From assembly GCF_003583935.1 (NCBI RefSeq), contig NZ_QYRN01000003.1, positions 186,001-250,000 of the forward strand: a stretch of DNA of 64,000 nt, read 5' to 3'. Of the stretch, positions 1 to 64,000 are shown in pieces; position 1 is the stretch's first letter; each line of letters opens with the position of its first letter. The notes beneath the pieces were generated by a model. It did no database searches. It was not told the DNA's origin and was given only the letters and a program-made list of their open reading frames with translations. A program made the translations under genes and the position numbers. This DNA comes from Aureimonas flava. Lineage in GTDB: Bacteria > Pseudomonadota > Alphaproteobacteria > Rhizobiales > Rhizobiaceae.

Positions 1-414
1 GAGCTCGTCGAACACGCGCGAGAACAGGAGGTGGAACGCCTCGGTCGCCGCGCGCGTCCGCTGGAGCGCGGGCCCGAGGCAGATATGGCCGATCTCCGCG
101 ACGCCGTTGGCCGGGTCGAGGCGCATCAGCGCGGCCACGCCTTCCGCACGGTTCGAGGCGAGCGGCACGATCGCGTGGAACATCGGATCGGAGCCGAGAT
201 AGGTGGCATTGGCGAAACGTCCGAAGTCCTCGGCGTCCGCGAACGGACCGTAGGCGAGATAGTCCCACAGGCGGTCGTTGCCCCCGAAGGCCGCATGGAG
301 CTCGGCGAAGCGCCGCGCGTCGCGCACCGGCTCCACGCGGACATGGTCGCCGGTGATCGCGTTACGCCCCGGCAGCTCGCGCGGCTCCCAGTGCGACAGG
401 TCGTGGCTCGTCAT
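1..414 (-). CDS. GNAT-family N-acetyltransferase (3' end beyond window)
   Basis: The visible 138 residues are the N-terminal two thirds of a RimJ/RimL-type GNAT enzyme, which would transfer an acetyl group from acetyl-CoA to an amine. Recognisable pieces are the early strand 'DHVRVEPV', the segment 'LWDYLAYGPF' and the acetyl-CoA-binding region 'LGPALQRTRAATEAFH', a phrase typical of this subfamily. The ATG at 414 overlaps the stop of the upstream lipoprotein hydrolase gene as ATGA, so the two are probably translationally coupled. The C-terminus lies left of position 1, so completeness cannot be judged. The substrate is unknown. Confidence 0.85.
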   Translation of the reverse strand, partial: MTSHDLSHWEPRELPGRNAITGDHVRVEPVRDARRFAELHAAFGGNDRLWDYLAYGPFADAEDFGRFANATYLGSDPMFHAIVPLASNRAEGVAALMRLDPANGVAEIGHICLGPALQRTRAATEAFHLLFSRVFDEL

Positions 415-1292
415 CGCGATCGGTCCTTCAGAAACGCCAGAACGTCCTCGCGCACCCGCCGGTCGCCGAGCGGCAGGGCTGTGGCAAGGGAGCTGACCGT
501 ACCGATATGGTCGAGCTCGGGATAGAGAGCCTCGGTGACGGGAACGCCCGCCCGGCGAAGATGCCGCGCCAGCGAGCGTGTGTTCTCGGGGTCGACGGTG
601 GTGTCCTTCAGCCCGTGTGCCAGGAACGCCGGCGGGTCGCCCCTCCCGACGAAGCGCACGGGCTGGCTCGCCTCGCGCAGCGCTGGCGGAAAGATGCGCT
701 TGTAGCGCTCTTCCTTGAGCGGCAGGAAATCGTAGGGACCCGACAGGCCGACGAAGCCCGCGATCGCCCGGTCGGGCGCTTCGGCAGCGGCGAGGTAGCG
801 GGCGTCGAAGGCGAGGAGCGCGGCGATCTGTGCGCCAGCCGAATGGCCCATCAGGAACAGCGGATGGCGCCCCGGCTCGACGCCCGCCCCGCCCCGTCGC
901 GCCAGCCGTTCGATCGCGGAAACCGCCCGCGCGCCGTCCTCGACGAAGGCGGGGAAACGCACGTCCGGGTAGACCCGATAGTCCGGGATCGCCACGATGT
1001 AGCCGGCCGAGGCGAGCGACTGGCCGACGAAGGGATAGATCGCCTTGAAGCCGGAATCCCAGCTTCCGCCGTAGAAGAACACGACGATCGGGGTCGAGGC
1101 CGTGGCCGTGTCGGGCACGTAGAGATCGAACGTGCCGCGCTCGCCCGGCATGTAGCGCAGGTTGCGCACCGTCTCGAAGCCGGCGCGGCTGGTGACGGAA
1201 TTGAGGAGCGCGGCGCCCGAACAGGCCGTCACAAGGCCGGCCAGCGACAGGAGGAGGAGCAGACGGGTGATGGAGCGCAAGGGGGATCGCAC
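411..1292 (-). CDS. Alpha/beta-hydrolase lipoprotein (esterase/lipase-like)
   Basis: This is a 293-residue alpha/beta hydrolase of the carboxylesterase/kynurenine-formamidase-like group. The N-terminus is a lipoprotein signal peptide with a run of leucines and the lipobox 'LVTAC', so the protein should be anchored in the periplasm. The oxyanion segment 'FFYGGSWDSG', the nucleophile elbow 'GHSAGAQ', an aspartate in 'LKDTTVDPENT' and a histidine in 'LDHIGTV' give a complete catalytic triad. The start is GTG at 1292, which leaves the signal peptide in the usual place. It overlaps the downstream GNAT gene by four bases. The physiological ester substrate cannot be deduced. Confidence 0.85.
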   Translation of the reverse strand: MRSPLRSITRLLLLLSLAGLVTACSGAALLNSVTSRAGFETVRNLRYMPGERGTFDLYVPDTATASTPIVVFFYGGSWDSGFKAIYPFVGQSLASAGYIVAIPDYRVYPDVRFPAFVEDGARAVSAIERLARRGGAGVEPGRHPLFLMGHSAGAQIAALLAFDARYLAAAEAPDRAIAGFVGLSGPYDFLPLKEERYKRIFPPALREASQPVRFVGRGDPPAFLAHGLKDTTVDPENTRSLARHLRRAGVPVTEALYPELDHIGTVSSLATALPLGDRRVREDVLAFLKDRSR

Positions 1293-1326
1293 GAAGGGAT
1301 TGCGGGACCCCCACGAAGATGGGACG

Positions 1327-1359
1327 GGCGGGGGCGGCGACCAGACGGCCGCGCCCGCC
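1327..1359 (-). terminator. GC-rich hairpin after the aldolase gene
   Basis: Twelve-base arms (1327-1338 and 1348-1359) pair with one mismatch around a nine-base loop, starting about nine bases beyond the KDPG aldolase stop codon in the direction of transcription. There is no clear T-run, so it may only be a partial or Rho-assisted terminator. Confidence 0.4.
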
Positions 1360-1367
1360 CCCGAGCG

Positions 1368-2009
1368 TCAGCGGCGGGCGAGAGCGGCCGCCTCGCGCGC
1401 CAGCGCCGTGATCTCCTCGAACCGTCCGGCCGCCACCATCTCCTTGGGCGCGACCCAGGATCCGCCCACGCATACGACGTTGGGCAGCGCCAGGTACTCG
1501 GCGACGTTCTTCGGGCTCACCCCTCCGGTCGGGCAGAAGCGGATGCCCTGGAACACGGGAGCCAGCGCCTTCAGGTAGGGGATGCCGCCGAGCTGCTCGG
1601 CCGGGAAGAACTTGAGGATCTCGTAGCCTTCCTCGATCATCGCCATCAGCTCGCTCGGCGTGGCCGCGCCGGGCAGGAGCGGCACGTCGGAGGTCTTGGC
1701 GGCGTCCAGCACCTCGTGCGTCGTGCCGGGCGACACGATGAAGCGCGCGCCGGCTTCCACCGCCTTGTCGAACTGGCGCGGGGTGAGGATCGTGCCGGCG
1801 CCGCACAGCGCCTCGGGCACCTCGGCCGAGATCGCCTTGATCGCCTCCAGCGCGGCAGGGGTGCGCAGCGTCACCTCGATGCCCGGCAGGCCGCCGGCCG
1901 CGAGCGCCCGCGCGAGGTTGACGCCGTCGGCCGCGCTGTCCACCGCGACCACGGGCATGACGGGCTGCCCCGTCAGGATTTCCATCAGGGCATGGGTCTT
2001 CTGGGTCAT
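1368..2009 (-). CDS. eda: 2-dehydro-3-deoxy-phosphogluconate (KDPG) aldolase
   Basis: Eda cleaves KDPG to pyruvate and glyceraldehyde 3-phosphate in the Entner-Doudoroff pathway; it is a cytosolic class I aldolase working through a Schiff-base lysine. The 213-residue length is normal for the family. Visible signatures are the glutamate-containing strand 'GIEVTLRTP', the phosphate-proximal 'GAGTIL', 'FIVSPGT', and the Schiff-base lysine in 'EILKFFPAE', followed by 'FCPTGGV'. The ATG at 2009 gives a complete barrel. It stands alone between a hydrolase gene and otsA on the same strand, with a 90-base gap to otsA. No edd gene is in the window. Some homologues also cleave 2-keto-4-hydroxyglutarate. 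Confidence 0.95.
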   Translation of the reverse strand: MTQKTHALMEILTGQPVMPVVAVDSAADGVNLARALAAGGLPGIEVTLRTPAALEAIKAISAEVPEALCGAGTILTPRQFDKAVEAGARFIVSPGTTHEVLDAAKTSDVPLLPGAATPSELMAMIEEGYEILKFFPAEQLGGIPYLKALAPVFQGIRFCPTGGVSPKNVAEYLALPNVVCVGGSWVAPKEMVAAGRFEEITALAREAAALARR

Positions 2010-2099
2010 CGGCTCTCTGATCCTCGCGGACGGCTGGCTCTCCGGCGAGCTTTAGCCCAAGCGCGGGCCCGCCGGAACCCCGCCGATCCGTTCGATCCG

Positions 2100-3551
2100 C
2101 TACCAGCTCATCGCCATGCCGGAGCGGAATCGATCCCACCAGGACCGCGGCTGGAGATCGCGCTCGGCCGGCGCGTCGAGCACGGCCAGGAACGTCTCGC
2201 ACCAGTTGTGCGCGGTGTTGGCGAAGACGCGCGCGCGCATCGCCTCGTGCCGACGCTGGCGCTCCTCCAGGGGCATCTCGAGCGCCTGGCGCAGGGCACG
2301 CGCAAGATCGTCCGGCGAGTAGGGATTGACGATCAGGGCCTCTGGCAGCTCCGCCCTCGCGCCGGCGAAGCGCGACAGGATCAGCACGCCGGGATCGGCG
2401 CGGTCCTGCGCCGCCACGAACTCCTTGGCCACGAGGTTCATGCCGTCGCGAAGCGGCGTGACCATGCAGATCTGGGCCGCTCGGTAGATCCCGGCGAGCG
2501 CACGCCGGGTGAAGCCGTTAACCATGATCTGGATCGGGTTCCAGTCGAGCGTGGCGAAGCGGCCGTTGATGTTGCCGGCCAGGCCTTCGAGTTCGACCCG
2601 GAGGTCCGCGTAGGCCTCCACCTCACCGCGCGACAGGGGCGCGACCTGAAGGAACTGCGTCTGGCCGCGCAGGTCGGCGTTGTCCTCCAGCAGCAGCTCG
2701 TAGCCGCGGAACCGCTCCACGATGCCCTTGGAATAGTCCATCCGATCGACGCCGACGATCTGATGGCGCCCGTGCGAGATGCTCCCCACCATCCGCTCGT
2801 GCTCGCGCGCCTCGTCCGAGACGGCGAACTCCGCAAACCCTTCCGCATCGATGCCGATCGGGAAAGCGGAGGCCCGCACGATCCGCCCGTCGGCGGTGCG
2901 CAGCCGGTCTCCGTCGATGTCTTCGGCACCGAACTCCTGGGTGCAGAAGGCCACGAAGTTGCGACGATCGTTGTCGGTCTGGAAGCCGATCACGTCGAAG
3001 TCGAGCATCGCGCGCACGAGGTCCTGGCTCGCGGGCAGCGCGGTGAGCATGTCGGGCGGGCAGAAGGGAATATGGAGGAAGAACCCGAGGCGCCCGTCGT
3101 AGCCCGCCTTGCGCAGCTCCTGGCCCAGGAAAAAGAAGTGGTAGTCGTGGACCCAGACGAGGTCGTCGGCCTCCAGGAGCGGCGTCAACCGTTCGGCGAA
3201 GCGGCGGTTGACCGCGCGATACACGCGCTCCGACTCCCGGTCGAAGGCGGCGATGTCGAGCCGGTAGTGCAGGAGCGGCCAGAGCGAGCGGTTGGCGTAG
3301 CCGAAGTAGAAGCCCTCGATCTCCTGCTCGCTAAGGTCAATGGTCTTCAGCGCGGTGTGGCCGTGCTCCTCCACGCGGATCTCGCTGCCCGTGCCCTCGG
3401 GCGTGATCTGGCCGCTCCAGCCGAACCACAGCCCGCCGCGCCGCCGCAGCGCGTCGGCCAGTCCCACCGCGAGCCCGCCGGCCTTGCCCTCGTCGCTCAG
3501 GGGCCCGACCCGGTTGGATACGACCACCAGCCGATGATTGTCGCCTGCCAT
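2100..3551 (-). CDS. otsA: Trehalose-6-phosphate synthase OtsA
   Basis: OtsA (483 residues, GT20) joins UDP-glucose and glucose 6-phosphate to give trehalose 6-phosphate, which OtsB then dephosphorylates; trehalose is an osmoprotectant. The N-terminal '[10 protein letters not shown]' and '[14 protein letters not shown]' glycine-rich loop, the '[16 protein letters not shown]' segment, '[11 protein letters not shown]' and '[18 protein letters not shown]' are standard OtsA signatures, and length matches the family. Only three bases separate its start from the stop of otsB, which is transcribed first, so the pair forms an otsBA operon. The protein ends 'GMAMSW'. No regulatory site was recognised. 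Confidence 0.96.
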
Positions 3552-3554
3552 TCC

Positions 3555-4313
3555 TTATGAAGCCTCTTTCATGCCGTCCGCCCCCAAGCCTGGCTCCGAT
3601 CCGAGCCAGCGATGGACCGAATCCACGCAGGAGAGGCGATAGTCCGCCTCGCTGGGTCCGTTCCCCACCTTGATCGACACGCCGTTCAGCGCCTTCACCG
3701 CGGCGAAGCCGAACTCGTCGGTCGTATCGTCGCCGAGATAGACGGGCACCCTACCCACGAAGGGCTCGCGGGTCATGAAGGCCGACAGGGCCTTGCCCTT
3801 GTCCATGCCGCCGAGATGCACCTCGACGATGTTGTCGCCCTTCATAACCGCGAAGCCCGGCTCGTCGGCCACCGAACGCTGGACGAGCTCCACCGCTGCC
3901 CCCTCCAGTTCGGGATGCCCGCGATAGTGGACGACCAGCGAGGTGCCCTTGTCCTCCAGCCGCAGGCGCGGCTCCTCGGTCACCCCGACCGACAGCACGA
4001 GGCGGATCGGGTCGAGGCCGGCCGGCCCGGCGAGCGGGACGATGGGGCCGCCGGGCTCCTCGCGGCGCTCCAACCCATGGATCCCGCCGGCGGCGAAGGC
4101 CAGCGGCGACAGGAACCGGTCAAGATCGGCGATGCGGCGACCGCTGAGGAGCGCGAAGGCGCCGGCGCACTGACGCTGGAGGACGCCCAGTCGCTGCACC
4201 GCCTCCGGCGAGATGCGGACGTCTTCGGGCCGATCCACGAGTTCGACGAGCGTCCCGTCGAAGTCGATGAACAGCGCGTGGCGGGCGGGATCGAGCGGCG
4301 GGGGGAGGTTCAT
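3555..4313 (-). CDS. otsB: Trehalose-6-phosphate phosphatase OtsB
   Basis: OtsB removes the phosphate from trehalose 6-phosphate. It is a HAD-superfamily enzyme: the nucleophile motif 'FIDFDGTLVE' places Asp17 and Asp19 near the N-terminus, and the late metal-binding motif 'YLGDDTTDEFGF' is intact. I chose the ATG at 4313 because it begins just before the HAD motif and gives 252 residues, the normal size; a longer reading frame upstream has no recognisable sequence. It is the first gene of an otsBA operon and is followed by otsA after three bases. Confidence 0.94.
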   Translation of the reverse strand: MNLPPPLDPARHALFIDFDGTLVELVDRPEDVRISPEAVQRLGVLQRQCAGAFALLSGRRIADLDRFLSPLAFAAGGIHGLERREEPGGPIVPLAGPAGLDPIRLVLSVGVTEEPRLRLEDKGTSLVVHYRGHPELEGAAVELVQRSVADEPGFAVMKGDNIVEVHLGGMDKGKALSAFMTREPFVGRVPVYLGDDTTDEFGFAAVKALNGVSIKVGNGPSEADYRLSCVDSVHRWLGSEPGLGADGMKEAS

Positions 4314-4539
4314 GGGCCCCAAGATAGGGGAAACGGCGCGCATGCCTACCCATGAATTGCACACGAATCCGCCTTTGCCCGGCCACAATGCGCCGAACCG
4401 CGCCGCCGCAACCGCTCCCCTCCCCCGCTTCGGGAACTCGGCGGACCGTCGCGCGACGCTGCATTGCAGGATACGCAGTGACGCGCCGATCACGGAAACG
4501 GCCAAGGCCTGCGAGGCGCGGAAGGCCGGAACGCGAAAC

Positions 4540-4568
4540 GGCCGGCGCGCCGCCGAAGCGCGCCGGCC
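4540..4568 (-). terminator. Terminator-like hairpin after the D-amino acid dehydrogenase gene
   Basis: A perfect 11-base inverted repeat (4540-4550 with 4558-4568) and a 7-base loop lie 22 bases beyond the stop of the upstream oxidoreductase, in the 277-base gap before otsB. On the minus strand it is followed by GTTTCG, a short T-run. The rest of the gap (4314-4539) shows no gene and probably carries the otsB promoter. Confidence 0.6.
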
Positions 4569-4590
4569 GCCGAACGTGCGACCGGGTCGG

Positions 4591-5904
4591 TCAGGCGGCT
4601 TCGGTGAGGCGCTCGGCCTGCGCACGCACGGCGGGAACAGGCTTGAGCTCGGAGCGCACCACCGTCCCGGGCGCGGCGTGGTCGCCCGCCACTTCCGCCG
4701 CGATCGTGTCGGCGGTGATCGCCGAGAGCGTCCAGCCGAGATGGCCGTGTCCGGTGTTGTAGTAGACGCCCTTCGCCGAGCCGCGCCCGACACGCGGCAT
4801 CATGTCCGGCATCATCGGGCGCAGACCCGCCCAAGGGACGACCGAGGCGGTGGACACACCGGGGAAGCGGTGACGGCACCAGTCCACCAGCGGCTTGATG
4901 CGATCCATGCGGATGTCGCGGTTCTCGCCCGCGAACTCGGCCGTACCGGCGATGCGCAGCCGGTCGGCGCCGAGGCGGCTGGTCACGATCTTGGCCTTGT
5001 CGTCGAGCAGCGAGACGTAGGGCGCGCCCTCGCGGCTCGCTTCGTCGGCGAGGTTCACGGTGATCGAGTAGCCCTTCACCGGATAGACGTTGACGCGGTC
5101 GCCGAGTTGGGCGGCGAAGCGGCGGCTGGCGACGCCCGCGCAGACCACCACGGCGTCGAAGTCCTCGCGCGCTTCCTCGGCCTCGCTGCCGACGGGGCGC
5201 GAGAACACGGCAGCGCCCCCTTCGGCGCGCGTCGACAGGCGCGTCACGTCCGCCTCGTAGCGGATCCGGCCGCCGCGACGGACCACCGCCTCGGCCAGGC
5301 CGCGCGTGTACTTGTGGATGTCGCCGGTGAAGTCGGATTCGGTGAAGAACCCCCCGTGGAACGTGCCGGCCAGCGCCGGCTCGATCGCGTGGATCTCATC
5401 GTCGGTCACGCTGCGGCGCTCGAGCCCGCCCTTGGCGTAGAGCGCGCTGACGCGGGCGGCGTGCTCGTACTCGGCCTTGGACTCGTAGACATGGAGGATG
5501 CCGCGCTTCACGAGGTCGAACTCGAAGCCCTCGCGCTCGGCCATCTCGACCAGATGGCGGCGGGCGGCGATGGCGAGCTTCACGGTGGCGACCGTGTTCT
5601 CCTCGTAGGAGCGCGCGGCCAGCACGAACTCGGCCATCCAGGACAGCTTGTGCCACGTCGGCGCGGGGTGGACGAGCAGCGGCGCGTCCTTGCGCAGCAT
5701 CCACTTCACGCCCTTGATGAAGGTCGAGGGCGAATTCCACACCTCGGCGTTGGAGGCCGAAAGCTGACCGCCGTTGGCGAAGGAGGTCTCCATGGCCGAA
5801 TAGGCGTTGCGGTCGAAGACCGTCACGTCGAGGCCCTGGGAGAGAAGCTTATAGGCGGTGGTGATGCCGGTGATGCCGGCGCCGATGACGGCCACTGAGG
5901 TCAC
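4591..5904 (-). CDS. dadA: D-amino acid dehydrogenase / glycine oxidase-family flavoenzyme (DadA-like)
   Basis: This FAD-dependent oxidoreductase resembles the DadA small subunit, which oxidatively deaminates D-amino acids to 2-oxo acids at the inner face of the membrane. The dinucleotide-binding motif 'VAVIGAGITGITTAY' is at the very N-terminus, and 'ETSFANGGQLSASNAEVW' is typical of DadA. I prefer GTG at 5904 because AAAGGA lies six bases upstream and the protein then begins directly at the FAD motif; an ATG at 5928 would add eight residues. The leader contains a tandem glycine riboswitch, which argues that glycine is a substrate or is physiologically linked. Substrate choice between glycine and D-amino acids is open. 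Confidence 0.88.
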   Translation of the reverse strand: MTSVAVIGAGITGITTAYKLLSQGLDVTVFDRNAYSAMETSFANGGQLSASNAEVWNSPSTFIKGVKWMLRKDAPLLVHPAPTWHKLSWMAEFVLAARSYEENTVATVKLAIAARRHLVEMAEREGFEFDLVKRGILHVYESKAEYEHAARVSALYAKGGLERRSVTDDEIHAIEPALAGTFHGGFFTESDFTGDIHKYTRGLAEAVVRRGGRIRYEADVTRLSTRAEGGAAVFSRPVGSEAEEAREDFDAVVVCAGVASRRFAAQLGDRVNVYPVKGYSITVNLADEASREGAPYVSLLDDKAKIVTSRLGADRLRIAGTAEFAGENRDIRMDRIKPLVDWCRHRFPGVSTASVVPWAGLRPMMPDMMPRVGRGSAKGVYYNTGHGHLGWTLSAITADTIAAEVAGDHAAPGTVVRSELKPVPAVRAQAERLTEAA

Positions 5905-5944
5905 GACAGGTCCTTTCCCCGCACTCATGCGGGTTGCCTTCGTG

Positions 5945-6135
5945 CCCCTCCGTCACTGGCCTGAGAGTTTCACGGCGGGGGAAGCATTCCCTCGTCCGCT
6001 TTCTCCTTCGGCGGACGGCCAAACGAGCCGTCACTCTCCGGATATGATTCACGCCGCGCGGTCCGTTTGCCTGAGAGTTTCCGGGGCGGTTGCTCCTTCG
6101 GCGCCGGTCTCGAGGACCGATCTCTCCCGCAGCGG
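5945..6135 (-). ncRNA. Tandem glycine riboswitch (two aptamers)
   Basis: Read on the minus strand, two aptamer copies follow each other. Aptamer 1 (about 6132-6056) has GGGAGAGA, then GCCGAAGGAGCAA and AAACTCTCAGGCAAA. Aptamer 2 (about 6043-5945) has CCGGAGAG, then CGCCGAAGGAGAAA and AAACTCTCAGGC. These are the conserved boxes of the gcvT-type glycine riboswitch, and the tandem arrangement with a short linker is the classical form. It sits immediately upstream of the DadA-like gene, so it probably switches that gene on when glycine accumulates. The expression platform was not resolved by eye. Confidence 0.93.
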
Positions 6136-6216
6136 GCGATGACTCCGACATATGGCATGGCGCGCAAAGGGGCAAGGTCAAAGAATTCGCAACCCTGCCC
6201 GATCGCCGCGTCCCGG

Positions 6217-7278
6217 TCAGCCGTCGACGCGCCGTCCCGTCTCGGCGGAGAAGAGGTGGAGCGCCGCCGGATCGAAGCCGATGCGCACCCGTTCCCCGAG
6301 GTCCTTGCGCACGTGGCCGGGGGTGCGGAGCGCGATGTCGGCGCCGCCGGACGGCAGGGCCCCGTAGAGATAGGTCTCGGCGCCCACCCGCTCGATGGCG
6401 TTCAGCGTCACCTCCGTCGCGGGGCGCCCGTCCCCGGGCCCCTCCAGGATCGAGACGTGCTCGGGGCGGATGCCGAGAACGTGCGAGGCGCCGGGTGCGG
6501 CAACGAGCGCGCGATCCATGCCGTCGATCGCCATGGCGTCGGCCAGCGGCACGAGGTTCATGGCGGGCGAGCCGATGAAGCCGGCCACGAACAGCGAGGC
6601 CGGCCGCTCGTAGACCTCGATCGGCGTGCCGACCTGCTCGACCCGCCCCCCGTTCAGCACCACCAGCCGGTCAGCCAGGGTCATGGCCTCCAGCTGGTCG
6701 TGGGTGACGTAGAGGCTGGTCGTGCTCAGCCGCTTCTGCAGGCGGCGGATCTCGGCGCGCATGGACACGCGCAGCTTCGCGTCGAGATTGGACAAGGGCT
6801 CGTCGAACAGGAAGGCCGCCGGCTCGCGCACGATGGCACGGCCCATGGCCACGCGCTGGCGCTGTCCGCCCGAGAGCTGGCCCGGCTTGCGGTCGAGATA
6901 GGTCTCGATCTCGAGTGCCCGCGCCGCCTCGCCGATCCGCCGCTCGATCTCCTGCGCCGGCATCTTCCGGTTCTTGAGACCGTAGGCAAGGTTCTGCCGC
7001 ACGCTCATGTGCGGGTACAGGGCGTAGTTCTGGAACACCATGGCGATGTCGCGGTCGGCCGGCTCCAGGTCGTTGACGCGCCGGTCGCCGATCCGCACCT
7101 CGCCGCCGGTGATCGGCTCCAGCCCCGCCACCATGCGCAGCAGCGTGGACTTGCCGCAGCCGGACGGGCCGACCAGCACGACGAACTCGCCGTCCGCGAT
7201 GTCGAGCGAGATGCCCTTCACCGCTTCCTGCCCGTTGGGATAGGTCTTGCGGACGTCGCTGAGTGTGATCGAGGCCAT
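6217..7278 (-). CDS. ugpC: sn-glycerol-3-phosphate ABC transporter ATP-binding protein
   Basis: UgpC is the ATPase of the UgpBAEC importer. Walker A 'GPSGCGKST' (residues 37-45), the signature 'LSGGQRQR', Walker B '[16 protein letters not shown]' and the switch-histidine segment '[10 protein letters not shown]' are all present, followed by a C-terminal TOBE/regulatory domain of about 120 residues typical of MalK/UgpC ATPases. The start at 7278 is chosen because the ATG overlaps the ugpE stop by one base (TAATG); a longer in-frame extension would run into ugpE. The 353-residue length is normal. It is the last gene of the operon. Confidence 0.94.
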
Positions 7279-8126
7279 TACTTTTCCGATTCCACGAGGC
7301 CCTTGACGAACCATCGCTGCATCAGGACCACCACGAGGACGGGCGGCAGAATGGCGAGGATCGCCGTCACCATCACGAGGTTCCAGGGCGTGTCGGCGTC
7401 GGCGAAGGAGATCATCTTCCTCAGGCCGATGACGATCGTGTTCATGGAGTTGTCGTTGGTGACGAGGAGCGGCCAGAGATACTGCGTCCAGCCGTAGATG
7501 AAGAGGATGACGAAGAGCGCGGCGATGTTGGTCCGCGACAGGGGTAGGAGGATGTCCCGGAAGAAGCGCATCGGCCCCGCCGCGTCGACGCGCGCGGCCT
7601 CCACCAGTTCGCCCGGGATGGTCAGGAAGAACTGGCGGAACAGGAGCGTCGCCGTGGCCGAGGCGATCAGCGGCAGGATCAGCCCGGCATAGGTATCGAT
7701 CAGGCCGAGATCGACCATGACCTTGTAGGTGGGCAGGATGCGCACCTCGACGGGCAGCATCAGCGTCAGGAAGATCATCCAGAAGAAGGCCATCCGGAAC
7801 GGAAAGCGGAAGAACACGATCGCGAAGGCCGACAGGAGCGAGATCACGATCTTGCCGACGGCGATGCCGAGCGCCATCACGAACGTGTTGAACAGCAGCG
7901 TCCAGACGTCGACGCCGCCGATGCGCCCGACGCCGCCGAACAACGCCTGGCCGTAGTTCTCGGCGAACCGGTCCCCCGGCAGGAGCGGCAGCGGCGGACG
8001 CAGGATCTCGGGGATCGACAACGTCGAGGCGACGAACGTGTAGTAGATCGGAAAGGCGACGATCAGGACGCCGAGGATCAGCACGACATGGGCGGTCGCG
8101 GTGGCGAAGGGGCGGTTCTCGATCAT
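7278..8126 (-). CDS. ugpE: sn-glycerol-3-phosphate ABC transporter permease UgpE
   Basis: UgpE (282 residues) is one of two inner-membrane subunits of the glycerol-3-phosphate importer. It is of the MalG type, with a first hydrophobic segment '[19 protein letters not shown]', a periplasmic loop, then further membrane spans and the cytoplasmic coupling segment '[20 protein letters not shown]' (EAA loop) that contacts UgpC. It starts four bases after the ugpA stop and overlaps ugpC by one base, so translation is tightly coupled. Confidence 0.93.
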
Positions 8127-8130
8127 CGCC

Positions 8131-9015
8131 TCACCCGTAGTGCACGCGCCGCTCGACGAAGCGGAACTGGAACGCGGTGAGCGCGACCACGATGGCCATC
8201 AGGATCACCGACTGCGCGGCCGAACCGCCGAGGTTTAGGTTCACGAACCCGTCCGTATAGACCTTGTAGACCAGCGTCTCGGTGGCCTTGGCGGGGCCGC
8301 CGCCCGTCACCGAATCGATGATGCCGAACGTGTCGAAGAAGGCGTAGACGGTGTTGACCACCAGCAGGAAGAACGTGGTGGGGGCGATCAGCGGGAAGAC
8401 GATGGTCCAGAACCGCTTCGGCCCCCTCGCCCCGTCGATCGCCGCCGCCTCGATCAGCGAGCGCGGGATGGACTGGAGCGCCGCCACGAAGAACAGGAAG
8501 TTGTAGGAGATCTGCTTCCAGGCCGCCGCGACCACCACGAGCAGCATCGCCTGATCGCCCTTCAGGAGCGGATCCCAGCCGTAGCCGGCCGAGCGCAGCA
8601 TGTAGGCGAAGGTGCCCATGGTCGGGTTGAACATGAAGAGCCAGAGCATGCCGGCGATGGCGGGCGCCACCGCGTAGGGCCAGATCAGCAGCGTCCGGTA
8701 GAAGGCCCGGCCGCGCAGCACCTTCTCGGCCGAGGTGGCCAGGAGCAGCGCCAGCCCCATGGCCAGCACGGCGGTGCAGAGGCTGAAGACGACCGTGGTC
8801 CGCAGCGCGTGGAGATAGCCGGGGTCGCCGAGCACCTGGGCGAAGTTGGCAAGGCCCACGAACTCGGTCTTCAGCCCGAAGGCGTCCTCGCGCAGCACCG
8901 ACTGGTAGAGCGCCTGCGCGCCCGGCCAGTAGAAGAACACCAGGGTGACCAGGACCTGCGGCGCGAGCAGCAGGTAGGGCAGGAACTTGTTGGGAAAGAT
9001 GACGCGGGTCTGCAA
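8131..9015 (-). CDS. ugpA: sn-glycerol-3-phosphate ABC transporter permease UgpA
   Basis: UgpA (294 residues) is the MalF-type partner permease of UgpE. The first hydrophobic span '[19 protein letters not shown]' is followed by a periplasmic region and further membrane segments; the EAA coupling loop is visible as '[20 protein letters not shown]'. It follows ugpB after a 66-base gap that contains a strong hairpin, and is followed by ugpE after four bases. Membership of the Ugp system rests on family resemblance of all four subunits and their order BAEC. Confidence 0.92.
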
Positions 9016-9040
9016 GCGGACGCCCTGGCTGGATGAGTGC

Positions 9041-9067
9041 GCGCCCCGCCGGATGCCGGCGGGGCGC
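9041..9067 (-). terminator. Intercistronic hairpin ugpB-ugpA
   Basis: Two perfect 12-base arms (9041-9052 and 9056-9067) flank a three-base loop, 14 bases past the ugpB stop. There is no T-run. Such a stem between a binding-protein gene and its permease genes usually protects the upstream message or partly terminates, so more binding protein than permease is made. Confidence 0.7.
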
Positions 9068-9081
9068 CTGGAACGGGTGGG

Positions 9082-10386
9082 TTACTGGCCGTTGGCCTGG
9101 GCGATCGCCGCGTTGCCGCGCTCCACGATCTTGGCCATGGCGGTCTTGGCGTCCTGGCTGCCGTTCAGCATGGCCTCGAACTCCTCGTTCATAATGTCGC
9201 GCACCTGCGGCAGGTTGGGCAGGCGCACGCCCTTGGAGTTCTCGGTCGGTGCCTTGCCCATCATCTGCTGGATCGGGATCTCGCGCGCCGGGTTCTTCTC
9301 GTAGAAGCCGGAGGCCTTGGTCGCCTCGTAGGCGGCGAGCGTCACCGGCAGGTAGCCCGAGACCTGATGCAGGCGCGACTGGATGTCGGTCTGCGACAGG
9401 AAGTCGAAGAAGGCGGCGACGCCCTTGTACTCCGCGTCCGACTTGCCGGCGAAGACCCAGAGGCTGGCGCCGCCGGGGATCGTGTTCTGCGGAGCGCCGT
9501 TGCCCTTCGGGTCGTAGGGAAGCTGGCCGGTGCCGTAGTTGATGCCCGACTTCACGACGTCGCCGAGGCCACCCGACGATTCGGTCAGCATGGCGCATTC
9601 GCCGGACAGGAGAAGCTGCTTGGCCTCCGAGGTGCGGCCGCCGTAGCGGAACGTGCCGTCCTTGGCGAGGTCGGCGAGCGCCTGGAAATGCTCCACGAAG
9701 ATCGGCGCGTCGACCTCCAGCTTGACGTCCAGCGAGGCGAGCCCGTTCTCGTTGGTGCCGTAGGGCACGTTGTTCCAGGCGGCGAAGTTCTCGGTCTGGA
9801 TCCAGGTCAGCCAGGTCGAAGTGAAGCCGCAGGGAGCGGCGCCGGACGCCTTGATCTTCCGGGCGGCGTCGAACACCTCCGGCCAGGTCTTGGGCGGGTT
9901 GTCGGCATCGAGCCCCGCCTTCTGGAAGCTGTCCTTGTTGTAGTAGAGGATCGGCGAGGAGGAATTGTACGGGAAGCTCAGCATCGTCCCGTCCGGCTTG
10001 GAATAATAGGACACGATGCCCGGCAGGTACTTCGACTTGTCGAAGCTCTGGCCGCCCGCCTCGAGCACCTCGGCCACCGGCTTGATCGCGCCCTCGGCAC
10101 CCATCATCACGCCCGTGCCGGCGTCAAAGATCTGGATGATCGCCGGGGCCTGGCGGGCGCGGAAGGCGGCGATGCCGGCGTTCAGCGTCTCGGGATAGGT
10201 GCCCTTGAAGACCGGGACGATCCTGTAGTCGGACTGCTTCTCGTTGAACTCCTTGGCGAGCTGCTCGACCACGTCGTTGTTGGCGCCGCTCATCGCGTGC
10301 CACCACTGGATCTCGGTCTGCGCCATGGCGGCGGTCGAGACGAAAAGGGCGGCCGCAAGGGTCGCGGCGGCGGCGGTTTTGGTCAT
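9082..10386 (-). CDS. ugpB: sn-glycerol-3-phosphate-binding periplasmic protein UgpB
   Basis: UgpB captures glycerol 3-phosphate (and its diesters) in the periplasm and delivers it to UgpAE. The ATG at 10386 has GGGAGA about ten bases upstream and yields 434 residues with a signal peptide ending 'STAAMAQ'; longer readings add a non-homologous N-terminus. Family features include 'TEIQWWHAMSGANND' at the mature N-terminus and 'FPYNSSSPILYYNKD'. It is the first gene of ugpBAEC. A Pho-box-like repeat about 90 bases upstream suggests phosphate-starvation control. Confidence 0.95.
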   Translation of the reverse strand: MTKTAAAATLAAALFVSTAAMAQTEIQWWHAMSGANNDVVEQLAKEFNEKQSDYRIVPVFKGTYPETLNAGIAAFRARQAPAIIQIFDAGTGVMMGAEGAIKPVAEVLEAGGQSFDKSKYLPGIVSYYSKPDGTMLSFPYNSSSPILYYNKDSFQKAGLDADNPPKTWPEVFDAARKIKASGAAPCGFTSTWLTWIQTENFAAWNNVPYGTNENGLASLDVKLEVDAPIFVEHFQALADLAKDGTFRYGGRTSEAKQLLLSGECAMLTESSGGLGDVVKSGINYGTGQLPYDPKGNGAPQNTIPGGASLWVFAGKSDAEYKGVAAFFDFLSQTDIQSRLHQVSGYLPVTLAAYEATKASGFYEKNPAREIPIQQMMGKAPTENSKGVRLPNLPQVRDIMNEEFEAMLNGSQDAKTAMAKIVERGNAAIAQANGQ

Positions 10387-10474
10387 CGCAAAGGTCTCCC
10401 AGCGCCGGGCCTTCATGGCCACGGTCCGTCCCCGCCCTCCTAGCGGCGCGAACCAACAGTCGCGTGTCGAACCT

Positions 10475-10492
10475 ACGACGGTTCCATGACGT
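10475..10492 (-). promoter_or_regulatory. Pho-box-like direct repeat upstream of ugpB
   Basis: On the minus strand the sequence ACGTCAT-GGAA-CCGTCGT matches 10 of 14 defined positions of the PhoB box (two CTGTCAT half-sites, four-base spacer, 11-base period). It lies 89-106 bases before the ugpB start, and a weaker third repeat (CGACA) continues in the same phase. Ugp systems are classical Pho-regulon members, which supports the reading. Confidence 0.55.
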
Positions 10493-10493
10493 C

Positions 10494-10516
10494 GCAAAGC
10501 CTTATCAGGGCTTTGC
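10494..10516. terminator. Hairpin between betC and ugpB
   Basis: A perfect 8-base inverted repeat (GCAAAGCC at 10494-10501 and GGCTTTGC at 10509-10516) with a 7-base loop is followed by TTTT on the plus strand. It lies 30 bases beyond the betC stop. On the minus strand, where betC is read, the T-run is on the wrong side, so termination of betC here is uncertain. It also abuts the Pho-box-like repeat. Confidence 0.4.
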
Positions 10517-10545
10517 TTTTCGCCTTCCACACGCACGAAGTGCGC

Positions 10546-12066
10546 TTATTCCCCTCGGGGAAACCGCTGCGAATCCTCCAGGACGTTGAGATCCATGTGG
10601 TTGCGCATGTAGCGTTCGGACGCACGCTGCAGCGGCTGGAAGTCCCACGGATAGTAGGCGCCGTTGCGCAGCGCCTCGTAGGTCACGAGCCGCCGCGCCT
10701 GGCTGGCGCGCACGTCGCGGTCGAAGGCGCGAAGATCCCAGAGCGCCTCGGCCTCCCGGTCGAACCCGGCGAGGGTCTCGGCGTGGGCGGGATCGCCGGC
10801 GAGGTCGACGAGTTCGGCCGGGTCCGTCTCGAGGTCGAAGAGCTGGTCGGGATCGGCGGCGCAGCGGGTGAACTTCCAGCGGCCGCGCCGGATCGCGACC
10901 ATGGGCGCGACGGACCCCTCGGCGGCGTATTCCATCGGCACCGCCGACGCCCGCTCGCCCCGGCGCGCGGTGTCCAGGAGCGAGACGCCGTCGAGCCACT
11001 CCGCCCCGTCCGACAGGTCGACGCCGGCCAGTTCGGCGAGCGTCGGCAGGACGTCGAGCGTCGACACGGGCGCCATGTAGGGGCCGGGCGGCAGGCCGGG
11101 CGCGCAGACCATGAGCGGCACGCGCGCCGAGCCCTCGAAGAAGTTCATCTTGAACCACAGGCCGCGCTCGCCGAGCATGTCGCCGTGGTCGGACACGAAC
11201 AGGATGATCGTGTCCTCCAGCATCCGCGTCCGCTCCAGGATGCCGATCAGCTCGCCGACCTTCTCGTCGATGTAGCTGATGTTGGCGTAGTAGGCCTGCC
11301 GCGAGCGGGCGACCATCTCGTCGGTGATCCGGTAGGCGTGGTCCTCGCACGCGATCATCAGCCGCTGCGAGTGCGGATCCTGGTCCGCGAAGTCGATGCG
11401 CGGCACGGCCGGCAGCAGCGCGGGCGCGTTGCGGTAGAGGTCGAAGAAGCGACGACGCGCGACGTAGGGGTCGTGCGGATGGGTGAACGAGACGGTGAGG
11501 CAGAAGGGGCGGTCGTCGTGCCGGCGCGACAGGTCGTGCAGCTTGGCGCCCGCATGGTGGGCGACCTCGTCGTCGTATTCGAGCTGGTTGGTGATCTCGG
11601 CGACCCCCGCGCCCGTGACCGAGCCGAGATTGTGATACCACCAGTCGATCCGCTCGCCCGGCCTGCGGTAATCCGGCGTCCAGCCGAAATCCGCCGGATA
11701 CACGTCCGTCGTCAGCCGCTCCTCGAAGCCGTGGAGCTGATCCGGCCCCACGAAGTGCATCTTGCCCGACAGGCACGTGCGATAGCCGGCGCGGCGCAGG
11801 TAGTGCGCGAAGGTCGGAACGTCCGAGGCGAACTCGGCGGCGTTGTCGTAAACGCGCGTCTTGGACGGGAGCTGGCCGCTCATGAACGAGGCGCGGGCCG
11901 GCGCGCAGAGCGGGCTTGCGGTGTAGGCGTTGACGAAGCGCGCCGAGCGGGCCGCCAGAGCCTTGAGGTTGGGCGCGTGGAGGAAGCGCGCCGGCCCGTC
12001 GGGAAACAGGGTGCCGTTGAGCTGGTCCACCATGACGACGAGGAAGTTGGGCCGGCTCTGAAGCAT
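10546..12066 (-). CDS. betC: Choline-sulfatase BetC
   Basis: BetC hydrolyses choline-O-sulfate to choline and sulfate, feeding glycine betaine synthesis. The sulfatase signature 'SPLCAPARASFMSG' places the Cys that becomes formylglycine at residue 54 when translation starts at the ATG at 12066, the same residue number as in the characterised rhizobial enzyme; this supports the chosen start over a longer in-frame one. Other motifs are the metal-binding 'LVVMVDQLNG', 'GKMHFVGPDQ' and 'FVSDHGDMLGERG'. The 506-residue length is normal. It follows choX after 81 bases that hold a strong hairpin, so uptake and hydrolysis are probably co-expressed. Confidence 0.95.
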   Translation of the reverse strand: MLQSRPNFLVVMVDQLNGTLFPDGPARFLHAPNLKALAARSARFVNAYTASPLCAPARASFMSGQLPSKTRVYDNAAEFASDVPTFAHYLRRAGYRTCLSGKMHFVGPDQLHGFEERLTTDVYPADFGWTPDYRRPGERIDWWYHNLGSVTGAGVAEITNQLEYDDEVAHHAGAKLHDLSRRHDDRPFCLTVSFTHPHDPYVARRRFFDLYRNAPALLPAVPRIDFADQDPHSQRLMIACEDHAYRITDEMVARSRQAYYANISYIDEKVGELIGILERTRMLEDTIILFVSDHGDMLGERGLWFKMNFFEGSARVPLMVCAPGLPPGPYMAPVSTLDVLPTLAELAGVDLSDGAEWLDGVSLLDTARRGERASAVPMEYAAEGSVAPMVAIRRGRWKFTRCAADPDQLFDLETDPAELVDLAGDPAHAETLAGFDREAEALWDLRAFDRDVRASQARRLVTYEALRNGAYYPWDFQPLQRASERYMRNHMDLNVLEDSQRFPRGE

Positions 12067-12087
12067 GGAACGCTCGCGAAGGGGATG

Positions 12088-12123
12088 CGGGGGCTGCCGC
12101 GGCAATGACCGCGGCGACCCCCG
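12088..12123 (-). terminator. Intercistronic hairpin choX-betC
   Basis: A two-part stem fills the gap after choX: an inner perfect 7-base stem (12096-12102 with 12109-12115) and an outer perfect 6-base stem (12088-12093 with 12118-12123), separated by a 2x2 internal loop. It lies about 25 bases beyond the choX stop and lacks a T-run. It probably stabilises the binding-protein message or reduces read-through into betC. Confidence 0.6.
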
Positions 12124-12147
12124 TGCGTCAAGCGGGGCTGGCGACGA

Positions 12148-13089
12148 TCAGCCCTCGACGCTGGCCTTCACGGCGGGCAGGCCCGGCTCGCCTTCGAGCG
12201 TCTCGACGCCTGCGAGCCAAGTGTCGAGGACGCCCGGATTGGCCTTCAGCCAATCGCGCGCGGCCGCCTTGGCGTCGGTGCCGTCCGCCAGCGCGGCCAT
12301 GATCTGGTTCTCCATCTCGACGGAGAACTCCATCTGGCCGAACAGCTTCGCGGCATTGGGGCATTCGGCGCCGTAGCCCTTGCGCGCCAGCGTGAAGACC
12401 TCGGCGCCACCGTAGTTCGGCCCGAAGAACTCGTCGGCACCCGACAGGTAGGTGATGCCCATGTTGTTCATCGGATGGGGCGCCCAGCCGAGGAAGACGA
12501 TCCAGTCCTTGGACCGTTCGGCGCGCTGCACCTGCGACAGCATTCCCTGCTCGCTCGAATCCACCAGCCTCCAGCCGCTCAGCGCGTAGCCCGGCGCCTC
12601 GATCATGGACTGGATGTTCTGGTTGGCCGGCGCGCCGGGCTCGATGCCGTAGATCTCCTTCTTGAACTTGTCGGCGTTGACCGCGAGATCCTTGACGTCC
12701 TTGACGCCCGCCTCGGCCACGTAGTTCGGCACCGCGAGGGTGAATTTCGCGCCGGTCAGGTTCCGTGTCAGTTCCTCGGCGCTGCCATCGACGTCGAGCT
12801 GCTGGCGGAACTTCGTCTGGGCCGGCATCCAGTTGCCGAGGAAGACATCGATCTGCCGGTTGGCGAGCGCCTGGTAGCCGACCGGCACGGCCAGCGTGTC
12901 CACGGACTGATCGTAGCCGAGCCCCTCCAGCACGACGCCCGCCAGGGCGTTGGTGGAGGTGATGTCGCTCCAGCCCGGATCCGACATGCGCACCGTCTTG
13001 CAGGACGCGGGATCGGCCGCGAGCACCGCGCCGGCGGCGACCATGCCGATGGCCAGGGTCAGCGAAAAAGTTGAAACGGTTCGAAGCAT
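12148..13089 (-). CDS. choX: Choline ABC transporter substrate-binding protein ChoX
   Basis: ChoX is the periplasmic binding protein of the rhizobial choline/acetylcholine importer ChoXWV. The ATG at 13089 has GGGAGGA six bases upstream and gives 313 residues with a signal peptide ending 'GAVLAAD'. Family features include 'VRMSDPGWSDITSTNALAG', 'LGYDQSVDTLAVPVGYQAL', 'FLGNWMPAQ' and 'FLGWAPHPMNNMGITYL'. The permease and ATPase genes (choW, choV) are not next to it, so they must lie elsewhere or be shared. Downstream is betC, linking choline and choline-sulfate use. Confidence 0.93.
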   Translation of the reverse strand: MLRTVSTFSLTLAIGMVAAGAVLAADPASCKTVRMSDPGWSDITSTNALAGVVLEGLGYDQSVDTLAVPVGYQALANRQIDVFLGNWMPAQTKFRQQLDVDGSAEELTRNLTGAKFTLAVPNYVAEAGVKDVKDLAVNADKFKKEIYGIEPGAPANQNIQSMIEAPGYALSGWRLVDSSEQGMLSQVQRAERSKDWIVFLGWAPHPMNNMGITYLSGADEFFGPNYGGAEVFTLARKGYGAECPNAAKLFGQMEFSVEMENQIMAALADGTDAKAAARDWLKANPGVLDTWLAGVETLEGEPGLPAVKASVEG

Positions 13090-13229
13090 GCCGTCCTCCC
13101 ATGGGGCGCCCTCGGGCACGCCGCGCGACGCGCGACGCCCGCCCATGTGCGGGCAAGACACCCCCGCTGGCAAGGCACCAAACCGTTGCCCGGCCCCGGT
13201 CTCCGGCGTCGGGCGGGCGCGGCTGCGGG

Positions 13230-16200
13230 CTACTCGGCCGGCGACGTCGCCTCCGGCGGTGCGTCGTCGGCCGAGCGCGGGAGCCAGGGGCGCAGCCGCC
13301 GCGCCAGGCCGTCGAGATAGGTCAGCGCCACCGGCACGAAGATCAGCGTCAGCACCGTGGACGACAGGAGGCCGCCGATCACCGCATGGGCCATCGGCGC
13401 ACGCTGCTCGCCGCCCTCGCCCAGGCCCAGCGCCAGCGGCAGCATGCCGAAGATCATCGCCAGCGTGGTCATCACGATCGGGCGCAGGCGCACCTGGCCG
13501 GCCTCGGCGAGGCTGTCGCGCAGCGAGGCGCCACGCGCCCGCGCCTGGTTGGAATAGTCCACCAGCAGGATCGCGTTCTTGGTCACCAGTCCCATCAGCA
13601 TGATGAAGCCGATGATCGAGAAGATGTTCAGCGTCGACCCGGTCGCCAGGAGCCCGAGCAGCACGCCGATCAGCGAGAGCGGCAGCGAGGTCATGATCGC
13701 CAGCGGCTGAAGGAAGGAGCCGAACTGCGAGGCGAGGATCAGGTAGATGAAGATCACCGCGAGCCCCAGCGCCTGGACCGCGTAGCCGAAGCTCTCGGCC
13801 ATGTCCTGCGCCTCTCCGCCGAAGGAGATGCGATAGCCGGGCGGCAGCTCGATGGTCGCGATGGCACGCTGGAGGTCGGACACGACCTCGCCCAGCGCCC
13901 GCCCCTCGACATTGGCCGAGATGCGCACCTCGCGCTGGAGGTCGCGCCGGTTGACGGAGGACGGGGCGACGCTGTCCACCACGTCCGCCACCTGGTCGAG
14001 CGAGACGAGAACGGGGCGGCCGTCGGCGTCCTGGCGGCCGGAGGCGACGCGCAGCTCGCGAAGCTGCGCGGCGCGTTCGCGCCCGGCCTCCGGCAGGCGC
14101 ACCAGGACGTCGTAGGTCTCGCCGTCGGGCGCGTTCCAGACCGAGATGGCGTCGCCCGCGACCAGGGGACGGAGCGTGTCGCCGATCGCCTGGAGCGAGA
14201 CGCCGAGGTCGCTCGCGGCCTCCTGGCGGATGCGCACGGCGAGCGTCGGCTGCTCGTCGTCGATGGTCGATTCGACCTCCACCGCGCCCGGAATGGCCCG
14301 AAGCCGCGCGATGACCTGATCCGACAGCCGCTTCAGCTCCGCCTCGCCGTCGCCCAGCACCGAGACCTGGAGCGGCTTGGCGTCGGCCCCGCCGCCGCCC
14401 CCGCCCATGGCCGGCTGGTTCACCGAGACCTTGAGGCCGGCGATGCGCGACAGACGCTCGCGCAACGGTTCGGCGAGGGCCATGGTGGCGCGCGAGCGCT
14501 CGGAGATCGGCACCAGCGTCACGGCGATGTTGGCCGAGTTGAAGCCGCGCGAGGCGGCCGCGTTCACCGTGGAATAGTAGGTGGCGACCTCGGGGATCGC
14601 GGCGATCACGCGCTCGGCCTGGGCCACCTTGCGCGCCGTGTAGTCGAGCGACGAGCCTTCCGGCGTCTCGATCGACACGGTGAACTCGCCGAGGTCGCCG
14701 ACGGGCACGAACTCGGCGCCGATCCGCGGCACCAGCGCCAGGCTGACGCCGAAGGTGACGAGGATGGCGCCCAGCGTCACCACGCGGTGGCGGAAGGTCC
14801 AGCGGATCAGGCCCGCGTAGTGCGCCGCCATGCGCTCGAAGCCGCGATCGAAACGGGCGACGAGGCGGCCGAGGGGCCCGCGCCGGGCATCGCGCCGCGA
14901 GGCCGGGTCGTACCATACGCTCGATAGCATCGGGTCGAGCGTGAACGAGACGAAGAGCGAGATCAGCACGGCCACCGCCACGGTCACGCCGAACTGGAGG
15001 AAGAAGCGCCCGATGATGCCGCCCATGAAGGCGACGGGCAGGAACACGGCGACGATCGACAGCGTCGTGGCCAGCACCGCTAGGCCGATCTCCTCCGTGC
15101 CGTCGATCGCCGCCTGCCGATGCGACTTGCCCATGTGGAGATGACGCGTGATGTTCTCGCGCACCACGATCGCGTCGTCGATCAGGATGCCGATGGCGAG
15201 CGACAGCGCCAGGAGCGTCATCGTGTTGAGGGTGAAGCCGAGGGCGTGGATCACCGCGAAGGTGCCGATCACCGAGATCGGCAGCGTCAGCCCGGTGATC
15301 ACGGTGGAGCGCCACGAGTTGAGGAACAGGAACACGATCGCCACGGTGAGCAGCGCGCCCTCCACCAGCGTTCGCTGCACGTCGGCGACCTGCGCGGCGA
15401 TGGCGCGCGAATTGTCCCGCGACACGGCGAGATCGACCCCCTGGGCACCGAGTTCGAGGCGCAGCCGCTCGATCTCGGCGCGCAGGGCGCGGGCCACCTC
15501 CACCGTGTTGGCGCCCTGCACCTTCACGACGTCGACGCCGAGCGCCGGCACGCCGCCGTAGCTGGCGCGGCTCGTGAGTTCGGCGCCGCCCTCGCGCACG
15601 GTGGCCACGTCCGCCAGCCGGATCGGTGCGCCGCCGTCGGACGCGACGATGATGCGCTCGAAGCCCGCGACGTCCGCGATCCGCCCCTCCACGGTGACGT
15701 TGCGCCCGGTGATGCCGGCGGTGAGCGTGCCGGCGGCGATGTCCTGGTTCTCGCGGCGGATCGCGTCCATGACGCCGGCCGGCGCCACGCCGAAGGCCTG
15801 CATCCGCTCGGGGTCTAGCAGAACCTGGATCTGCCGCTCCGCGCCGCCCACGATCGCGGTCTGGCCGACGCCGGGCACGACGTTGAGCCGCCGGGTGACG
15901 ACCTGGTCGGCGATCGCGGTGAGTTCGGGCAGCGTCTGCGTGGCGGACGAGACGGCCAGCGACAGGATCGGCTGGTCGTCCGGGTTGAAGCGGGTGATCT
16001 GCGGCGTGTCGATACCGTCGACGAAGCTCGCCTCCAGCCGCGAGACGCGGTCGCGCACCTCCTGCGCGGCGGTGCGCGAATCCGTTTCCAGCGTGAACTG
16101 GACGATCACCAGCGAGCGGCCCTCGAAGCTCTGCGAGGTCACGCGATCGACGCCGCCGATCGTGTTCACCGCCTGCTCCACCGGCCGGGTGATCTCCGAC

Positions 16201-16379
16201 TCCACCGCCTCGGGCGAGGCGCCGGAATAGGTGGTGGCGACCACCACGACCGGCATTTCGACGTCCGGAAACTGATCGAGCCCGAGCCGTCCGTAGGAGA
16301 ACAGGCCGATCACCACGATCGCCGCCATCATCATCGTGGCGAAGACCGGGTGGGCGACGCTGACGCGGGTGAGGATCAT
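13230..16379 (-). CDS. RND-family (HAE1/AcrB-like) efflux transporter
   Basis: This 1049-residue protein is an inner-membrane proton-driven pump of the AcrB/MexB superfamily. It begins '[19 protein letters not shown]' (first membrane helix), has large periplasmic domains, and carries the paired aspartates of the proton relay in '[18 protein letters not shown]'. The C-terminal half has the usual second set of helices. It is co-transcribed with the membrane-fusion protein gene upstream, with an ATGA overlap. No TolC-like outer-membrane gene or local TetR regulator is present. Substrates cannot be predicted. Confidence 0.95.
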
Positions 16380-17539
16380 GTGGGGTTCGGGCCCTCGCGC
16401 GAGTTCCCGTCGGCGCTCTGGATCGTGACCTCGGTCTCGGCCTTCAGGTCGGGCAGCGGCGCCACCACCACGGTGTCGCCCGCCGAAACACCCGAGCGCA
16501 CCACCACCAGCCCCTCGCGCGGCAACAGGGCCCCGGTTTCAACGTCCCGGCGCGCCAGCCGTCCATCCCGCGCCGCAAGCACGAAGGCGCCCGCGTCGTC
16601 GCGCCGGATCGCCGCGGGCGGCAGGGCGACCACCTTCTCCATCGCCTCCACGGCGATCTCGCCCACGGCGAACATGCCGCCGCGAATGGCTCCATCGGGG
16701 TTGGGCAGGGTCACGTAGACAGCGATGGCCCGCGAGCCCGCCTCGGCCTCCGGCGCGATGCGCGACACCCGCCCTTCGAAGACGCGCGTGCCCGCGCCGT
16801 CGAACCGGAGCCGCGCCGCCTGACCCACCGCGATGTCGCCGATGCGGCTGGTCGGCACGCTGGCCGCAACCTCGACGGTGGACAGGTCCACGAGTTGCAG
16901 AAGTTCGGTGTTGACGCCCACGGTCTGCCCCGGCTCCACGGCACGCGCGGCGACCACGCCGTCGAAGGGCGCGGTGACCACGGCATCCTCCAGCGTCTTG
17001 CGCGCGTCGGCGACCTCGGCCTCCAGCGCGCGCGCCTGGGCCTGGAGGTTCAGGAGCTGCGAACGCGCGCTCAGGAGGTCGGCGTCGGAGGTGATGCCGC
17101 GATTGCCGAGCTGCTGGCGGCGCTCCAGCGTCCATTCGGCCAGCTGAATCTCGGAGCGTCGTGCCTCCAGCGTCGCCTCGCGCGCCGCCAGGGCCGAGCG
17201 CAGGAGCGTCTCGTCGAAGCGGGCCAGCACCGCGCCGGCCTGGACCGGCTCCCCCACCTCGACGGCCACCTCGGAAAGCCGACCCGACACCTCCGCCGTC
17301 ACCACGGCGCGGCGCACGGGCCGGGCGGGACCGGACACGGAAACGGTGCGGGCGAAGTCGCGCTCGGCCACGGTCTCGACCTCGAAGGACGCGAGCTCCA
17401 CCGGCCCGGCCTCGCGCGCGGCGGGCGCCATCGCGGCGGCGTCCGAAGGCTCGCTTCCCCGATCCAGCGCGAGATAGGCGCCGGCGCCGAGGCCGAGCAC
17501 CAGGAGGCCCGCCAGGGCTCTGCGAAGCCTTGCGGCCAT
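16376..17539 (-). CDS. RND efflux periplasmic adaptor subunit (membrane fusion protein)
   Basis: The 387-residue protein links the RND pump to an outer-membrane channel. It has an N-terminal hydrophobic segment '[18 protein letters not shown]' without a lipobox, a split biotinyl-lipoyl domain ('[20 protein letters not shown]' and '[19 protein letters not shown]'), an intervening coiled-coil hairpin around residues 110-175, and a beta-barrel domain. The ATG at 17539 is chosen because it begins directly at the membrane segment. It is the first gene of a two-gene operon and overlaps the pump gene by four bases. Confidence 0.93.
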
Positions 17540-17650
17540 GTGTTCCGATCCGATGCCGATTCGTGTTGCCCGCCACAAAGAACCCGAAAGGGTGGCGTCA
17601 GCGTGACATCGTGCGGCCGCGCGTCGGCGTCAACCGCGCTCGCCGCGCGC

Positions 17651-18391
17651 TCAGGCGGCGGCGAAGATCGCGGCGCGGTCGGCCTCGGTCAGGCGGCGGA
17701 CCTCGCCGGGCGCGAGGTCGGACGGCATGCGCAGGTCGCCCACCGCCTCGCGATGCAGCGCCTCGACATGGTTTCCGGCCGCGGCGAACATGCGGCGCAC
17801 CTGATGGTAGCGCCCCTCGTGCACGCGAAGAAGCGCCTCGCGGGGCTCCACCACCTCGAGCTCCGCCGGGGCGAGCGGCTTGTCCTCGCCCTCCAGCATC
17901 AGCGTGCCGGAGGCGAACAGGGCGCCCTCCCCGCCCGTCAGCGGCCGGGCCAGCCGGGCGCGATAGAGCTTGGGCACGTGCCGGTTCGGCGAGATGATGC
18001 GATGGAGCAGCGCGCCGTCGTCGGTCATCAGGAGAAGGCCCGACGTCTCCTTGTCCAACCGCCCCACCGTCGAGATGGCCGGGTCGCGCCGTCGCCAACG
18101 TGCGGGCAGGAGTTCGTAGACGAGCGGCCCAGCCTCCTTGTGCGAGCAGGTGACGCCCAGCGGCTTGTTGACCATCAGCGCGAAGCCCGGCAGCGGGTCG
18201 AGCGGCTCGCCGTCCACCACGAGGCGCGCTTCGAGATCGGGCGTCAGCGCGATGCGCTCGTCGGCTCGCGGAAGGGGTGCGCCGTCCAGCCGGATGCGCC
18301 CGTTGCGCGCCAGAAGCTGGATCTCGCGGCGCGAGGCGTAGCCGAGATTGGCGAGGAGCTTGTCGAGACGCGAGGTGGGAACCTTGCTCAC
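17651..18391 (-). CDS. rsuA: RsuA-type pseudouridine synthase
   Basis: This 246-residue enzyme should convert a uridine in 16S rRNA (position 516 in E. coli numbering) or a related site to pseudouridine. An S4 RNA-binding domain occupies the N-terminus ('RLDKLLANLGYASRRE'), and the catalytic domain has 'VNKPLGVTCS' and the active-site aspartate motif 'STVGRLDKETSGLLLMTDDG', ending with 'EGRYHQVRRMFAAAGNHV'. The GTG at 18391 overlaps the stop of the upstream methyltransferase as GTGA, so two rRNA-modification-type genes are coupled. Assignment to RsuA rather than RluE/RluF is by overall resemblance. Confidence 0.88.
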   Translation of the reverse strand: MSKVPTSRLDKLLANLGYASRREIQLLARNGRIRLDGAPLPRADERIALTPDLEARLVVDGEPLDPLPGFALMVNKPLGVTCSHKEAGPLVYELLPARWRRRDPAISTVGRLDKETSGLLLMTDDGALLHRIISPNRHVPKLYRARLARPLTGGEGALFASGTLMLEGEDKPLAPAELEVVEPREALLRVHEGRYHQVRRMFAAAGNHVEALHREAVGDLRMPSDLAPGEVRRLTEADRAAIFAAA

Positions 18392-19308
18392 TTGCGCGCC
18401 TCGATGACCTTGAAGCCGGCCTCGTCGGCTACGACGGCGACGTTGCGGAAGGCGGCGCGCAGCCCCTCCTCGTAGGGCATGTGGCGGTTGGCCACGAGGA
18501 CCAGCGTGCCCGACCGGCGCAGCATCCGCGCGGCCGCCGCGACGAAGGCCTGCCCCAATCCGCGATCCTCGACACCCTCGGCGTGGAAAGGCGGATTGGA
18601 CACGACGAAATCGAGATCGGCCAGCCCGGACGAGCGCACGTCGACCCACAGGAAACGAGCGCGCGGATCGTCCACGTTGAGCCGCGACGCCGCCACCGCC
18701 CGCCGGTCGATCTCCACCAGCGTCAGCGCCTCCACTACCGGCGCTGCGAGGACATGCCGCGCGAGGATGCCGAGCCCCGCGCCAAGATCGGCGCCGCGCC
18801 CCGACAGCGGCGGCAGATGGCGCAGGAGGAGCGCGGTGCCGGGATCGACGCGGTTCCAGGAGAAGACGCCCGGTTGCGAGTGCAGACCCGTTTCCTCGAC
18901 AAGCGCGGGCGCCCCCGCCGCGATCGCCTCCCCGATGCCCGACAGCGTCTCGGGCCTCGCCAGCGTGCAGATGCGCTGGCGCGCCTTGGAGCGCTCGACC
19001 ACCGCGCAGCCGAAGCCCTCCAGCTCCTCCCGCAGGCGCTGCCCGCCCCGGTCCTTGGGCGCGAGGACGGAGAGCGTGCCGCCGGGCGCCAGGACCCGCA
19101 ACGCGTGGGCCAGCACGTGGCGACGCTCGATCGAGGCCGCCGGGGCGGCCAGGGCGAAGGATTCCAGCGACGCGTCGGGCAGGCTCTCCAGCGCCAGCGC
19201 GCCGGGCCGCAGCGGCGACACCTGGACGGCATCGTCGGCCACCGCGACGAGATCGGGGGACGGCGCGCCGTAGACGGCGCTTCGGACGGAGGGGGACGTA
19301 TCGCTCAC
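18388..19308 (-). CDS. rsmC: RsmC-like class I SAM-dependent methyltransferase
   Basis: The 306-residue protein resembles RsmC, which methylates G1207 of 16S rRNA at N2. It has the family's two-domain layout: a degenerate N-terminal Rossmann domain and a catalytic C-terminal domain with the SAM loop 'GADLGAGLGILARHVL' and the methyltransferase motif 'DFVVSNPPFHAEG'. That NPPF motif is typical of enzymes acting on exocyclic amino groups of nucleic acid bases. It is coupled to the RsuA-type gene by a four-base overlap. The precise rRNA target is inferred only. Confidence 0.78.
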   Translation of the reverse strand: MSDTSPSVRSAVYGAPSPDLVAVADDAVQVSPLRPGALALESLPDASLESFALAAPAASIERRHVLAHALRVLAPGGTLSVLAPKDRGGQRLREELEGFGCAVVERSKARQRICTLARPETLSGIGEAIAAGAPALVEETGLHSQPGVFSWNRVDPGTALLLRHLPPLSGRGADLGAGLGILARHVLAAPVVEALTLVEIDRRAVAASRLNVDDPRARFLWVDVRSSGLADLDFVVSNPPFHAEGVEDRGLGQAFVAAAARMLRRSGTLVLVANRHMPYEEGLRAAFRNVAVVADEAGFKVIEARK

Positions 19309-19601
19309 GCCGACCCCTTAGCAGCTTTGCGGGCGGCGCCGAAAGCGTCGATCGCGCATGGCTTCCGCTCGCCACTGCCATCGCGACAGCGTCCGCTGCC
19401 ATCCCACGCAGGGACGCGACGCGATCGGCTCCCTGCGCTTCCGCTTCCCGACAGCCGACGCACGGCAGGCGCGCCACGCGGTCGCAACGCCGGCTCCGGC
19501 CGCTGACGAAGCGGCGCCCCGCCCCATAACCTCACGCACGAGGTGCGCAAGCGCGCGCGTCGATCGTGGCCGGCCCGTGCGGGGCCCGGGGGAGCCGTGC
19601 G

Positions 19602-20984
19602 ATGACCATCCAGCCGCAACGCATCCGCATCCTCAAGGACAGGGAGCCGAGGACGGGCGGCGCCTACGTCCTCTACTGGATGCAGGCGGCCAAGCGCGTG
19701 CACGGCAACCACGCGCTGGAATACGCCATCGACCGGGCCAACGAACTGGACCTGCCGCTGGCCTGCGTGTTCGGCATGATCGATGCCTTTCCCGACGGCA
19801 ACGCGCGCCACTACCATTTCATGGTGGAGGGCCTGGCGGAGGTGGAGGCCGACCTCGCCAAGCGTCACGTCACCTTCCACGGCGCGCTCGGCAGCCCGGA
19901 CGAGGTGGCGCTCGCGCTGTCGAAGAAGGCGGCGCTCGTCGTATGCGACCGGGGGTACCTGCGCATCGAAAAGGCCTGGCGCCGGCAACTGACCGAGGCC
20001 ATCGAATGTCCGCTGCACCAGGTGGAGACGGAGGTGGTCGTCCCCGTCGAGACCGCCTCGCCCAAGCACGAATACGCCGCACGCACGCTGCGCCCCAAGA
20101 TCCACCGGCTGTGGGACGAGTTCCTCCAGCCGCTGTCGCATCGGCGGGTGCGCCGCCACGAGCGCGCCGACGTGCCGGCGAGCCGCCTGGACCTGTCCGA
20201 TCCCGCCAAGCTCGTCGCCTCCATGAAGGTGGATCCGGAGATCGGCGCCGTCCGGCGCTTTCGCGGCGGCCAGAGCCAGGCGCGCAAGCGGCTGAAGGCC
20301 TTTCTCGGCCGCTCCTTCGCGACCTACGGCGCGGACCGCAACAAGCCGGAGGCCGCCGCCGCCTCGCACATGAGCCCCTATCTGCATTTCGGGCAGATCG
20401 GTTCTCTGGAGATCGCGCTCGCCGTGCGCGAGGCGAAGACCGGCGGCGACGAGGACAAGGCATCCTATCTGGAGGAGCTGATCGTGCGGCGCGAGCTGGC
20501 GATCAACCACGTCTTCTACGAGGAACGCTACGACGACTACGCCTGCGTGCCGGACTGGTGCCGGAAGACGCTCGGCGAGCATGCGGGCGACAAGCGCGAG
20601 CACGTCTATTCCGAGAAGCAGCTCGCGGCCGGCGAGACGCACGACCCCTACTGGAACGCCGCGATGCGGGAGATGCGCGAGACCGGCTTCATGCACAACC
20701 AGCTCCGCATGTACTGGGGCAAGAAGATCGTGGAATGGTCGAAATCGCCCGAGGCCGCCTTCCGCACCGCGCTCCGCCTTAACAACCGCTACTTCCTCGA
20801 CGGGCGCGACGCCAACTCCTTCACCAACGTCGCCTGGCTCTTCGGCCTGCACGACCGCCCCTGGGGATCGCGCCCGGTGTTCGGCAGCATCCGCTATCTC
20901 GGCCCGGCCACGTTGAAGAAGTTCGACGCCGACGCCTATGTCGCGACGGTGGAGAAGCTGGCGAAGGCCGAGGCCCGGGACTGA
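19602..20984 (+). CDS. phr: Class II CPD photolyase
   Basis: Deoxyribodipyrimidine photolyase uses light and FADH- to split cyclobutane pyrimidine dimers. The 460-residue protein is of class II, as shown by 'GGAYVLYWMQAAKRVHGNHAL' region, 'ASHMSPYLHFGQIGSLE' and the C-terminal 'QLRMYWGKKIVEWS' and 'WLFGLHDRPWGSRPVFG'. The ATG at 19602 has GGGGGAG eight bases upstream; an upstream in-frame start at 19566 would add 12 unrelated residues. It is followed four bases later by the convergent SDR gene. The upstream 293-base region (19309-19601) is a divergent promoter region with no further gene seen. Confidence 0.93.
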   Translation: MTIQPQRIRILKDREPRTGGAYVLYWMQAAKRVHGNHALEYAIDRANELDLPLACVFGMIDAFPDGNARHYHFMVEGLAEVEADLAKRHVTFHGALGSPDEVALALSKKAALVVCDRGYLRIEKAWRRQLTEAIECPLHQVETEVVVPVETASPKHEYAARTLRPKIHRLWDEFLQPLSHRRVRRHERADVPASRLDLSDPAKLVASMKVDPEIGAVRRFRGGQSQARKRLKAFLGRSFATYGADRNKPEAAAASHMSPYLHFGQIGSLEIALAVREAKTGGDEDKASYLEELIVRRELAINHVFYEERYDDYACVPDWCRKTLGEHAGDKREHVYSEKQLAAGETHDPYWNAAMREMRETGFMHNQLRMYWGKKIVEWSKSPEAAFRTALRLNNRYFLDGRDANSFTNVAWLFGLHDRPWGSRPVFGSIRYLGPATLKKFDADAYVATVEKLAKAEARD

Positions 20985-20988
20985 CGCG

Positions 20989-21681
20989 TCACCACTCGAT
21001 CGGCCGGCCGTCGTAGGCGACGAAGCAGCCGCTGCGCTCGGCCGGCAAGCCGTCCAGCACGACGAGAAGCCTGCGCGCCGCGTCTGCTGGGTCCAGACGG
21101 TCGCGGGTGCCGGCGAACGGTTCGGAAAGCGGCGTCGCGACGGTGCCGGGATGCAACGCCGCCAGCACGGCCTCCGGCCGGCGTCGCGCGACCTCCACCG
21201 CGGCGGTGCGCAGGATCTGGTTCAGCGCCGCCTTGGCCGCCCGGTACGAGATCCACCCGCCCAGGCGGTTGTCGCCGATCGAGCCGACCCGCGCGCTGAG
21301 GGTCGCGAAGAGCGAGCGCCTGCCGCGCGGCAGCAGCGGCACGAAGTGCTTCAGGATCAGAGCGGGGCCGATGGCGTTGACGGCGAACTGGCGCGCCATG
21401 CCGGCCGGATCGATCTCGCGCAGCGCCTTTTCGGGGCCGTAGCCGTCGATCCGGAGGGCGCCCGTCGCGTCGAGCAGGACGTCGAACTCCCCTTCGGCAA
21501 AGCGTGCGGCCGCCGCCGCGACAGAAGCCTCGTCCTCGAGCTCGAACCCGTCCCGGCGCGACAGGCCGGCGACGCCGGCGCAGCGCGCGTCCGCTTCCAA
21601 CGCCGCGGCAAGGGCGCCGCCGATGCCCCCGCCGGCACCGAACACCAGAGCGCGATAGCCGCTTCGCAGCGATGGCAACAT
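20989..21681 (-). CDS. Short-chain dehydrogenase/reductase
   Basis: This 230-residue classical-type SDR has the cofactor loop 'VFGAGGGIGGALAAAL', the 'NAIGPALILKHFVPLL' region, a serine in 'FATLSARVGSIGDN' and the catalytic 'SYRAAKAALNQI' (Tyr-x3-Lys). It resembles CsgA-like SDRs often found beside photolyase or cryptochrome genes. The ATG at 21681 begins just before the Rossmann fold. It converges with the photolyase gene and diverges from a small DUF2256 gene. The substrate is unknown. Confidence 0.87.
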   Translation of the reverse strand: MLPSLRSGYRALVFGAGGGIGGALAAALEADARCAGVAGLSRRDGFELEDEASVAAAAARFAEGEFDVLLDATGALRIDGYGPEKALREIDPAGMARQFAVNAIGPALILKHFVPLLPRGRRSLFATLSARVGSIGDNRLGGWISYRAAKAALNQILRTAAVEVARRRPEAVLAALHPGTVATPLSEPFAGTRDRLDPADAARRLLVVLDGLPAERSGCFVAYDGRPIEW

Positions 21682-21771
21682 GGGCGTCCTTCCGTGTTCG
21701 CGCGTCGCGGCGCGCGGGCGGAACCACGCCCCCGTCGCTCCGGTTCCCACTCCCCACCGAGCGAGGACCCG

Positions 21772-21957
21772 ATGGCGAAGATGCGACGCAAGGCGGACCT
21801 GCCGGAAAAGCCCTGCCGGCACTGCGGCCGGCCGATGGTCTGGCGCAAGGCCTGGGCGCGCACGTGGGACGAGGTGCTCTATTGCTCCGACCGCTGCCGG
21901 ACGGAGGCGAAGCACCTGCGCGCGGGGAGCGTCAGAGGAACGACGTCGAGTCCTTGA
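21772..21957 (+). CDS. DUF2256 small zinc-ribbon-like protein
   Basis: A 61-residue basic protein with four paired cysteines: 'KPCRHCGRPMVWRKAW' and 'YCSDRCRTEAK', the hallmark of DUF2256. The ATG at 21772 has GAGGA five bases upstream. The family has no established function, but is known to co-occur with photolyase/cryptochrome genes, and here it lies within 800 bases of the photolyase and next to the SDR. The cysteine pattern suggests zinc binding. Its 3' end overlaps the convergent dgkA gene by 26 bases. Confidence 0.85.
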   Translation: MAKMRRKADLPEKPCRHCGRPMVWRKAWARTWDEVLYCSDRCRTEAKHLRAGSVRGTTSSP

Positions 21958-22336
21958 ACAGAACCGCCGCGCAGAACGCGGCATTGGCGACCAGGAGGCA
22001 GAACACGGCGAAGGAGCCGAGATCCTTCGCATGCTTGGCGAAGGCGGAAAATTCCGGCGAAACGCGATCGACGATCAGCTCGATCGCCGTGTTGACCGCC
22101 TCGATCGCGCCCAGGATCGCCAGGAGCACGAGCTGGATCAGGAAAGCCGCCGCCGAGGCGCCTTGGATCGCTAGCACGAGGATCAGCACCGCGCCGAACA
22201 GGATCTCGTGCCGAAACGCCGGCTCGCGCAGGAGCCGCCGGCCGCCGTTGATCGAATAGCCGGCGGCGGCGAACAGGTGTTCCACACCGCGAAGCTTGGG
22301 CGGGCGCAGGCCAGTGGAGGAAGAGCGTTCGGTCAT
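21932..22336 (-). CDS. dgkA: Diacylglycerol kinase DgkA
   Basis: DgkA is a small trimeric inner-membrane kinase that returns diacylglycerol to phosphatidic acid, for example after membrane-derived glucan decoration. The 134-residue protein has the conserved entry 'HLFAAAGYSINGGRRLLREPAFRHE', two or three membrane helices, and the catalytic segment 'EAVNTAIELIVDRVS' with 'FAKHAKDLGSFAVF'. The start at 22336 gives the usual length plus about ten N-terminal residues. It is a single gene on the minus strand, overlapping the convergent DUF2256 gene. Confidence 0.93.
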   Translation of the reverse strand: MTERSSSTGLRPPKLRGVEHLFAAAGYSINGGRRLLREPAFRHEILFGAVLILVLAIQGASAAAFLIQLVLLAILGAIEAVNTAIELIVDRVSPEFSAFAKHAKDLGSFAVFCLLVANAAFCAAVLFKDSTSFL

Positions 22337-22478
22337 CGGGCGAGCGTCCAGGGGCGAAGCGCGCCGGACGCGGCGGCACCGTCGTTGTCGTGGAACCGCT
22401 CGATAGGGCAGCGGCATGGCGGCAGCAAGGCGCCGCATGCCCGAACCCTGCGGCAGGCTTGCCGCTCCGCCCGCGCCC

Positions 22479-23294
22479 TCAGGACAGAAGCCGGCGCAGG
22501 GTCTCGCGGTTGGTGCGGACGGCTCCGGCCGGGTCGGCGGCGGCATCGTCCGATTCCTCCTCCAGCACCACCCAGCCGGTGAAGCGCGGCGCGGCGCGCA
22601 CCACCTCCACCGCCGCTCCGACGTCGCAGGCGCCGTGGCCGAGCATGGCCCAGGTGCCGTCGACGTCGACGTCCTTGAGGTGGAGATGGCGGATGCGCGG
22701 CGCATGGGCCCGCAGCGTGTCGAGCATGTCCATCCGCCCGCGCAGGATATGGCCCGTGTCGGGCACCCAGCCGACCGTCTCGGCGTCCAGCAGCGCGAAC
22801 AGCGCATCGTAGTCCGCCCGGCTGAACAGCAGCGTGTCGTGGTGGGAACTCGGATGCACCGCGACCCCGACGCCCATCGTGCTGCCGAGCGCGGCGGCGC
22901 GGTTGTAGACCTCCGCCGCCACGCGGAACTTGGCCTCCCTCGGCCCGTCCGACATCACGGTGGCCGAGCCCATCGACAGGACCGCCTTCGGGAAGCGGGC
23001 CAGGAAGTCGATCCAGCGCCGCGCCGTCTCGACATCCGCCTCCACCTCCCCGGCCTCCGTGAACCCGCTTCGCGAGGCCACGGCGAGCGAGACCAGCGTC
23101 AGGCCGCGCGCCTCGAGCGCCCGCGCGAAGGCGTCGGGGGCGCCGCTGTAGGCGCCGATCATCGCGTCGGTGATCTCGATGCCTTCGTAGCCGCCGGCCG
23201 CGATCGCGTCGAGGAGGTCGTCCGCGCCGCCGGCGAAGCCGTCGCCCAGCATTTCCCACGTATAGGTCTGACAGCCGATCCTGAGATCCGTCAT
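22479..23294 (-). CDS. Sugar phosphate isomerase/epimerase-like TIM-barrel protein
   Basis: The 271-residue protein belongs to the AP-endonuclease-2/xylose-isomerase-like TIM-barrel group that includes inosose dehydratase IolE. Metal-ligand candidates are the glutamate in 'YEGIEITDAMIG', 'VAVHPSSHHD', 'VGWVPDTGHIL' with Asp and His, 'HLHLKDVD' and the final 'VVLEEESD'. It stands alone; the nearest inositol-dehydrogenase-like gene is 8 kb away, so an inositol role is only a suggestion. Upstream, beyond its start, lies an 18-base palindrome that may control it. Confidence 0.8.
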   Translation of the reverse strand: MTDLRIGCQTYTWEMLGDGFAGGADDLLDAIAAGGYEGIEITDAMIGAYSGAPDAFARALEARGLTLVSLAVASRSGFTEAGEVEADVETARRWIDFLARFPKAVLSMGSATVMSDGPREAKFRVAAEVYNRAAALGSTMGVGVAVHPSSHHDTLLFSRADYDALFALLDAETVGWVPDTGHILRGRMDMLDTLRAHAPRIRHLHLKDVDVDGTWAMLGHGACDVGAAVEVVRAAPRFTGWVVLEEESDDAAADPAGAVRTNRETLRRLLS

Positions 23295-23424
23295 GGTCGC
23301 CTCGCTCTCCTGCCGCGAACGGGCCGCAGTCTGCCGCAGCGCGCCTCGCGGTCAAGTGATGCGGACGCGAGGCGGCGAGTTGAAACGCTTCGCGCGAAAT
23401 GCTAGGTCGGCCCCAGCATCAAGA

Positions 23425-23442
23425 GTTGGACCGTTGTCCAAC
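23425..23442. promoter_or_regulatory. 18-base palindrome, candidate operator
   Basis: GTTGGAC-CGTT-GTCCAAC is a perfect inverted repeat with 7-base arms and a 4-base spacer. It lies in the 266-base divergent gap between the TIM-barrel gene (start 23294, minus) and a hypothetical gene (start 23561, plus), 131 bases from the former. The form fits a dimeric repressor site of the LacI, TetR or GntR kind; no regulator gene is adjacent. Confidence 0.5.
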
Positions 23443-23560
23443 GCCAACCTGCCGTCCGGGCAAGGTGGCGCTCCGCAAGGAGGATGTGGCCGAAGCGGCA
23501 ACCAAACGGAGCCCCGCCATGTCTTGCGCATCGATCCAGTCGCAGCCGCCGGAGACATGC

Positions 23561-23908
23561 ATGCCGTTCCAGCCCTCCCTTCCGTCGCACCCGCTCGCGG
23601 GCACCGGCGTCGAGCGCCGTTTCCTGGGCCTGTCTCGTCATCCCGGCACCGGCCACGCGCGGCGGCCGGGCGAGGTCTGGCTGGTGTTCCACGGCGACTG
23701 GACCGGAATCTACCGGCTGGACCCGCGCGACGGGCGCACCGTCCACCTGGAGCGGGCGCTCGACGGCGACCGCCGCCGCGACGCGGCGCTCTGGGCGGTG
23801 GAAACCTTCAAGCTCGCCCCGGCGGAGCGCGCCGACGCGCGCGTCCTGACGGCCGCCAACCATCCCGGCGCGGCGGATGCGGCGCCGGAACGGCGCATCG
23901 GCGCCTGA
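23561..23908 (+). CDS. Hypothetical protein
   Basis: I do not recognise this 115-residue protein. The ATG at 23561 has GGAG six bases upstream; earlier in-frame starts at 23519 (ATG) and 23486 (GTG, close behind AAGGAGG) are possible. There is no signal peptide or membrane segment. The middle reads like a compact beta-rich domain ('GEVWLVFHGDWTGIYRLDP'), followed by a charged helix-forming region ending around 'TFKLAPAERADARVL' and a low-complexity tail. Codon usage looks like that of its neighbours. It converges with the EamA transporter gene, nine bases away. Confidence 0.6.
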   Translation: MPFQPSLPSHPLAGTGVERRFLGLSRHPGTGHARRPGEVWLVFHGDWTGIYRLDPRDGRTVHLERALDGDRRRDAALWAVETFKLAPAERADARVLTAANHPGAADAAPERRIGA

Positions 23909-23917
23909 CGGCGGTCG

Positions 23918-24778
23918 TCAGGCGAAGCGGCGCGCGCCCGCGACGCAGGCCACCACGCCGAGCGTCGCCGCGACCATGCCGGGCGCCACGGGCTCGCCGA
24001 GGAGCAGGCCCGCCAGACCGAGGCCGAAGAACGGCTGGAGAAGCTGCAACTGTCCGACGCCCGCGATGCCGCCCAGCGCCAGGCCGCGATACCAGAACAC
24101 GAAGCCGACCAGCATCGAGAACACCGACACGTAGGCAAGGCCCGCCCAGGCCGGCGCGCCGATCGCTCCCCATCCCGCCGGCATCGTCAGGAGCGCCAGC
24201 ACGGCCATCGGCGGCAGGGCCAGCACCAGCGCCCACGAGATGACCTGCCAGCCGCCGAGGCGCCGCGAAAGGCCGGCGCCTTCCGCATAGCCGAGCCCGC
24301 AGGCCAGCACCGCCGCCACCATCAGGAGATCTCCGTGCAGCGATGCGCGGCCGCCCTGATGGAGCGCGAAGCCGCAGACCAGCGCCGCGCCCGCGCAGGC
24401 GAAGAGCCAGAAGGCCGGCTTCGGCCGCTCGCCGCCTCGCAACACGCCGAACAGGGCGGTGGCGAGCGGCAGCAGGCCGATGAACACGATCGAATGGGCC
24501 GAGGTCACGTGCTGGAGCGCCAGCGCGGTGAGGAGCGGAAAGCCCACCACGACGCCGAGCGCCACCACGGCCAGCGCCGGAAGATCGGCGCGGGCCGGCC
24601 GGCCCTGGCGCAGGACGGCAAGGAAGGACACGGCCAGGACCGCGGCGATCACGGCACGCGCCGACGTCAGGAACAGGGGCGAGAAGCCGCCCACCGCCAG
24701 ACGCGTCGCCGGCAGCGACCCGCTGAAGATGACCACCCCGAGGAGCCCGCTGCCCCAGCCCGGCATCGAATTGCGCAT
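23918..24778 (-). CDS. EamA/DMT-family transporter
   Basis: A 286-residue inner-membrane protein with ten predicted hydrophobic segments in two EamA repeats, as in drug/metabolite exporters (RhaT/YdcZ-type permeases). Recognisable segments are 'FLTSARAVIAAVLAVSFLAV' near the start and 'LLQPFFGLGLAGLLLGEPV' near the end. I place the start at ATG 24778, with GGAAGGAG about ten bases upstream; a GTG at 24790 is inside that ribosome-binding site. It is divergent from a MocR-type regulator, a common pairing in which the regulator controls the exporter. Confidence 0.88.
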   Translation of the reverse strand: MRNSMPGWGSGLLGVVIFSGSLPATRLAVGGFSPLFLTSARAVIAAVLAVSFLAVLRQGRPARADLPALAVVALGVVVGFPLLTALALQHVTSAHSIVFIGLLPLATALFGVLRGGERPKPAFWLFACAGAALVCGFALHQGGRASLHGDLLMVAAVLACGLGYAEGAGLSRRLGGWQVISWALVLALPPMAVLALLTMPAGWGAIGAPAWAGLAYVSVFSMLVGFVFWYRGLALGGIAGVGQLQLLQPFFGLGLAGLLLGEPVAPGMVAATLGVVACVAGARRFA

Positions 24779-24845
24779 GGATCCCGACACTCCTTCCGAA
24801 CGCCCGACGCATACGCGCCGCCCCCTGGCGCGGCCAGCGACGCCG

Positions 24846-24889
24846 CCGTACGATCGAGCCGAACCGTATGGGTTCGCAGGGCAGTACGG
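24846..24889. promoter_or_regulatory. Candidate MocR operator between eamA-type gene and regulator
   Basis: In the 123-base divergent gap, CCGTAC (24846-24851) and CCGTAT (24864-24869) are direct repeats 18 bases apart, and GTACGG (24884-24889) is their inverted copy. A second inverted repeat, GAACC/GGTTC (24861-24875), is centred at the same point. Two direct plus one inverted repeat is the arrangement reported for PdxR/MocR binding sites, so autoregulation plus control of the exporter is likely. Confidence 0.55.
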
Positions 24890-24901
24890 ATGGGGCGGTC
24901 C

Positions 24902-26329
24902 ATGGAGAAGGGAGCACGCGGTGGGCGTACCGGCGCGGTGATGGCGACGATCCGGGGCCGGATCGCAGCCGGCGCGCTCGTCGCCGGCGACCGGCTTCCC
25001 TCGATCCGGGGCCTTGCCGCCGGCATGGGTGTGTCGCCCTCCACCGTGGCCGAGGCCTACGAGCGGCTGGCGGCCGAGGGCCTGGTGCGCGCCCGGCCGG
25101 GCTCCGGCGTCTTCGTGGCGCGCACGGCGGCGCCCCTGCCGCTGGCCCCGCCGGGTGGACGCATGGAGCGGGCGATCGACCCGTTCTGGGTGTCGCGCCA
25201 GTCGCTGGACGCCGATCCGGCCGCGCTGAAACCCGGTTGCGGCTGGCTGCCCGCGGACTGGCTGCCGACCGAGGCAATCCGGCGGGCGCTACGAGGGGCG
25301 GCCCGCGCGCCCGAGGCGGTGCTGACCGACTACGGGACGGCGCAGGGATCGCTTCCCCTGCGCCGACTGCTCGCCCGGCAGTTCGCAGCCGAAGGGCTGG
25401 ACGTCGGTCCCGACGCCGTCCTCCTCACCGCCTCGGGCACGCAGGGGCTCGACCTCGTGTGCCGCCTGTTGCTGCGCCCCGGCGACACGGTGCTGGTGGA
25501 CGATCCCTGCTACTTCAATTTCCGCGCCCTGCTGGCCGCCCATCGCGTCGCGGTGGCGGGTGTGCCGATGACGCCGGCGGGGCCCGACCCCGTGCGCTTC
25601 GCCGATCTCGCCGATCGGCACCGTCCCCGCCTCTACGTCACCAACGCGGCGATCCACAACCCGACCGGTGCGAGCCTCTCGCCGGCCGTCGCGCACCGCA
25701 TCCTGGCGGCCGCGGCCGCCCACGACATGACCATCGTCGAGGACGAGATCTTCGCCGACTTCGAGCCCGAGCCGTCGCCCCGGCTCGCGACCCTCGACGG
25801 GCTGGAGCGTGTGCTGCGCATCGGCTCCTTCTCCAAGACGCTGTCCGCTTCCGTGCGCTGCGGCTACGTCGCGGCGCGGTCGGACTGGATCGAGGGGCTG
25901 ATCGACCTCCAGATCGCGACGAACTTCGCGGCCGCCGGTCCGCTCGCCGCCGCGATCGTGCACGAGACCCTGTCCGGCGGGGGCTACCGCCGGCACATGG
26001 AGGCGCTGCGCCGCCGTCTGGCGCGCGCGCGGCGCGACGTGGGCGGGCGGCTGGAGGAGATCGGGTTCCGGCCGTGGACCGTTCCGCGCGGCGGCTTCAA
26101 CCTCTGGTGCGAGCTGCCCGACGGGCGCGACGCGGCCTCACTGGCGCGCTTCGCCGCCGAGGCGGGCGTGATCCTGGCGCCCGGCGACGTGTTCAGCCCG
26201 TCGGGCGGCGCGGGCGCGTTCATGCGCTTCAACGCGGCCCAGATGTCGGACGAGCGCGTATGGGCGACGCTCGCGCGGGGGCTGGCGCGGCCGGACGACG
26301 AGGATCAGACCGCCGCGCGTCGATCCTGA
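24902..26329 (+). CDS. MocR/PdxR-type regulator (GntR HTH + aminotransferase domain)
   Basis: This 475-residue protein joins an N-terminal GntR winged helix ('LPSIRGLAAGMGVSPSTVAE') to a fold-type I aminotransferase domain. PLP-site features are 'TDYGTAQGSLPLRRLLARQ', 'TASGTQGLDLVCRLLL', 'YVTNAAIHNPTGASLSP', 'TIVEDEIFADFEP' and the lysine in 'RIGSFSKTLSASVRCGY'. Such proteins sense PLP or an amino-acid adduct. ATG 24902 is the most plausible start, giving a short lead into the HTH; ATG 24890 is possible. It is divergent from the EamA exporter and its 3' end overlaps the convergent diguanylate cyclase gene by 25 bases. Confidence 0.9.
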   Translation: MEKGARGGRTGAVMATIRGRIAAGALVAGDRLPSIRGLAAGMGVSPSTVAEAYERLAAEGLVRARPGSGVFVARTAAPLPLAPPGGRMERAIDPFWVSRQSLDADPAALKPGCGWLPADWLPTEAIRRALRGAARAPEAVLTDYGTAQGSLPLRRLLARQFAAEGLDVGPDAVLLTASGTQGLDLVCRLLLRPGDTVLVDDPCYFNFRALLAAHRVAVAGVPMTPAGPDPVRFADLADRHRPRLYVTNAAIHNPTGASLSPAVAHRILAAAAAHDMTIVEDEIFADFEPEPSPRLATLDGLERVLRIGSFSKTLSASVRCGYVAARSDWIEGLIDLQIATNFAAAGPLAAAIVHETLSGGGYRRHMEALRRRLARARRDVGGRLEEIGFRPWTVPRGGFNLWCELPDGRDAASLARFAAEAGVILAPGDVFSPSGGAGAFMRFNAAQMSDERVWATLARGLARPDDEDQTAARRS

Positions 26330-28011
26330 TCGCCGTAGCGGCTGAGCGCATGGAAGGTGCGCGCCGTGACCGGGCGGCTGTAGAGGTAGCCCTGCCCCAT
26401 GCCGCAGCCCTGGGACAGCATGAGCGCGTGGTGCTCCAGCGTCTCGATGCCCTCGGCGATGACCTCGATGCCGAGCCCGTCGGCCATGTGCACCAGCGCC
26501 TGCGTGATCGACCGGTCCTTCTGGCAGACGTCGGCGCCGCTGACGAAGGAGCGGTCGATCTTGATCTTGCTGACCGGATAGTGGCGCAGCATGCTGAGCG
26601 AGGCGAAGCCCGTGCCGAAGTCGTCGAAGGCGAGGCCGACGCCGAGGTCGCGCAGGCGATTGAGCTGTCTCAGGATCCGCTCGTCGGATTTCAGGATCGT
26701 GTTCTCGGTGATCTCGAGTTCCAGGGCGTCCGGGGCGAGGTCGTGTCGTGCAAGAGCGCGCGTCACCTCGGACACGATGTCGCCGGACTTGAACTGCAGC
26801 GCGAAGAGGTTGACCGCGACACGGAACCCGGGAAACACCGTGGCGCGCCATTCGGCCGTCTGGCGGCAGGCCTCGTCGATGATCCAGGCGCCGACCGACA
26901 TGGCGAGCGCGTCGGTCTCGAGCAGGGGCAGGAAGGCGCCGGGCGCCAGGACGCCGCGCACGGGGTGGTTCCAGCGCAGAAGCGCCTCCGCGCCGCACAG
27001 CTTGCCGTCGCCCAGCATGACCTGGGGCTGATAGTACAGCTCGAACTGGCCGCCGGCCCAGGCCGAGGCGAGTTCGGCACGGGCCAGCCCCTTCTCCATG
27101 ATCCGCAGCCGGAGGTCGGACGTGAAGAGCTGCGTGCGCCCGCGCCCGCCGCGCTTGGCCTTGTAGAGCGCGAGGTCGGCGTCGGCGAGGAGTTCGGCGG
27201 GAAGCGAGCCGTTCGCCGAACAGGCGACGCCGATGCCGGCGCTGACGGTCACCATCGCGTCGTCGATCGTTATCGCCTGCTCGATCGCGTCGATCAGCGT
27301 TTCCCCGAGCCAGACCCCGTCCATGGGGTTGGCGACGCCCTCGATCAGGACCACGAACTCGTCGCCCCCCATGCGCGCCACGAAATGCCCCGCAAGGATG
27401 TGGGCGCGCAGTCGCCGGGCGACTTCCGCAAGGATTAGGTCGCCGGCAAGGTGACCCAAGGTGTCGTTGACCTCCTTGAACCCGTCGAGGTCGATCAGAA
27501 GCAGCGTGACGCTCCGTTCCGCCTCGGCGATCTCGGCGAGGTGGGCGTCGAGACTGGCGCGGTTGGCCAGGCCCGTGAGCGCGTCGATCATGGCGGCGTT
27601 GCGAAGGGTCTCCTCCGCGCGGTGCCGCTCGCTGGCGTCGCGCAGGATCGCGCCGAGGCGCGGCATGCCACCCTCCGTCCACCGCGACAGCGACAGCTCG
27701 ACCGGGACCTGAACGCCGTCCCTGCGGATAGCCCGGAGGCAGACCGGGCGGTCTGCCGGTGCGGAGGCCACGTTCGGCACGACGAGTTCGAGAGACCGGC
27801 CGACCGCTTCGCCCGCGCTATAGCCCAGCAGACGCTCGGCGCCGGCGTTCCAGGCCAGGATGACGTAGTTCGCGTCCGTAGCGAGGATGCCGTCCGGCGA
27901 GGCGGCGGCGATCTGCTCGAAACCGGCACCGGGCGCGGGGCACCGCGCGCGGTCGACGTCGTCGTAGGGGCGGTCGACCGAAGCCGGGGTCGTGCCGGAA
28001 TTGAATGCCAT
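26305..28011 (-). CDS. PAS-GGDEF-EAL cyclic-di-GMP signalling protein
   Basis: The 568-residue cytosolic protein has a PAS sensor domain (about residues 30-140, 'ASPDGILATDANYVILAWN'), a GGDEF diguanylate cyclase domain with intact 'ARMGGDEFVVLIEG' and an EAL phosphodiesterase domain with 'GAEALLRWNHPVRG', 'ELEITENTIL' and 'DDFGTGFASLS'. Both catalytic domains therefore look competent. The residues before GGDEF read 'HILAGHFVAR', so the RxxD inhibitory site is absent. The start at ATG 28011 is preferred; a longer in-frame version (ATG 28095) would add a hydrophobic stretch, but that DNA is AT-rich and looks like a promoter. Confidence 0.92.
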   Translation of the reverse strand: MAFNSGTTPASVDRPYDDVDRARCPAPGAGFEQIAAASPDGILATDANYVILAWNAGAERLLGYSAGEAVGRSLELVVPNVASAPADRPVCLRAIRRDGVQVPVELSLSRWTEGGMPRLGAILRDASERHRAEETLRNAAMIDALTGLANRASLDAHLAEIAEAERSVTLLLIDLDGFKEVNDTLGHLAGDLILAEVARRLRAHILAGHFVARMGGDEFVVLIEGVANPMDGVWLGETLIDAIEQAITIDDAMVTVSAGIGVACSANGSLPAELLADADLALYKAKRGGRGRTQLFTSDLRLRIMEKGLARAELASAWAGGQFELYYQPQVMLGDGKLCGAEALLRWNHPVRGVLAPGAFLPLLETDALAMSVGAWIIDEACRQTAEWRATVFPGFRVAVNLFALQFKSGDIVSEVTRALARHDLAPDALELEITENTILKSDERILRQLNRLRDLGVGLAFDDFGTGFASLSMLRHYPVSKIKIDRSFVSGADVCQKDRSITQALVHMADGLGIEVIAEGIETLEHHALMLSQGCGMGQGYLYSRPVTARTFHALSRYGDQDRRAAV

Positions 28012-28140
28012 CGTAGCCACATGCGATGCAATGCACGAAACGAGGCATGCATAGCCGGCAAGCGTAAAGAAATAGCAGATATGGCGCGCGTCCATATCCT
28101 GCCGTCCAACGGCCAGGTATGCATGCCGATGGCCGAACGG

Positions 28141-28177
28141 CAAACGGGCCGGCGCCCTGAGGCGGCCGGCCCGTTTG
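28141..28177 (-). terminator. Terminator hairpin after pntB
   Basis: Perfect 13-base arms (28141-28153 and 28165-28177) with an 11-base loop lie about 40 bases beyond the pntB stop. The arm ends in TTTG on the minus strand, giving a short U-stretch. The flanking AT-richer DNA (28012-28140) is the likely promoter region of the GGDEF-EAL gene. Confidence 0.65.
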
Positions 28178-28215
28178 AGGCAGAGTGCGGGCGCGGCGCG
28201 TCCGGCCGGCCGGCG

Positions 28216-29652
28216 TCAGCCGATCTGCTTGAGCAGCTCGTCGACCGACTTCTTGGCGTCGCCGTAGAACATGCGCGTGTTCTCCTTGTAGAAGAGCGGG
28301 TTCTCGATGCCGGAATATCCGGTGCCCTGCCCGCGCTTCGACACGATCACGCGCCGCGCCTTCCAGACCTCGATCACCGGCATGCCGGCGATCGGCGAGT
28401 TCGGATCCTCCTCCGCCGCCGGATTGACGATGTCGTTGGCGCCGATGACGATTGCAACATCCGTCGAGGGGAAATCCTCGTTGATCTCGTCCATCTCCAG
28501 AACGATGTCGTAGGGGACCTTGGCCTCGGCGAGCAGCACGTTCATGTGGCCCGGCAGGCGCCCGGCCACCGGGTGGATGGCGAAGCGTACGGTCTTGCCC
28601 TTGGCGCGCAGGCGGCGGGTCAGCTCCGAGATCGAGCCCTGCGCCTGCGCGACGGCCAGCCCGTAGCCCGGCACGATGACGATGGAGTCCGCCTCGTCCA
28701 GCGCCTGGGCGACGCCGTCCGTGTCGATCGCCACCTGCTCGCCCGTGATCTCCTGGGCCGGGCCGCTCGTGCCGCCCCAGCCGCCGAGGATGACCGACAC
28801 GAAGTTCCGGTTCATCGCCCGGCACATGATGTAGGAGAGGATCGCGCCCGAGGAGCCGACCAGCGCACCCGTGACGATCAGGAGATCGTTGCCGAGCGTG
28901 AAGCCGATGGCGGCCGCCGCCCAGCCGGAATAGCTGTTCAGCATCGACACGACCACCGGCATGTCGGCGCCGCCGATCGCCATGATGAGGTGCCAGCCGA
29001 GCGCGCCCGCGAGGATCGCGACGAGGATCAGCGTCCAGAGCCCGGCGCCGTTGAAGTAAAGGAGGCCGAGGATCAGCGCGACCACGACGCCCGCGAGATT
29101 GATCGCATGCCGGTTGGGCAGCACCAGCGCCTTGGAATCGAGGCGGCCGGAAAGCTTGCCGTAGGCGACCACCGAGCCGGTGAAGGTCACCGCGCCGATG
29201 AACACGCCGAGGAACACCTCGACGCGCATGATGGCGAGCTCCACCGGCGTCTTGAGGGCGAGCGTGGCGGCGAAGCCTGTCAGGAGGTCGCCCGAGCCGT
29301 CGGCCAGGGCCCGCGCCACATGCGCCGCCTCGATGTCGGCGTTAAAGCCGATGAACACGGCCGCCAGCCCCACGAAGGAATGCAGCGCGGCCACGAGTTC
29401 GGGCATCTGCGTCATCTGCACGCGGCCCGCGAGCCAGGCGCCGACGAGGCCGCCGACGACCACCAGCGGCACCACGAGCCAGATCGCACCGACGGCGGGA
29501 CCGGTGATCGTGGCGAACACGGCGAGCGCCATGCCGACGATGCCGTACCAGACGGCGCGCTTGGCGCTTTCCTGGTTCGACAGGCCGCCGAGCGAAAGGA
29601 TGAAGAGGATGGAGGCGACGATATAGGACGCGCCGACGAGACCATAGCTCAT
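28216..29652 (-). CDS. pntB: NAD(P) transhydrogenase subunit beta
   Basis: PntB couples proton flow across the inner membrane to hydride transfer from NADH to NADP+. The 478-residue protein has about nine N-terminal membrane helices (starting '[15 protein letters not shown]') and a C-terminal NADP(H)-binding domain III with '[16 protein letters not shown]', '[19 protein letters not shown]' region and '[20 protein letters not shown]'. It lies 16 bases downstream of pntA and is followed by a strong hairpin, so pntAB is a two-gene operon. Confidence 0.96.
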
Positions 29653-29668
29653 GTGATCGGCTCCCCGC

Positions 29669-31237
29669 TCAGCTCTTCTGGAACATCTTGAGCATCCGGC
29701 GCGTCACCATGAACCCGCCGAAGATGTTGACCGACGCCATCAGGATGGCGAGGCCGGCGAGGATCGAGACGAGCCAGCCCGTGGTGCCGACCTGCAGGAG
29801 GGCCCCGAGGATGATGATCGAGGACACCGCGTTGGTGACCGCCATCAGCGGCGTATGCAGCGCGTGGCTGACGTTCCAGATCACGTGGTAGCCGACGAAG
29901 CAGGACAAGGCGAAGACCACGAAGTGCTGGAGGAAGCTCGGAGGGGCCGTCAGACCGATCAGCATCAGGAGCACCGCGCCCGCCGCCAGGAGCGCGATCT
30001 GGCGCTGGCCGGACTTGCGCGCCTCGGCTGCCTCGCGCGCCGCCTTCTGGGCCGACGTCTCCTCCACCGCCTTCTTCGGCGCCTGCCGGGCGATGGCCTG
30101 GATCTTGGGCGGCGGAGGCGGATAGGTGATCTCGCCGGCGTGCGTGACCGTGGCGCCGCGGATCACGTCGTCCTCCATGTTCACCACCGGCACGCCGTCC
30201 TTGTTCGGCGTCAGGTCGTCCATCATGTGGCGGACATTGGTGGCGTAGAGGGTGGAGGCCTGGGTCGCCATGCGGCTCGGATAGTCGGTGTAGCCGACGA
30301 TGCGCACGCCGTTCGCCGTTTCCACGATCTCGTCGGGCACGGTGAGGTCGCAGTTGCCGCCGCGCTCGGCGGCGAGGTCCACGACCACCGAGCCCGGCTT
30401 CATCAGGGCGACCATGTCCTCCAGCCAGAGCTTCGGGGCGTCGCGGCCGGGGATCAGCGCGGTGGTGACCACAATGTCGACCTCGGGCGCCTGGGCGCGG
30501 AAGAGCTCGAGCTGCTTGGCGCGGAACTCGGGGCTGGACGGGGCCGCATAGCCGCCCGTCGCCGCACCGTCGGCGGCCTCGGCGAAATCCAGGAACAGGA
30601 ACTCGGCACCCATCGACTGGATCTGCTCGGCGACCTCGGGCCGCACGTCGAAGGCGCGCACCTGGGCACCCAGCGACTGCGCCGTGCCGATGGCGGCAAG
30701 GCCCGCGACCCCGGCCCCGATCACCAGCACGCGCGCCGGCGGCACCTTGCCGGCGGCCGTGATCTGGCCGGTGAAGAAGCGGCCGAACTGGTTGCCGGCC
30801 TCGATCACCGCGCGGTAGCCGGCGATGTTGGCCATGGAGGACAGGGCGTCCATCTTCTGCGCGCGGCTGATGCGCGGCACCATATCCATCGCCAGAACGG
30901 TGGCGCCTCGGTCGCGGATGCGCTCCAGGAGGTCGGCGTTCTGCGCCGGATAGAGGAACGAGATCAGGATCTGGCCCTGCCGGACGTGCTCGACCTCGTC
31001 CGGCTCGGGCGGGCGCACCTTGGCGACGATATCGGCCTCGGCCCACAGCGCTGCGGCATCGGGAACGACGCGCGCGCCGGCCGCCTTGTAGGCCGCGTCG
31101 GAGAAGCGCGCCGCGTCGCCGGCCCCCGCCTCGACCAGGCATTCGTAGCCGAGCTTCTGCAACCGGCCGACGCTCTCGGGCGTCAGCGCGACGCGGCGCT
31201 CCCCCGCGAAGCGCTCCCTTGGAACTCCGAATTTCAT
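29669..31237 (-). CDS. pntA: NAD(P) transhydrogenase subunit alpha
   Basis: PntA carries the NAD(H)-binding domain I and part of the membrane domain of the proton-translocating transhydrogenase. At 522 residues it is the fused E. coli-like form; many alphaproteobacteria split it into PntAA and PntAB. Features: '[19 protein letters not shown]' at the start, the Rossmann loop '[20 protein letters not shown]', '[19 protein letters not shown]', a charged Ala/Lys linker near residues 375-400, then four hydrophobic helices. The ATG at 31237 begins at the conserved N-terminus. Transcription continues into pntB. Confidence 0.96.
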
Positions 31238-31311
31238 GTCGATCCTCCCAACACGGTTGGACTAATGCCGCGTCGCACGGCAATTCACCAGCGATTCGGT
31301 GCCGCAGGCCC

Positions 31312-32307
31312 TCAGTGGGCCGGAACCTCGATCACGCGTCTCTCGGCGATGGAGCGGTTGCCCGCTTCCGCCAGTTCCAAAGCGCGCAGCCCGTCGCGGA
31401 AGGTGACGGCCGGCGGCCGGCCCGCCCAGAGGTTGGCGAAGAAGCTGACCCATTGCGCCGCGAAGGCGTCGATGTAGCGGTCCAGGAAGAAGTCCGACAG
31501 GCGGGATCGCATGTCCGTCCCGTCCGCGAGGTTGACGCGCAACTCGTCCACCAGCGGGTTCTCGGCCCGCAGCGACCCCTTTTCCCCGAAGACCTCGATG
31601 CGCTGGTCGTAGCCGAAGGCGCAGCGGCGGGTGTTGAGGATCTGGCACTGGACGCCGGAGGCCGTGCGCATCACCACGCTGATGCTGTCGTGGTCGCCGG
31701 CCTCGCCGATCGCGGGGTCCACCAGCACCGAACCCGTGGCGAAGACCTCCACCGGCTCTTCGCCCAGGATCAAGCGGGCCATGTCGAAGTCGTGGATCGT
31801 CATGTCCTTGAGGATGCCGCCGGAGCTGGCGAGATAGGAGATCGGCGCGGGCGCGGGGTCGCGGCTGATGATGGTGAGGTTCTCGATCCGGCCGATCGCC
31901 CCCTCCCCCAGTCGCTCGCGCAGACGCGCGAAGGTCCGGTCGAAGCGGCGGTTGAAGCCGATCTGGACGCGGTCGGCGGCGTCCCCGATCCGGTCCCTGC
32001 ATTCCAGCGCGCGGGCCACCGAGAGATCGATCGGCTTCTCGCAGAACACGTGCTTTCCGGCGGCCACGGCGCGCACCAGATAGTCCACATGCGTGTCGGT
32101 CGGCGTGGCGATGGCGACGGCTTCGACCCGCGGGTCGACCAGTGCCGCCTCGACATCGGCATAGACCTCGCCGCCGAAGCGTCCGGCCGCGGCCTCCGCC
32201 GCCTCGCGACGGAGGTCGTAGACGCCCGCCAGTTCGGCCCCCGCGCTCCTGATGCCTCGCGCATGGACCTCCGCGATGCGACCGGCACCGAGCAATGCGA
32301 CCCGCAT
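31312..32307 (-). CDS. iolG: Gfo/Idh/MocA oxidoreductase, inositol 2-dehydrogenase-like
   Basis: The 331-residue NAD(P)-dependent dehydrogenase most resembles myo-inositol 2-dehydrogenase, which oxidises myo-inositol to 2-keto-inositol. The Rossmann motif 'VALLGAGRIAEVHARGI' begins at residue 3, the family's 'HVFCEKPIDLS' (EKP) is present, and the catalytic region has 'GGILKDMTIHDFDMARL' with the Asp/His pair. The ATG at 32307 has GGAAG about seven bases upstream. No other iol genes adjoin it, so the substrate could be another polyol or sugar. It is divergent from a LysR regulator. Confidence 0.78.
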   Translation of the reverse strand: MRVALLGAGRIAEVHARGIRSAGAELAGVYDLRREAAEAAAGRFGGEVYADVEAALVDPRVEAVAIATPTDTHVDYLVRAVAAGKHVFCEKPIDLSVARALECRDRIGDAADRVQIGFNRRFDRTFARLRERLGEGAIGRIENLTIISRDPAPAPISYLASSGGILKDMTIHDFDMARLILGEEPVEVFATGSVLVDPAIGEAGDHDSISVVMRTASGVQCQILNTRRCAFGYDQRIEVFGEKGSLRAENPLVDELRVNLADGTDMRSRLSDFFLDRYIDAFAAQWVSFFANLWAGRPPAVTFRDGLRALELAEAGNRSIAERRVIEVPAH

Positions 32308-32483
32308 GTGCTGCTTCCTTATCCCCGCCGGCGACCGGCCCGTTTCCACCCAAGCGCCGCGGAACGGCGCCTCCGGCGCAAGCTGTATCCATGCGCCGGG
32401 ATGGGCGCAACGGCTGGCGGAGGGGGCCGTCGGTCATGTAAATTGACGATTCGAAGCGAAACCATAACCAGCGGCGATATCCG

Positions 32484-33407
32484 ATGCTCGATCCGGCGGT
32501 CCGGCTCCGACATCTCGCGACCTTCGTCACCGTGGCGCGGGTCGGATCGGTGTCGCGCGCCGCCGAGCGGCTGCACGTCACCCAGCCGGCCGTGTCCAAG
32601 ACGCTGCGCGAACTCGAGACCCTCCTGGGCGCGGCTCTGTTCGACCGGTCGCACCGAGCGGTCACACTGTCGAGCTTCGGCACCTTGTTCCTGCGGCACG
32701 CGGAGGCGGGCCTCGGCGCCTTCGACGAAGGCGCCCGGGCGCTCAAGGCGGCGCGCGACCCCGCCTCGCTGCCGCTTCGCGTCGGCGCCCTGCCGACCGT
32801 CTCCGCCCGGCTGATGCCGCAGGCCATGCAGAGGTTCCTGGCCGAGGGGCTCGGCGCGGTGCCGCGCGTCGTCACCGGGCCGAACGAGCATCTGCTGATC
32901 CAGCTTCGCGAGGGGCACCTCGACGTGGTGATCGGGCGGATGGTGGAACCGGAGACGATGGACGGTCTGGTGTTCGAGCCGCTCTATTCGGAGCCCCTGT
33001 GCCTGGCGGTGCGCGCCGGCCATCCGCTGCTCCAGGGCACGGCCTTCCGACCCGCCGCGGTGGCGGACTGCCTGGTCCTCCTGCCGCCGCCCGGATCGGT
33101 GATTCGGCCGGTGGTGGACCGGTTCCTCCTGTCGGCCGGGATTCCCGCTCCCTCGCGCGTGATCGAGACCGTGTCGCTCGCCTTCGGCCGCGCCTTCCTG
33201 CGCGACACGGACGCGGTGTGGATGATCTCGGAAGGGGTGGTGGCGCGCGACCTCGCGGAAGGGACGCTGCGCCGCCTGCCGCTCGACATGGCGACGACGA
33301 TGGGGTCGGTGGGCGTCACCCGGCGCGCCGGAGCCGAGCTGCCGGCGGCGGCCGAGATCTTCCTCGCCGGCCTCAAGGAAAGCGCGCGCCTTCTGGCCGC
33401 CTCCTGA
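32484..33407 (+). CDS. LysR-family regulator, PcaQ-like
   Basis: A 307-residue LTTR with the N-terminal helix-turn-helix 'SVSRAAERLHVTQPAVSKTL' and an effector domain. The opening 'LRHLATFVTVARVGSVSRAAE' is close to PcaQ/GbpR-type regulators, which control protocatechuate or sugar-related genes. A PcaQ half-site (ATAACC, 32464-32469) lies 15 bases before the start. It is divergent from the iolG-like gene and converges with livF; no pca genes are visible, although pobA, which makes protocatechuate, lies about 6 kb away. PcaQ identity is therefore tentative. Confidence 0.75.
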   Translation: MLDPAVRLRHLATFVTVARVGSVSRAAERLHVTQPAVSKTLRELETLLGAALFDRSHRAVTLSSFGTLFLRHAEAGLGAFDEGARALKAARDPASLPLRVGALPTVSARLMPQAMQRFLAEGLGAVPRVVTGPNEHLLIQLREGHLDVVIGRMVEPETMDGLVFEPLYSEPLCLAVRAGHPLLQGTAFRPAAVADCLVLLPPPGSVIRPVVDRFLLSAGIPAPSRVIETVSLAFGRAFLRDTDAVWMISEGVVARDLAEGTLRRLPLDMATTMGSVGVTRRAGAELPAAAEIFLAGLKESARLLAAS

Positions 33408-33420
33408 GCCGATCGGCTCA
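33405..33420. terminator. 16-base palindrome containing both convergent stop codons
   Basis: TGAGCCGATCGGCTCA is perfectly palindromic. Its first three bases are the TGA of the LysR gene on the plus strand and its last three are the TGA of livF on the minus strand. It could act as a compact bidirectional transcription end, though no T-runs follow. Confidence 0.45.
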
Positions 33421-34134
33421 GTGCAGCGCACCGACGCCGATGAAGCGTTCCGCCAGCGCGGGGTCGAAGTCCTGCGCGCCGCCCGACCAGGCGAGCCGGC
33501 CGCGCTCCAGGATCAGCACCGTGTCGGCGAAGGCGAGCGCCGAATCGACGCGCTGCTCCACCAGGAGGATGGTCATCTCCTCGCCGGCCGCCAGCCGCCC
33601 GAAGGCCGCCATCAGCTCCTCGCAGATGATCGGCGCCAGCCCTTCCAGCGGCTCGTCCAGAAGCAGCACGCCGGGCCGGCCGAGGATGGCGCGCGCGGTC
33701 GCGAGCATCTGCTGCTCGCCGCCCGAAAGCTGGGAGCCGAGGTTGCGCCGGCGCTCCGCGAGGCGCGGGAACAGCGCGTAGGCCTCCTCGACCGCGCCGC
33801 GCTCGCGCCCCTTCAGGCCGACCCGGAGGTTCTCCTCCACGCTCAGGGAGCGGAAGATGTCGCGGCCCTGCGGCACGTAGCCGAGGCCCTTCAGCGCGCG
33901 GCGCGAGGTGAGCAGCGTTTCCAGCGCCTCGCCCCCGACGCGCAGCCGGCCGCCCCGGTGGCGGGTGAGGCCCATCAGAGTCGCGAGCAGCGTCGTCTTG
34001 CCCATGCCGTTGCGCCCGAGGATGGCGACGCGTCCGCCGGCTGGCACCGAGAACGAGACGTCCTCCAGGATCACGGTGGGCCCGTAGCCCGCCGTGAGCC
34101 CCTCGACCTCAAGCGGCAGGGCGGGCATCGGCAT
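33418..34134 (-). CDS. livF: Branched-chain-type ABC transporter ATP-binding protein LivF
   Basis: LivF (238 residues) is the smaller ATPase of the Liv/Hydrophobic-amino-acid importer. Walker A 'ILGRNGMGKTTLLATLMG', 'YVPQGRDIFRSLSVEENLRV', signature 'LSGGEQQMLATARAIL' and Walker B 'VLLLDEPLEGLAPII' are typical, including the family's 'EGLAP'. Its start lies 26 bases inside livG, so translation is coupled. It is the last gene of livKHMGF and converges on the LysR gene. Confidence 0.92.
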   Translation of the reverse strand: MPMPALPLEVEGLTAGYGPTVILEDVSFSVPAGGRVAILGRNGMGKTTLLATLMGLTRHRGGRLRVGGEALETLLTSRRALKGLGYVPQGRDIFRSLSVEENLRVGLKGRERGAVEEAYALFPRLAERRRNLGSQLSGGEQQMLATARAILGRPGVLLLDEPLEGLAPIICEELMAAFGRLAAGEEMTILLVEQRVDSALAFADTVLILERGRLAWSGGAQDFDPALAERFIGVGALH

Positions 34135-34873
34135 AGCTCCCGAGATAGGCTTCCCGCACGCCGCGGTCGGACGTGACCTCCGACGCGGGACCGGTGAAGA
34201 TGACGCGGCCGGCGGCCAGGACCACGACCTCGCGCGCGAAGCGGAACACGAGGTCCATGTCGTGGTCGATCATCAGCACGGCGAGTTCGGCGGGCAGCTC
34301 GGCCAGCGCCTCCTCGATCAGGCGCGTCTCGCCCTGCGGCACGCCGGCGGCCGGCTCATCGAGGAGCAGCACCTTGGGCCGGAGTGCCAGCGCGATGGCA
34401 AGTTCCAGGAGGCGCTGTTGGCCGTAGGCGATCTCAGCCACCTGCCGCCGGCCGATCTCGGCGAGGCGCAGGCGCTCGAGAAGCTGGTCGATCTCGGCCG
34501 TCACCTCCGGCATGCGCTCGTAGTGGCCGACCATCGCCCCGGCGCGCCCCTCGCGCTGGAGGATCGCGAGCGCCAGATGTTCGCGCGCGGTCAGGTCGGG
34601 AAACAGGCGGGTCACCTGAAACGAGCGAACCAGGCCCGAGCGCACGCGCTCGGCGGTCGGCGTGCGGGTCACGTCGCGTCCGGCCAGCCGGACGCTTCCC
34701 GCATCGGGGCGCAGATGGCCGGTGACGAGGTTGATCAGCGTCGTCTTTCCGGCGCCGTTCGGCCCGATCAGCGCGGTGCGCGCGCCGGCCGGCAGCGCGA
34801 GGCTCACCCCGTCGGTCACCGCGAGGCCACCGAACCGCTTGCGAAGGTCGCGGATCTCCAGGAGCGCGCTCAT
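34109..34873 (-). CDS. livG: Branched-chain-type ABC transporter ATP-binding protein LivG
   Basis: LivG (254 residues) is the larger ATPase of the importer. Walker A 'ALIGPNGAGKTTLINLVTG', signature region 'IAYGQQRLLELAIALAL' and Walker B 'VLLLDEPAAGVPQGE' are clear; the usual LSGGQ is replaced by 'AYGQQ', as in many LivG proteins. I use ATG 34873, which overlaps the livM stop as ATGA and puts the first strand at the N-terminus; the longer frame runs into livM. It overlaps livF by 26 bases. Confidence 0.92.
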   Translation of the reverse strand: MSALLEIRDLRKRFGGLAVTDGVSLALPAGARTALIGPNGAGKTTLINLVTGHLRPDAGSVRLAGRDVTRTPTAERVRSGLVRSFQVTRLFPDLTAREHLALAILQREGRAGAMVGHYERMPEVTAEIDQLLERLRLAEIGRRQVAEIAYGQQRLLELAIALALRPKVLLLDEPAAGVPQGETRLIEEALAELPAELAVLMIDHDMDLVFRFAREVVVLAAGRVIFTGPASEVTSDRGVREAYLGSYADARPAA

Positions 34874-35868
34874 CGACCCCGCCTCCCGATCCACGAGGCG
34901 AGCGAACCGTAAAGGCCGCGCGGAGCGAAGAGCACGACGAGGATCAGGAGCGCCCCCACCAGGGTAAGCCAGTGGAACGGGTTGGCCGCCGACACGACAT
35001 GCTCGAACCACATGAAGACGAAGGTGCCGACCAGAGCGCCCCAGACGGTGCCCACGCCGCCGAGCACCAGCATCACCAAGGCCTCGGCCGACGTCGTGAA
35101 GGAGAGGGAATCGAGGCCGACGACGCGCGTCGACAGGGCGGCCAGCGCACCGCCGAGCCCCGCCACGAGGCCGGAGACGACGTAGAGGCGCAGGAGCACC
35201 GGGTAGACCGACCGGCCCATGGCCGCCACGCGAACCGGATCCTGCCGGATGGCGCGCACCAGGAGGCCGAACGGCGAGCGCACGAGAAGGCGGACCAGGA
35301 ACACGGCGGCGACCAGGACGCCGAGCCCGAGCAGGAACCCGGTGCGCCCGAAGAGGTCGAACCGGTAGAGGCCGAACAGCGGGGCCGGCGCGATGCCGTA
35401 GAGCCCGTCCGAGCCTCCGGTCCAGCCGCTCGCCTTGTTGGCGATCTCGACGCCGAGCTGCACCATCGCGATCGACAGCACGAGCTGGGGCAAGCCGTGC
35501 GCGCGCAGGATCACCGCGCCCGAGACGAGGCCGGCGAGCGCGCCGCTGAGCGCGCCCACCAGGAGCAGGAGCAGCGGGTCGGACAGGCCGAAATGCACCG
35601 CCGCGATGCCGGCGCCGTAGGCGCCCGCGCCGAACAGGGCGGCGTGGCCGAGCGTCGCGACGCCGCCCTGCCCGGTGACGAGCTCCAACGAGAGCGCAAG
35701 GAGAGCGAGCGCCATCAGCCCGGTGAGGAAGCTGAGGCTGGTCGGAAACAGCCAGTAGCAGGCGAGGCCGACCGCGAGGACGGCGAGCGTGCCGAGGCAG
35801 TCCGCGAGGAAGCCCGTGCGGGGACGGTCGGCGCCGGAGCGCCGGGTGGGCGTGACGGCAAGGGTCAT
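34870..35868 (-). CDS. livM: Branched-chain-type ABC transporter permease LivM
   Basis: LivM (332 residues) is one of two permeases of the importer. About eight hydrophobic helices follow a short basic N-terminus; conserved segments are 'SLELVTGQGGVATLGHAALFG' region, 'HGLPQLVLSIAMVQLG', 'LLVRAIRQDPVRVAAMG' and 'LSTRVVGLDSLSF'. The ATG at 35868 overlaps the livH stop by four bases and livG follows with the same overlap, so livH-livM-livG are translationally coupled. Confidence 0.92.
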   Translation of the reverse strand: MTLAVTPTRRSGADRPRTGFLADCLGTLAVLAVGLACYWLFPTSLSFLTGLMALALLALSLELVTGQGGVATLGHAALFGAGAYGAGIAAVHFGLSDPLLLLLVGALSGALAGLVSGAVILRAHGLPQLVLSIAMVQLGVEIANKASGWTGGSDGLYGIAPAPLFGLYRFDLFGRTGFLLGLGVLVAAVFLVRLLVRSPFGLLVRAIRQDPVRVAAMGRSVYPVLLRLYVVSGLVAGLGGALAALSTRVVGLDSLSFTTSAEALVMLVLGGVGTVWGALVGTFVFMWFEHVVSAANPFHWLTLVGALLILVVLFAPRGLYGSLASWIGRRGR

Positions 35869-36728
35869 GCGGCGCGCCCCATGAGGCCGCGCGGGAACAC
35901 CAGGATCACCGCGATCACCGCGAGGTAGAAGAAGAACTCGCCGAAGTCCGGCATCAGGTAGCGCCCCACCGTATCCACGGCGCCGAGGAGCAGGCTGGCG
36001 AGAAGGGCACCCGGGATCGAGCCCGCGCCGCCGACGCACACCACCACCAGGAAGGTCACCATGTAGCGCAGCGCGTAATAGGGCTCGATCGGCAGCATTT
36101 CGGCACCCACCACGCCGCCGAGCGCGGCAAGCCCCGTGGCCAGCGCGAAGCTGAGGGCGTAGACACGCTCGGTGCGCACGCCGAGCGCCGCCGCCATGGA
36201 CACGTTGTCCACCGCCGCGCGCAGCCGCACGCCGAAGTCGGTGCGCTCCACCAGGAACCACAAGGCGGCGGCGATGCCGAGGCCGCACAGGATGGCGAAG
36301 AGCCGGTGCGCCGAGACCGTGCGGAAGCCGAGGTCCACCGGCGCACGCAGGAGTTCGGGCAGCGGCACGACCTTCAGCGTCGGCCCGAGCAGCCAGTTGG
36401 CGACGCCGATGATGCAGAAGGTGATGCCGATGGTCATCAGGACCTGGGTGAGTTCCGGCTTGCCGTAGATCGGCCGATACAGGAGGCGCTCCAGCGGTAG
36501 CGCAAGCACCACCGTGAAGGCGACCGCCCCCGCCACCATCAGCGGGAACGGCACGCCGTAGCTCGTCCCGAGCCACGAGGCGACATAGCCGCCGACCATG
36601 GCGAAGGCGCCGTGCGCGAGGTTCACCACGCGCATCAGGCCCATGGTCAGGGACAGGCCGATCGAGATCACGAACAGCACCATGCCGTAGGCCAGGGCGT
36701 CGACGGCGATCGAGAGGACGAGTTGCAT
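35865..36728 (-). CDS. livH: Branched-chain-type ABC transporter permease LivH
   Basis: LivH (287 residues) is the partner permease. Its N-terminus 'ALAYGMVLFVISIGLSLTMG' followed by 'RVVNLAHGAFAMVGGYVA' is diagnostic of this subfamily, and 'LRAAVDNVSMAAALGVRTER' is the conserved cytoplasmic loop. The ATG at 36728 gives the standard length; the longer frame upstream overlaps livK. A hairpin precedes it in the gap after livK. Confidence 0.93.
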   Translation of the reverse strand: MQLVLSIAVDALAYGMVLFVISIGLSLTMGLMRVVNLAHGAFAMVGGYVASWLGTSYGVPFPLMVAGAVAFTVVLALPLERLLYRPIYGKPELTQVLMTIGITFCIIGVANWLLGPTLKVVPLPELLRAPVDLGFRTVSAHRLFAILCGLGIAAALWFLVERTDFGVRLRAAVDNVSMAAALGVRTERVYALSFALATGLAALGGVVGAEMLPIEPYYALRYMVTFLVVVCVGGAGSIPGALLASLLLGAVDTVGRYLMPDFGEFFFYLAVIAVILVFPRGLMGRAA

Positions 36729-36751
36729 CGGATCTCCGAAACGCGGGGGGC

Positions 36752-36777
36752 GGCCGGCGCGCGCGAGGCGGCCGGCC
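36752..36777 (-). terminator. Intercistronic hairpin livK-livH
   Basis: GGCCGGC (36752-36758) pairs perfectly with GCCGGCC (36771-36777) across a 12-base loop, eight bases beyond the livK stop. No T-run follows. As with the hairpins after ugpB and choX, it probably favours higher output of the binding protein than of the membrane subunits. Confidence 0.55.
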
Positions 36778-36784
36778 GTGTGCC

Positions 36785-37963
36785 TCAGTTCTGCCAGCCG
36801 AGGTCCGGCGTCTTCTCGAAGCTCTGGATCTCGCGGTTGAAGAACGTGCCGTCCTCGGCCTTGGCCACCTCGCGCAGGTAGATCGTCTGCGTCGGCGAGC
36901 GCGTCTCGGCATCGATCGTCACGGGGCCGCGCGGGCTCTCGAAGCTCATGCCCTTCACCGCCTCCACCGCGGCGGCCGCGTCCTGCTCGCCGCCCGTGGC
37001 CTCGATCATGGCCGCGATCACGCGCATGCCGTCGAAGGCACCGACCGCCGGGAAGGTCAGGAGCTTCGGGTCGCCGATGGCCGAGCGCGCGGCGTCCACG
37101 AAGGCCTTGTTTTCGGGGCTGTCGTGCGCCACCGAGTAGTGGAAGGTCGTCAGGAACCCCTCGACGCTGGCGCCGAGCGCCGGGAGGTCCGATTCCTGCG
37201 TCAGGTCGCCGGGCGCCAGGAACGTGACGCCGGCTTCCTTCAGGCCGTTGTCGTTGTAGGCCCGCGCGAAGGCGAGCGTCGAGGGGCCGGACGGCAGGAA
37301 GGCGAACAGGGCGTCGGCGCCGCTCGCGCGCACCCGCTGCATGATCGGCGAGAAGTCGTTGGTGGCGAGCGGCATGCGGATCTTCTCGACCACCTGCCCG
37401 CCCGCCGCCTCGAACGCGGTCGAGAACGCCTTCTCCGCATCGGCACCGGGCCCGTAGTCGCTGACCACGGTGACCACGCGCGAAAGGCCGCGCTGGCGGG
37501 CCACCTCGGCCATCGGGGCGGAGGTCTGCGGCAGCGTGAAGGACGTGCGCACGATCAGCGGCGACTGCTTGGTGATGGCCGAGGTCGCCGCGTTGAAGAT
37601 CACGAGCGGCGTGTCGGCCTCTTCTAGGAGCGGGGCGATGGCAAGCGCGTCGGGCGTGAAGTAGACGCCGGCGAGGTACTGGACCCCGTCCGACACGACG
37701 AGCTCCTGGGCGAGCGCCCGCGCGCGGGCCGGGTCGGCCGCCGGCAGGTCGCGGTAGACGACCTCGATCTCGTCGTCCCCGACGTTGCGCCCGTTCAGCG
37801 CGAACCATGCGTCGACGCCCGCCTGGAAGTTCTTCCCCTGGTTGGCGTAGGGGCCGGAGAACGGACCGATCACGCCCACCCGGATCGTGTCGGCGGCGGC
37901 GGGCGTCATCAGGAGCGCCAGGGCGGCGCCGGCCAACAGGCCGAAGTGCGGCAGACGTGTCAC
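36785..37963 (-). CDS. livK: Liv-type ABC transporter substrate-binding protein
   Basis: The 392-residue periplasmic binding protein has a signal peptide ending 'MTPAAAD' and the mature start 'TIRVGVIGPFSGPYANQGKN', characteristic of the LivJ/LivK class I fold. Other family segments are 'YLAGVYFTPDALAIAPLLEE' and 'VVTVVSDYGPGADAEKAFS'. It heads livKHMGF. Because the next genes upstream are an AraC regulator and pobA, its ligand may be an aromatic acid such as 4-hydroxybenzoate rather than a branched-chain amino acid; the sequence does not decide this. The 162-base gap upstream should hold the promoter. Confidence 0.9.
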   Translation of the reverse strand: MTRLPHFGLLAGAALALLMTPAAADTIRVGVIGPFSGPYANQGKNFQAGVDAWFALNGRNVGDDEIEVVYRDLPAADPARARALAQELVVSDGVQYLAGVYFTPDALAIAPLLEEADTPLVIFNAATSAITKQSPLIVRTSFTLPQTSAPMAEVARQRGLSRVVTVVSDYGPGADAEKAFSTAFEAAGGQVVEKIRMPLATNDFSPIMQRVRASGADALFAFLPSGPSTLAFARAYNDNGLKEAGVTFLAPGDLTQESDLPALGASVEGFLTTFHYSVAHDSPENKAFVDAARSAIGDPKLLTFPAVGAFDGMRVIAAMIEATGGEQDAAAAVEAVKGMSFESPRGPVTIDAETRSPTQTIYLREVAKAEDGTFFNREIQSFEKTPDLGWQN

Positions 37964-38116
37964 GACGAGGTATCCTCCCAGAACCTTCCGGCGATTGGCC
38001 AGCCCGAGCCCGTTCCGGCCCGTCCCAACTCCCGCCTATGGAGGGGAAAGGTAACCGCGAGGACGCCGCAACGTAAAATCACCTTCATCCGATCTCGTAT
38101 AACCCACCGGTAATGA

Positions 38117-40336
<2,220 letters not shown>

Positions 40337-40363
40337 CGGCGCTCCGGGCGGCTCGACCGCGGA

Positions 40364-41257
40364 TCAGGGCAACGCTTCGGGGGCGCAGAACCGCTGAAAG
40401 AGCTGCGAGGCGCGCGAGGCGTGCCGGTCGGGGTGGGTGAGCATGCTGAAGCCGCGCGCCGGAAGCTCGATCGGGCAGCGCGCCAAGACGCCGAGGCGCG
40501 TGAGCGGGCCGGCGGCCAGAGCGGACACCGCCGACGCGAAGGGGCCCGACTGCACCGCCGACAGGATCGCCTCGTTGGACGGCATGGTCATGATGACCTT
40601 GAGCGAGGCGATCCCGACGCCCAGTTCGACCAGCGCGGCCTCGAACTCCGAGCGCGTGCCCGAGCCGGCCTCGCGCAGGATCCACGACGAGCCCTCGGCA
40701 AGCTCGCCGGGCTCCAGTCGCTCCGCCCGCGCCCAGGGATGCTCGGGCGCCGTGACCACCCACAGCCGGTCGTCGCCGACCGGTCGGCTGGCCAGATCGG
40801 GCTCGTCGATGCCCCCTTCCACGAAGCCCACCGCTGCCCGACCCTCCAGCACCGCGCGCGAAACAGTGCGCGTGTTGCCGACCGTCAGGTGCATGTCGAT
40901 GCCGGGATTGTCGGCGTGGAAGCGGGTGAGGATCGGGGGGAGCCAGTAGCTGGCGATCGTCTGGCTCGCGTAGATGGCGATCTCGCCGCTGGTCCCGTCG
41001 CCGAGATCGCGCAGCAGCAGCGACGCGCTGCGCGCGCTCGCCAGGACATCGCGCGCCTTGGCCAGAAACGCGCCGCCCGCCGCCGACAGCTCGACCCGCC
41101 GGCCGATGCGCTCGAAGAGCTGGACGCCGTGCTGCGTCTCGAGCTGCCGGATCGCCGAACTGACGGCCGAAGGGGTGAGACCGACGGCGGCGGCCGCGCG
41201 CGTCACGTGCTCGCGCTCGGCCACCGCCACGAAAACCGCAAGCTGTTCGAGCGTCAT
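40364..41257 (-). CDS. LysR-family regulator (CbbR/YeiE-like)
   Basis: A 297-residue LTTR with the N-terminal HTH 'HVTRAAAAVGLTPSAVSSAI' and an effector domain. The ATG at 41257 gives the canonical start 'MTLEQLAVFVAVAEREHVTR'; a longer frame adds 12 residues. It is divergent from a YeiH-family transporter, a widespread pairing in which the regulator governs the transporter. The AT-rich gap contains a 10-base palindrome. The inducer is unknown. Confidence 0.88.
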   Translation of the reverse strand: MTLEQLAVFVAVAEREHVTRAAAAVGLTPSAVSSAIRQLETQHGVQLFERIGRRVELSAAGGAFLAKARDVLASARSASLLLRDLGDGTSGEIAIYASQTIASYWLPPILTRFHADNPGIDMHLTVGNTRTVSRAVLEGRAAVGFVEGGIDEPDLASRPVGDDRLWVVTAPEHPWARAERLEPGELAEGSSWILREAGSGTRSEFEAALVELGVGIASLKVIMTMPSNEAILSAVQSGPFASAVSALAAGPLTRLGVLARCPIELPARGFSMLTHPDRHASRASQLFQRFCAPEALP

Positions 41258-41273
41258 CAGGTTGTGCAATCCA

Positions 41274-41283
41274 TTCGTACGAA
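41274..41283. promoter_or_regulatory. Palindrome in the lysR/yeiH divergent promoter
   Basis: TTCGTACGAA is a perfect 10-base palindrome 17 bases before the LysR start codon and fits the T-N11-A type of LysR site when flanking bases are included. The surrounding 41258-41332 stretch is strikingly AT-rich for this genome and includes TATACT, a -10-like element. Confidence 0.4.
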
Positions 41284-41377
41284 ACCTCAACAATTATTCG
41301 ATATACTCATACAGCCGAACTGACTACCCCTCGTGGCACCGGCGCATCGACGCCGGCGATCCGCAAGGGCCCCTGCC

Positions 41378-42376
41378 GTGGCGCTGCCTCCCCTCTGCCT
41401 TCCCGCCCTCCTCCGTCTGGGCATCGTCTCGCTGCTCGCGCTGGCCGCCCAGGCCGGCCTGCACGCGGCCGGCATCCGAAACGGGCCGGACGCGATGGTG
41501 CTGGCGATCCTGATCGGCGCCGGCGCGAGCGCGCTCGTTCCGATGTCGCGGACGACGTCCGCCGGTGTCCAGTGCACCGCCAAGCCGCTTCTGGAGATCG
41601 CGGTCGTGCTGCTCGGAGCGTCGATGAACGTCGTCGCACTGATCGCGGCCGGCCCGGCGCTCGTCGGCGGCATCGTGGCGGTCGTGGTCGTGGCGCTCGG
41701 CGTCGGCTACGCGGCCGGCCGGATGGTCGGCCTGCCGCCGGCGCTCGCCGCGCTGGTCGCCTGCGGCAATGCGATCTGCGGCAACTCCGCCATCGCCGCC
41801 GCCGCGGCCGTGCTGCGCGCCCGCGCCGAGGAGATCACCACCGCCATCACCTTCACGGCCCTCGTGGGCGTCGCCGTGGTGGTCGCCCTGCCCTTCCTCC
41901 AGTCGGCCGCCGGCCTCGACCCGGCTCGGTTCGGCGTGCTGGCCGGGCTCACCGTCTATGCCGTGCCGCAGGTGATCGCGGCCACGGCGCAGGCCGGCTC
42001 GTTGGCCACGCAGCTCGGCGTCCTGGTGAAGCTGACCCGCGTCCTGATGCTCGGCCCGGTGCTGCTCCTGATCGCCGTGGCCGGTCGCCGCCAGGCGGGC
42101 CCGCGCCTGCCCCTCCACATGCTCGTGCCCTGGTTCGTGCCGGGGTTCATCGCGCTGATGGCGGCGCGCGGCTTCGGCTTCATCGACGAAGGCATGGCCG
42201 AGCTGATGAACGTGGTCGCGCGGGACTTCACGCTTCTCGCCATGGCCGGGCTCGGCCTCCTGATCGACCTTCGCGCCCTGGCCCGCTCCGGCGGCCGGGT
42301 GATCGCCGCCGCGTTTCTCGCCTTCGTGGTGCTGGCCGCCTCGAGCACGTTGCTACTCGCGGTGATCGACCTTTGA
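41378..42376 (+). CDS. YeiH-family putative sulfate exporter
   Basis: A polytopic protein of the UPF0324/YeiH family with about ten hydrophobic segments. The family signature is 'PLLEIAVVLLGASMNVVAL' followed by 'ACGNAICGNSAIAAAAAVL' and 'VYAVPQVIAATAQAG'. The family is annotated as sulfate exporters, but experimental support is thin. I use GTG 41378 (AAGGG eight bases upstream, 332 residues); GTG 41333 would add 15 basic residues. It is divergent from a LysR regulator. Confidence 0.85.
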   Translation: MALPPLCLPALLRLGIVSLLALAAQAGLHAAGIRNGPDAMVLAILIGAGASALVPMSRTTSAGVQCTAKPLLEIAVVLLGASMNVVALIAAGPALVGGIVAVVVVALGVGYAAGRMVGLPPALAALVACGNAICGNSAIAAAAAVLRARAEEITTAITFTALVGVAVVVALPFLQSAAGLDPARFGVLAGLTVYAVPQVIAATAQAGSLATQLGVLVKLTRVLMLGPVLLLIAVAGRRQAGPRLPLHMLVPWFVPGFIALMAARGFGFIDEGMAELMNVVARDFTLLAMAGLGLLIDLRALARSGGRVIAAAFLAFVVLAASSTLLLAVIDL

Positions 42377-42464
42377 TGCGGGCGCGCTTTTGCCGGAAAC
42401 CCGCCCGAACCCGTGTTAAAGCGCCGGCCATGTCCGGCCTCCCATTCCACAGGAGCTCTATCGC

Positions 42465-43469
42465 ATGCAGGAAATCTGGATCGACTATCTGAACGCGGGC
42501 GACGTCGCGGCGCTGGCGCTCGGCAACGACGAGATCCTCGACGCGGTTTCGGCGGCCCTGCGCGCGCAGGGACTCGGCGAGACGGTGATCGAGCCGCGTG
42601 TCCACCTGGTGCCGGAGAGTTCGGACAAGGGGCATTTCAATGTGCTGCGCGGCTACGTGAAGCCGCTCGACATCGCCGGCGTGAAGGTGGTCGGCGACTT
42701 CGTGGACAACTACAAGGTCGGCCTTCCGTCCGAGATGGCGGTCCTGAACCTGTTCAATCCGCACACCGGCATGCCCACCGCCATCATCGACGCGACCGCC
42801 ATCACCGACATGCGCACCGGCGCGGTGACGGCCATCGGCGCCCGCCACCTGGCCCGCAAGGATTCCAAGATCCTCGGCCATGTCGGCGCGCGCGGCACCT
42901 CCTATTGGAACGTCCGGCTTCTCGACCACCTGTTCGACTTCGACGAGATCCGCGTCCACTCGCGCCGTCCGGAGAGCCGCGAGGCCTTCGCGGCGCGCCT
43001 GGAGCAGGACCTCGGCAAGAAGATCGTCGTCACCGACAACTGGCGCGACTGCCTCGAGGGCGCCGACATCATGATCGAGGCGAGCCGCCTGCCCGAGCCG
43101 ACCCCGCTCTTCCGCACCGAATGGGTCAAGAAGGGCGCCTTCGTGGTGCCCTACGGCACGATGAGCGCGCTGGAGTTCGACCTCACCGACATCGTCGACA
43201 AGGTCGTGGTGGACGACTGGGGCCAGTGCGGGCCCGGCCGCCCCTACGGTGCGCTGCGGCGCCATGTGGACGAGGGCAAGGTGACGCGCGAGAACCTCCA
43301 TGCCGAGATGGGCGAGATCGTCGCCGGCTCGCGGCCCGGCCGCGAAAGCGACGGCGAGACCATCCTGTTCTGGCATCGCGGCCTGTCCAGCACGGACGTC
43401 GCGCTCGGCGCCGCGATGGTCGAGAAGGCGCGCGGGCTCGGGCTCGGCCAGCGCCTGCGCTTCCGCTGA
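42465..43469 (+). CDS. Ornithine cyclodeaminase/mu-crystallin family protein
   Basis: The 334-residue protein belongs to the ornithine cyclodeaminase/mu-crystallin fold, whose members use NAD(P)(H) for cyclodeamination or imine reduction. 'TAITDMRTGAVTAIGARHLA' is the family core, while the dinucleotide loop reads 'ILGHVGARGTSYWNVRLL' rather than the usual GxGxQA, marking a distinct subgroup. AGGAGC lies ten bases before the ATG. It is followed after 22 bases by a PhnD-like gene on the same strand. Substrate is unknown; true ornithine cyclodeaminase is unlikely. Confidence 0.82.
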   Translation: MQEIWIDYLNAGDVAALALGNDEILDAVSAALRAQGLGETVIEPRVHLVPESSDKGHFNVLRGYVKPLDIAGVKVVGDFVDNYKVGLPSEMAVLNLFNPHTGMPTAIIDATAITDMRTGAVTAIGARHLARKDSKILGHVGARGTSYWNVRLLDHLFDFDEIRVHSRRPESREAFAARLEQDLGKKIVVTDNWRDCLEGADIMIEASRLPEPTPLFRTEWVKKGAFVVPYGTMSALEFDLTDIVDKVVVDDWGQCGPGRPYGALRRHVDEGKVTRENLHAEMGEIVAGSRPGRESDGETILFWHRGLSSTDVALGAAMVEKARGLGLGQRLRFR

Positions 43470-43491
43470 GCACCGTGGGGCTCGGCCGCTC

Positions 43492-44298
43492 ATGACACTG
43501 GTCGCCTCCTCGCGCATGTACAACGTCGCGCCCGGCGCGCGCGCGGCCTGGGACGCGCTGTTCGCCTGGCTCGCCGGTGCTGCCGGCGTCGCGTTGGAGG
43601 CGATCGCCCACGCCCCGCCCGCCTCCCTCCCGGCCCTCTGGGGGCGGGAGGACCTCGGCGCGGCCGTGATGTGCGGCTTTCCCTATGCCAGCCTCGCGCC
43701 GGCCGAGCGCCCCGCCGCGCTGGCCGCGCTGCGCCCTTCCGGCGCCTTTGCGGACGGCGGGGCGAACTATGCCAGCCACATCGTGGTGCGGGCCGACGCA
43801 CCGTTCACCACGTTCGACGACCTGAAGGGCCGCCGGTTCGGATGGACGGTGCGCGATTCGCAGTCGGGCTACCATGCCCCGCGCCAGCACGTGGCGGCCC
43901 GTTGGGGCGCCATGCTGTTCGCCGAGGCGCGCGGCCCCCTGCTCAACCCGTCGGGCGTCCTTGCCGCGCTGGAGGCCGGGGAGATCGACGCCGGCCCGGT
44001 GGATGCCCAGTCCTTCGCGCTGCTGGCGCTGCACGAGCCCGCGCTGGCCGCTGGGCTCCGCGTCCTCGACACCACGGCGGCCCGGCCGGCGCCGCTTCTG
44101 GTGGCCGCGCCCACGCTGCCGCCCGAGACGCTGGGGGCGCTGCGCGGCGCGCTGCTCTCCGCCGACGCCTCGCCCGAGGCGCGTCCGCTTCTCCGGGCGC
44201 TGGCGCTCGATGGCTTCGCGGCGCCCGACCCGGCGCGCTACGGCGGCCTCGTCGCGCTCGCGCGGCAGGCCGGGCCGCCGGCCCTGCCCGCGTGGTGA
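43492..44298 (+). CDS. PhnD-like substrate-binding-fold protein without signal peptide
   Basis: This 268-residue protein has the periplasmic-binding-protein fold of the PhnD/SsuA group: 'SRMYNVAPGARAAWDALF', 'MCGFPYASLAP', 'FTTFDDLKGRRFGWTVRDSQ' and 'NPSGVLAALEAGEIDAGPVD'. There is no signal peptide at the ATG at 43492, nor a cysteine lipobox, so it is probably cytosolic and may be a ligand sensor or enzyme partner rather than a transporter component. No permease follows. It probably forms a two-gene unit with the cyclodeaminase-like gene and ends 16 bases from the convergent HutC-like gene. Confidence 0.78.
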   Translation: MTLVASSRMYNVAPGARAAWDALFAWLAGAAGVALEAIAHAPPASLPALWGREDLGAAVMCGFPYASLAPAERPAALAALRPSGAFADGGANYASHIVVRADAPFTTFDDLKGRRFGWTVRDSQSGYHAPRQHVAARWGAMLFAEARGPLLNPSGVLAALEAGEIDAGPVDAQSFALLALHEPALAAGLRVLDTTAARPAPLLVAAPTLPPETLGALRGALLSADASPEARPLLRALALDGFAAPDPARYGGLVALARQAGPPALPAW

Positions 44299-44314
44299 CC
44301 GCCGGCCGGCGGCG

Positions 44315-45082
44315 TCAGATCGTCGGCAGCGTGTAGGATCCCTTGACCTCGAGCCGGCTGCCCGCCAGCACCATGCGGGCACGCGTCACCGGCACGTCGA
44401 AGTGGAACGTGCGCCGCTCGATCGTCGGACAGGCCGTGCCCACGGCCAGATCGAGCTTCCCTGCAAGGTCGCTGCCGCAGTTGACGGCGGCGATGCGGTG
44501 GTCGACGCTCGTCCACGGAATGTTGGCGAGCAGCCAGGGGCTCGGCGCGGCGCGCTCGAACGTCTCCTGCGTCACCGCGGGCGCGGCGGCGATGTTGATG
44601 AGGCGCGACTCCAGCATCAGCGGCGCGTCGTCGCCCAGGTGCAGCACCTCGACCCGCACCAGCGGTTCGCCGGAGGGCACGTCGCTCCAGTCCAGCCCGT
44701 CGCGCCCGTTGCGCAGGATCGCTCGGTCCAGCACCCGGTAGCCGTAGGCGAGGCCGCGGTCGCGCACGTCCTGCCGGATATCGGCGAGCGGCAGGATGAA
44801 GGTGCGGTGGAACTTGCGCGTCACCACGGTTCCCGCCCGTCGGTTGCGCTCCACGAGGCCGCAACGCGCGAGTTCGGCGATCGCCTTGCTGACGGTCTGC
44901 CGCGAGGCGCCGAACTCCTGCGCGAGTTCCGCCTCGGAAGGAAGCCGCTCTCCGACCCCGTAGACCCCCTTCAGGATCCGTTCCGACATCTGGCGGCGGA
45001 TGCGCACGAACAGCGATTCCTCGCTGCCGCCGCGCGCGGCGCGAGGGGCAACTCGGGGTTCGGATATCGTGGGCTGCAGCAT
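44315..45082 (-). CDS. GntR/HutC-family repressor with UTRA domain
   Basis: A 255-residue regulator with an N-terminal GntR winged helix ('RLPSEAELAQEFGASRQTVS', 'AELARCGLVERNRRAGTVVT') and a C-terminal UTRA ligand domain. It is closest to HutC, the histidine-utilisation repressor that senses urocanate. ATG 45082 starts a short basic lead before the HTH. It is divergent from the operon encoding a betaine-type importer and a histidine-ammonia-lyase homologue, so its ligand may be an urocanate-like product of that lyase. Confidence 0.88.
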   Translation of the reverse strand: MLQPTISEPRVAPRAARGGSEESLFVRIRRQMSERILKGVYGVGERLPSEAELAQEFGASRQTVSKAIAELARCGLVERNRRAGTVVTRKFHRTFILPLADIRQDVRDRGLAYGYRVLDRAILRNGRDGLDWSDVPSGEPLVRVEVLHLGDDAPLMLESRLINIAAAPAVTQETFERAAPSPWLLANIPWTSVDHRIAAVNCGSDLAGKLDLAVGTACPTIERRTFHFDVPVTRARMVLAGSRLEVKGSYTLPTI

Positions 45083-45410
45083 CTCGTTATGTCCACTCAA
45101 TATCCCGCGCCACGTCCTCGAACTCGACCCCGGCGATTCCCGGTCCGCGCTCTGGACCAGCCATTCCACGAAACCTTCCACCAAGTCGCATGAAACAAGC
45201 AAGAGCGTTGCAAAGCAACGGAGTTCCTTGATCCTATTCGGCACAGCTGCCCAACATTTCAGCGTCCTGAAGCACAACGGATAAGCAGGGTCGGAGGATC
45301 GCCACAGGCCTCCTCTTTATGACTTTACATTACCGGAGAAACGCCGCAGCATCCTCCTGCCGGCGGGTCCTGCCCGTCACCCATCGCGCCCTTCCGGGAG
45401 ATCCCGCATC
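45083..45410. promoter_or_regulatory. Divergent control region with a 15-base palindrome
   Basis: This 328-base gap has no gene. It contains the perfect inverted repeat CGTTGC-AAA-GCAACG (45206-45220), a candidate operator for the HutC-like regulator, and an AT-richer stretch (about 45258-45345) suited to promoters. GGGAG at 45396-45400 precedes the ATG of the downstream binding-protein gene by ten bases. No riboswitch was recognised. Confidence 0.5.
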
Positions 45411-46286
45411 ATGAAGACTGCCACACTTCTCGGCCTCGCGATCGCGCTCGGCCTGGGCACGGCCGCCAACGCGCAGGCGTTCAAGATCGGAAGCAAGAAC
45501 TTCACCGAGCAGGTGATCCTCGGCGAGCTCTACGCCGCCGCGCTCGAAGCGTCCGACATCCCGGTGGAGCGCAAGCTCAACCTCGGCGGCACGCTGATCG
45601 CGCAGCAGGCTTTGACCTCGGGCGACATCGACATGTACCCCGAATACACGGGAACCGCGCTGGTGGCCGTGGTCGGCGGCAAGATCAAGAGCGACCCGAA
45701 AGCCGTCTACGACGAGGTCAGCGCCTTCTACCAGGACAAGTTCCAGCTTCGCTGGCTCCAGCCCGCCGGCATCAACAACGGCTACGCGATTCTGGTCAGC
45801 GCGAAGACCGCCGAGGACAACAAGCTCGCGACCCTGTCCGACCTGGCCGCCGTGGCCGGCAAGATGTCGCTGGGCGCCGGTCCCGAGTTCGCCGATCGTC
45901 AGGACGGCATCCCGGGCCTGCGAGACGTCTACGGCATCGAGTTCGGCGAGTTCCGCCAGTTCGCGCGGCTGGTGCTGCGCTACGAGGCGCTGGCCGGCGG
46001 CCAGATCGACGTCGCCAACGGCTTTGCGACCGACTGGCAGATCGCGGACCAGAAGTTCGTCCCGCTGCGGGACGACAAGGGCCTCTTCCCGCCCTACTTC
46101 GTCGCTCCCGTGGTCCGCGAGGATGCGCTCAAGACCTACCCCGCCGCCCAGGAGATCCTGGATCGCGTCAGCACCCTCCTCGACAACGACACGATGCAGG
46201 TCCTGAACGGTCGCGTGGAGCGCGATCACGAGGAAGCCTCGGACGTGGCGGAGGACTTCCTGCGCGAGCATGGCGTCATCCAGTGA
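45411..46286 (+). CDS. Betaine-type (OsmF/ProX/EgtU-like) ABC substrate-binding protein
   Basis: The 291-residue protein has a signal peptide ending 'TAANAQA' and the mature start 'FKIGSKNFTEQVILGEL', diagnostic of the OsmF/OpuCC group of quaternary-amine binding proteins, with 'GDIDMYPEYTGTALVAV' and 'VANGFATDWQIADQ'. The family binds glycine betaine, choline, carnitine and, in the EgtU branch, ergothioneine. Here it heads an operon whose second gene is a histidine-ammonia-lyase homologue, which favours a trimethylated histidine as ligand. It ends in TGATG, overlapping that gene by one base. Confidence 0.88.
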   Translation: MKTATLLGLAIALGLGTAANAQAFKIGSKNFTEQVILGELYAAALEASDIPVERKLNLGGTLIAQQALTSGDIDMYPEYTGTALVAVVGGKIKSDPKAVYDEVSAFYQDKFQLRWLQPAGINNGYAILVSAKTAEDNKLATLSDLAAVAGKMSLGAGPEFADRQDGIPGLRDVYGIEFGEFRQFARLVLRYEALAGGQIDVANGFATDWQIADQKFVPLRDDKGLFPPYFVAPVVREDALKTYPAAQEILDRVSTLLDNDTMQVLNGRVERDHEEASDVAEDFLREHGVIQ

Positions 46287-47842
46287 TGTCGGACGGCGGG
46301 CGCGCAACGCCGGAACGCGGTGCGTCGCCGCTTGTCCTGAAGACGGACGGCATCGACGTGGATGCCGTCCGGCGCGTCGCCGAGGACGAGGCCGCCGTCG
46401 CGGTCTCGCACGAGGCCGAAGCCGCGATCGCCGAAGCCCATGCCTGCCTTCTCCGGCACGCGGGCGCCGGCGCCGCGATCTACGGCGTCAGCACGGGTCT
46501 CGGCGCGGCTGTCGACACCGCCGTGGCGCCGCAGGGGGGCGACGCGCAGCGGCGCATCGTGGAAGCGCGGGCGGTCGGCGTCGGCCCCTTCGCCACTGTG
46601 CGAGAGGTGCGCGCGACCATGGTGGTGCGCCTCGCGCGCCTCTGCCTCGGCCGCTCCGGCGCCTCGACGGCCGCCGCGGCCGGCCTCGCCACCATGCTCA
46701 ACGAAGGCATCCACCCACGCATGCCGCTGATCGGCTCCATCGGCGAGGCGGATCTCGCTCCGCTCGCGCACCTCGCCTGGGCGATGACCGGCGACGGGCC
46801 GGCGGAGACCCGCGACGGCCGCCTCTGCACGGGCGGCGAGGCCTTCGCGGAGCGCGGCCTCGCGCTTCCCCGTTTCGCCCCGAAGGACGGCCTCGCCCTC
46901 GTGTCCTCCAACGCCGCGGCGGTGGGCCTGGCCTGCCTCGCGGTGGGCGACGCCGAGCGGGTCCTGTCGGCCGCGCTTGCCGCCACCGCCCTGTCGTTCG
47001 AGGCGTTCCGCGCCTCCCTCGATCCGATCGACCCCGCCGCGATGGCGCTGCGGCCGGTGCCGCGCGGCGCCGCCGTGGCGCAGGCGCTGCACGGCCTGCT
47101 GGCGGGCGGCGACCTGCCCATGCCCGGCGCCGCGCGCCGGCTGCAGGATCCGCTGAGCCTGCGCGTGGGCCCCCACGTGCTCGCCGCCTGCCTCGACGCG
47201 CTCGATCGCGCCCGCGCCGCCACCAACGACGAGCTCGCCTCCAGCGACGACAATCCGGCGGTTCTGGTGGAGGCCGACCGCATCCTGCCGAACGGCAATT
47301 TCGACGCGACGCACCTGGCCCTCTCCTTCGATGCCCTCGCCCTGGCCCTCGCCCGCCTCGCGGCCGCCGGGGGCGAGCGGATCGCCAAGCTGATGTCGCC
47401 CGCCGCGAGCGACCTGCCGCGTTTCCTCGCTCCGCAGGACGAGCCCGGCGCCAACGGCTTCGCGACGCTCCAGAAGACGGTCGCCGCGCTGGTCGCCGAG
47501 ATCGCGCACGCCGCCGCGCCGCTTCCCTTCACCGTCCTGCCCGTGGCCGACCGGGTGGAGGACTACGCGTCCATGGCGATGCCCGGCATTCGCCGCCTTC
47601 AGGGGCTCGTCGCGCATCTGCGCATGCTGGTGGCGATCGAGATGGTCGTGGCGGCGCGGGCCTGCGACCTTCGCGGCGCACGCCTCGGCGAGGGCACCGC
47701 CTCCCTCCACGCGGCGATCCGCGAGCGCGTCCCGCCGCTCCTGCGCGACCGCCCGGCGGCCCCCGACATCGCCGCGCTCGACCGCGCCATCGCGCGGGGC
47801 GAACTGCAGGCCTTCCGCGACGAAGCGAGCGTTTGCGCATGA
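46286..47842 (+). CDS. MIO-lacking histidine ammonia-lyase homologue, candidate ergothionase
   Basis: This 518-residue protein is an aromatic amino acid lyase relative: 'AIYGVSTGLGAAVDT' (Tyr66), 'NDELASSDDNPAVLVEAD', 'LPNGNFDATHLAL' and 'DRVEDYASMAMPGIRRL'. Where lyases have GSVGASGDLAPLAH it reads 'IGSIGEADLAPLAHLA', so the Ala-Ser-Gly that cyclises into the MIO electrophile is missing (Glu154-Ala155, one residue shorter). The tyrosine of 'QDxYSLR' is Leu290. It cannot be an ordinary histidase. Known MIO-free relatives are ergothionases, which eliminate trimethylamine from ergothioneine to give thiourocanate. It sits inside a betaine-type ABC operon, beside a HutC-like repressor; hercynine is an alternative substrate. 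Confidence 0.82.
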   Translation: MSDGGRATPERGASPLVLKTDGIDVDAVRRVAEDEAAVAVSHEAEAAIAEAHACLLRHAGAGAAIYGVSTGLGAAVDTAVAPQGGDAQRRIVEARAVGVGPFATVREVRATMVVRLARLCLGRSGASTAAAAGLATMLNEGIHPRMPLIGSIGEADLAPLAHLAWAMTGDGPAETRDGRLCTGGEAFAERGLALPRFAPKDGLALVSSNAAAVGLACLAVGDAERVLSAALAATALSFEAFRASLDPIDPAAMALRPVPRGAAVAQALHGLLAGGDLPMPGAARRLQDPLSLRVGPHVLAACLDALDRARAATNDELASSDDNPAVLVEADRILPNGNFDATHLALSFDALALALARLAAAGGERIAKLMSPAASDLPRFLAPQDEPGANGFATLQKTVAALVAEIAHAAAPLPFTVLPVADRVEDYASMAMPGIRRLQGLVAHLRMLVAIEMVVAARACDLRGARLGEGTASLHAAIRERVPPLLRDRPAAPDIAALDRAIARGELQAFRDEASVCA

Positions 47843-48468
47843 CATGGACCTTCCGCAACCTGGACCGCATCCTGGAGGCGCTGCTGCAGCATCTCGTGCT
47901 GGTCTTCCTGTCGGTGTCGATCGCGCTCGTGGTCTCGCTGGCGATCGGCATCTGGTCGGCGCGCCGCCCGCGCACCTTCGGCCTGGTGCTCGCGGTCACG
48001 GGCGTGCTCTTCGCGATCCCGAGCCTCGCCCTGTTCGCGCTTCTGATCCCGATCATGGGCATCGGCAGCGCGCCGGCGATCACCGGTCTCGCCGCCTATA
48101 GCCTGATGATCCTGGTGCGCAACATCGGCACCGGCTTCCAGGCGATCCCGGACGAGGTCCTGGAGGCGGCCCGCGGGCTCGGCTACAGCCCGGCGCGGCG
48201 CCTCCTCGAGATCGAGCTGCCGCTGGCTCTGCCCTTCATCGTCGCGGGCGTGCGCATCGCGAGCGTGACGGTGATCGGCATCGCCACCGTGGCGGCCTAC
48301 ATCAACGCCGGCGGCCTCGGCGTCCTCATCTTCGAGGGCATCGACCAGCGGTTCCTCGAGAAGATCCTCGTGGGCGGTCTGCTGACGGCGGCGCTGGCGC
48401 TGTTCTTCGACTTCGCGCTCGCACGCCTGGAGCGTGCGCTGGCGCCCGCCGGACGGAGAACCGCATGA
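47839..48468 (+). CDS. Quaternary-amine-type ABC transporter permease 1
   Basis: A 209-residue OpuCB/OsmW-type permease with about six membrane helices: 'ALLQHLVLVFLSVSIALVVS' first, then 'VLFAIPSLALFALLIPIMG' and the coupling segment 'VLEAARGLGYSPARRLLEIE'. It begins with an ATGA overlap on the lyase stop and overlaps the second permease in the same way, so lyase, permease 1 and permease 2 are translationally linked. It should form the channel with permease 2. Confidence 0.88.
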   Translation: MTWTFRNLDRILEALLQHLVLVFLSVSIALVVSLAIGIWSARRPRTFGLVLAVTGVLFAIPSLALFALLIPIMGIGSAPAITGLAAYSLMILVRNIGTGFQAIPDEVLEAARGLGYSPARRLLEIELPLALPFIVAGVRIASVTVIGIATVAAYINAGGLGVLIFEGIDQRFLEKILVGGLLTAALALFFDFALARLERALAPAGRRTA

Positions 48469-49100
48469 TCCTCCTCGACGCCCTGAACTGGATCGCCGAG
48501 AACCAGTCGACGTTCTTCGGCGCCTTCCGCCAGCACCTTGTCATGTGCGCCACCTCGCTGGCGATCGGCTCGGCGGTCGCGATCCCGCTCGGCTTCGCGG
48601 TGGCGCACTCGCCGCGCGCGGCCTTCGCCGCGGTCAACCTCGTGGGCGCCTTCCGGGCGATCCCGAGCCTTGCCATCCTCGCGGCCATGCTGCCGATCCT
48701 CGGCATCGGCTTCCTGCCCTCGGTGGTGGCGCTCGTGGTGCTCGCGATCCCGCCCATGCTGCTCAACACGATCGCCGGCGTGCGCGGCATCGACCCTGCC
48801 ATCATCGACGCCGCCTCGGGGATCGGCATGGGCCGGCGCGAGCGGCTCCTCCAGGTAGAACTGCCGCTCGCCGTGCCGCCGATCGTGGCGGGCCTCAAGA
48901 CGGCGTCGATCCAGCTAATCGGCGGCGCCGCGCTCGCCTCCTTCATCGGCGGCGGCGGTCTCGGCGACTTCATCAACACCGGTATCGCCATCATGGACAT
49001 GGCCCGCCTTCTGGTCGGCGCCGTGCCCATCGCCCTTCTCGCCATCGCCACCGAACTGCTGCTGAGCGGGGTCGAACGCCTCGTGAAGCGGCAGGGCTGA
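48465..49100 (+). CDS. Quaternary-amine-type ABC transporter permease 2
   Basis: The 211-residue second permease has the same layout ('NQSTFFGAFRQHLVMCATSL', 'AFRAIPSLAILAAMLPILGI', coupling segment 'IIDAASGIGMGRRERLLQVE') and ends with a glycine-rich loop 'ASFIGGGGLGDFINTGIAI' typical of OpuCD/OsmY-type subunits. It overlaps permease 1 by four bases and is followed after 29 bases by the ATPase gene. Confidence 0.88.
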   Translation: MILLDALNWIAENQSTFFGAFRQHLVMCATSLAIGSAVAIPLGFAVAHSPRAAFAAVNLVGAFRAIPSLAILAAMLPILGIGFLPSVVALVVLAIPPMLLNTIAGVRGIDPAIIDAASGIGMGRRERLLQVELPLAVPPIVAGLKTASIQLIGGAALASFIGGGGLGDFINTGIAIMDMARLLVGAVPIALLAIATELLLSGVERLVKRQG

Positions 49101-49129
49101 CGGCCGCATCCCTTCGCCAGGAATATCCC

Positions 49130-50089
<960 letters not shown>

Positions 50090-50521
50090 CCGCCGGCGCG
50101 CGCGGAGGGCGCCGCCGGTTCACCCACGCCGGCGGACCCCACACAGATGAATCCGATCGCGGCGGACGGCCGACCGCGCCTTCGACGCCAACCTACCGAT
50201 CACGGCGGGAGAAGGCAGAATGCGATAGATCCCGCACGCGCCGGCCCCTTCGATTCGCAAGCGTCGCCCGACCCGCATCGATCGCCTGCGTCCTGAAGCC
50301 AGCACCGACCCTGCACCGGAGCTCCTGCCCGGCTTCCAGCCGCTGCCCGCGGGCCTTAGGGAGCCGAGCACGCACGCTGTTCGGACGCAGTCGGCGGCGC
50401 ACCATCCCGGCCTAACCGAAAAGCTCGCCATCACACGGTCGCCGGCGTGCTCGGCCGCTCCGCGCAGCCGAGCGCATTCGGCGCCGCTGTCGGGAATGGA
50501 TAGCGTAGATGTTTGAAAGAG
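50090..50521. other. Intergenic stretch without recognisable gene
   Basis: These 432 bases contain a weak hairpin after the ATPase gene (CCGCCGG 50112-50118 with CCGGCGG 50129-50135, no T-run). One possible 104-codon frame on the minus strand shows no recognisable domain or ribosome-binding site and I do not call it. The stretch is somewhat less GC-rich than its surroundings and includes the region downstream of the tRNA-Pro gene. Confidence 0.6.
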
Positions 50522-50598
50522 TGGTCGGAGTGGCAGGATTTGAACCTGCGACCCCCTCGTCCCGAACGAGGTGCGCTACCAGGCTGCGCTACACTCCG
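50522..50598 (-). tRNA. tRNA-Pro (CGG)
   Basis: The minus strand folds as a 77-base tRNA with 7-base acceptor stem CGGAGTG/CACTCCG, D-arm, anticodon loop TTCGGGA (anticodon CGG), T-arm with GGTTCAAATCC and an encoded CCA end. All stems pair without mismatch. Confidence 0.97.
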
Positions 50599-50747
50599 TG
50601 ACCGAGCGGGTCTATAGCCAACCGCAGCCCTGGGCGCAACAGGATTCGCGCGTCCGACGCACCAAAACACGGACGGCGCGACGGCCCTTCCGCTTCCTTG
50701 CGCGCCACCCACCGAGCGACTATAGAAGCCCTCGCCGTCGGCGGGTC

Positions 50748-50823
50748 TTGGGGCGTAGCCAAGCGGTAAGGCAGCGGTTTTTGGTACCGCCATTCCCTGG
50801 TTCGAATCCAGGCGCCCCAGCCA
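50748..50823 (+). tRNA. tRNA-Gln (TTG)
   Basis: A 76-base tRNA with acceptor stem TGGGGCG/CGCCCCA, anticodon loop TTTTGGT (anticodon TTG), T-loop GGTTCGAATCC, discriminator G and encoded CCA. It lies 149 bases from the divergent tRNA-Pro gene; that gap should hold both promoters. Confidence 0.97.
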
Positions 50824-50874
50824 TCGGCGAATCGCCCGAATGCCCGGCTCCCCTTGGACGCCTCGCGGCGCTGC

Positions 50875-52581
50875 TCAGCTCTCGACGAACGCGAAGCGGT
50901 CGACGTCGAAGAGGCCGCGGTCGGTGAGCTTCAGATGGGGGATGACCGGCAGGGCCAGGAACGCCAGTTGCAGGAACGGCTCGGGCAGCGCGCAGCCCAG
51001 CGCGCGGGCGGCGTCCACCAGGGTTTCGAGGTCGTGCACCACGGTCTCGAACGGCTCGAGGCTCATCAGCCCGGCCATCGGCAGCGCGAGGCCGGCCGTG
51101 ACGCGCCCCTCGTCGGCCACCACGAATCCGCCGCCACGCTCTACCACGCCGTTCACGGCCGCCGCCATGTCGCGCGCGCAGGTGCCGACCACGGTGATGT
51201 TGTGGCTGTCGTGGGCGACCGACGAGGCGATGGCGCCCCGTTTCAGTCCGAAGCCGTTGACGAAGCCGAGCCCGACATTGCCGTTGCGCCCGTGCCGCTC
51301 CACCACCGCGAGCTTCAGGACGTCCTGCGCCGTGTCCGGCTGCCATTCGCCGTCGCGAACCTCGAGCCGGGCGTCCATGCGCTCGGTCAGCAGCAGCCCG
51401 GCCCGGACGCCGATCACCGGCACCGCGCCGGCTGTGCCCGCCCCCGGCTGGCGGAAGCGTTCCGGCCGAACGGGCTCGGCCTTCATCGAGCCGAGGCCGA
51501 CGGGCGCAACCGTCGGCCGGGCGTCGAACAGTGCCGGCTCCACCAGCCGCCCGCCCGCGACCACGTCCGAGACCCGGCACGCTTCGAGATCGTCCAGGAG
51601 CACGATATCGGCACGCCAGCCCGGCGCCACCATGCCCCGGTCGGCAAGGCCGAAGATGCGCGCGGCCGAGAGCGAGGCGGCGCGGTAGACATGGTGCACC
51701 GGGCATCCCCGTGCGATCAGCCGCCGGATCATGGCGTCGAGATGCCCCTCCTCGACGATGTCCAGCGGGCTGCGATCGTCGGTGCACAACGCCACGAAGG
51801 CCGAGGTGTCGACGGTCAGGATCTCGGCCAGCGCCTCCAGGTCCTTGGAGGCCGAGCCCTCGCGGATCAGGATCGCCATTCCCTTGCGCAGCTTCTCCAT
51901 CGCCTCGGCGGCGCTCGTCGCCTCGTGGTCGGTGCGGATGCCGGCGGCGAGGTAGCCGTTGAGCGCCGTGCCGCGCAGCAGCGGGGCGTGGCCGTCCACG
52001 TGCCGTTCCTGAAAGGCCTCGAGCTTGGCGAGGATGCCCGGATCGAGACCGAGAACGCCGGGATAGTTCATCATCTCGGCAAGGCCGTGGACCTTGGCGT
52101 GGTCGAGGAACGGCAGGAGATCGTCGATCTCGAGCCGGGCGGCGGCGGTCTCGAAGCCGGTCGCCGGGACGCAGGAGGACAGGTTGATGCGGATGTCCAT
52201 CACGCTCGCCTCGGCGCAGGCCGCGAAATAGCCGATCCCCTCCGCGCCCAGGACGTTGGCGATCTCGTGCGGGTCGCAGAACACGGTGGTCACGCCGCGC
52301 GGCAGCACGCAGCGGTCGAACTCCAGCGGCGAGACCAGCGAGGATTCGATGTGCAGATGCGTGTCGATGAAGCCGGGAACCGCGAAGCGCCCCCGCGCCT
52401 CGATCACCCGCTCGCCCTCGTATCGGCCGTGCGTGCCGACGACGCGATCGCCGACGATGGCGATGTCGGTGGTCTCGACGGTGCCGGTGATGAGGTCCAG
52501 GAGCCGCGCGTCGCGGATCACGACGTCGGCCGGCCGGCGGCCTTGGCCGGCGAGAATGCGGTGGGACAGTTCCGAAGCCAT
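50875..52581 (-). CDS. ade: Adenine deaminase
   Basis: Ade converts adenine to hypoxanthine and ammonia. The 568-residue protein of the amidohydrolase superfamily has an N-terminal '[20 protein letters not shown]', the metal-binding '[20 protein letters not shown]', '[16 protein letters not shown]' and, near the C-terminus, '[19 protein letters not shown]' with the family's His/Asp cluster. ATG 52581 has GAGGA seven bases upstream; an upstream in-frame start at 52626 adds unrelated residues. It is a single gene bounded by tRNA genes. Confidence 0.95.
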
Positions 52582-52724
52582 GGCAGTTTCCTCGTCGCAC
52601 GGGCCGGACGCGCCGGCCGCGCACAAGGTCTAGCGTCCCCGGCCGCGCGGCGAAATCCCCCGCGCCCCCGCGCTCGCCCGCTTGAGAACCGGCCGCCGTT
52701 GCGATAGGCGTTCGGGCTCGGGTC

Positions 52725-52797
52725 GGGCCTGTAGCTCAATGGTTAGAGCCGGCGGCTCATAACCGCTTGGTTGCAGGTTCGAGTCCTGCCGGGCCCA
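52725..52797 (+). tRNA. tRNA with CAT anticodon, probably tRNA-Ile2
   Basis: A 73-base tRNA: acceptor stem GGGCCTG/CGGGCCC, anticodon stem GGCGG with loop CTCATAA, T-arm GCAGG-TTCGAGT-CCTGC, discriminator A; the genome continues CCC, so CCA is not encoded. The anticodon CAT fits elongator Met or the minor Ile tRNA whose C34 is modified to lysidine. C4-G69 and C5-G68 pairs, known TilS recognition elements, favour Ile2. Confidence 0.9.
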
Positions 52798-52803
52798 CCC
52801 GCC

Positions 52804-54591
52804 TCATCGCGCGATGCGCAGCGCCGAGATCTCGTCGGTGATGGAGGAGAAGGCGCTCAGAAGGTCGTTGGAGTTCTTGGCGTCGTAGTAGAGCTTGGCG
52901 CCCTTGCCGTCGATGCCGTTGGAGGCGCAGGCCCGCAGCCGCTCCTTGATCGGACTTCCGTCCTTCAGGTCGAAGGCGATCGAGAAGATCACGATCCCGT
53001 CGCCGCCATCGTCGTTGGTGCCGTCCTTCTTGATGTTCTCGCAGACGCGGCTCATCGTCTCGTTCATCGCGGCGGTGATGTTGGAGATGGCGGCCTTGGG
53101 CTTGGTGGAGAGGGTCGCGTCGAACATCCGGCCGATCCGCACGGTCGGCGTGCTCTTGGTGGTGTCGAGGATCTGGCCGTAGCCGTAGGTGCCGAACATC
53201 GAGCGGTTGGCGTTGGTCAGCTCGATCTGCTCGCCGGACGTGTAGGCCGCGTTGTAGGTGTTCTCGCCGTCCGTCATCAGGACGACGACCTTGAGGTTCT
53301 CCTTGGTGTTGCGGGGACGGCCCTCGGGGAAAGGCTGTCCGTCGGTGAGCGTGCGCCAGCCCCAGGCCAAGCCTTCCGCGATGTTGGTGCCGCCCAGGGG
53401 CTGCATGTCCCGCACGGCGCTCTGGACCACCGATTCCGTCGCAGTCAGCGGCGTGATCTTCGTCGTGGTGCAACCGTTGTTCGGACCTTCCTTTTTGCGA
53501 TCTGCGTTGGGCGATTCCAAATACTTCGTCACGTCCCGCTGCTTCGCCAGGGCCGCGGCGTCGCCGTCCGGAGCATTGCCCGTGTCGGGAAGATAGTCGT
53601 TCTTCACCGACGAAAGCGAACCGCTCCAGTTGTATTCGGATGGGGCCAACAGCGGCACAAAAAGCGTCGACGGGTCCTTCTCGATCGGGGCGTTGTCGGT
53701 GATCGCATATCCGTTCGGCCGCGACATGACGCAGCCCGCCCAAGCCCAGTCGCTGTAGCGCTTGCCCAGCTTTTCGAAGATCGTGAACTTGGTCAGCGGC
53801 CTGAGGAGAAGATCCTTCCAGGAACCGTCGGACATCTTCTGAGCCTGCCGGAAGCCGTAAACCTTCCAGGTCGTCCAGTCCAAGTCGTCGTGATGCGAGG
53901 GGTTGAGGCCCTTGGTGTCCATCCAGGTGGCGGAGGCATAGTCCTTGCCGACGTTGACCGACGCCGCGAACGGCACCACGGAGATGCGGACCGGATCCTT
54001 GGCGTTGGCCGCCGGCTGGGAGACGAGCATCTTGGAGACCAGCGACTTGGTGGCCTCGCGCAGCGTCACGATCTTGGCCGCGCCACCGCCGGCCGGCGCG
54101 TTCTTCATCGAGCCGGAATTGTCGAGCACCAGCGCCAGTTCGATCGAGCGGTTGGCGACGATCACCTCGCTGAACGCTTCGAGATGCCAGCGCTCCAGGT
54201 CGACCTTGCCGCCCGTGACGGCCTTCACCGCTCCGCCGAAATAGGTCGGAGCGTCGCGCACCGCCGAAACGCGCAGCACGTTGTTGCCGTCCACGCGCGT
54301 GACGCCGTCGTAGGAAAAGCGCGTGTCGGCACTCGCCTCGCTTCCCTCGTTGGCGAAGAAGAGGGACTGCGCCCATCGCTCGAGCTCAGCCGGGTCCTGC
54401 GTGCGGCCGTACTGCTTGGCCGCGCCCAGCGCCGCCGCGTCGAGCGAGCGCTGCATGCTCCATTTCGACGCCTCGATCGCGGACGTGTCCACCGCCATGC
54501 CCATGGTCACGACGATCACGGGCATCACCAGCGCGAAGACGAGGGCGACGTTGCCGCGAACGTCGCGCCGAAAGGATCGATAGCGGCTCAT
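52804..54591 (-). CDS. tadG: TadG-like pilus assembly protein with VWA domain
   Basis: The 595-residue protein has an N-terminal TadE/TadG-type membrane anchor ('DVRGNVALVFALVMPVIVVT') and a large von Willebrand A domain beginning 'IELALVLDNSGSM', an intact metal-ion-dependent adhesion site (DxSxS), with 'GTNIAEGLAWGW' and 'VVVLMTDGENTYN' as later parts of the same site. TadG proteins are tied to the Flp/Tad pilus and surface adhesion. ATG 54591 has GAGGA seven bases upstream. It is the last of three genes tadE-tadE-tadG; the pilin and secretion ATPase genes are not in the window. Confidence 0.88.
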   Translation of the reverse strand: MSRYRSFRRDVRGNVALVFALVMPVIVVTMGMAVDTSAIEASKWSMQRSLDAAALGAAKQYGRTQDPAELERWAQSLFFANEGSEASADTRFSYDGVTRVDGNNVLRVSAVRDAPTYFGGAVKAVTGGKVDLERWHLEAFSEVIVANRSIELALVLDNSGSMKNAPAGGGAAKIVTLREATKSLVSKMLVSQPAANAKDPVRISVVPFAASVNVGKDYASATWMDTKGLNPSHHDDLDWTTWKVYGFRQAQKMSDGSWKDLLLRPLTKFTIFEKLGKRYSDWAWAGCVMSRPNGYAITDNAPIEKDPSTLFVPLLAPSEYNWSGSLSSVKNDYLPDTGNAPDGDAAALAKQRDVTKYLESPNADRKKEGPNNGCTTTKITPLTATESVVQSAVRDMQPLGGTNIAEGLAWGWRTLTDGQPFPEGRPRNTKENLKVVVLMTDGENTYNAAYTSGEQIELTNANRSMFGTYGYGQILDTTKSTPTVRIGRMFDATLSTKPKAAISNITAAMNETMSRVCENIKKDGTNDDGGDGIVIFSIAFDLKDGSPIKERLRACASNGIDGKGAKLYYDAKNSNDLLSAFSSITDEISALRIAR

Positions 54592-54628
54592 GGCAGGTCC
54601 TCGCGCCGGGTCGGTGGAAGCGGGCGGA

Positions 54629-55174
54629 TCATTTCCAGGCGATCTCCGTGCCCTTGCGGGGCCGGAACGTGAAGCGGCGCTCGAACTCCATCGTGCCGAA
54701 TATGCCGACGAAGTCGAAGGCCGGCGTATAGGCGTAGCGCACCGTCGCGAGCACGAAGTAGGCGTCGGCAAGGCCCGCCAGCTCGTCCGGAAGCCGGTAG
54801 GGCGTGCCCTTGGCCGCCGCCTCCGCGGTTCCCCTTCGCGACCAGTCGACGGTGGCGACCCCCTTGGCGTCGGTGCGCACGGTGGTGACCGTGATCTCGG
54901 GCGGATCGCCGTCCACCGAACCGATGATGGCGTCGGAGATGAGAAGGACGTTGCGCATGCGCGTCGCGTCCATTTCGGAAGAGCGCGCCACGATGCCGCC
55001 CACCGTCTCAGCCGCGTTCGTCACCTTGCGCTTGGTGATGATGGCCTGCGAGGCCTCGAACGTGCCGAGATAGAACAGCAGCATCACCGGGAGGATGACG
55101 GCGAATTCCACGGCCGCGGCACCACGGCGATCGCGCAGGAACGGGAGAAATCGGGCGCGGCGCGGCTGCTCCAT
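54629..55174 (-). CDS. TadE-family pseudopilin
   Basis: A 181-residue protein with the TadE-like N-terminus: basic lead, glycine, then 'AAVEFAVILPVMLLFYLGTF', including the conserved glutamate five residues after the processing glycine. The remainder is a small periplasmic domain. TadE-type pseudopilins are processed by TadV-like peptidases and are needed for Flp pilus assembly. It lies nine bases after another tadE-type gene and 37 bases before tadG. Confidence 0.85.
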   Translation of the reverse strand: MEQPRRARFLPFLRDRRGAAAVEFAVILPVMLLFYLGTFEASQAIITKRKVTNAAETVGGIVARSSEMDATRMRNVLLISDAIIGSVDGDPPEITVTTVRTDAKGVATVDWSRRGTAEAAAKGTPYRLPDELAGLADAYFVLATVRYAYTPAFDFVGIFGTMEFERRFTFRPRKGTEIAWK

Positions 55175-55183
55175 CCCCGGTCC

Positions 55184-55756
55184 TCAGCAGTTGGCCTTCG
55201 TCGACGTCGCGCCGCCGAAGGGTTCGTTCATGAAGGCCGCCATGGAGCCGAGGATCGCGTTGCCGTTCGTGTCCTCCGCGAAGCCGTTGAGGATGGAGGT
55301 CACCCAAGGCCACGGGTAATAGGCGCGGATCACGGTGATCGTGTCCTGCCCTCCCGGGTCGAAGCAGAAGTTCTCGCTGTCCACGGCGCCGTCGCGCAGC
55401 GCGACCGAGGTCGGGATCGGCGAGCCGGCCGGGAAGGTGCGCATGTCGAGCACCAGCCGATCGCAGGACATCATCATGTCGATATCGCCGCAGATCAGGC
55501 GGCGGAAGCCGTCGGCGTCCATGTCTGACTTCTGGACGCTGCCGGTCATCACACCGCGTGCGGCGGAATTGACCGCGTTGTTCAGCATGACCCCCGCGGT
55601 GGTGGCGAGCGCCGTCTCGATCATCGCCATCAGGACGAAGAAGAACGGCAGCGCGACGAGCGAGAACTCCACGGCCGCGACGCCGGACGCGTCGCGGCGG
55701 AACCGCGCGACGGCCTGGGCGACATGATCCAGAGTTGTGCGAGCGGGCCGCTTCAT
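55184..55756 (-). CDS. TadE-family pseudopilin
   Basis: A 190-residue TadE-like protein, first gene of the three-gene cluster. Its N-terminal region has the motif 'DASGVAAVEFSLVALPFFFV' with Gly and Glu as in type IVb pilins. The periplasmic part contains four cysteines (in 'LICGDID', 'MMSCDRL', 'ENFCFDP' and the C-terminal residue), suggesting disulfides. The 119-base gap upstream (55757-55875) should hold the promoter. Confidence 0.85.
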   Translation of the reverse strand: MKRPARTTLDHVAQAVARFRRDASGVAAVEFSLVALPFFFVLMAMIETALATTAGVMLNNAVNSAARGVMTGSVQKSDMDADGFRRLICGDIDMMMSCDRLVLDMRTFPAGSPIPTSVALRDGAVDSENFCFDPGGQDTITVIRAYYPWPWVTSILNGFAEDTNGNAILGSMAAFMNEPFGGATSTKANC

Positions 55757-55875
55757 GAGGACGAGTTGTCGTCCAGCCCCTCTAACGCGAGCTTAAGACG
55801 ATATCGCGCATTCGCAGCGTCCCCGCGATCCACCGCGAAATTCTTTGGCCGCGACCGAACCTCGAGACGCTTCCC

Positions 55876-56637
55876 TCAAGCGTCTTCGAATGCGCAATCG
55901 AACAAGGTGTCGTTGCCGAGATCGTAGGTGCGACAGCGGGGACGCAGGGCTTGGCTGAGGCGCGATACGGGCGACAGCGTAAGCCCCGGAGCGCCCGAGC
56001 CGATCACGATCGGGGCCACCGACACGTGCAGGCGGTCCACCAGCCCGGCTTCCAGGAAGTGGCGGATCGTCGCGGCTCCCCCCTCCACCAGCACATGGAC
56101 CAAGCCTCGGTCGGCCAGCGCGTCGAGCAGCGAGCGCGGGCTCAGCCGATCCCCCTCCCCGCGCGCGAGGTGGATAGTCTCGCAGGGCGCCGGCGCGCGG
56201 CAATCGCGCGCGCGCACAAGGATCGTCCTCGCCTCGCCGGACAGGCAGCGCGCATCGGCAGGGACGCGCCCGTTGGGATCGATCAGCACACGCACGGGCG
56301 ACGGGCCGGACACCTCCCGCACGGTGAGTTGCGGATCGTCGGCGACCACGCAGCCGGCGCCCACCACCACGGCGTCGGCCAGGGCGCGCAGGCGATGGAG
56401 ATGGGCGAACCCGTCCGGGCCGGAAATCGGCGCCGCGTCGCCGTCCACCGTCGCCACGCGCCCGTCGAGGCTCTGGCCGACCTGCGCCACCACGAAGGAT
56501 TCCCGGCGCCGGCGGGCCAGCGGCTCGTAGAGCGCCCAGGCCGGCTCGTCGTCGGGCGAGGGTCGCGCGGCGTCCTGCCCGCCGCGCAGCGCCAGAAGCG
56601 CCCGCCACGCCCCGTCGGAAACGCGCATCGCGCTCAT
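55876..56637 (-). CDS. RibD C-terminal-domain reductase
   Basis: This 253-residue protein is only the reductase half of RibD, the domain that reduces the ribosyl side chain of the aminopyrimidine intermediate of riboflavin with NADPH. Family segments are 'AQVGQSLDGRVATVDGD', 'RLRALADAVVVGAGCVVADD', 'LVEGGAATIRHFLEAGLVDR' and 'VAPIVIGSG'. The deaminase domain is missing. ATG 56637 overlaps the upstream sulfatase-fold gene as ATGA. It ends an operon of ribA-type, lipid-head-group and methyltransferase genes, so its substrate is probably a dedicated pterin or pyrimidine rather than riboflavin itself. Confidence 0.85.
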   Translation of the reverse strand: MSAMRVSDGAWRALLALRGGQDAARPSPDDEPAWALYEPLARRRRESFVVAQVGQSLDGRVATVDGDAAPISGPDGFAHLHRLRALADAVVVGAGCVVADDPQLTVREVSGPSPVRVLIDPNGRVPADARCLSGEARTILVRARDCRAPAPCETIHLARGEGDRLSPRSLLDALADRGLVHVLVEGGAATIRHFLEAGLVDRLHVSVAPIVIGSGAPGLTLSPVSRLSQALRPRCRTYDLGNDTLFDCAFEDA

Positions 56638-58265
56638 GTCGCGGGTCCCGCGCCGCTCATCGCGCGCACGAAACGCTCGCGGAAGGCGTCCATCGGCAGG
56701 CTCGTCCCGCCCGGCGCGGGGACCATGCCGGTGGCGAGATCCCAGCCCTCCAACCGCCGAAGCACGGCCGGATCGGCGGACAGGACGTGGAACGGGACGT
56801 CGCGCGAGGCGCCGGGCCCCGTGACCAGCTCGGCCGGCTGATGGTCGCCGACCACCACGACCACCGCGTCGCGCGCGAACCGCGCCACGAACGAGCCGAG
56901 CGCCTCCAGCGCGTAGTCGATCGACAGGCCGTAGTTGAACCGCACGCGCTCGGGATCGCGCCACAGGACGTCGGGCGCCTCGCCGCCGGCGGCCTGCGCG
57001 TCGAACACGGTGCCGTCGCCGACCGCGTCCCACGGCACCATCCGGGGGATCGGCGTCCAGGGTGCGTGGCTGGAGATCAACGCGGTGATCAGCATCGTGG
57101 GTCCGGGCGTGCGCTCCAGCAGCTCGCCGATCTGCCGGAGCGTGAACTGGTCGGGCATGGTGACCCAGTTGAACGACCGGCCGCGATAGCCGAGATCGTG
57201 CGCGGCCAGGATCTCGTCGTAGCCGAACCAGGCGGCCTCGGGCCAGGGCATGGTGATCGCCGGCATCACCGCCGCCGTTCGCCATCCGGCCGCATGGAAT
57301 AGGGCGTTGAGGCTTTGCCGGCGGCTCCGCAGCAGGCTTTCGTAGCGCGTCTGGTTGTCGATCGAGAGGCCCGAAAGGAGCGTGCCGTGCGCCAGCCAGC
57401 TCTGCCCGCCGGCGATCGGCGAGGCCATCCATCCGCTGCGCGAGCCGACACCGACCGCGGCGAGTTCGGCCTCCACCTGCCGCAGCCGCGCCTGCGTGCG
57501 CGGGGCGAAACGGGGCTCCTCCACCACGCTGCGACCGTAGGATTCCACGAACACGACCAAGACGTCGTGCCCCGTCAGGGCCGCGAGAGGCCCGTCCGGG
57601 GGCGCCGCGCGCAGCGGATCGTCGGCGACGTCACGCGCGAAGGTGGCCTGCGCGACGAAGGAACGGCGCGCGTCGGCGACCTTGGCGACGGCGTAGGACG
57701 AAGGACCCGCGGAGATCGGCAGGGGCACCGATGGGGCGAGGACAACGAGGAGCGTCGCGGCGACCGCCGAACCCAGCGCGGCCCCGGCCAGGAAGCCGCG
57801 CGTGCGGCCAGCGAGCCGGCGCAGGCCCGCCAGCCCCCAGGCCAGCACCGCCAATGCCGCCAGGAACGCCGCCAGCGCGCCGCCCACCGCGAGCAGCGCC
57901 CGTCCCTCCCCCACGGTGCCGGACAGGAGATGCCATCCGGCGACCAGCACCGTACGGTCCCCCACCGGGTCGAAGGGGCGGGAGAACGCCAGGAAGGTTC
58001 CCCAGTCCGCCAGCTTCAGGACCGCACCGACGCCCGCCAGCGCGACGACACCGGCGCACAGGAGCGCGAAGGCCCGGCCGCGAAGCAAGGCTAGAAGCCC
58101 CGCCACCCAGAACCATTCCACCGGAAACCGAAGATCGGCCACGGGCCCCGGTCGCGTCGGCAGCGCGAGAGCCGCAAGGAGCAGCGCGAGGCCGACCCCG
58201 ATGCGCAGGCCGATCCGCCGAGGCGCGCGCCCGCCGCCGGTGGCGGACGCCGTCGGCTCCGTCAC
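56634..58265 (-). CDS. Membrane sulfatase-fold protein (LtaS/EptA-like)
   Basis: A 543-residue protein with about five N-terminal membrane helices (to around residue 170) and a periplasmic sulfatase-fold domain starting 'GHDVLVVFVESYGRSV'. A nucleophile-region segment 'SWLAHGTLLSGLSIDNQ', 'ITALISSHAPWTPI' and 'VVVVVGDHQPAELV' carry the expected metal ligands. Relatives (lipoteichoic-acid synthase, phosphoethanolamine transferases) move phosphoalcohol groups from phospholipids. GTG 58265 overlaps the upstream FkbM gene as GTGA. With the CDP-alcohol transferase in the same operon it suggests a modified lipid or glycan product. Confidence 0.82.
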   Translation of the reverse strand: MTEPTASATGGGRAPRRIGLRIGVGLALLLAALALPTRPGPVADLRFPVEWFWVAGLLALLRGRAFALLCAGVVALAGVGAVLKLADWGTFLAFSRPFDPVGDRTVLVAGWHLLSGTVGEGRALLAVGGALAAFLAALAVLAWGLAGLRRLAGRTRGFLAGAALGSAVAATLLVVLAPSVPLPISAGPSSYAVAKVADARRSFVAQATFARDVADDPLRAAPPDGPLAALTGHDVLVVFVESYGRSVVEEPRFAPRTQARLRQVEAELAAVGVGSRSGWMASPIAGGQSWLAHGTLLSGLSIDNQTRYESLLRSRRQSLNALFHAAGWRTAAVMPAITMPWPEAAWFGYDEILAAHDLGYRGRSFNWVTMPDQFTLRQIGELLERTPGPTMLITALISSHAPWTPIPRMVPWDAVGDGTVFDAQAAGGEAPDVLWRDPERVRFNYGLSIDYALEALGSFVARFARDAVVVVVGDHQPAELVTGPGASRDVPFHVLSADPAVLRRLEGWDLATGMVPAPGGTSLPMDAFRERFVRAMSGAGPAT

Positions 58266-59041
58266 GCGCGGGGCCCCACCAGGCGCGCGTACACGTCGCC
58301 CGAACGCCGGTTGCGGGCGGCTTCCAGCGCGAGCCGCGCGCGGAACGCCTCGTCCCCGAGCCAGCGGTCGAGCCGGAAGCGCGCTTCCTCGCCGACCGCG
58401 AGATTGAACTCGTAGCGGCCGAGTTCGCCCAGCCGGTCGAGGCAGCGGAAGGCGAGGTCCAGGGTCGCGGGCGTGTATTCGAAGGCGAGGCAGCGCAGCG
58501 GCCGCGACAGGCCGGCCAGCACCTCCGCCTCGTGTCCCTCCACGTCGATCTTGCAGAAGGCCGGCTCGCCATGCTCGGCGATCAGGATGTCGAGCGTGGA
58601 TACCTCGACGCTGACGCGCTCGCCCCATTCCACGCCGCGAAAGCCCTCGTCGCCGGCGACGCGCCCGCGCCATTCGCCGGACAGGGTGGAGACGGTCGGA
58701 TGGCGCGCGGACACCGCGAGTTCCGCCCGGCCCGGTGCACGGCCAACGGCGCGGCGGTCGAGGCGGATCGTGGCCGGATCGAGCCGGCGGGCGAGATAGT
58801 CGGCGAAGAGCGGCTGCGGCTCGAAGGCGACCACGCGCGCCCCGGCCCGTGCCAGCGCCCGGCTACGACTGCCGACATGGGCGCCGATGTCGAAGGCGAG
58901 GTCGCCTGGCCGCACCAGCGTGCGCAGGAACCGGTCCAGCGCCCAGCGGCGCCACGGCTGGCCGTTGTAGATCGCGATCGAGCGCCAGAGGCCGAGGGTC
59001 GCCGCGTCGAGGCCGACGCGGTCCAGAAGACCTCGCTTCAC
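58262..59041 (-). CDS. FkbM-family methyltransferase
   Basis: A 259-residue SAM-dependent O-methyltransferase of the FkbM family: SAM loop 'AFDIGAHVGSRSRALARAGA', acidic residue in 'VVAFEPQPLFADYLARRL' and the signature 'FCKIDVEGHEAEVLAGLSRP'. Members often methylate sugar hydroxyls of polysaccharides or natural products. GTG 59041 overlaps the CDP-alcohol transferase stop by four bases; the downstream sulfatase-fold gene overlaps in the same way. Codon use and GC content match the neighbours. Confidence 0.87.
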   Translation of the reverse strand: MKRGLLDRVGLDAATLGLWRSIAIYNGQPWRRWALDRFLRTLVRPGDLAFDIGAHVGSRSRALARAGARVVAFEPQPLFADYLARRLDPATIRLDRRAVGRAPGRAELAVSARHPTVSTLSGEWRGRVAGDEGFRGVEWGERVSVEVSTLDILIAEHGEPAFCKIDVEGHEAEVLAGLSRPLRCLAFEYTPATLDLAFRCLDRLGELGRYEFNLAVGEEARFRLDRWLGDEAFRARLALEAARNRRSGDVYARLVGPRA

Positions 59042-59823
59042 GGCCGGACGCTCCGAAGCGCGCGGATGTCCACCGCGAAGGACCAGGCGAGAAGAACGAG
59101 CGCCGCCAGCACCACCCCTTCCGACAGGGGCGGGTCGACCGGCGGAAGCAGGGCGAAGCACAGAAGGGCGATCTGAAGGACGCAGACCGTCTTGCGCCGC
59201 AGCGACGGCGCCAGCGGGCGGGCGAGGCGCGGGTCGAGCGCGCCCCAGACGACAAAGGCATAGCGCATCAGGCCGATCAGGAACACATGGGCGCCGGCCT
59301 TGCCGTCGGCGAAGGCGAGCGCGCACAGGATCAGGATCAGGAAGGCGTCCACCTCCATGTCGAAGCGCGCCCCGAAGCGCGAGGCGAGGCCCGTGCGGCG
59401 CGCGAGCCAGCCATCCAGCCCGTCCAGCGCCAGCGCCAGCAGGGCGGCGCCGGCCAGCATCCACTCGAAACCCGCGTCGTACTCGGCCAGCCGGCCGTAG
59501 TCCCACGCGCAGGCGCCAAGGGCCGCCGCCATCCCTCCGCGCACCGCCGTCACGACGTTGGCGGGCCCGAACCGGACATGCGGATGCTCGCCGAGGGTCC
59601 ACAGCACGAAGCCGACAACCGGCGCGAACAGCGCGAGCGCCAGCGGAAGCACCGGCCAGCCGGCATGGCCCTGAGAGACCAGAAGGCTCGCCGCGACCGT
59701 CAGCCCCAATGCGGTCGCCGCCAGCGTCGCGCAGGCGCCTGGAAGCGCCGGCGCGCCCGCCCGGCCGACCGCCGGGATCGGGCCGGCCTCCGGCATGGCC
59801 GGCAGGATGGGGTCGAAGCGCAT
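59038..59823 (-). CDS. CDP-alcohol phosphatidyltransferase
   Basis: A 261-residue inner-membrane enzyme with six or more hydrophobic helices and the complete CDP-alcohol phosphotransferase motif in 'DGWLARRTGLASRFGARFD' followed by Asp four residues later (D-G-x2-A-R-x8-G-x3-D-x3-D). It transfers a phosphoalcohol from CDP-alcohol to a hydroxyl acceptor. Headgroup specificity cannot be read from the motif. It lies six bases after the GTP cyclohydrolase II gene and overlaps the FkbM gene, so it belongs to the same transcript. Confidence 0.88.
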   Translation of the reverse strand: MRFDPILPAMPEAGPIPAVGRAGAPALPGACATLAATALGLTVAASLLVSQGHAGWPVLPLALALFAPVVGFVLWTLGEHPHVRFGPANVVTAVRGGMAAALGACAWDYGRLAEYDAGFEWMLAGAALLALALDGLDGWLARRTGLASRFGARFDMEVDAFLILILCALAFADGKAGAHVFLIGLMRYAFVVWGALDPRLARPLAPSLRRKTVCVLQIALLCFALLPPVDPPLSEGVVLAALVLLAWSFAVDIRALRSVRP

Positions 59824-59829
59824 CGCGCG

Positions 59830-60951
59830 TCAGCCGAGCTTCGCCGCGATCGCGGGCCAGTCCAGAAGGTGCCCCGCGCGACGTGCCTTCGTGACGAGAT
59901 AGTCGCGGTTCTCCGCCGTGACCGTGCCGAGCACCGCCGTGCGGGCGCTTACCTCGATGCCCGCCGCCTGGAGCGCGGCGATCTTGGCGGGGTTGTTGGT
60001 GAGGAGTTCCACCGAGCCGATCCCGAGCCCGCGCAGCATGGCCACCGCCGCGCCGTAGCGCCGCCCGTCGGGCTCGAAACCGATTTGCGCGTCGGCCTCG
60101 ATCGTGTCGAAGCCCTCGTGCTGCAGGCCGTAGGCGCGCATCTTGGCGGCCAGCCCGGTGCCGCGCCCTTCCTGGTCGAGATAGAGGAGCACGCCGCCGC
60201 CCCGCCGCGCGATGAGCTGCAGGCCCTCGCGGAGCTGGTCGCCGCAGTCGCATTTCAGCGAGCCGAAGAGGTCTCCGGTGATGCAGGACGAATGGATGCG
60301 CACCGGCACGGGCCCCGACGCGTCGGCCTCGCCCACCACGATCGCGAGCTGGTCGCGCTGAGCGAGGCCCCCGCGAAACACCACGAAGCGGCAGTCGGCG
60401 ACGTCCCGCAGCGGAACGGGGGTGCGGGCGACCTCGCGGAAACGGGTTTCCTGCGCGGTGGCCGCGCGCAGCTCCGCCTCGGCCACCGCGAGGCAACGGA
60501 CGAGCGTGGCGTCGCCCGGACGCGCCGGCCGAACGAGAAAGGCCGGCAGGAGCTGCGCGAGGCGCGCGAGCTCCACCAGGCAGCCGAGATCGGGAGCCGG
60601 ACGCCAGGGCGCCTCGCTGCGCGCGCCGGCGGCGAAGGCGAGGCGCGACAGTTCGGCGATGTCCTGCGGGCCCGTGCGCAGGCACACCGGGCCGATGGTC
60701 GACAGGCCGAGCGCCCGCGCGCGGGGCGCGCTGAGGAAGAGATCGGTCTCTGCATCGGCCGCGGCGAAGAAGCGGGCGACGTCGGCGGGTGCGGCAGCGT
60801 CGAGCGCCAGCACGGCGAAGCGGGCGCCATCCGTGGCGAGCACCACGGGCCGCCCGTAGCGCAGTTCGGAAACGGCGCGCTCGGCGTTCAACTTGGCGAT
60901 CTCCGAGACGTCGTCCCCACCGAACAGGATGTCGGAACCGCCTTCGCTCAT
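59830..60951 (-). CDS. ribA: GTP cyclohydrolase II with degenerate RibB-like N-terminal domain
   Basis: The C-terminal half (from about residue 170) is a complete GTP cyclohydrolase II: 'RIHSSCITGDLFGSLKCDCG' with three zinc cysteines, 'YLDQEGRGTGLAAKMRAYGL', and 'LLTNNPAKIAALQAAGIEV'. It opens GTP to the 2,5-diaminopyrimidine. The N-terminal ~170 residues resemble the DHBP-synthase half of RibBA ('AERAVSELRYGRPVVLATDG') but lack the catalytic acidic 'DDEDRENEGD' stretch, so that activity is probably lost. ATG 60951 gives 373 residues. It heads a five-gene operon leading to the RibD-type reductase, and is divergent from the dehydrogenase-PTPS operon. Confidence 0.9.
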   Translation of the reverse strand: MSEGGSDILFGGDDVSEIAKLNAERAVSELRYGRPVVLATDGARFAVLALDAAAPADVARFFAAADAETDLFLSAPRARALGLSTIGPVCLRTGPQDIAELSRLAFAAGARSEAPWRPAPDLGCLVELARLAQLLPAFLVRPARPGDATLVRCLAVAEAELRAATAQETRFREVARTPVPLRDVADCRFVVFRGGLAQRDQLAIVVGEADASGPVPVRIHSSCITGDLFGSLKCDCGDQLREGLQLIARRGGGVLLYLDQEGRGTGLAAKMRAYGLQHEGFDTIEADAQIGFEPDGRRYGAAVAMLRGLGIGSVELLTNNPAKIAALQAAGIEVSARTAVLGTVTAENRDYLVTKARRAGHLLDWPAIAAKLG

Positions 60952-61147
60952 CGCCTTCCACTCCCCACATCGACGCGCACCGGCAGGGCACAGCCGCCAC
61001 GCGGCCCGGCGCTCGATCATGACAGCTAGACGACGGCGGTCCTTAATCCAGATTGACCGCTGAACGAGCGCGTGAGGTGGCCGTGAGGCCGCCGCCGACG
61101 CCGTTTCCAGGTGGGTGGGAGATGGCGCCATAGGAGCCCGAAGAAGC

Positions 61148-62143
61148 ATGGGAGACGCCGGTCCCGACAGACCGGAAGACGGTCGCGCGCTCTGGATCGT
61201 GGGCGCCGGCCGCGCCGAGCTGCGTCGAAGCGTCGCCCCCGTTCCGACGCCCGAGACTTGCCGCGTGCGAAGCCTGTTCGGAGCGATCAGCCGGGGCACC
61301 GAGCGGCTGGTGTTCCAGGGCGCGGTGCCCGAAAGCGAGGACGAACGCATGCGCGCGCCGCTCCAGGAGGGCGATTTTCCGTTTCCGGTGAAATACGGCT
61401 ACAGCGCCGTCGGCACCGTGGAAGGCGGACCGGACCCCTTGCGCGGGCGCGTCGTGTTCTGCCTCCATCCGCACCAGGACCTCTTCGCCGCGCCACGCGC
61501 CGCGCTGCGCCTCGTGCCGGAGGACGTGCCGCCCGAGCGGGCGGTGCTGGCGCCCTTCATGGAAACCGCGCTCAACGTGGTCTGGGACGCGGCGATCGCG
61601 CCCGGCGACCACGTGGCCGTGATCGGCGCCGGGCTGATCGGCAGTCTCGTCGCCTACCTCGCCGCGCGCGTGCCGGGCACCGAGGTCACGCTGGTGGACA
61701 CCGCCGAGGCGCGCCTCGGCCGCCTGGCGGGCTGGGGCTGTCGGCTCCGGCCGCCGGACGGAGCGCCGGCCGACCAGGACGTCGTGGTGCACGCGTCCGG
61801 CCAGCCGGAAGGGCTCGCCGCCGCGCTGGACTGCGCGGGCGTCGAGGCGCGCGTGGTGGAGGCGAGCTGGTTCGGCACGCGCCCCGTCGCCCTGCCGCTC
61901 GGCGGCGCGTTCCACGCGCGCCGCCTGTCGATCGTCTCCTCGCAGGTCGGCCGCATCCCCGCCGACCGCCGCGCCCGCTGGACCACGGAGCGCCGTCTCG
62001 ACGCGGCGCTCCGGCTTCTGGCCGACCCGGTGCTCGACCGTCTGTTCTCCGGCGAAAGCGCGTTCTCGCGCCTCGACCGCGACTACGCGGCGATCCTCGC
62101 CGACCCCGACACGCTCTGCCACCGCATCCGCTACGCGGACTGA
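61148..62143 (+). CDS. Zinc-type MDR dehydrogenase, BchC-like
   Basis: A 331-residue medium-chain dehydrogenase resembling the BchC (bacteriochlorophyllide dehydrogenase) group: 'GAISRGTERLVFQGAVPES', 'FPVKYGYSAVGTVEGG' and the Rossmann loop 'VAVIGAGLIGSLVAYLAARV'. The usual catalytic-zinc 'GHE' motif is absent, as in BchC-like proteins. I use ATG 61148; a GTG at 61115 is possible. No photosynthesis genes are near. It opens an operon (PTPS homologue, glycosyltransferase, methyltransferase) divergent from ribA across 196 bases, where both promoters must lie. Confidence 0.82.
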   Translation: MGDAGPDRPEDGRALWIVGAGRAELRRSVAPVPTPETCRVRSLFGAISRGTERLVFQGAVPESEDERMRAPLQEGDFPFPVKYGYSAVGTVEGGPDPLRGRVVFCLHPHQDLFAAPRAALRLVPEDVPPERAVLAPFMETALNVVWDAAIAPGDHVAVIGAGLIGSLVAYLAARVPGTEVTLVDTAEARLGRLAGWGCRLRPPDGAPADQDVVVHASGQPEGLAAALDCAGVEARVVEASWFGTRPVALPLGGAFHARRLSIVSSQVGRIPADRRARWTTERRLDAALRLLADPVLDRLFSGESAFSRLDRDYAAILADPDTLCHRIRYAD

Positions 62144-62175
62144 CCCCTTCCCCTTCTCCAGCGCGAGGCCCGCCG

Positions 62176-62574
62176 ATGTTCGCCGTCGAAGTCCGTGACC
62201 GCATCATGATCGCCCACAGCCTTCCCCGTCCCGTGTTCGGCCCGGCCCAGGGCATGCACGGGGCGACCCTCGAGGTGGACGCGGCCTTCTTCACGCAGGA
62301 CCTGGACGAGGACGGCCTCGGCGTCGACATCGGCCTCGCCGCCGCGGTGCTCGGCGAGGTTCTGGCGCCGCTGAACTACCAGAACCTCGACGCGCTGGAG
62401 GTCTTCCGCGGCCGCGTCACCACGACCGAGGTGCTGGCGCGCCACGTGTTCGACGCCCTGGCCGGGCGGATCGCGGCGGGTGCCTTCGGGCCCGGCGGCG
62501 CGCGCATCCGGCGCCTGCGCGTGACCCTGCACGAGAGCCAGGCGGCGCGCGCCTGGTACGAGGCGGAGCTTTGA
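62176..62574 (+). CDS. Divergent 6-pyruvoyl-tetrahydropterin synthase/QueD-family protein
   Basis: At 132 residues this fits the PTPS/QueD T-fold family ('VRDRIMIAHSLPRPVFGP', 'GMHGATLEVDAAF', 'TLHESQAARAWYE'). The canonical proteins have a catalytic Cys four residues before a His-Gly-His zinc motif; here the Cys is Ala24 and the second His is Ala30, leaving only His14 and His28 as clear ligands. The usual 'LDHxxLN' also reads 'LNYQNLD'. It may have a changed reaction or a binding role. It ends in TTGA overlapping the glycosyltransferase start. Confidence 0.82.
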   Translation: MFAVEVRDRIMIAHSLPRPVFGPAQGMHGATLEVDAAFFTQDLDEDGLGVDIGLAAAVLGEVLAPLNYQNLDALEVFRGRVTTTEVLARHVFDALAGRIAAGAFGPGGARIRRLRVTLHESQAARAWYEAEL

Positions 62575-63629
62575 ACGCGGCGGTCGCGCGCGATCTCGTT
62601 TTCGCCATTCCGGGCGACCTCGACGCGCCGAGCGGCGGCTACGGCTACGACCGGCGCATGATCGCCGAACTCGCCGATCTGGGTTGGCGCTTGCGCGTGC
62701 TCGCGCTGCCCGCCGCCTTTCCGGCGCCGGGGCCGGCCGACCATGCGGCCACGGCCGAAGCCTTCGCCGGGCTCGACGACGGCGCGCTGGTGCTGGTCGA
62801 CGGGCTCGCCTTCGGCGCCCTGCCCGCCCTGGCGCGGCGCGAGGCCGCGCGGCTGCGGCTGGTCGCGCTGGTGCACCACCCGCTGGCTTTGGAAGACGGG
62901 CTGGCGCCGCCGGTGGCCGAGGCGCTGCGCCTCAGCGAACGCGAGGCGCTGGCGCACGCGCGGGCGATGGTCGCCACCAGCGCCACCACCGCCCGGCTCC
63001 TGAAGATCGGCTTCGGGGTCGCCGCGACGGTCGCCGTCGCCCCGCCCGGCACCGAGCGCCCCGATCGCCTCCCAACCACCCGCGACGCGCCGGTGCCGAC
63101 GATCCTGTCGGTCGGCGCGCTGATCCCGCGCAAGGACCACGCCTTGCTGGTGGATGCGCTGGCGCGCCTCGCCGATCGCCCCTGGCGATGCCGCATCGTC
63201 GGCAGCCCGACGGCCGATCCGGCCACCGCCGAAATGGTGCGGGCGCGCGTCGCGGCCGCGGGTCTGGAGCGGCGCATCGTGCTGGCCGGTGCCGTTGCCG
63301 ACGTCGAGGCGGAGTACCGCGCGGCCGATATCTTCGCCCTGCCGTCCCGCTTCGAGGGCTACGGGATGGCCTTCGCGGAGGCGATGGCGCACGGGCTGCC
63401 CGTGGTCGGCTGCGCGGGCGGCGCGGTCGCGGAGGTGGTGCCGCCGGAGGCCGGGCGGCTGGTGGAGCCCGGCGACGCCGCCGGCTTCGCCGAAGCCCTG
63501 CGCGCGCTCCTTGACGAACCGGCGCTTCGCCGAGACCTCGCGCTCGGCGCGTGGCAAGCGGCCCAAGGCCTGCCTACCTGGGCCGATTCCGCCCGGATCC
63601 TTTCCGACGCCTTGGAGGCGGTGCATTGA
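62571..63629 (+). CDS. GT4-family glycosyltransferase
   Basis: A 352-residue GT-B glycosyltransferase with 'GGYGYDRRMIAELADLGWRL' at the N-terminus (acceptor domain), 'TILSVGALIPRKDHALLVDA' and the donor-binding 'FALPSRFEGYGMAFAEAMAH' (E-x7-E motif). It should move a sugar from a nucleotide donor. The start is TTG 62571, overlapping the PTPS-homologue stop as TTGA; no ATG exists near the conserved N-terminus. It overlaps the following methyltransferase the same way. Confidence 0.9.
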   Translation: MNAAVARDLVFAIPGDLDAPSGGYGYDRRMIAELADLGWRLRVLALPAAFPAPGPADHAATAEAFAGLDDGALVLVDGLAFGALPALARREAARLRLVALVHHPLALEDGLAPPVAEALRLSEREALAHARAMVATSATTARLLKIGFGVAATVAVAPPGTERPDRLPTTRDAPVPTILSVGALIPRKDHALLVDALARLADRPWRCRIVGSPTADPATAEMVRARVAAAGLERRIVLAGAVADVEAEYRAADIFALPSRFEGYGMAFAEAMAHGLPVVGCAGGAVAEVVPPEAGRLVEPGDAAGFAEALRALLDEPALRRDLALGAWQAAQGLPTWADSARILSDALEAVH

Positions 63630-64000
63630 GCGGCTTCGACACGACCTGGCTCGACCTGCGCGAGCCCGCAGACCACGCCGCGCGGGACCATACCCTCCTG
63701 AATGCCGCGCGCGCCCACCTGCGGGCGGGCGGAGCGTCCGCGCTCGCGGTGGACCTCGGCTCGGGCACGGGCTCGACCCTGCGCGCCTTCGGCCCCGACG
63801 GCGGGACGCGCTGGCGGCTGGTGGACCACGACCCGCGCCTTCTGGAGGCCGCCTCGGCACGCCTTGCCGGGTTCGGCGTCGTGGAACGGGTGGAGGCCGA
63901 TCTCGGCGCCCTGCCGCCCGCGATCCTCGACGGCGCGCGTCTGGTCACGGCGTCCGCGCTGTTCGACCTCGTGTCGCGTCCCGTGGTGGAGCGTCTCGCG
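63626..64000 (+). CDS. Class I SAM-dependent methyltransferase (3' end beyond window)
   Basis: The visible 125 residues start at TTG 63626, overlapping the glycosyltransferase stop as TTGA. The SAM loop 'ALAVDLGSGTGSTLRAFGPD' and the acidic 'WRLVDHDPRLLEAASARLAG' identify a Rossmann methyltransferase, continuing to 'LVTASALFDLVSRPVVERLA' at the edge. Its substrate is unknown, but by operon membership it should act in the same pathway as the PTPS homologue, dehydrogenase and glycosyltransferase. Confidence 0.85.
   Translation, partial: MSGFDTTWLDLREPADHAARDHTLLNAARAHLRAGGASALAVDLGSGTGSTLRAFGPDGGTRWRLVDHDPRLLEAASARLAGFGVVERVEADLGALPPAILDGARLVTASALFDLVSRPVVERLA

Follow-up and report, generated by a model that had tools for sequence, protein, structure and literature searches.

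Gene content and residue conservation

The window, the whole stretch of 64,000 nucleotides of Aureimonas flava DNA that was analysed, carries at 55876-64000 a compact block of nine genes in two divergent groups, five on the minus strand and four on the plus strand (all coordinates assume start codons). Profile matches were obtained for every family that the first-pass annotation had named there. The minus-strand group consists of ribD (55876-56637), encoding a deaminase-free RibD-type reductase domain (PF01872, 1.5e-38); sulf (56634-58265), a sulfatase-fold membrane protein resembling phosphoalcohol transferases of the LtaS/EptA type (PF00884, 4.7e-11); fkbM (58262-59041), an FkbM-family methyltransferase (PF05050, 2.8e-15; TIGR01444, 2.9e-23); cdpa (59038-59823), an enzyme of the CDP-alcohol phosphatidyltransferase family (PF01066, 9.8e-12); and ribA (59830-60951), a GTP cyclohydrolase II with an N-terminal fold like that of DHBP synthase (PF00925, 3.2e-53). 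The plus-strand genes are dh (61148-62143), a BchC-like MDR dehydrogenase (TIGR01202, 4.4e-11); ptps (62176-62574), a PTPS/QueD-fold protein (PF01242, 3.8e-19); gt4 (62571-63629), a GT4 glycosyltransferase (PF13692, 9.5e-33); and mt (63551-64411), a class I SAM methyltransferase whose Pfam score lies slightly below the cut-off (PF13649, 8.9e-6; 26.8 bits against 27). The last gene crosses the window end at 64000, and its remainder was taken from the genome sequence. Between ribA and dh lies a presumably regulatory region assigned to neither strand (60952-61147), in which sigma-70 and terminator matches were looked for and none found. The description of these genes as overlapping almost throughout is broadly right: four junctions overlap by 4 bases (ribD/sulf, sulf/fkbM, fkbM/cdpa and ptps/gt4) and gt4/mt by 79, with gaps of 6 bases between cdpa and ribA and 32 between dh and ptps. 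A flippase-like gene (64408-65412, PF03706), absent from the first-pass annotation, sits directly outside the window.

The ribA product carries the residues of a GTP cyclohydrolase II active site, which we take to be, in E. coli numbering, the zinc cysteines, Tyr105, Asp126 and Arg128. The corresponding C223, C234, C236, Y274, D295 and R297 are invariant in all 26 aligned sequences (25 of the 32 ribA loci plus the window protein, after short, fragmentary, frame-shifted and near-duplicate rows were dropped), and the structure matches GTP cyclohydrolase II 2bz0 with a Z score of 24.2. Residues 15-170 adopt the RibB fold (VIA Z about 14), and no row of this alignment contains a DRENEGD-like motif, presumably the mark of RibB (3,4-dihydroxy-2-butanone-4-phosphate synthase), which is present in the genome's own RibBA. 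The window RibD protein matches PF01872 alone, with no deaminase domain found, and its top PDB hits, 2azn (5.5e-27) and 6p8c (1.8e-25), are reductases from archaea.

The ptps product is related over its full length to Streptomyces SCO6650 (PDB 3d7j, entered as an uncharacterized protein; profile E 1.5e-59, positions 1-132 of 132), which places it in the SCO6650 subfamily of PTPS-fold proteins. Synthases of the PTPS type use three zinc histidines, a catalytic Cys and an Asp-His pair. Two of the zinc histidines are kept here; the third is Ala30 in 29 of 29 sequences, so that HGH becomes HGA (28 of 34 wide class loci plus the window protein, filtered in the same way), and in the window protein both the catalytic Cys and the Asp-His pair are replaced relative to the genome's own QueD. 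The catalytic residues canonical for a 6-pyruvoyl- or 6-carboxy-tetrahydropterin synthase are consequently missing from this protein. For dh, 38 columns are invariant in an alignment of 30 (29 of 34 wide class loci plus the window protein, again so filtered), and BchC identity is not reached, the score being 42.4 bits against the TIGR01202 cut-off of 291.25.

Recurrence of the gene set

Of 115 loci, 96 combine dh, ptps, gt4 and mt, and ribD joins these four in 81. Taken singly, gt4 lies near dh in 102 of the 115, mt in 100, ribD in 91 and fkbM in 38, and ribA in just 44. One set of 80 loci analysed comprises the best-scoring of at least 592 confirmed and is not a random draw. Conservation of the neighbourhood across Alphaproteobacteria, proposed as a check on the first-pass annotation, holds and extends well beyond that class: most hosts are Alpha-, Beta- and Gammaproteobacteria, and the set is also found on actinobacterial and haloarchaeal plasmids. 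A few bins belong to other phyla, and these single bins are weak evidence because metagenome bins may carry foreign contigs. To the left of the block, the four flanking genes recur in none of the 114 other loci, and the two to the right recur in 3 and 4 of them. Since the set returns in distant genomes and its flanking genes do not, it is unlikely to have been assembled by chance.

On a Microbacterium plasmid the module comprises a CDP-OH transferase, dh, PTPS, GT4, MT, a flippase and RibD. Among the nine haloarchaeal loci read, out of 12 plasmid records, one shows no ptps match and one no gt4 match besides (L155, L171), and four carry the archaeal GTP cyclohydrolase IIa as the GTP-opening enzyme, suggesting that ring-opened GTP is the starting compound. 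On two Streptomyces plasmids, SCO6650-subfamily PTPS proteins are encoded without the neighbouring set. In the phylogeny of dh, Alphaproteobacteria require 8 label changes, at least 5 of them forced; this fits transfer of the set without proving it, in a tree of 123 rows built by a quick method, with 48 rows in no group and with long haloarchaeal, L066 and L067 branches that are possibly misplaced.

These observations bear on whether the locus is simply a duplicated riboflavin or queuosine operon with glycosylation genes gathered by chance. The recurrence of the set across phyla, the loss of PTPS catalytic residues, and a separate QueD and a bifunctional RibD (L149; PF00383 and PF01872) elsewhere in the genome all argue against such an origin, which we consider very improbable; a second simple riboflavin operon is likewise rejected, as ribA has no RibB motif and ribD no deaminase domain. 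In favour of a duplicated operon, the genome may have no functional GTP cyclohydrolase II gene other than the window ribA. The separate, complete riboflavin set sought as a check exists insofar as RibD and RibBA are encoded elsewhere. In the alignment, however, the three zinc cysteines are missing from the cyclohydrolase part of that RibBA, and no third GTP cyclohydrolase II match appeared in the genome search. The window ribA may therefore, judging from these sequences, also feed riboflavin synthesis. Genes of its type are common without dh as well (121 places among the matches listed at E <= 2e-36 in 289 genomes), which, together with its modest frequency near dh, suggests that ribA may be a shared riboflavin gene.

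Putative envelope genes and the alternatives to the proposed lipid-linked product

The CDP-alcohol phosphotransferase motif is DxxDGxxAR...GxxxDxxxD, and the cdpa product fits it: D134, D137, G138, R142, G151, D155 and D159 are invariant in 29 of 29 sequences, including those from Streptomyces and Haloarcula, and A141 is conserved in at least 90% of them (25 of 46 cdpa loci after thinning and the filtering described above, three plasmid loci and the window protein). Its profile matches are led by choline phosphotransferases, followed by PssA. The sulf protein combines membrane helices with an alkaline-phosphatase-fold domain bearing a nucleophile and metal ligands; E241, S289, D474 and H475 are invariant in 24 sequences (23 of 26 sulf loci plus the window protein; short, fragmentary, frame-shifted and near-duplicate rows dropped). 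A search of PDB sequences at E <= 0.001 gave no match, and the AlphaFold2 model (pLDDT 90.3) aligns with LtaS 2w5q at VIA Z 22.3 over 279 residues and 3.8 A. By predicted fold and residues, sulf fits the LtaS/EptA-type phosphoalcohol transferases, an activity that is putative here.

Among 289 genomes of the class, the A. flava genome included, dh orthologues (E<1e-50) occur in 36, cdpa in 21 and sulf in 22. Of the cdpa genomes 20 also have dh (hypergeometric P 4e-20), as do 20 of the sulf genomes (4e-19), and cdpa and sulf coincide in 20 (1e-27), all three probabilities ignoring shared ancestry. Physical linkage is not needed for this pattern: the three genes lie on three separate contigs in G015 and G184, and in G175 and G271 ribA is less than 100 bases from cdpa, with dh some 186 and 14 kb away. 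That cdpa and sulf track dh even when unlinked supports an envelope-linked product. A flippase gene is near dh only if cdpa is near too (28 of 28 flippase-bearing wide loci). Of the 16 cdpa-positive genomes checked, 7 have a gene of YceI, an isoprenoid-binding family, no more than 1 kb from cdpa, where 0.012 would be expected. Enrichment near the core is also seen for cytochrome b561 genes, which occur there in 8 of 30 genomes against an expected 0.46 (and near dh in 22 of the 115 loci). Of the 36 class genomes with dh, 30 entered both checks, G053, G064, G148, G205, G229 and G260 being omitted.

The core might instead make a soluble pterin-type cofactor or a secreted metabolite, with cdpa, the flippase and sulf forming a separate envelope module that often travels with it. 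At E<1e-20 a cdpa orthologue is missing from 16 of the 36 class genomes that have dh, and in the streamlined genomes L066 and L067 only ribA, ribD, mt, gt4, ptps and a creatininase, of the set tested, surround dh. On the other side stand the near confinement of cdpa and sulf orthologues to dh-positive genomes and the presence of cdpa in 10 of the 16 loci read from plasmids, those of Actinomycetes and haloarchaea among them. We hold a soluble product to be unlikely, though the strongest of the competing explanations. Attachment to a membrane lipid, suggested in the first-pass annotation, is probable in view of the way cdpa and sulf follow dh; with cdpa missing from those sixteen genomes, it is not universal.

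In an alternative form of the cluster the lipid module is missing and an MdoH/OpgH-type glucan synthase is often present. Of the 115 loci, 31 have such a synthase near dh (ncbifam identity, three examples); among class genomes it is found there in 8 of 16 without cdpa against none of 19 with it (Fisher 5e-4, n=35; the dh-positive G260 is absent from the wide loci), as if one module stood in for the other. It is conceivable on this ground that the product decorates periplasmic glucans: after synthesis in the cytoplasm it would leave on a lipid or alongside an OpgH-like synthase, and sulf would attach it to a glucan. Against this, OpgH is absent from the window locus, and the single match to that synthase in the genome, at 34% identity, is on another contig; 6 of 88 wide loci have OpgH and cdpa together; and we know of no OpgH-type periplasmic glucans in Actinomycetes or haloarchaea, which bear the core. 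We rate glucan decoration as more doubtful still than a soluble product. The proposal that OpgH belongs to every cluster is rejected, given its absence here and its anti-correlation with cdpa.

Proposed pathway and comparison with known systems

We favor the reading, with a probability of roughly 0.6, that the locus encodes a single, previously undescribed pathway from GTP to a methylated, glycosylated pterin or aminopyrimidine joined to a lipid. From its family and active-site residues, RibA would convert GTP to 2,5-diamino-6-ribosylamino-pyrimidinone 5'-phosphate, and the lone RibD-type reductase would give the ribityl form. Four further enzymes (the PTPS-fold protein, the dehydrogenase, the GT4 enzyme and the methyltransferase) would, in one order or another, turn this into the methylated, glycosylated pterin or aminopyrimidine; the CDP-alcohol transferase would link it to a membrane lipid through a phosphodiester; the flippase-like protein would move it outward; and the LtaS/EptA-like protein might transfer or trim it on the periplasmic side. 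The gene families lend support to the glycosylated, methylated pterin or aminopyrimidine of the first-pass annotation as a type of product, and do not fix its chemistry. More tentatively, at somewhat less than even odds, the product may be a pterin or aminopyrimidine head group derived from GTP, phosphodiester-linked to a membrane lipid and displayed on the outside of the cytoplasmic membrane, perhaps as a redox-active envelope cofactor; this would make it a new lipid class, shared by haloarchaea and bacteria of several phyla. The open-licence PMC papers searched contained no description of this gene set, in agreement with the first-pass annotation, to which no described pathway of this kind was known.

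Pathways that open or rebuild the GTP ring lead to flavins, folates, biopterin, deazaguanines and the molybdenum cofactor. If the favored reading is true, a further GTP-derived pathway has been retained as a unit in organisms as far apart as proteobacteria and haloarchaea. It would add a new end product, possibly the first pterin-type envelope molecule. The pathway would also supply context for SCO6650, whose structure is solved but whose function is unassigned, and would call into question the name 6-carboxytetrahydropterin synthase given to many such PTPS genes in plasmid records.

The early archaeal riboflavin route employs ArfA, ArfB and ArfC. The loci described here share with it the opening of the GTP ring, a deaminase-free reductase and, in some loci, a creatininase-family protein; they differ in joining to these a PTPS-fold protein, a dehydrogenase, a GT4 enzyme, a methyltransferase and a CDP-alcohol transferase. 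The evidence does not support a creatininase acting in every cluster as an ArfB-like enzyme. Such a gene is found close to dh in 22 of 115 loci and is absent from the window locus, the genome's own copy lying elsewhere; four examples from related loci score 19-37 bits against the cut-off of 180 for the ArfB model NF033501, other creatininase models outscoring it in each. Clusters of the toxoflavin type (ToxA-ToxE), which make azapteridines, also use a GTP cyclohydrolase II, a RibD-like protein and a methyltransferase for a non-flavin product; unlike the present set, they have, to our knowledge, no PTPS-fold protein, GT4, CDP-alcohol transferase or flippase. With LtaS, GacH and the EptA/MCR phosphoalcohol transferases sulf shares the fold and the invariant E/S/D/H residues, at just 7-17% identity in the listed structural alignments, and the likeness to osmoregulated periplasmic glucan synthesis lies in the OpgH-type synthase of the alternative cluster form, not in the window locus.

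A further likeness is in Streptomyces. SCO6655, which we take to be a GTP cyclohydrolase II paralogue, presumably lies near SCO6650 in Streptomyces coelicolor, and two other members of the genus carry a matching cluster with cdpa, dh, ptps, gt4, mt, a flippase, a creatininase and ribA. In both, RibA has Met at the position of E. coli Tyr105, a change that presumably yields a formylated product, and a creatininase adjoins. Met was expected in RibA wherever creatininases are near, and was seen only in the two actinobacterial loci with ribA; the window RibA keeps Tyr, as do all 26 aligned loci, creatininase nearby or not.

Layout, conservation and borders of the gene block

The nine genes at 55876-64000 are split between the two strands, with 196 bases of divergent intergenic DNA between the two groups. 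GTP cyclohydrolase II (RibA), a CDP-alcohol transferase, an FkbM methyltransferase, an LtaS/EptA-type membrane protein of sulfatase fold, and a RibD-type reductase domain without deaminase are encoded on the minus strand; a BchC-like dehydrogenase, a PTPS homolog, a GT4 glycosyltransferase, and a class I methyltransferase are encoded on the plus strand. The methyltransferase gene ends at 64411, past the window, tail to tail with a flippase-like gene (64408-65412; PF03706, 7.6e-36).

A dehydrogenase ortholog occurs in 36 of the 289 genomes sampled from the class (E<1e-50). We compared 115 loci, some truncated by contig ends: that of the window itself, wide stretches for 34 of these 36 genomes, and the 80 best-scoring named loci among at least 592 confirmed relatives. 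Genes found no more than 9 kb from the dehydrogenase encode the PTPS homolog (111 loci), glycosyltransferase (102), class I methyltransferase (100), RibD domain (91), CDP-alcohol transferase (58), RibA (44), FkbM (38), flippase (35), sulfatase-fold protein (32), the glucan synthase OpgH (31), and creatininase (22). The first-pass annotation had asked whether this neighborhood is conserved, and it is: the four plus-strand genes occur together in 96 of the 115 loci, and with RibD in 81. Among those best 80 of at least 592 relatives, most come from Alpha-, Beta- and Gammaproteobacteria, with two bins labeled by title as Gemmatimonadota and one each as Acidobacteria, Marinimicrobia and Spirochaetaceae.

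Two streamlined genomes (L066 and L067, about 1.4 and 1.6 Mb), whose dehydrogenases show about 32% identity, carry a compact set of creatininase, dehydrogenase, PTPS homolog, glycosyltransferase, methyltransferase, RibD and RibA. An inositol-monophosphatase-family gene lies near the cluster in ten loci (L072, L085, L086, L090, L091, L098, L100, L105, L106, L107), nine of them from organisms of Rhodobacterales type, judging by title.

To the left of the block lie what appear to be an adenine-deaminase-like gene and Tad-like genes, including three minus-strand genes named TadE/TadG-like by inspection (52804-55756); to the right are putative oligopeptide transport genes. Six flanking genes, tested in the 114 other loci, were present in 0, 0, 0, 0, 3 and 4, and the flanking genes are therefore not part of the conserved block.

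Entry into the proposed pathway and its relation to riboflavin

All 26 aligned RibA proteins keep the zinc cysteines and the active-site Tyr, Asp and Arg, the Tyr corresponding to Tyr105 of the E. coli enzyme. The N-terminal 155 residues of RibA have the RibB fold (VIA Z 14.2, 148 residues, 3.5 A to 4p6d; VIA Z 14.0, 139 residues, 2.6 A to 3lrj), and the RibB motif is absent from this part. Two archaeal reductases, 2azn and 6p8c, are the closest relatives of the lone RibD domain; in archaea, reduction precedes deamination (PMC3403918).

A protein search found the dehydrogenase in 30 of 72,556 plasmid records, from which 16 loci were analyzed, nine of them haloarchaeal (from 12 haloarchaeal records). 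In four of these nine (L155, L160, L163, L167), the dehydrogenase adjoins a gene for GTP cyclohydrolase IIa, a family not known to be related to RibA; the one scored, from L160, reaches 320 bits with PRK02240 (cut-off 306). No such gene lies beside the dehydrogenase in the other five. The best evidence for a route that starts at ring-opened GTP is this haloarchaeal exchange of the first enzyme for a different type acting on an identical substrate. In Haloarcula marismortui pNG700, the PTPS match is split across two reading frames (L156:11012-11385).

Among actinobacterial plasmids, a 59-kb Microbacterium plasmid encodes a CDP-alcohol transferase, dehydrogenase, PTPS, GT4, methyltransferase, flippase-like protein and RibD. 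The Streptomyces fungicidicus and S. globisporus loci additionally encode creatininase and RibA, with no RibD match in the former; an Arthrobacter locus has dehydrogenase, PTPS homolog and glycosyltransferase only. RibA of both Streptomyces loci, where creatininase adjoins, has Met at the Tyr105 position, a replacement reported to lead to the formylated product. The single creatininase-family match in A. flava (C20:179477-180211) is remote from the locus, some 6 kb to the left of where the window begins. On two further Streptomyces plasmids (L158, L161), cupin, MBL-fold and MEKHLA genes neighbor PTPS genes of this subfamily, with no cluster alongside, and in that of NBC_00019 a partial dehydrogenase match lies about 39 kb from a PTPS gene.

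The PTPS profile matches SCO6650 (3d7j) at 1.5e-59, and eight other PDB entries at 2.6e-8 or weaker. SCO6650 reportedly lacks both zinc and PTPS activity. Ala takes the place of the third zinc His in 29 of 29 sequences; compared with A. flava's own QueD, the window protein has also replaced the catalytic Cys and Asp-His. The two aligned haloarchaeal versions retain HxH and lack the Cys.

Might the locus simply serve riboflavin? The separate riboflavin set that the first-pass annotation proposed to check for is present in part: bifunctional RibD and RibBA are encoded elsewhere, RibBA (G000:C25:135318-135752, L002) pairing a strong DHBP synthase half with a cyclohydrolase half in which the zinc cysteines are missing. 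Many places in the class encode RibA of the window type, with or without the dehydrogenase (121 listed at E <= 2e-36 in the 289 genomes; matches of any kind in 188 genomes at E <= 0.001, RibBA halves included). On these two grounds, RibA of the window probably also feeds riboflavin in A. flava. In some genomes (G015, G216, G161), a further strong RibA match exists in addition to the cluster copy. In two others (G175, G271), ribA adjoins the CDP-alcohol transferase gene although the dehydrogenase gene is roughly 186 kb distant in the first and 14 kb in the second, which ties RibA to the pathway.

A probable envelope module and the proposed product

The CDP-alcohol transferase (E<1e-20) occurs in 21 of the 289 genomes, the sulfatase-fold protein in 22, and both in 20; the 36 dehydrogenase-positive genomes hold 20 of the 21 and 20 of the 22, all counts being uncorrected for shared ancestry. 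Each of the three genes has its own contig in G015 and G184, and simple hitch-hiking therefore does not account for their co-occurrence. The flippase is near the dehydrogenase in 28 of 88 wide loci, with the CDP-alcohol transferase present every time. YceI is encoded no more than 1 kb from the transferase in 7 of 16 transferase-positive genomes checked (expected 0.012), even where the transferase lies away from the dehydrogenase (G015, G028, G184), and cytochrome b561 no more than 9 kb from the dehydrogenase in 8 of 30 genomes checked (expected 0.46). At E<1e-20, no transferase was found in 16 of the 36 dehydrogenase-positive genomes; OpgH is near the dehydrogenase in 8 of 16 class genomes without the transferase, versus 0 of 19 with it.

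We favor, at a probability of roughly 60%, a single GTP-derived pathway that adds glycosyl and methyl groups, with an envelope destination in many of its forms. GTP ring opening as its first step is well supported, and reduction by the lone RibD domain is likely. The earlier proposal of a glycosylated, methylated and perhaps lipid-attached product is partly supported; the intermediate steps, like the bond to lipid, are inferred from gene families and co-occurrence. That a lipid-bound pterin constitutes a new lipid class is a tentative idea, to which we give somewhat less than even odds. The sulfatase-fold protein, as modeled (pLDDT 90.3), matches LtaS (Z 22.3, 279 residues, 3.8 A), GacH (Z 21.5, 261 residues, 3.5 A), and EptC, EptA and MCR (Z about 20).
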